From: Rubrobacter sp.
GTDB lineage: Bacteria > Actinomycetota > Rubrobacteria > Rubrobacterales > Rubrobacteraceae
NCBI GenBank assembly: GCA_019247245.1
Contig: JAFAPF010000197.1
Location: forward strand, 1-15,346
Direction: 5' to 3'
Length of the DNA stretch: 15,346 nucleotides
The position numbers and the translations under genes are program-made. The notes beneath the pieces were generated by a model that was not told the DNA's origin, ran no database searches, and worked only from the letters and a program-made list of their open reading frames with translations. Of this stretch, positions 1 through 15,346 are shown one piece after another; the first letter of the stretch is position 1; each line of letters starts with the position of its first letter.

Positions 1-433
1 GGACCGTTTCGTTTTTGGTTACCGTCGCGCAGATACCGCCACGACCCTTTAGAGCCTGCGTCATACCCGGTTCGGTAAGCCGTTCGATGTACCGGCAAAC
101 CGAGCGCGGCCCCCGATGCTCGAATACGGCCTCCCCGACACGGAAGCGCTCACCACGACGCAACGTCTTCAGGGTTATCCCTCTAGTGACGACGTTGCGT
201 CGATGCTCACCGTTCTTCACGCCCACGTTGGTCTCTCGTTCGATGTCGCCGAGATCCTCGGCTGCTATAAAGGTTACCTCACATACCCTGCCGAAGCGGC
301 TCCAGTGTCCGGTCCCGGTACAGTAACGGTCACCCTCTAGACCGCAGCCGTCGAGAGCGGTGGTCACCTGGATTGCCTTCATCGGTGCCCCACCTTCTGG
401 GGCAATGAATAGACCTTCCACGAAGCCCCCCAT
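1..433 (-). CDS. MOSC-domain protein, C-terminus cut by window edge
   Basis: The frame is open from ATG at 433 to the window edge, about 144 codons without a stop. MOSC domains (molybdenum cofactor sulfurase C-terminal fold) bind or transfer sulfur or metal-sulfur groups; many stand-alone members are uncharacterised. Visible family features are the early GLEGDRY block (about residues 34-40), VTFIAAEDL, RRNVVTRGI in mid-protein, FRVGEAVFE, a cysteine in SVCRYIERLTEPG (the usual conserved MOSC Cys region), and GRGGICA near the end where the family has GGLRA. AAAGGAG lies about 8 bases upstream of the ATG. The ATG overlaps the stop of an upstream open frame (TAATG), so translation may be coupled to it. 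Domain identity is fairly sure; substrate is unknown. Confidence 0.8.
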   Translation of the reverse strand, partial: MGGFVEGLFIAPEGGAPMKAIQVTTALDGCGLEGDRYCTGTGHWSRFGRVCEVTFIAAEDLGDIERETNVGVKNGEHRRNVVTRGITLKTLRRGERFRVGEAVFEHRGPRSVCRYIERLTEPGMTQALKGRGGICATVTKNETV

Positions 434-834
434 TACCAGCGCTCCTTTAAATCTTGTTCCACTTTCAGGAGAGGTTCTCGAGCATCCTGGCACAGTAATA
501 TCGTATCTTTGTCATCTTTTTTCGCGGTGAAGTGGTTGGGTTGAGAACCGTGCCACAGGCCCTTGAAGCAGCCTTTCGCGATCACTACAGGTTTTCTGGT
601 CCCCGTTACGGTCGTGCTAACGTGCTCTTGGCGATCAGCAGGCTCGTCAACTTCCCCTGCGGAGACTAGAGGTAAGCTGAGTATGCTGATAGGCAACCTG
701 GGGGTCCCCATCCTCGGCAAGAACGTCGTTATCGCCGTTCTCGCCCAGACGCACATCCTGATCGCCGGATGCATCCTCAAGGATGCGCTGCGGTTGGGGT
801 GGAGATCGTCGCTGTGACCCACGGTCTCACCCAC
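433..834 (-). CDS. Unrecognised open frame coupled to the MOSC gene
   Basis: A 133-codon frame ends in TAA, whose last A is the first base of the MOSC ATG. No family is recognised. The last 50 or so residues are charged and protein-like (ending DAREPLLKVEQDLKERW). The first half reads like low-quality sequence and lies opposite the oxidase relic at 683-931, so the true gene may be only the 3' part, or none. The TAATG junction is the only positive support. Confidence 0.22.
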   Translation of the reverse strand: MGETVGHSDDLHPNRSASLRMHPAIRMCVWARTAITTFLPRMGTPRLPISILSLPLVSAGEVDEPADRQEHVSTTVTGTRKPVVIAKGCFKGLWHGSQPNHFTAKKDDKDTILLCQDAREPLLKVEQDLKERW

Positions 835-931
835 TGGAAGTTACGCAACACCAAACTCTTATCCCAGCCACATCGTGGGCGACCTGTATACGCTGCCCAC
901 GGTGACGCGCTACCTCAGCGGCATTTCCTAG
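683..931 (+). pseudogene. Frameshifted relic resembling cytochrome bd-type oxidase subunit I, N-terminus
   Basis: Three consecutive frames together give a protein resembling the start of actinobacterial cytochrome ubiquinol oxidase subunit I. ATG at 683 gives NLGVPILGKNVVIAVLAQ, then THILIAGCIL, a membrane helix with the His expected as a heme ligand. After a slip near 775 the next frame gives AVGVEIVAVTHGLTHWK. After another near 870 the third gives HIVGDLYTLPTVTRYLSG, ending at TAG 929-931. The intact family would continue for several hundred residues with more helices; none are visible downstream. Assignment comes from remembered family patterns, so it is moderate. The relic is on the strand opposite its neighbours. 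Confidence 0.45.
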
Positions 932-1104
932 CCAGCCTCGGGGCAGGGGAGCGAATCTGGTCAAACGGACTAGGGTAAAGGTTTTCCGTTTTGTCCACGA
1001 GTACGAAGGGTCTTGCTCGGCGACCAACCACGCGGACTTCGGGCTCCTTTACAGCTTCATGGGCGCGGGGAGAGGTTCGGGGCCTTCTCTGAGGCGATCT
1101 CAGA

Positions 1105-1140
1105 CGTCTCCTGCGGACGCTCACGAGGCCGCAGAGGACG
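1105..1140 (-). terminator. Imperfect hairpin just after the DUF5996 stop
   Basis: The 12-base arms at 1105-1116 and 1129-1140 pair with two mismatches around a 12-base loop, starting one base beyond the DUF5996 stop codon. There is no clear T-run, so factor-independent termination is uncertain. Bases 932-1104 show no gene I can support. Confidence 0.35.
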
Positions 1141-2055
1141 CTAATCTTGCAGCGCAAGCTCGTCCATCGGCCAGCCCTGCAGCCGCGCTCCCGCCTCATA
1201 CGTCGACTGGGCAAAGTCGAGTATCTCCCGCTCGGGGTCGGCGGCGGAGCGCACATCGTCGTAGGAGAGGAGGAACTCCCCCAGCTGCAAATCATAGCTG
1301 GCCCTTTCGGGCGAGACGGGCTGGTCTGAGAACCCAGGCGGCTCTGGGAAGGTGTAGGAGTAGAAAGCGGCGTCCACTTCGCGCATCCCCTCATCAGCGG
1401 GGAAGGTGCCGCCGGGCCAGAAGCCCAAGCTGCTGAGCTCCGCATTGTAGCTGAACCGCGTGATCACATCGGCATCTGAGTCGGGTAGCGCCGCTCGACC
1501 GGAGAAGCGCGTGACGGCCAGATCAAATGAACCCCAGTAGAACTGCACAGGGCTGCACTTTCCTGAAAAACGCGCCCGAAATTGCTTGAAGACGGCATCT
1601 ACTCGTCGCAGGACCTGCCAGAAGCGGTGAGCATATGCTGGATCATAGGTCAACCGCTCGTCGTGCTCAAAGGGCACGGGGTTGGCCACCTCGACCGGGA
1701 CAGGCCAGATCTCGACGGCAACACCCAACTCCTCTAGAGTGTTCAGTATCCGCGCATAGAAGTTTTTGACCGCTGAGCCCAGCGGAATGCGCCGAACCTC
1801 ACCCTTGCTGGTCAAGATAACGAGCTCGTGTTCGAAGAAATCGAAGTCGAGCTGGAAGCTCTTATCGGCGTGGCTGATCGGCGAGGTTGTCAGGCCGCGT
1901 GCGGTGAGGTAGAGCGGCACCTGCCACCAGTGGTTAGTCATGGGGCTGGACTCGAGTCGGACCTTGCCGACTACTTGCGAGTACATGTGCAGAGTGGTGT
2001 ATGTTTCGTGCCACTCGCCAAGCGGTAGGGCAGGCCACGTCTCCTGTTGATGCAT
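1141..2055 (-). CDS. DUF5996 family protein
   Basis: This intact cytosolic protein of about 304 residues belongs to the DUF5996 family, whose function is unknown. Family-like blocks are WPALPLGEW and TLHMYSQVVGKVRL near the N-terminus, NHWWQVPLYLTARGLTTSPI, the DFDFFEHELVI strand region, PVQFYWGSFDLAVTRFSGR in the middle, and a C-terminal ASYDLQLGEFLLSYDDVR. No signal peptide or membrane segment is visible. I chose ATG at 2055 over TTG at 2061 because AGGAGG (2064-2069) is 8 bases from the ATG but only 2 from the TTG. The upstream FMN reductase stops at 2058, two bases before this ATG, so the two genes form an operon and this ribosome site lies inside the reductase 3' end. Confidence 0.85.
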   Translation of the reverse strand: MHQQETWPALPLGEWHETYTTLHMYSQVVGKVRLESSPMTNHWWQVPLYLTARGLTTSPISHADKSFQLDFDFFEHELVILTSKGEVRRIPLGSAVKNFYARILNTLEELGVAVEIWPVPVEVANPVPFEHDERLTYDPAYAHRFWQVLRRVDAVFKQFRARFSGKCSPVQFYWGSFDLAVTRFSGRAALPDSDADVITRFSYNAELSSLGFWPGGTFPADEGMREVDAAFYSYTFPEPPGFSDQPVSPERASYDLQLGEFLLSYDDVRSAADPEREILDFAQSTYEAGARLQGWPMDELALQD

Positions 2056-2057
2056 GC

Positions 2058-2666
2058 TCAAGACCTCCTATCGATCGGAGTAGAGGAGTGGACATCGGCG
2101 AGTCCAACACGGTGGAGCCGTTCGGTCCGCTCGTAGAGTGTTTTCATGAAAGGTCGAATCCTCTGGCATGTATCTTCGGTTAGGTCGCCGTTCTCATGGA
2201 AGCGCTCGTAGAAGTTCGGGATCATCATATCAGGTTCGGGCGTCGCGCAGGCCGGGCCATGCAAAAGGATCTGTCTCAGGACCATCTGCCCCCGGGCTGT
2301 GCCTGCTCCCGAAGGGCTCGCGCCCGCGATGCCAACCGGCTTGTGTTATTAAGGGCGAGGGAGAGCGCAAGCACCAACCTAGCGCAGTGCTTATGACCCC
2401 CGGTATAGCGTAGTCGTACTCGGGGCTTGTTGCTATGAGCACCGCGTCGTAGGCACGGACCTTCTCCTTGAGCTCGCACACCGGCTCCGGATCTCCTTCA
2501 GCCTCAACGTCGATCTTGAGGTATGGGATGAGCCCAAGGTCGAAGCTCTCGCAGGCCGTGCCTTGCCGGCAGACCTCACGGGCAGCGCGCAACAGCCCTT
2601 GGTGGATCGAAGCGCACCTGAGACTCACCGCGAGAGTCCCAGCATCTTGAGGTTCGTCTCGCTCAA
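2058..2666 (-). pseudogene. NADPH-dependent FMN reductase, two frameshifts
   Basis: Three frames make one flavodoxin-fold NAD(P)H:FMN reductase of about 200 residues. The first frame starts at TTG 2666 or ATG 2645 and gives MLGLS. After a slip near 2630 the next gives SLRCASIHQGLLRAA, the FMN phosphate-loop region. That frame continues to ATSPEYDYAIPGVISTALGW, the conserved PEYN-type flavin loop. After a one-base slip near 2354 the last frame gives KPVGIAGASPSGAGTARGQM and then MVLRQILL to TGA 2060-2058. Such enzymes reduce free flavin or quinones with NADPH. Everything except the two slips looks conserved, so this could be recent inactivation or assembly error. It is the first gene of a pair with DUF5996. 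Confidence 0.75.
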
Positions 2667-2752
2667 GTCCTTCTCACCCCGCCTTCTAGGGTGGTCCTCC
2701 CGATTGCGTTCTTCCGTTATGGATCACTTTCCTCCCTCTTTAGTAGCTTTTC

Positions 2753-2772
2753 GCTTCTTATGGCTTCTTATG
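2753..2772. repeat. 10-bp tandem direct repeat upstream of the FMN reductase
   Basis: GCTTCTTATG occurs twice head to tail, so the copies lie on the same DNA face. They sit about 90-100 bases upstream of the FMN reductase start, in the gap between signal peptidase and reductase (2667-2963). A regulator site is possible but unproven. I see no gene in that gap. Confidence 0.4.
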
Positions 2773-2963
2773 TACTGGATAATGACACTAATCTAGGTCC
2801 GGTGCATCTCCAAGAAGCAGCGTCTTTGTATAAGCTTGTGTCCAAGAGGTTAGCGTTTTCAGGCTATCTAAGAAAAGACCGCTACATCAAGAGGTTTGCA
2901 AGAGACGACTGGCAAGGATGCTTAGAGCGTGCAAAGGGGAGCGCAACCTTAACACAACCACCC

Positions 2964-3551
2964 TTAGAGCAGCCTCATCCGACCCGGCGGCCAGAAAGTA
3001 ACAAACGCCTCTCCCTCAATATCCTCAGCCGGAAGCGCCCCAAAGAAGCGCGAGTCTCGAGAGTTGGCTCGGTTATCACCCAGCACGAAAACCTTGCCTT
3101 CAGGCACACTAATGGGACCAAAAGAGCTTAGGTCAGGAAGCTGGTGGTTGACGTAAGGCTCCTCCATGGCTACTCCGTTTACCAAAAGTGTGCCGTTAGC
3201 AAGGGCGATTGTGTCCCCGGGTACGCCTACAATACGCTTTATTAGATCTTCTTGCTCACCTTCAATGCTCTTGAAGACGACAATATCGCCGTGCTTGGGC
3301 TCTCTTAAACGGTAGACAAACTTATTGACGAAGATTCGATCGCCGACCTCAAAGGTTGGGAGCATACTCTCTGAAGGGATATAGAAAGCCTCTACAACGA
3401 ATGGACGCACTACGCCGAAAACCAAAGCAAAGGTGACAACTAGTATGAGTAGGAACTCCCCAACGCCACCTATAGAAGATTTCCTTTTGGGAGTAGCCAA
3501 TTTTATCCTTCCTTCAGCTTCGCCTAGTTGACCTTCACCTAAACTAACCAT
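2964..3551 (-). CDS. lepB: Type I signal peptidase
   Basis: This is a membrane-anchored S26 serine protease that removes signal peptides from exported proteins on the outer membrane face. From ATG 3551 it is 195 residues. One transmembrane helix spans about residues 32-48 (FLLILVVTFALVFGVV). Box B is IPSESMLPT with nucleophile Ser62. Box D is LIKRIVGVPGD with general base Lys105. Box E is VLGDNRANSRDSRFFG. The length fits the short Gram-positive type with one N-terminal anchor. The start is ambiguous: ATG 3551 has a weak ribosome site, while TTG at 3500 sits 6 bases after AAGGAAGG and would give MATPKRKSS as N-terminus (178 residues), keeping the whole domain. It stands alone, on the minus strand. 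Confidence 0.93.
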   Translation of the reverse strand: MVSLGEGQLGEAEGRIKLATPKRKSSIGGVGEFLLILVVTFALVFGVVRPFVVEAFYIPSESMLPTFEVGDRIFVNKFVYRLREPKHGDIVVFKSIEGEQEDLIKRIVGVPGDTIALANGTLLVNGVAMEEPYVNHQLPDLSSFGPISVPEGKVFVLGDNRANSRDSRFFGALPAEDIEGEAFVTFWPPGRMRLL

Positions 3552-3799
3552 CTCTAAGAGAAAAAGTCCATCTCCTCTACAGCGCGTGTCAAATATCGGT
3601 CTGATTCATAGTATGCGTAGCCTCGGTCTACGACTTGGCTGATAGGAACACAATCACACCGCTTGTACGAGATGGCTATTGACACCACCTATCGTTCATC
3701 AGTCCAACAATGATGAAAAGTGTGTAGGTGGCTGCGTACTTCCCTGGGTACAAACCTGCTGTGATCCTTTCCGCTCTCTGCCGTATCCGACAGAGACCA

Positions 3800-4555
3800 T
3801 CATTGTCCGTTGGCGGTTGCGCTCAATTCCGCGATCCTTTCGAAGGCATTAGGACCATAGAAGCCACCGTGATAACAGAGCACGTAGTCAATTTGGTAGC
3901 CGGTTAGCTTCCTGAGCGAGGCCTTAGCCCTTTCCATATCTGGGGTGGCCCACTCGCTCGGCCCAACCAACTCACCCTCTTCAACCCTCAGCTCGTCTCC
4001 TGCGATCAGAAGCCGTGCTTTTTTGACAAACAGGCTGAGGTGCCCCGGCGTGTGGCCGGGCGTATGTATAGCTTCAATGCCACCGTGAAAAGGCAACTCT
4101 TCACCGTCACGTATAGTGCGGTCAACTTTTCCCGTGGGGGGCGTAGAAAAGATTCGTTCAAGTTGTTGTTGTTGCGGTTCGGGCAGAGATTCCATCATTT
4201 GGGCCATGCGCTCCCGATTCATCTTGATCAAGGATTTGTCACCTTCGATATAGGGTTTATCTTCCTCGTGAGCTAGGACCTCGATCTTACCCTCTCGAAC
4301 ACGGGTGATTTCCGGCAACCCTCCTATATGATCGATGTCTTGGTGGGTCAGAATAATCCGGCGAAGGCTCTCGAAGGAAACGCCCGCGTTTTCTATCTCC
4401 CATCTTACGGCATCCAGTGATCCCGGAATCCCAGTATCGACCAGCGTGGTCTCATCCAAGTCCCATAACAGCGCGGGATAAATGATGGTGTTTTGACCCA
4501 TGAGGTTCATGCGCAACTCAAGGGCTTCAATGTTTTCTGCGATCCTCATAAGCAC
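3800..4555 (-). CDS. MBL-fold metallo-hydrolase
   Basis: This is a 251-residue cytosolic metallo-beta-lactamase-fold protein with the full set of metal-site motifs. LTHQDIDHIGG (His71 to His76) is the HxHxDH box, with Asp in place of the second His, a form seen in one branch of the family. HTPGHTPGHLSLF holds the third metal His, AGDEL the bridging Asp, and CYHGG the last His. TTLVDTGIPGS is the usual N-terminal strand and loop. Members hydrolyse thioesters, lactones or other esters; the substrate cannot be told here, and it is not an antibiotic-resistance beta-lactamase on this evidence. Start is GTG 4555 or ATG 4549; neither has a strong ribosome site. It is separated from the P450 gene by about 300 bases, so probably a separate unit. 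Confidence 0.85.
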   Translation of the reverse strand: MLMRIAENIEALELRMNLMGQNTIIYPALLWDLDETTLVDTGIPGSLDAVRWEIENAGVSFESLRRIILTHQDIDHIGGLPEITRVREGKIEVLAHEEDKPYIEGDKSLIKMNRERMAQMMESLPEPQQQQLERIFSTPPTGKVDRTIRDGEELPFHGGIEAIHTPGHTPGHLSLFVKKARLLIAGDELRVEEGELVGPSEWATPDMERAKASLRKLTGYQIDYVLCYHGGFYGPNAFERIAELSATANGQ

Positions 4556-4859
4556 TTAAGGCTTTGCACCTCTACACACCTCCCTGCCAACCATTTCCAC
4601 GCGCTGGCTAATTGTATAGCTCTACTTCATCCGGTTCTGGTTGTGCTTGGCTGCTTTAGCCTGCTTCAGTCCTTTGGGCATCTCCTAATAGGACCTGATG
4701 TGGTAGCCTCGGCGTTCTTCCACTCATTCCTTTTGTCAAAGAAACTTCTTCATGTGCTATGAGCGCGCCTTTGCTGCGCCTCGAGGTCACGGGCAAAGCC
4801 TGTAAACCACGGCTTCGAATCCCCAGATCACTTCTCCGGCCGCAACTTCGGCCGCAATC
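4556..4859. other. Gap between MBL and P450 genes
   Basis: No convincing gene is present. CGGCCG occurs at 4837-4842 and 4849-4854, giving a 6-bp stem with a 6-base loop just after the P450 stop, a weak terminator candidate without a T-run. A TTCGAATCC stretch near 4814 resembles a tRNA T-loop but lacks a paired stem. Confidence 0.4.
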
Positions 4860-6293
4860 TTAGAACAGAACTGGCAGGCGCGCGAACCCCCGCAGGAAGC
4901 TACCGCCCCAGTTCACCTCCTCGGCGGGAACAGCCAACCTCAGCTCCGGGAATCGTTGGAACAACGTAGTGAAAGCGACCTGCCCTTCAACGCGCGCCAG
5001 CGGCGCTCCTAGGCAGACGTGAATACCCTTGCCAAAAGCTACGTGCCGGTTGGCATCGGCCCGGGTGATATCGAAGACGTCCGGGTTTGCGAACCGCTCA
5101 GGATCCCGGTTGGCTGAGGCCAGGCTAACCGTGGCTTGCTCCCCGGTCGGGACCACCGTGCCGCCCACCTCGACGTCTTCCTTGGCGATGCGACGTCCGA
5201 TGAAGTCGACCGGCCCCCAGTAACGCAGCGTCTCCTCGACTACCCCCTTGGCTAGCAGCTCGGGGTTCGCCTTGAGCTTCGCCAGCTGGTCGGGATGGGT
5301 CAGCAGGGCGACGACACCGTTGCCAACCAGGTTCACCGTGGTCACATGTCCGGCTAGGAACAAAAGGAAGACCGTCGAGAGGATCTCTTCCTCGTCGAGC
5401 ATATCGCCGTCCTCTTCAGCGTGGACTAGGCGACTGATCATATCGTCGGTCGGGGCCTGGCGCTTACGTTCGAACAGGTCCTTAAGGTAGTCGATAAACT
5501 CTCGCAGCCCTGCCCGAGTCTCCTCATCTAACTCCTGACCCCGGCGACGGTCGGCGCTGATTAGGTTCTCCGTCCACCCCCGGATGGTCTCGCGATCCTC
5601 GCGCGGGATGCCTAGCAAATCGCTTATTACAGTGACCGGAAACGGGTAGGCGAACGTCTCGATCAGGTCCATTCGCCGGTTAGGGGCTACCTCGCCACGC
5701 TTGGCGGCGTCGAGCTCAGCTTGGTCCAAGAGATCGTCCACGATCTGCTGGATGCTCCCCCGCAACGCTTCCATACCCCGTCCCGTAAAGCCCGGCTGGA
5801 CCAGCTTGCGCAACCGCGTATGGTCGGGTGGGTCGAGCAAGATGAGGCTACGAGATAGCGGCCGGAACTCCTCTGGCATTTGGGGTTGCCTCTCTAGCTG
5901 CTCCTGAGACATCCCGGAGCGGAGATCAACCGAGAAGCGGTCGCTGAGTAAGGTCGCGATGACTTCGTCATAGTGGGTGACGAAGAAAGTTTCGCGCCTC
6001 CCGAAGAACCCTCGCTGCTCCTCCTCGCCGTCACCCGACGCCTCCTCTCCCCCCTCGCCGATGCCAGCGAAGCGGACACGGGAGACCGGCCCCTTCGCCC
6101 GTAGGTCGGCGTAGATATCGTAGGCGTCAGCCATGAAGTGCGGATCTGCTATGTCCAACTCCACCTGTTCCGTCGCACGTGTCTCCTCCTCGCGGCTCGT
6201 GTTCGCTCCAGCGCCGTCCTTGCTCGTCGATTGCGAGACAACCGCGTCTTTGTCTTTGGGATCGAAGGCGTCCACATGTGGTAACTCGGTCAA
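4860..6293 (-). CDS. Cytochrome P450
   Basis: This soluble bacterial class I-type P450 has 477 residues. It is a heme monooxygenase that would need ferredoxin and reductase partners from elsewhere. The I-helix oxygen-binding motif is AGHVTT (314-319). The ExxR pair is Glu354/Arg357 in EETLRYW. The heme loop is FGKGIHVCLGAPLAR with proximal Cys427. LDPPDHTRLRKLV (153-165) is the usual C-helix heme-propionate region. The start is TTG 6293, set 5 bases after AAGGAGG; the ATG inside that spacer hits a stop at once. Oddities are a long charged N-terminus (about 1-45) and an acidic Gly/Glu-rich insert at 76-99, where most bacterial P450s have a short turn. It follows the exporter by 28 bases and should be co-transcribed with marR and the exporter. 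Substrate unknown. Confidence 0.93.
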   Translation of the reverse strand: MTELPHVDAFDPKDKDAVVSQSTSKDGAGANTSREEETRATEQVELDIADPHFMADAYDIYADLRAKGPVSRVRFAGIGEGGEEASGDGEEEQRGFFGRRETFFVTHYDEVIATLLSDRFSVDLRSGMSQEQLERQPQMPEEFRPLSRSLILLDPPDHTRLRKLVQPGFTGRGMEALRGSIQQIVDDLLDQAELDAAKRGEVAPNRRMDLIETFAYPFPVTVISDLLGIPREDRETIRGWTENLISADRRRGQELDEETRAGLREFIDYLKDLFERKRQAPTDDMISRLVHAEEDGDMLDEEEILSTVFLLFLAGHVTTVNLVGNGVVALLTHPDQLAKLKANPELLAKGVVEETLRYWGPVDFIGRRIAKEDVEVGGTVVPTGEQATVSLASANRDPERFANPDVFDITRADANRHVAFGKGIHVCLGAPLARVEGQVAFTTLFQRFPELRLAVPAEEVNWGGSFLRGFARLPVLF

Positions 6294-6321
6294 AGCATCC
6301 TCCTTTTCTAAGCCCCTACGC

Positions 6322-8417
6322 TCAACTAGGGGCAGATTGGCATTCGGGTTGGCGAGTTAGACCCCTAACCAGCTCTAGCAAATTACTGCGAACCCTATTT
6401 CTATGTATCAGCTTTCCTAGAGGCTGGTGCATCTCCTCTACGGTTAGCATCCCAGATAAGACCCAACGCTGGCGATCAGGTGGTAAGTCAACGGGTCGTA
6501 CAAAGCGTTCGAGGTCTATTATGCTCTGTTCCCACTCTCTCAAGGCGCTAGGATCATTTCTCGCCTTAGACGCCCCTATAAAGGCTAATTCACGCTGAAT
6601 AGCTCCCCGCCTCATTAACGGCAGGCTATCAAGCCAATTCGCGATGTTTAGAACATGCTCAGAATGTGCTGCATAGAGCCGCAGCTCCGGATAACGCTGC
6701 AAAGGTGCTTGGAAATCTTTGGTAGCCGGGGGGAGACTCGAGGCAGCAGCGAGCTCTGTAGGCTCTTCGCTGGCGCGACCGTTAGCAATCTGTATGTCCA
6801 TAACCAGATACCTTTGGGGCAGTGGATCACCGACCCTGCCATTCATAGTGGGGGTTGAAGTACAAACTCCTTCCGACACGCTCTCGTTCGTGCTGCGCAT
6901 CTCCTGATCGGCGAAGGTCGTGTTGCGAAGCGGCAGCCCTTTGATGAAGAGCGTCGCTAGAAATGCCCCAGCTAGGATGGGGAGGCCGCCAACGAATACC
7001 GTGTGTATCGCCGCGGCAAGGCCCTCACGGATACCGATCGCAATGGCAGGTGGGAGCTGGACAAGAGTGGTTGGGTCTAACACCGCTCCTACTTCCGTTC
7101 CACCGGAGAACTGTTCGGCCTGTGAACTATTCAAAGCCTCATTAGGTAGGTACTTGGGTATCTCAGTTGTCATCCTGCTAGCCATTATGGTGCCGATGGC
7201 CGTGCCAAGTGTGGCTCCAAGCGAGCGGGAGAGCTGTGTAATTGACGTGGCGACACCAAGGTCTGGGCGTGAAATGGCGTTCTGGACGACGAGAGTGTAC
7301 GTTTGCAACACCCCCCTAGGTCAAGACCAGTGATCACCATTGCGATCGTGAGTTCGGTCTGCGTCGAGCCGTATTCAAGGCGGGTGAGCAGATAGTAGCC
7401 CACCCCCGTTATACTCGTCCCCGCAAGCAAGAATCCTTTGTAGCGCCCAGTTCGAGTGATGAGCCTCCCGACAAGGATACTGACCAGTATCATGGAGGTG
7501 GTGAGCGGTATAAGGACGGCGCCCGAGTTTGTCACGCTCACACCGATGACCCCTTGCGCGTAGATGGGGATGAAGAAGATGGAGCCGAACAGGGTCATCG
7601 CAACGGCCATGTTCGAGAGGGTGAAGACGGAGTTCTTCCAAAGCCTCAACGGTAGCACCGGCTCATCGGCGTAGTTCCCGTTGATGACGAATGCAGTCAG
7701 ACTCACTACGCCTGCAATGTACAGCGAGATAATCTGCCAGGAACCCCACGAATACTGCGTCCCTCCCCTCGAGGTCGCAAGCAGCACAGCGGAGAGAGCA
7801 AGCGCTAAAGTTACGAAGCTCACATAGTCAAGGGAGTACCTCCTAGAGATGTGGGGAAGATGGAAAAATGTGACGATAAACAGGAGTGCCGCCACACCTA
7901 TGGGTAGATTGGTAAAAAAGAGCCACCGCCAAGAGAAGTTGTCGGTGATCCAACCACCGGCTAATGGACCAGCGATCGAGGCGACGCCGAAGACGCCACC
8001 CAGATACCCCATGTACTTGCCGCGTTCGCGAGGGCTTATGATGTCGCCGATTATCGTCTGGGAGAGCGACATAATGATACCCATCCCCAAGCCCTGGATA
8101 GCTCGGGCTCCAACGAGCCACCAGAATCCTTGTGCCGCCCCAGCAAAGATGGAGCCGGCCATGAAAACGACGAGTCCAGCGATGTAGAACCCGCGCCGGC
8201 CATACATATCGGAGAGCTTGCCAACTATCGGGATGACCACCGCCGAGACTAAAAGCGTCGAGGTCGCGATCCAGCTGTAGTGCTCGATCCCACCAAGCTC
8301 AGCCCCGATCACCGGCATGGCCGGAGAGGCTACGGTCTGGCTTACGGCAGCGACGAGCATACCGAGCATCAGCCCGACGAATATTACCGTTTTGTGGTTT
8401 GAGCCTCCCTTGCCCAA
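6322..8417 (-). pseudogene. DHA2/EmrB-like 14-TM exporter, split by a one-base slip
   Basis: This is a major facilitator drug:H+ antiporter, here in two frames. The first (8417 to about 7316) gives TM1-12, with the motif A loop GKLSDMYGRR and motif C GVASIAGPLAGG. At the C6 run 7311-7316 (G6 on the coding strand) the frame breaks. Adding one G restores CTA GGG GGG GTG TTG and continues as LQTYTLVVQNAISRPDLG, the usual start of the last third of this family. The repaired protein would be about 698 residues, longer than the usual 450-550, because about 200 residues follow the last helix. The TM1 motif that normally has LDxTIV reads VSQTVAS, lacking the Asp. Start is TTG 8417, 11 bases after marR. 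It may be a pseudogene, a sequencing error, or two translated parts. Confidence 0.8.
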
Positions 8418-8428
8418 TCTTACTTCCC

Positions 8429-8890
8429 TTATTGTTGCATGGCCTCGGCCAGCACTATGAGCATCCGCCGCAGCTCTTTGAGCTCTTTAGGGCTCAGCAC
8501 CGCGCCGACACGCTGATCGAACCTCTCGCGACGCCCGGAGAGACCCTCGGTCAAACCCCGCCCCTTCTCTGTCAGGTATAGCCGTATTACCCGGTTGTCT
8601 TCCCGATCGCGCTCCCTCCGCAGCAGGCCTTCTCTCTCCAGCCTCGTGGCCAAGCGTGTTACGCGCGAGGGATCAATCTCGAACCTCTGGCTCAGCTCTC
8701 CTTGACTCATGCCGTCTTTGCATGCGAGCAGCATCAGAGAAAACCAAGTGCCAGCGCTCACCCCCGTCTCCCGCTCGAAAGCGCTCTTCATCCTCCAGAA
8801 AGCAAAGCCCAACGGTGCCAACAAGGGACTAGTATGCTGCGCTGTTTCCAGCGGCCGGTGCGGCGCCTCTCCTTTCACTTCTTTCACCAC
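8429..8890 (-). CDS. MarR family transcriptional regulator
   Basis: This is a 153-residue winged-helix dimer, typically a repressor released by small phenolic or lipophilic ligands or by oxidation. The helix-turn-helix is SQGELSQRFEIDPSRVTRLA. The wing is RRERDREDNRVIRLYLTEKG with the conserved Asp-Arg of the wing. N- and C-terminal helices (FWRMKSAFERE; LKELRRMLIVLAEAMQQ) would form the dimer interface. Start is the first of two tandem GTG codons at 8890, with only a weak ribosome site. It heads the unit marR, exporter, P450 and stops 11 bases before the exporter start. Paired inverted repeats over its own promoter suggest autoregulation, as is usual for marR-efflux operons. Confidence 0.9.
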   Translation of the reverse strand: MVKEVKGEAPHRPLETAQHTSPLLAPLGFAFWRMKSAFERETGVSAGTWFSLMLLACKDGMSQGELSQRFEIDPSRVTRLATRLEREGLLRRERDREDNRVIRLYLTEKGRGLTEGLSGRRERFDQRVGAVLSPKELKELRRMLIVLAEAMQQ

Positions 8891-8918
8891 TACTTCATCA
8901 CTCGATTCTGGTATTTAG

Positions 8919-8967
8919 TTGACGTAGCAATCTTACAACAAGTACTTGCTGCGTCAAGTAAAACTTG
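8919..8967. promoter_or_regulatory. Nested inverted repeats, likely MarR operators
   Basis: Three symmetric elements overlap the promoter. TTGACGTAGCAA (8919-8930) and TTGCTGCGTCAA (8946-8957) are inverted 12-mers with one mismatch, 15 bases apart. CAAGTACTTG (8939-8948) is a perfect palindrome. CAAGTAAAACTTG (8955-8967) repeats its half-site CAAGT/ACTTG around a 3-base centre. They cover the -35 box and the spacer, the usual position for autorepression. Confidence 0.55.
8930..8957 (-). promoter_or_regulatory. Predicted promoter of the marR-exporter-P450 operon
   Basis: On the minus strand, TTGACG (8957-8952) and TAAGAT (8935-8930) are separated by 16 bases, with the marR start about 40 bases downstream. 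The -35 box matches the sigma-70 consensus in 5 of 6 positions, the -10 box in 4 of 6. Confidence 0.5.
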
Positions 8968-8983
8968 CTTTTTCGCTTGAGCC

Positions 8984-9003
8984 GAACGGGCTCGAACGGG
9001 CTC
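8984..9003. repeat. 10-bp tandem direct repeat
   Basis: GAACGGGCTC occurs twice in tandem upstream of the marR promoter. With the preceding GAGCC it can also form a small 5-bp hairpin. No role is evident. Confidence 0.35.
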
Positions 9004-9044
9004 TATAGCGGCTTGCTGTGATATTGCGTCAGCAACAATGTCAG

Positions 9045-9297
9045 GTTAGGAAGCGTGTGTTAAAGGAAGTTGCCCACCCCGCTAACGAACTCTCAACGAT
9101 ACTAAATAAGTAACCCGGACTTCCCGATCATGTAACCGGGACACTTCCCGAGGGCTTAAGTCTTGAGGAGGCCGATGGCAACTCGGTAGTTCTCAACCTC
9201 GGCGGCGCAAACCATGCACTGTAAGCCCACCTCCAGCCGGGCAGTATCCGCGTTATGGAGGGCGAGCGTGTCAAGCGGGGTGACGTGCTAGCACTAG
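9045..9297 (+). pseudogene. M23-type peptidase relic, 5' part
   Basis: One plus-strand frame reads as the middle of an M23 (LytM/peptidoglycan endopeptidase-like) domain: PGLPDHVTGTLPEGLSLEEA then DGNSVVLNLGGANHAL, stop TAA at 9222-9224 in place of the Tyr codon, AHLQPGSIRV and GERVKRGDVLAL. HLQPGS holds one conserved His of the fold. Another in-frame stop lies just before PGLPD, and further upstream (VAHPANELS) the match weakens, so the left limit is approximate. The frame breaks at the CTAG at 9294-9297 where the mobile element begins, and resumes in phase at 11797. The gene was already, or has since become, nonfunctional. Confidence 0.65.
9294..9297. repeat. CTAG target-site duplication, left copy
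   Basis: The identical CTAG stands at 11793-11796. Merging the two copies restores the M23 reading frame exactly, which supports a 4-bp target duplication. Confidence 0.7.
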
Positions 9298-9315
9298 ATA
9301 TCTGTTGCGAGGATT
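9298..9315. repeat. Terminal inverted repeat, transposase-side end
   Basis: It pairs with 11775-11792. The match is ATAT, then TTGCG and GG blocks with single mismatches. The transposase stop codon lies immediately inside it. Confidence 0.6.
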
Positions 9316-9556
9316 TCACGCCCAAAGCTCCTTGATCCTTCCTTGAGGCCTACCCAAAAGTCCGGTTGACCAGAAAAGCGTAGGTGTAGGCTGCTATCTT
9401 CGCCACGATTCGTGTCGCCAAGCCAGTGAGCGTTGTGGCCAGAGTCTTCCCAACCCCGAACATGCGCTTGAGGCTCGCCAGGGTGATCTCTACGTGCTGC
9501 CGCACACCGGGTCGCCTCACCGAGCGCTCGGTGACCAGCAGGATGTCGCACTCGAT

Positions 9557-9582
9557 CAGCGCCTCCTTTCAGGGCCTCCTTT
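9557..9582. repeat. 13-bp tandem duplication inside the transposase
   Basis: CAGCGCCTCCTTT (9557-9569) is followed by CAGGGCCTCCTTT (9570-9582), one mismatch. Thirteen extra bases shift the frame; with only one unit the reading passes from KEAL directly to IECD. Confidence 0.6.
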
Positions 9583-10240
9583 AAGTCCCCGCTCCGGTAG
9601 CCCAAGTCCCCGAACAGTTTCGGGCGAGCCCGTCTCCCAACCTCGCCACGGCCAAAAGCTCCTCGGTCAGGTAAACCTCCGCAACGTTGGCGGGCGTCAA
9701 CTCGTAGGAGAGGGGGACACGGTTGGCAGCGCACAACAGGTGCAACTTCACTCCGTAGACGCTGAAGGAACCCCATCTGACCCACGCCGCCCCGTAGTAA
9801 CCCGCCGAATGACTGACCTGCCTAGGATGCATAACCGTAAGCAGAGTCGAGTCTACAAGCAGGGTCTCCGGATCGCCTGCCAGCTCGGCCACGATCGCGC
9901 GCCTCAAGGGTTCCAAGAAGAACCTTAGCTTGCGCAAGCGGCGATGGAAGGAGGAAGAGGCAAGATCGACCACGCCGGGGAAGAGGTGCGAGAAGAACCT
10001 CTCAGCGTCGCGTAGGAAGGAGCGCTCTGACTCGATGCCCCGCAGTTGCTGGAACAGAGCTAGGGTTATAACCTCTGAATCTGAGAGCTGCTTGAGGGAC
10101 TCGTAGCGCCGCCCTCTCGGGTCGAGTTTGGTGTAGGCGTCGTCGATGAGGCAGAACAAGACAGTTATGGCCTCTTTCGGGTGAATCTGTGGGTATGGTG
10201 TTTTTGGGTCATCTAATGCTCCAGATCTCTCCCTGGCCAC

Positions 10241-10258
10241 GTTACACATATGTGTAAC
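10241..10258. repeat. 18-bp perfect palindrome at the transposase 5' end
   Basis: GTTACACATATGTGTAAC is fully self-complementary with no loop. A possible transposase start (ATG at 10249, minus) lies at its centre, so a bound protein could block both initiation and transcription. Confidence 0.5.
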
Positions 10259-10391
10259 TCCCGTGTCAGAATGTTGGTGCATGGAAAGGGCTAGATGCGA
10301 CCTCTGTTTGTGGAGAGATCGGTGGGAGAACTAGGGCATGATCGCGAACCCGAACCGACGGGACAGCCACGATAGAGACAGGGGATAGATA

Positions 10392-11597
10392 GTGCACGAT
10401 TCCCATCACGGAGGTCTGCTGCGAAGCCGGGATGGAGGGGAGCAGCAGGTTACGCCCCTGGAGCTGTTCTTCGATCTGGTCTACGTCTTCGCCATAACGC
10501 AGCTCTCCCACCTGCTGCTGAACCACCTGACCGTCGGAGGGGCGCTGGAGACGCTCTTCCTGTTGCTGGCGGTGTGGTGGGCGTGGGTCTACACGACCTG
10601 GGTTACCAACTGGTTCGACCCGGACCGGTTGCCGGTGCGCCTGATGCTGGTCGCGGTGATGCTCGCCAGCCTGGTAATGTCAGTCACCATCCCGGATACC
10701 TTCGGGGAACGCGGGCTGATGTTCGCCGTAGCCTACGTAGCTATCCAGGTGGGGCGCACCGTGTTTGTGGTTATCGCCCTGAACAAGTCCCTGGGTAGAT
10801 CTGCTCCGCTGAGCAGGAACTTCCAGCGTATATTTTTCTGGCTCTTGGCGTCCGGGGTGTTGTGGGTCATCGGCGGCTTGCTGGAGGTAGAGGCGCGCTA
10901 CGTGCTGTGGGCCCTCGCCCTGGCCGTGGAGTATGCGGGGCCGGTCGTCGGTTTTTACACCCCGGGTCTCGGCCGCTCCACCACCGAAACGTGGAGGACA
11001 GTCGAGGGCGGGCACGCCGCCGAGCGGTGCCAGTTGTTCGTGATCATCGCCCTGGGCGAGTCGATCCTGGTAACCGGCACGACCCTCGGCGAGATCGAGA
11101 CGTCCGTGGCCACGGTAGCCGCGTTCGTGGTGGCCTTCCTCGGCAGCGTGGCGCTGTGGTGGATCTACTTCGCCCGCGCCGCGGAGGCCGCTCGTGAGGT
11201 CTTCGCCTCCTCGGAGGACCCGGGTAGGATAGCTCGCTCCGCATACACCTATTTCCACCTGCCGATGATCGCGGGGATCATCGCGGTCGCGGCAGCAGAC
11301 GAGTTCATCGTCGGACATCCCAGCGACCGAGGGACGACCACCTCCGTCGCACTGACCTTCGGAGGAACGGCGCTGTTTTTGGCCGGGCACGCGTTCTTCA
11401 AGTGGGCCGTGTTCGGGATGCTGCCTTGGTCGCGCGCGGTCGCGATCGCTGCGCTGGCTGGGCTGATGCTCGTGGGCTTCGCGCTACCGACGCTCGTGCT
11501 CAGCAGCGCAGCAGTCCTGATCGTAGTAGCCCTTGCGGCGTGGGACGCCCTAGCTTATCAAGGAAACGTGAGTTCACTACGACGGTCCACCAGATAA
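10392..11597 (+). CDS. ltrA: LtrA family membrane protein (low temperature requirement A)
   Basis: This intact polytopic membrane protein of 401 residues has roughly 10-12 hydrophobic helices. The LtrA signature is near the N-terminus: VTPLELFFDLVYVFAITQLS, followed by WWAWVYTTWVTNWFDPDR. Later family blocks are RCQLFVIIALGESILVTGTT (mid-protein) and YTYFHLPMIAGIIAVAAADE. The name comes from a Listeria cold-growth mutant; the biochemical role is unknown. Start is GTG 10392 with AGGGGA 6 bases upstream. It is inside the mobile element, divergent from the transposase with about 110 bases between them, and shows no frame damage, unlike the transposase beside it, so it may be under selection. Confidence 0.88.
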   Translation: MHDSHHGGLLRSRDGGEQQVTPLELFFDLVYVFAITQLSHLLLNHLTVGGALETLFLLLAVWWAWVYTTWVTNWFDPDRLPVRLMLVAVMLASLVMSVTIPDTFGERGLMFAVAYVAIQVGRTVFVVIALNKSLGRSAPLSRNFQRIFFWLLASGVLWVIGGLLEVEARYVLWALALAVEYAGPVVGFYTPGLGRSTTETWRTVEGGHAAERCQLFVIIALGESILVTGTTLGEIETSVATVAAFVVAFLGSVALWWIYFARAAEAAREVFASSEDPGRIARSAYTYFHLPMIAGIIAVAAADEFIVGHPSDRGTTTSVALTFGGTALFLAGHAFFKWAVFGMLPWSRAVAIAALAGLMLVGFALPTLVLSSAAVLIVVALAAWDALAYQGNVSSLRRSTR

Positions 11598-11774
11598 GTA
11601 CAGGAGGTTCACTACCATCGAGCACAGGCGGGATTCCAAAGGCTAAGTGCACGTTTCCTGCCATTACTGCCATTAGAGTAACAGATATGTGAACGTCTCT
11701 ACGGCGAGGTCTGTGATGCCTCCTTGGTCCGGGCGTCAGATGACCTCCAGACGATCTCCTTTTTATCTCAAAGC

Positions 11775-11792
11775 AAACCACGCAATACATAT
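11775..11792. repeat. Terminal inverted repeat, ltrA-side end
   Basis: Its reverse complement begins ATATGTATTGCGTGG, matching the left end in 14 of the first 18 positions. It is followed directly by CTAG. Confidence 0.6.
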
Positions 11793-11796
11793 CTAG
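11793..11796. repeat. CTAG target-site duplication, right copy
   Basis: It matches 9294-9297. The M23 frame resumes here as GTA GGC ACC. Confidence 0.7.
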
Positions 11797-11852
11797 TAGG
11801 CACCTCTGGCAACAGCGCAGAGTCGCACCTACACTTCCACCGGATGTCCGCC
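11797..11852 (+). pseudogene. M23-type peptidase relic, 3' part
   Basis: In phase with the 5' relic, this reads VGTSGNSAESHLHFHRM. GNSGxS followed by PHLHFH is the distinctive C-terminal motif of M23 peptidases and contains the HxH pair that binds zinc or activates water; here Pro is Ser. The right limit is uncertain because a tyrosine-recombinase reading in another frame starts near 11846. Confidence 0.6.
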
Positions 11853-12087
11853 TTAGAAACCGCTCCTTCGCCCGACTCCTCAAACGCGCTAGCCTCCCCC
11901 CCACTACCCGCTTCCGTGATCTGCGGCACACCTGCGCGATGCTGCTCCTCTCCCGCAACGTAAACAAGATATAGTCTCCGAGATGCTCGCCCACTTGTCT
12001 ATAGTTACCACGCTAGACACCTACAGTCATGTGCTGCTTACCATGCAGGAGAGCGCAGTCCATGCCCTCGAAGATACTCTGAAATAA
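11846..12087 (+). pseudogene. Tyrosine recombinase (phage-type integrase) C-terminal relic
   Basis: Two frames give the catalytic end of a tyrosine recombinase. The first reads NRSFARLLKRASLPPTTRF then RDLRHTCAMLLLSRNVNK and meets TAG at 11972. After a slip there the second reads VSEMLAHLSIVTTLDTYSHV with the expected Tyr nucleophile, then ends at TAA 12085-12087. The usual HDLRHT box reads RDLRHT, so the catalytic His of HxxR is lost, and LGH reads LAH. The N-terminal core-binding domain is absent. This is a dead integrase that probably marks an old mobile island boundary. Confidence 0.75.
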
Positions 12088-12470
12088 TGATCTCAGCACC
12101 GGAAGCAATCCGAAGGACCAGCCAATAATAAATTCAGATACAGAGCTTGCGCCTAAAGGAGGGGAGCAGGCTACGGTTCGCTTCGAAACTGACCATTTTG
12201 AGGTAGTTAGGGCAACGCTACGGATAAGCGAGATTAGAACAGCTTGTGATGTCTTCTACCCCATTACATTTGCCAAGTTTTATCACTTTGTTTTTGACAC
12301 AGGTTTTAGCACACAAGAGTGAGCAGAAGAACAGCAGGTACTTTGTAGCAGGCCCAAGTGTGCCAAAACCGACCGTTTTGGCACACCTACATATAGAGCT
12401 TCCTAAAGGTGAGGATAAGTCATACTGATCTCCTCATACCTTGAACATGGATAGGCTAGGGAAGAAGTTG
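12088..12470. other. Relatively AT-rich stretch with no recognised gene
   Basis: A start-less open frame runs from about 12079 to 12324, reading ATLRISEIRTACDVFYP in part; I do not recognise it. A strong stem-loop lies at 12358-12386. Nothing else is supportable. Confidence 0.35.
12358..12386. repeat. Perfect 12-bp inverted repeat with 5-base loop
   Basis: GTGTGCCAAAAC (12358-12369) and GTTTTGGCACAC (12375-12386) pair fully around CGACC. Neither side has a T-run, so a simple terminator is unlikely; an operator or recombination site near the dead integrase is possible. Confidence 0.6.
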
Positions 12471-12581
12471 CTAAGGTAGATGCCAAGCAAGTTGTCGCAT
12501 CTTAGCGCGTAACCACTGCTCCCCGAAGATCGCCACCGCCAATGCGGTTACCGCTAAAACCGGTTCGATGCGTCTAGTCAT
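12471..12581 (-). CDS. Possible 36-residue single-helix membrane peptide
   Basis: ATG at 12581 follows AGGAGG with about 8 bases between, one of the better ribosome sites in the window. The 36-residue product begins MTRRIEP, has a hydrophobic helix VLAVTALAVAIFG (8-20), then a basic tail ending in TAG at 12471-12473. Two N-terminal Arg before the helix would favour an N-in orientation. No family is recognised. It sits between relics, so it may itself be a leftover 5' end, but the ribosome site and helix make it worth listing. Confidence 0.4.
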   Translation of the reverse strand: MTRRIEPVLAVTALAVAIFGEQWLRAKMRQLAWHLP

Positions 12582-12603
12582 ACGCACCACCTCCTAGGGC
12601 CCG

Positions 12604-12622
12604 GCAATCCCCAGTGGATTGC
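12604..12622. repeat. 7-bp hairpin upstream of the small membrane ORF
   Basis: GCAATCC and GGATTGC pair around CCAGT, directly upstream of the ribosome site of the 36-codon ORF. It could affect its mRNA. Confidence 0.35.
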
Positions 12623-12704
12623 TACGATTGCAGTTTGTCTTATTAAGTTGGATGTGTATGTGATCTAGTTACATAAGCTGCTAAATGCCAAAAACGGTGC
12701 AGCT

Positions 12705-12823
12705 TGTTGAAAAGCTCCTTAATACCCTTTTCTGACCCCTATTTCAGGCACTGAGAACCCTGTTTTGTCCGTATTTGGACCTGTTTTGGATCACTAACTG
12801 GTCTGACAATGACTTTTTCAACA
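12705..12823. repeat. Short inverted-repeat remnant (MITE-like)
   Basis: TGTTGAAAA at 12705-12713 and TTTTCAACA at 12815-12823 are inverted and extend imperfectly outward (GCTTGTTGAAAAGC against GGCTGTTGAAAAAG). TGTTGAAAAAG ends recall insertion-sequence termini. The 101 bases between hold no gene. Confidence 0.35.
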
Positions 12824-12909
12824 GCCTGGGTGGTTGTTGATACAGCACGGCGGAAGCACAATTTACGCTGGTAGTAACGCACGCCTTCCCACAGTGCCCG
12901 TTCTGCGGA

Positions 12910-13289
12910 TCAAGGATCGTCCACGACTTTTGAGGTTGTGTAGAAGCGCATGGTGGCCCTGCGATCGAGGTCGTACCCAGTCAACGAACCTCTCTACTAG
13001 TCGCGAAGGAAACCGAGGCGGCGTGCATCGGTGTCAGCAAGGTGGTGCAGAGGGTTCGTTCCCCCAGCGGCTCGGTCTCGTAGCCGAGGGTGTCGAAGAC
13101 GAAGGCAATCTCGCTCCCGTGGCACACATCCAGGCGTCCGTCGAACTGCGGCGAGCGCCATGCAAACTCGTACATGTATGTGGCCGCGCTGCTCGTGGCG
13201 TGCGCATCGGCCACGCGGATGACGGGGATGCGAATGTACCAGTCGCTCCGGATGACCGCGAGCAGGTCGCCGGAAATCATCCTTAAGAT
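12910..13289 (-). pseudogene. Type B carboxylesterase relic, C-terminal part
   Basis: Minus-strand frames give the end of an alpha/beta-hydrolase carboxylesterase. DWYIRIPVIRVADAH, then TYMYEFAWRSPQFDGRLDV, then CHGSEIAFVFDTLG holds the catalytic His of the Ser-Glu-His triad. TPMHAASVSFATS follows. After a slip near 12975 another frame gives YDLDRRATMRFYTTSKVVDD, ending in TGA at 12912-12910. The nucleophile-elbow domain (about two thirds of a normal 500-residue protein) is missing, with sequence breaking off near 13289 beside a hairpin. It cannot be active. Confidence 0.7.
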
Positions 13290-13300
13290 GAGTCTATAGA

Positions 13301-13324
13301 TCTGCAGGTTTCAGCACCTGCAGA
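13301..13324. repeat. 9-bp inverted repeat upstream of the response regulator
   Basis: TCTGCAGGT and ACCTGCAGA pair around TTCAGC, 77 bases before the regulator ATG. It could be an operator for the two-component operon or a terminator without T-run. Confidence 0.45.
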
Positions 13325-13400
13325 GGAGACCTCCAAGAATGAACGAGAGTAGCCAAGAAAGCCCGCCATGTAAAATGTACGGTGGCAAGGATCGGAGAGC

Positions 13401-14078
13401 ATGAAACCCGGAACCCGCGTCCTGGTCGTTGAAGACGACACTTACATAGCCCGCCTGCTAAAGCTGCAGCTGGAGCATCGCCACATGAGGGTGCGCTGTG
13501 AGCATGACGGTCCCTCGGGGCTGAAGGCCGCCGCGCCGTTCGATCCCGAACTCATCATCCTGGATATCATGCTGCCCGGAATGGACGGCGCGGCGATCCT
13601 CAAGGAGCTCAGGCAGAAGGGGATCAAGGTACCGGTCATCATGCTTACTGCTCGTAGCACACCGCTTGACAAAGTTCACAGCCTGGACCTGGGCGCTGAT
13701 GACTACCTCACCAAGCCATTCAGCATGGAGGAACTCGCGGCGAGGATCAGAGCCTTACTACGGCGGGTGGACGGGGAAGAGGTTCTAAGGGTGGCAGACC
13801 TGGAGGTCAATACCGCAACCCGTGAGGTTCGACGCGGCGCAAGGAAGGTAGACCTGACCAGACGGGAGTACGATCTACTGGAGTTCATGGCAACTAACCC
13901 CCGCCGAGTCCTCCCACGAGATCTTTTGCTCTCACGGGTTTGGAGACAGGGGTACAGCATGGATACCAGCATAGTAGACGTATACGTATCCTATCTGCGC
14001 AAGAAGATAGACCTCCCCGGAGAATCCAAGCTCATCCAAACGATCAGGGGCGTCGGATACGCCTTGAGGGAGGGGTAG
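13401..14078 (+). CDS. OmpR/PhoB-family response regulator
   Basis: This 225-residue cytosolic DNA-binding regulator is switched by phosphorylation. The receiver domain (about 5-120) has the acidic pair Asp12/Asp13, phospho-acceptor Asp55 in LIILDIMLPGMDG, Thr83 in MLTAR and Lys105 in YLTKPF. The C-terminal winged helix (about 128-224) has LTRREYDLLEFMATN, the recognition-helix region TSIVDVYVSYLRKKI, and the wing IQTIRGVGYALR. ATG 13401 has AAGGA about 10 bases upstream and GGAG closer. It stops 3 bases before the kinase start, so the two form an operon and a cognate pair. The stimulus cannot be told. Confidence 0.93.
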   Translation: MKPGTRVLVVEDDTYIARLLKLQLEHRHMRVRCEHDGPSGLKAAAPFDPELIILDIMLPGMDGAAILKELRQKGIKVPVIMLTARSTPLDKVHSLDLGADDYLTKPFSMEELAARIRALLRRVDGEEVLRVADLEVNTATREVRRGARKVDLTRREYDLLEFMATNPRRVLPRDLLLSRVWRQGYSMDTSIVDVYVSYLRKKIDLPGESKLIQTIRGVGYALREG

Positions 14079-14081
14079 TCG

Positions 14082-15346
14082 TTGCCAATCCGATGGCGAC
14101 TAACCCTCTTCAACACGCTGGTGATCGGGACCATGCTGCTAGCCTTGGGCTTCGCGCTTTATTTCTTCGTACGTGAAGCCTTGCTTTCGGGGGTCGAGGA
14201 TACGGTTCGCAATCGGGCCCTCGAGGCTGCCCAGACCATAAACTCCGGGGAAGAGCTAGACGAGGAAGAACTAGAGCGGCTAACCTCTGAGGGGGTTTTT
14301 CTCATTGTCCGGGACGAAGCTGGCAGAATAATCGCCCAACCTGTGGCTCCGCCGGCCCTAGTGAACGACGTCGAAACTGTGTGGCAGCAAGCGCTCCAAA
14401 GTGGCCGTTCCCAAGAAGGTACTAAAGAGACCTCCGATATAAATCCAACATATATCTATGCCGTGCCCGTCGATCCCGCCAACAGTTCAGCCCGCGTAGT
14501 AGAAGCCGGCCAGTCCTACGAGGGGACGAACAGAACGATCGAGACCTTCGGCACGGTGCTGGTCTTCGTGATTGTCGGTGCCTTTATGGTTACCGTGGGT
14601 GGAGCTTACATTCTGGCCCGAGCGACGCTCTCCCCCGTAGGTGCTGCGCTAGCTTCTGCACGCAAGATAACAGAGGGCAACCTATCCGAGCGTTTGCCCG
14701 TTGCCAACTCAAAGGACGAGATAGGAAGCCTCGCCGTGACCATGAACGGCTTGCTCTCACGCCTGGAGGCGGCCTTCGCTCGTCAGGAAGAAGCCTTGGA
14801 GCGCAGCGAAGAAGCCTTGGAGCGCCAGCGTCGCTTCGTCGCCGACGCCAGCCACGAGCTTAGGACCCCACTCACCACGATAGAGGGATATGCCGAGATG
14901 TTGAAGGAGTGGGCCCTGCATGACCAAGAGACTGCCCACGAGAGCGTGGAGGCGATTCAAGAGGAATCGAAGCGCATGCGAGTGATGGTGGAGAGCTTGC
15001 TGGCCCTGGCCCAGGGTGACGAGGGGGCTCCCCTTGAATTCGAACCGCAGAACTTGGGAGACGTTGCCGCCGACGCAGTGAGAACCGCTCAGGCTGCCGC
15101 AGGGAACAAGGTGGCGATCAAATACAGTCCTCCTGAGCGGAAGATAATCGCAACCTTCGACCGAACCCGTATCCTTCAAACACTCTCTATCCTCCTGGAC
15201 AATGCGGTGAAGTACACCCCGCAAGGAGGAGAGGTAAGGCTAGGAGCACGGGAGAAGAACGCTTCGGTGGAGCTGGAGGTCTCGGACACCGGTATAGGGA
15301 TCCCCGGAGAGCAGCTACCCTTCATATTCGAGCGCTTCTACAGAAC
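14082..15346 (+). CDS. Sensor histidine kinase, C-terminus cut by window edge
   Basis: Open from TTG 14082 to the window edge (421 codons seen), with AGGGAGGGG just upstream inside the regulator 3' end. TM1 spans about 9-28 (LVIGTMLLALGFALYFFV). An extracytoplasmic sensor region of about 130 residues follows, then TM2 at 158-178 and a HAMP linker (SPVGAALASARKITEGN and later DEIGSLAVTMN). A short coiled coil carries a duplicated heptad. The DHp helix has FVADASHELRTPLTTIEGYA with phospho-acceptor His258. The ATPase domain shows the N box LLDNAVKYTP (Asn374), the G1 box SDTGIGIP (Asp402) and the F box IFERFY. G2 lies outside the window. It is an intact class I kinase paired with the preceding regulator. 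Confidence 0.92.
   Translation, partial: MPIRWRLTLFNTLVIGTMLLALGFALYFFVREALLSGVEDTVRNRALEAAQTINSGEELDEEELERLTSEGVFLIVRDEAGRIIAQPVAPPALVNDVETVWQQALQSGRSQEGTKETSDINPTYIYAVPVDPANSSARVVEAGQSYEGTNRTIETFGTVLVFVIVGAFMVTVGGAYILARATLSPVGAALASARKITEGNLSERLPVANSKDEIGSLAVTMNGLLSRLEAAFARQEEALERSEEALERQRRFVADASHELRTPLTTIEGYAEMLKEWALHDQETAHESVEAIQEESKRMRVMVESLLALAQGDEGAPLEFEPQNLGDVAADAVRTAQAAAGNKVAIKYSPPERKIIATFDRTRILQTLSILLDNAVKYTPQGGEVRLGAREKNASVELEVSDTGIGIPGEQLPFIFERFYR
14787..14828. repeat. 21-bp tandem repeat encoding a duplicated heptad
   Basis: Two 21-base units (14787-14807, 14808-14828) agree in the first 19 positions and encode EEALERS and EEALERQ in the helix between HAMP and DHp. Seven residues keep coiled-coil register. 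Confidence 0.6.

Follow-up and report, generated by a model that had tools for sequence, protein, structure and literature searches.

Does the ltrA gene that lies between two inverted repeats in a genome of the Rubrobacteraceae travel as cargo of an insertion sequence, or is it a resident beside which a simple element has landed? The common view of insertion sequences is that they bear nothing beyond what serves their own movement. The original prediction, made on the 15.3-kb stretch of DNA analysed here (the window), was a 2495-bp element with inverted ends and a CTAG duplication, in which an intact ltrA accompanies a decayed transposase. Having compared the window with related genomes, I consider it very likely that 9294-11796 is one mobile unit with ltrA as its cargo (Table 1).

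Table 1. Coordinates of the element, its parts and its insertion site in the window
Feature	Position	Strand	Basis or remark
Whole element with both CTAG copies (very likely one mobile unit)	9294..11796	.	2503 bp; 2495 bp between CTAG copies
Insertion sequence right end (transposase 3' side), CTAGATATCTGTTGCGAGG	9294..9312	+	pattern match
Insertion sequence left end (transposase 5' side), CTAGATATGTATTGCGTGG	11778..11796	-	pattern match
CTAG target duplication, copy 1	9294..9297	.	joined flanks, empty site
CTAG target duplication, copy 2	11793..11796	.	joined flanks, empty site
M23 gene, left piece, one in-frame stop	9162..9297	+	joined flanks, relative gene
M23 gene, right piece	11797..11876	+	joined flanks, relative gene
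Decayed IS982-like DDE transposase	9319..10212	-	start placed via R. tropicus and simple copies
ltrA, 401 aa, open	10392..11597	+	divergent from transposase; predicted TMEM175-like fold
ltrA core, probably a recombined block relative to the R. tropicus element	10486..11365	+	identity profile
Cargo segment, missing in simple copies	10223..11707	.	comparison with simple copies
Kept left end and transposase leader, to about the ribosome site/start codon	11708..11796	-	aligned 1-89

Ends and insertion site

The predicted inverted ends are well borne out. The segments 9293-9315 and 11775-11797 are identical at 19 of 23 positions, which is the best 23-mer match between the 50-nt end zones, and none of 1000 single-base shuffles of these zones reached 19 (maximum 17). 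An end pattern, CTAGATNNSTRTTGCGNGG, was derived from relatives and then widened to admit the window's own ends, each of which has two mismatches to the stricter motif of the relatives. With up to two mismatches this pattern occurs at two sites in the window, exactly the two ends of Table 1, compared with a mean of 0.03 sites in shuffled windows and two sites in none of 200 shuffles. It is found in 20 of 39 family genomes (own included) and its reversed control in none, many of the matches lying at contig ends, where assemblies break. Allowing three mismatches made the search too noisy, since in many genomes, among the matches listed, the controls gave comparable counts.

The outer flanks provide a test of the boundaries. 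When joined with a single CTAG they encode an in-frame M23 peptide in which PF01551 spans the joint (42.2 bits), and the empty site sought by the original prediction exists in a relative (G023), whose uninterrupted M23 gene gives a gap-free alignment of 183 bp with the joined flanks (79% identity). Because the joined flanks both restore the M23 frame and match an uninterrupted gene, the 4-bp duplication and the 2495-bp unit are confirmed. The accompanying idea that excision would heal the M23 gene exactly in frame holds for the joint but not for the gene: since M23 was a fragment beforehand, its left part carrying an in-frame stop, excision would mend only the joint. By eye, pieces of a tyrosine-recombinase-like C-terminus follow the M23 piece (11840-12090) in different frames, which places the insertion site within an old decayed region. 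Elsewhere in the window, an MFS transporter gene at 6322-8417, with an unusual C-terminal extension, appears by eye to be split over two minus-strand frames (ORFs 7185-8417 and 6322-7311).

Copies of the element and the family it belongs to

The window is contig C518 of an assembly that totals 3.1 Mb in 548 contigs and is 84% complete. This assembly contains one copy of the ltrA element, a count that its incompleteness qualifies. A second copy is present in Rubrobacter tropicus (G025), where DNA 84% identical to 10006-11797 holds the transposase start, ltrA and the leader, the homology stopping one base past the window-right CTAG. This is the only stretch that aligns between the window and the 18 kb around the R. 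tropicus copy, whose ltrA, 79% identical, sits beside the same transposase at an unrelated site. The two copies, in two genera and at unrelated sites, have the window-right terminal repeat (11778-11796) in common. R. tropicus thereby holds the one other close ltrA in the 39 family genomes, and the homology around it stops within one base of that repeat; a close ltrA in this position without terminal repeats, which would have counted against the element, was not encountered. The hoped-for additional copy with ltrA and an intact transposase did not materialise, the R. tropicus copy being truncated on the side away from ltrA and its transposase cut off after about 66 residues. With one copy in an incomplete assembly and one truncated in a family relative, no complete and active ltrA element was encountered.

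Other ltrA genes are more distant. In the 39 family genomes (E 1e-50) the remaining matches do not exceed 46% identity, and 396 genomes of the phylum yielded one further match at E 1e-110, 63% identical and in another family. The stretches fetched around 12 other ltrA loci (11 in the same family, one in another) contain no transposase of this family, nor was the end repeat found at the four of these loci where it was searched. Plasmids gave 83 records with an LtrA match and nine with a transposase match, all below 60% identity, and viral contigs gave no LtrA match; two viral contigs matched the end pattern without transposase or ltrA, which I took as chance. Among metagenomic proteins 7384 LtrA sequences pass E 1e-60, with identities of 73-100% among the 120 matches listed.

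The transposase comes closest to the IS982 model NF033520, with 102 bits for the intact copy at locus L038 and 63 bits for the window piece, so that even the intact relative falls under the model's cut-off of 130 bits. Transposase matches at E <=1e-20 occur in 16 of the 39 family genomes (own included), and the near-identical copies of one complete genome, G014, delimit elements of 993 bp whose ends begin CTAGATGAGTGTTGC. The final catalogue consists of 38 distinct loci chosen from those fetched, some transposase matches being without a locus. Twenty-six copies are two-ended, and 22 of them measure 974-1055 bp and carry no cargo, though these are not all independent, as five G014 copies are near-identical; L004 was measured to its exact end (985 bp) and not to a further three-mismatch end. 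The remaining four are a 635-bp deletion form and three larger copies: the window element (2503 bp), L038 (1470 bp) and L090 (1639 bp). The window element is a cargo-bearing derivative of this roughly 1-kb IS982-like insertion sequence of Rubrobacteraceae. It had been foreseen that the same transposase in an element of about 1 kb, with its end between 10283 and 10391, would speak against a larger unit. Such small elements without ltrA do exist, but no family end (<=2 mismatches) lies within 10283-10391, which makes the simple form a likely ancestor and not a rival boundary.

Simple copies are laid out as left end, leader, ribosome site and transposase start, the last about 69-80 nt from the left end. 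In the window, some 1.5 kb of cargo separates the left end and leader from the transposase start, and ltrA and the transposase are divergent. Homology to the simple copies restarts at 10222 in five of nine compared and slightly further in for the other four, a point that coincides with the ribosome site of the transposase. The outer leader beyond the end repeat is recognisable (0 of 200 shuffles score as high), and a short similar word occurs at both junctions, the leader being kept up to GGAGGCATC and the inner side restarting at GGAGCAT. No inner left end was detected at <=2 mismatches across the window. A CTAG at 10290-10293, about 80 bp before the transposase start, was considered for this role and rejected on the mismatch of the following bases to the end repeat.

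Two relatives carry other genes on the same 5' side of the transposase as ltrA in the window. L038, from an uncultured Rubrobacteraceae assembly, combines an intact transposase frame of 296 residues with a divergent VOC/glyoxalase gene (PF00903); its left ends are an outer one at 4459 and an inner one, with four mismatches, at 4940, and the outer piece beyond the end repeat is weakly like simple leaders (2 of 200 shuffles as good). In L090, whose transposase lacks its C-terminal part, a methyltransferase-like gene (PF13649), apparently with a broken frame, lies between an inner left end at 4519 (two mismatches) and an outer one at 5426 with a leader that reaches a start codon. PADLOC matched the L090 piece to mads_2 (5e-11) and to a type II methyltransferase (1e-4), similarities that I put down to a general likeness among methyltransferases. 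There is weak indication of a fourth case, L084, in which ends at 952 and 2194 enclose a TupA-like gene: one end has three mismatches, gene and transposase remnant point the same way, and the leader match was equalled by 1 of 200 shuffles. DNA of the VOC cargo matches 25 of the 39 family genomes (L038 included; best other 71% over most of the query) and that of the methyltransferase cargo seven (L090 included; best other 69% over most of the query). With best other matches of about 70% in these 39 genomes, neither has a second copy, and searches with the L038 and L090 flanks returned short scattered repeats or partial flank matches in place of empty sites; both genes could therefore be residents between a solo end and a copy. 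An interspersed repeat of about 45 bp, seen around 5940-5993 of L038, is common in the genus, with dozens of matches (G035, G036, G037, G033, G000).

The ltrA gene and its product

As had been proposed, ltrA is intact and the transposase decayed: residues 20-383 of LtrA match positions 2-356 of the 356 in PF06772 (E 1.1e-108), whereas the transposase is disrupted by a 4-nt gap (near 10175), by stops (near 9580) and by a change of frame (near 9355). The protein retains 42 of 43 columns invariant in 37 relatives. Its history is mosaic, however. In 80-nt bins the core is 69-85% alike to the R. tropicus element and the adjoining ltrA ends 93-95%, and third-position differences number 6/108 in the ends and 100/292 in the core (Fisher P 3e-10, an optimistic value, since the core limits were set after viewing the identity profile). 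On this comparison of two sequences, the core was probably exchanged with another ltrA in one lineage. Among 70 LtrA proteins (P0001-P0070, mostly metagenomic where a source is named), similarity in the N-terminal, core and C-terminal parts varies independently, and these blocks look as though they were swapped.

That selection keeps the cargo, as the original prediction hinted, is supported only in part. For the idea speak an ltrA that is open in both element copies and a dN/dS of about 0.25 between them (dN ~0.12, dS 0.44-0.49), a ratio not wholly creditable to life on the element because the gene is mosaic; the swap means that constraint on the core may partly reflect life elsewhere or predate the element. 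A neutral passenger that has simply not yet decayed would account for the ltrA ends, which share the history of the backbone and show too few changes for visible constraint (dN 0.053, dS 0.082). It sits poorly with the core (dN 0.146, dS 0.649), with a transposase broken in both ltrA copies, and with the indels between them, which number one in the 1206 nt of ltrA (3 nt, in-frame) against eight in the other 585 nt (P about 8e-4 if evenly spread, calculated by hand). I regard neutrality as rather unlikely, with the reservation that the cores differ by recombination.

Concerning the product, the predicted LtrA fold is that of TMEM175 over nearly its full length, at a structural identity of 13-15%. 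Foldseek gave TMEM175 an E-value of 2.3e-3 and no match below 0.001, and a single-sequence query of the PDB returned no sequence match at E <=1. LtrA is probably a TMEM175-like membrane protein and perhaps a cation channel, and, guessing from the predicted fold, it may help its host. PADLOC had no match for LtrA or for the VOC protein.

Proposed route of capture and comparison with known systems

How might the cargo have entered? The family's roughly 1-kb IS982-like element inserts at CTAG and duplicates it. In the likeliest route, a truncated copy would have left behind a solo outer left end, with ltrA and a complete copy next to it. The transposase would then have acted on this outer end together with the right end on the far side, so that the intervening DNA moved as a single unit. 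The inner left end would have decayed afterwards, none being recognisable in the ltrA form; it is still present in the two relatives with other cargo. The transposase would have decayed after capture, while ltrA stayed open, with its core swapped in one lineage. I hold this order of events, drawn from comparing copies, to be somewhat probable.

Two alternatives bear on different parts of this account. One denies the unit altogether: a simple insertion sequence of about 1 kb would lie beside a resident ltrA, the right-hand repeat would be an unrelated solo end, and the 2.5-kb unit would never have moved. That simple copies without ltrA are the rule (22/26) and that lone ends occur in family genomes, though many at contig ends, is what such a view would expect; yet no recognisable left end adjoins the transposase start, the empty site with its gap-free M23 match across the joined outer flanks largely refutes it, and the same ltrA, with the same junctions and window-right end, recurs at an unrelated site in another genus. 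I consider it highly improbable. The other accepts the mobile unit and concerns only the route, the cargo having come in when a separate small element inserted, or through illegitimate recombination, at the transposase ribosome site. The similar short words at the two junctions and the missing inner left end of the ltrA element are as this would have it, but the VOC and methyltransferase copies retain an inner left end (four and two mismatches), and the outer piece of the methyltransferase copy also reaches a start codon, a layout like that of the window. I hold such entry to be less likely than capture by way of an outer left end paired with a complete copy.

That the other cargo genes lie on the same transposase side suggests a repeated way of gene pickup. 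More broadly, and tentatively, the family may be a recurrent gene-capture device in Rubrobacteraceae, in which a complete copy's right end works with a solo outer left end to package ltrA, VOC/glyoxalase, methyltransferase and perhaps TupA-like genes, the ltrA form having spread across genera as a mobile gene for a TMEM175-like channel with its core swapped by recombination; as a whole this scheme is doubtful. One family that seems to have gathered different genes on the same transposase side, and that has copies with inner and outer ends, opens the step from insertion sequence to carrier to comparison and test; the cargo would connect LtrA, a membrane family that has received little study, with the channel fold of TMEM175 as well as with horizontal movement. 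Among the literature matches listed, no earlier account was seen of ltrA as cargo, of its occurrence in two genera or of a cargo position that recurs within one family. Titles and abstract openings among these matches mention no ltrA passenger (the ISCompare paper, PMC8496243, contains the word ltrA seven times), no paper found there links TMEM175 with LtrA, and none was found that combines IS982, target site duplication and CTAG.

The element resembles the IS982 family in its single DDE gene, its basic size of about 1 kb and its nearest model, NF033520, and differs in a transposase below the 130-bit cut-off. The ends and duplications usual for IS982 would also differ from the CTAG target and CTAGATG ends of this family. 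As in a composite transposon, the DNA lies between ends of one insertion-sequence family, but there is one transposase region and the outer arm is 89 nt, in place of two insertion-sequence arms. Mobilisation of the ISEcp1 type uses alternative ends. The likeness is that the transposase would use a distant end and take along a neighbouring gene; the difference is that the distant end here belongs to the family, carries a leader and lies on the 5' side of the transposase. ISEcp1 acts as a mobiliser according to the available portion of PMC9330008. The closest counterpart is the transporter IS (tIS), a term under which insertion sequences with passenger genes are described in the available portions of PMC3129680 and PMC9330008, in keeping with the earlier remark that passengers in simple insertion sequences are known. 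In common with these, the element has one transposase, two terminal repeats and, inside, a gene unrelated to transposition (PF06772), and repeats and target duplication enclose the unit. As to movement as one unit, the same window-right end occurs at unrelated sites in two genera, but the second copy is truncated on the other side. Unlike the tIS described in those portions, its cargo is ltrA and its family also carries VOC and methyltransferase genes, the three clear cases all being on the transposase 5' side. The element is very likely a transporter IS.
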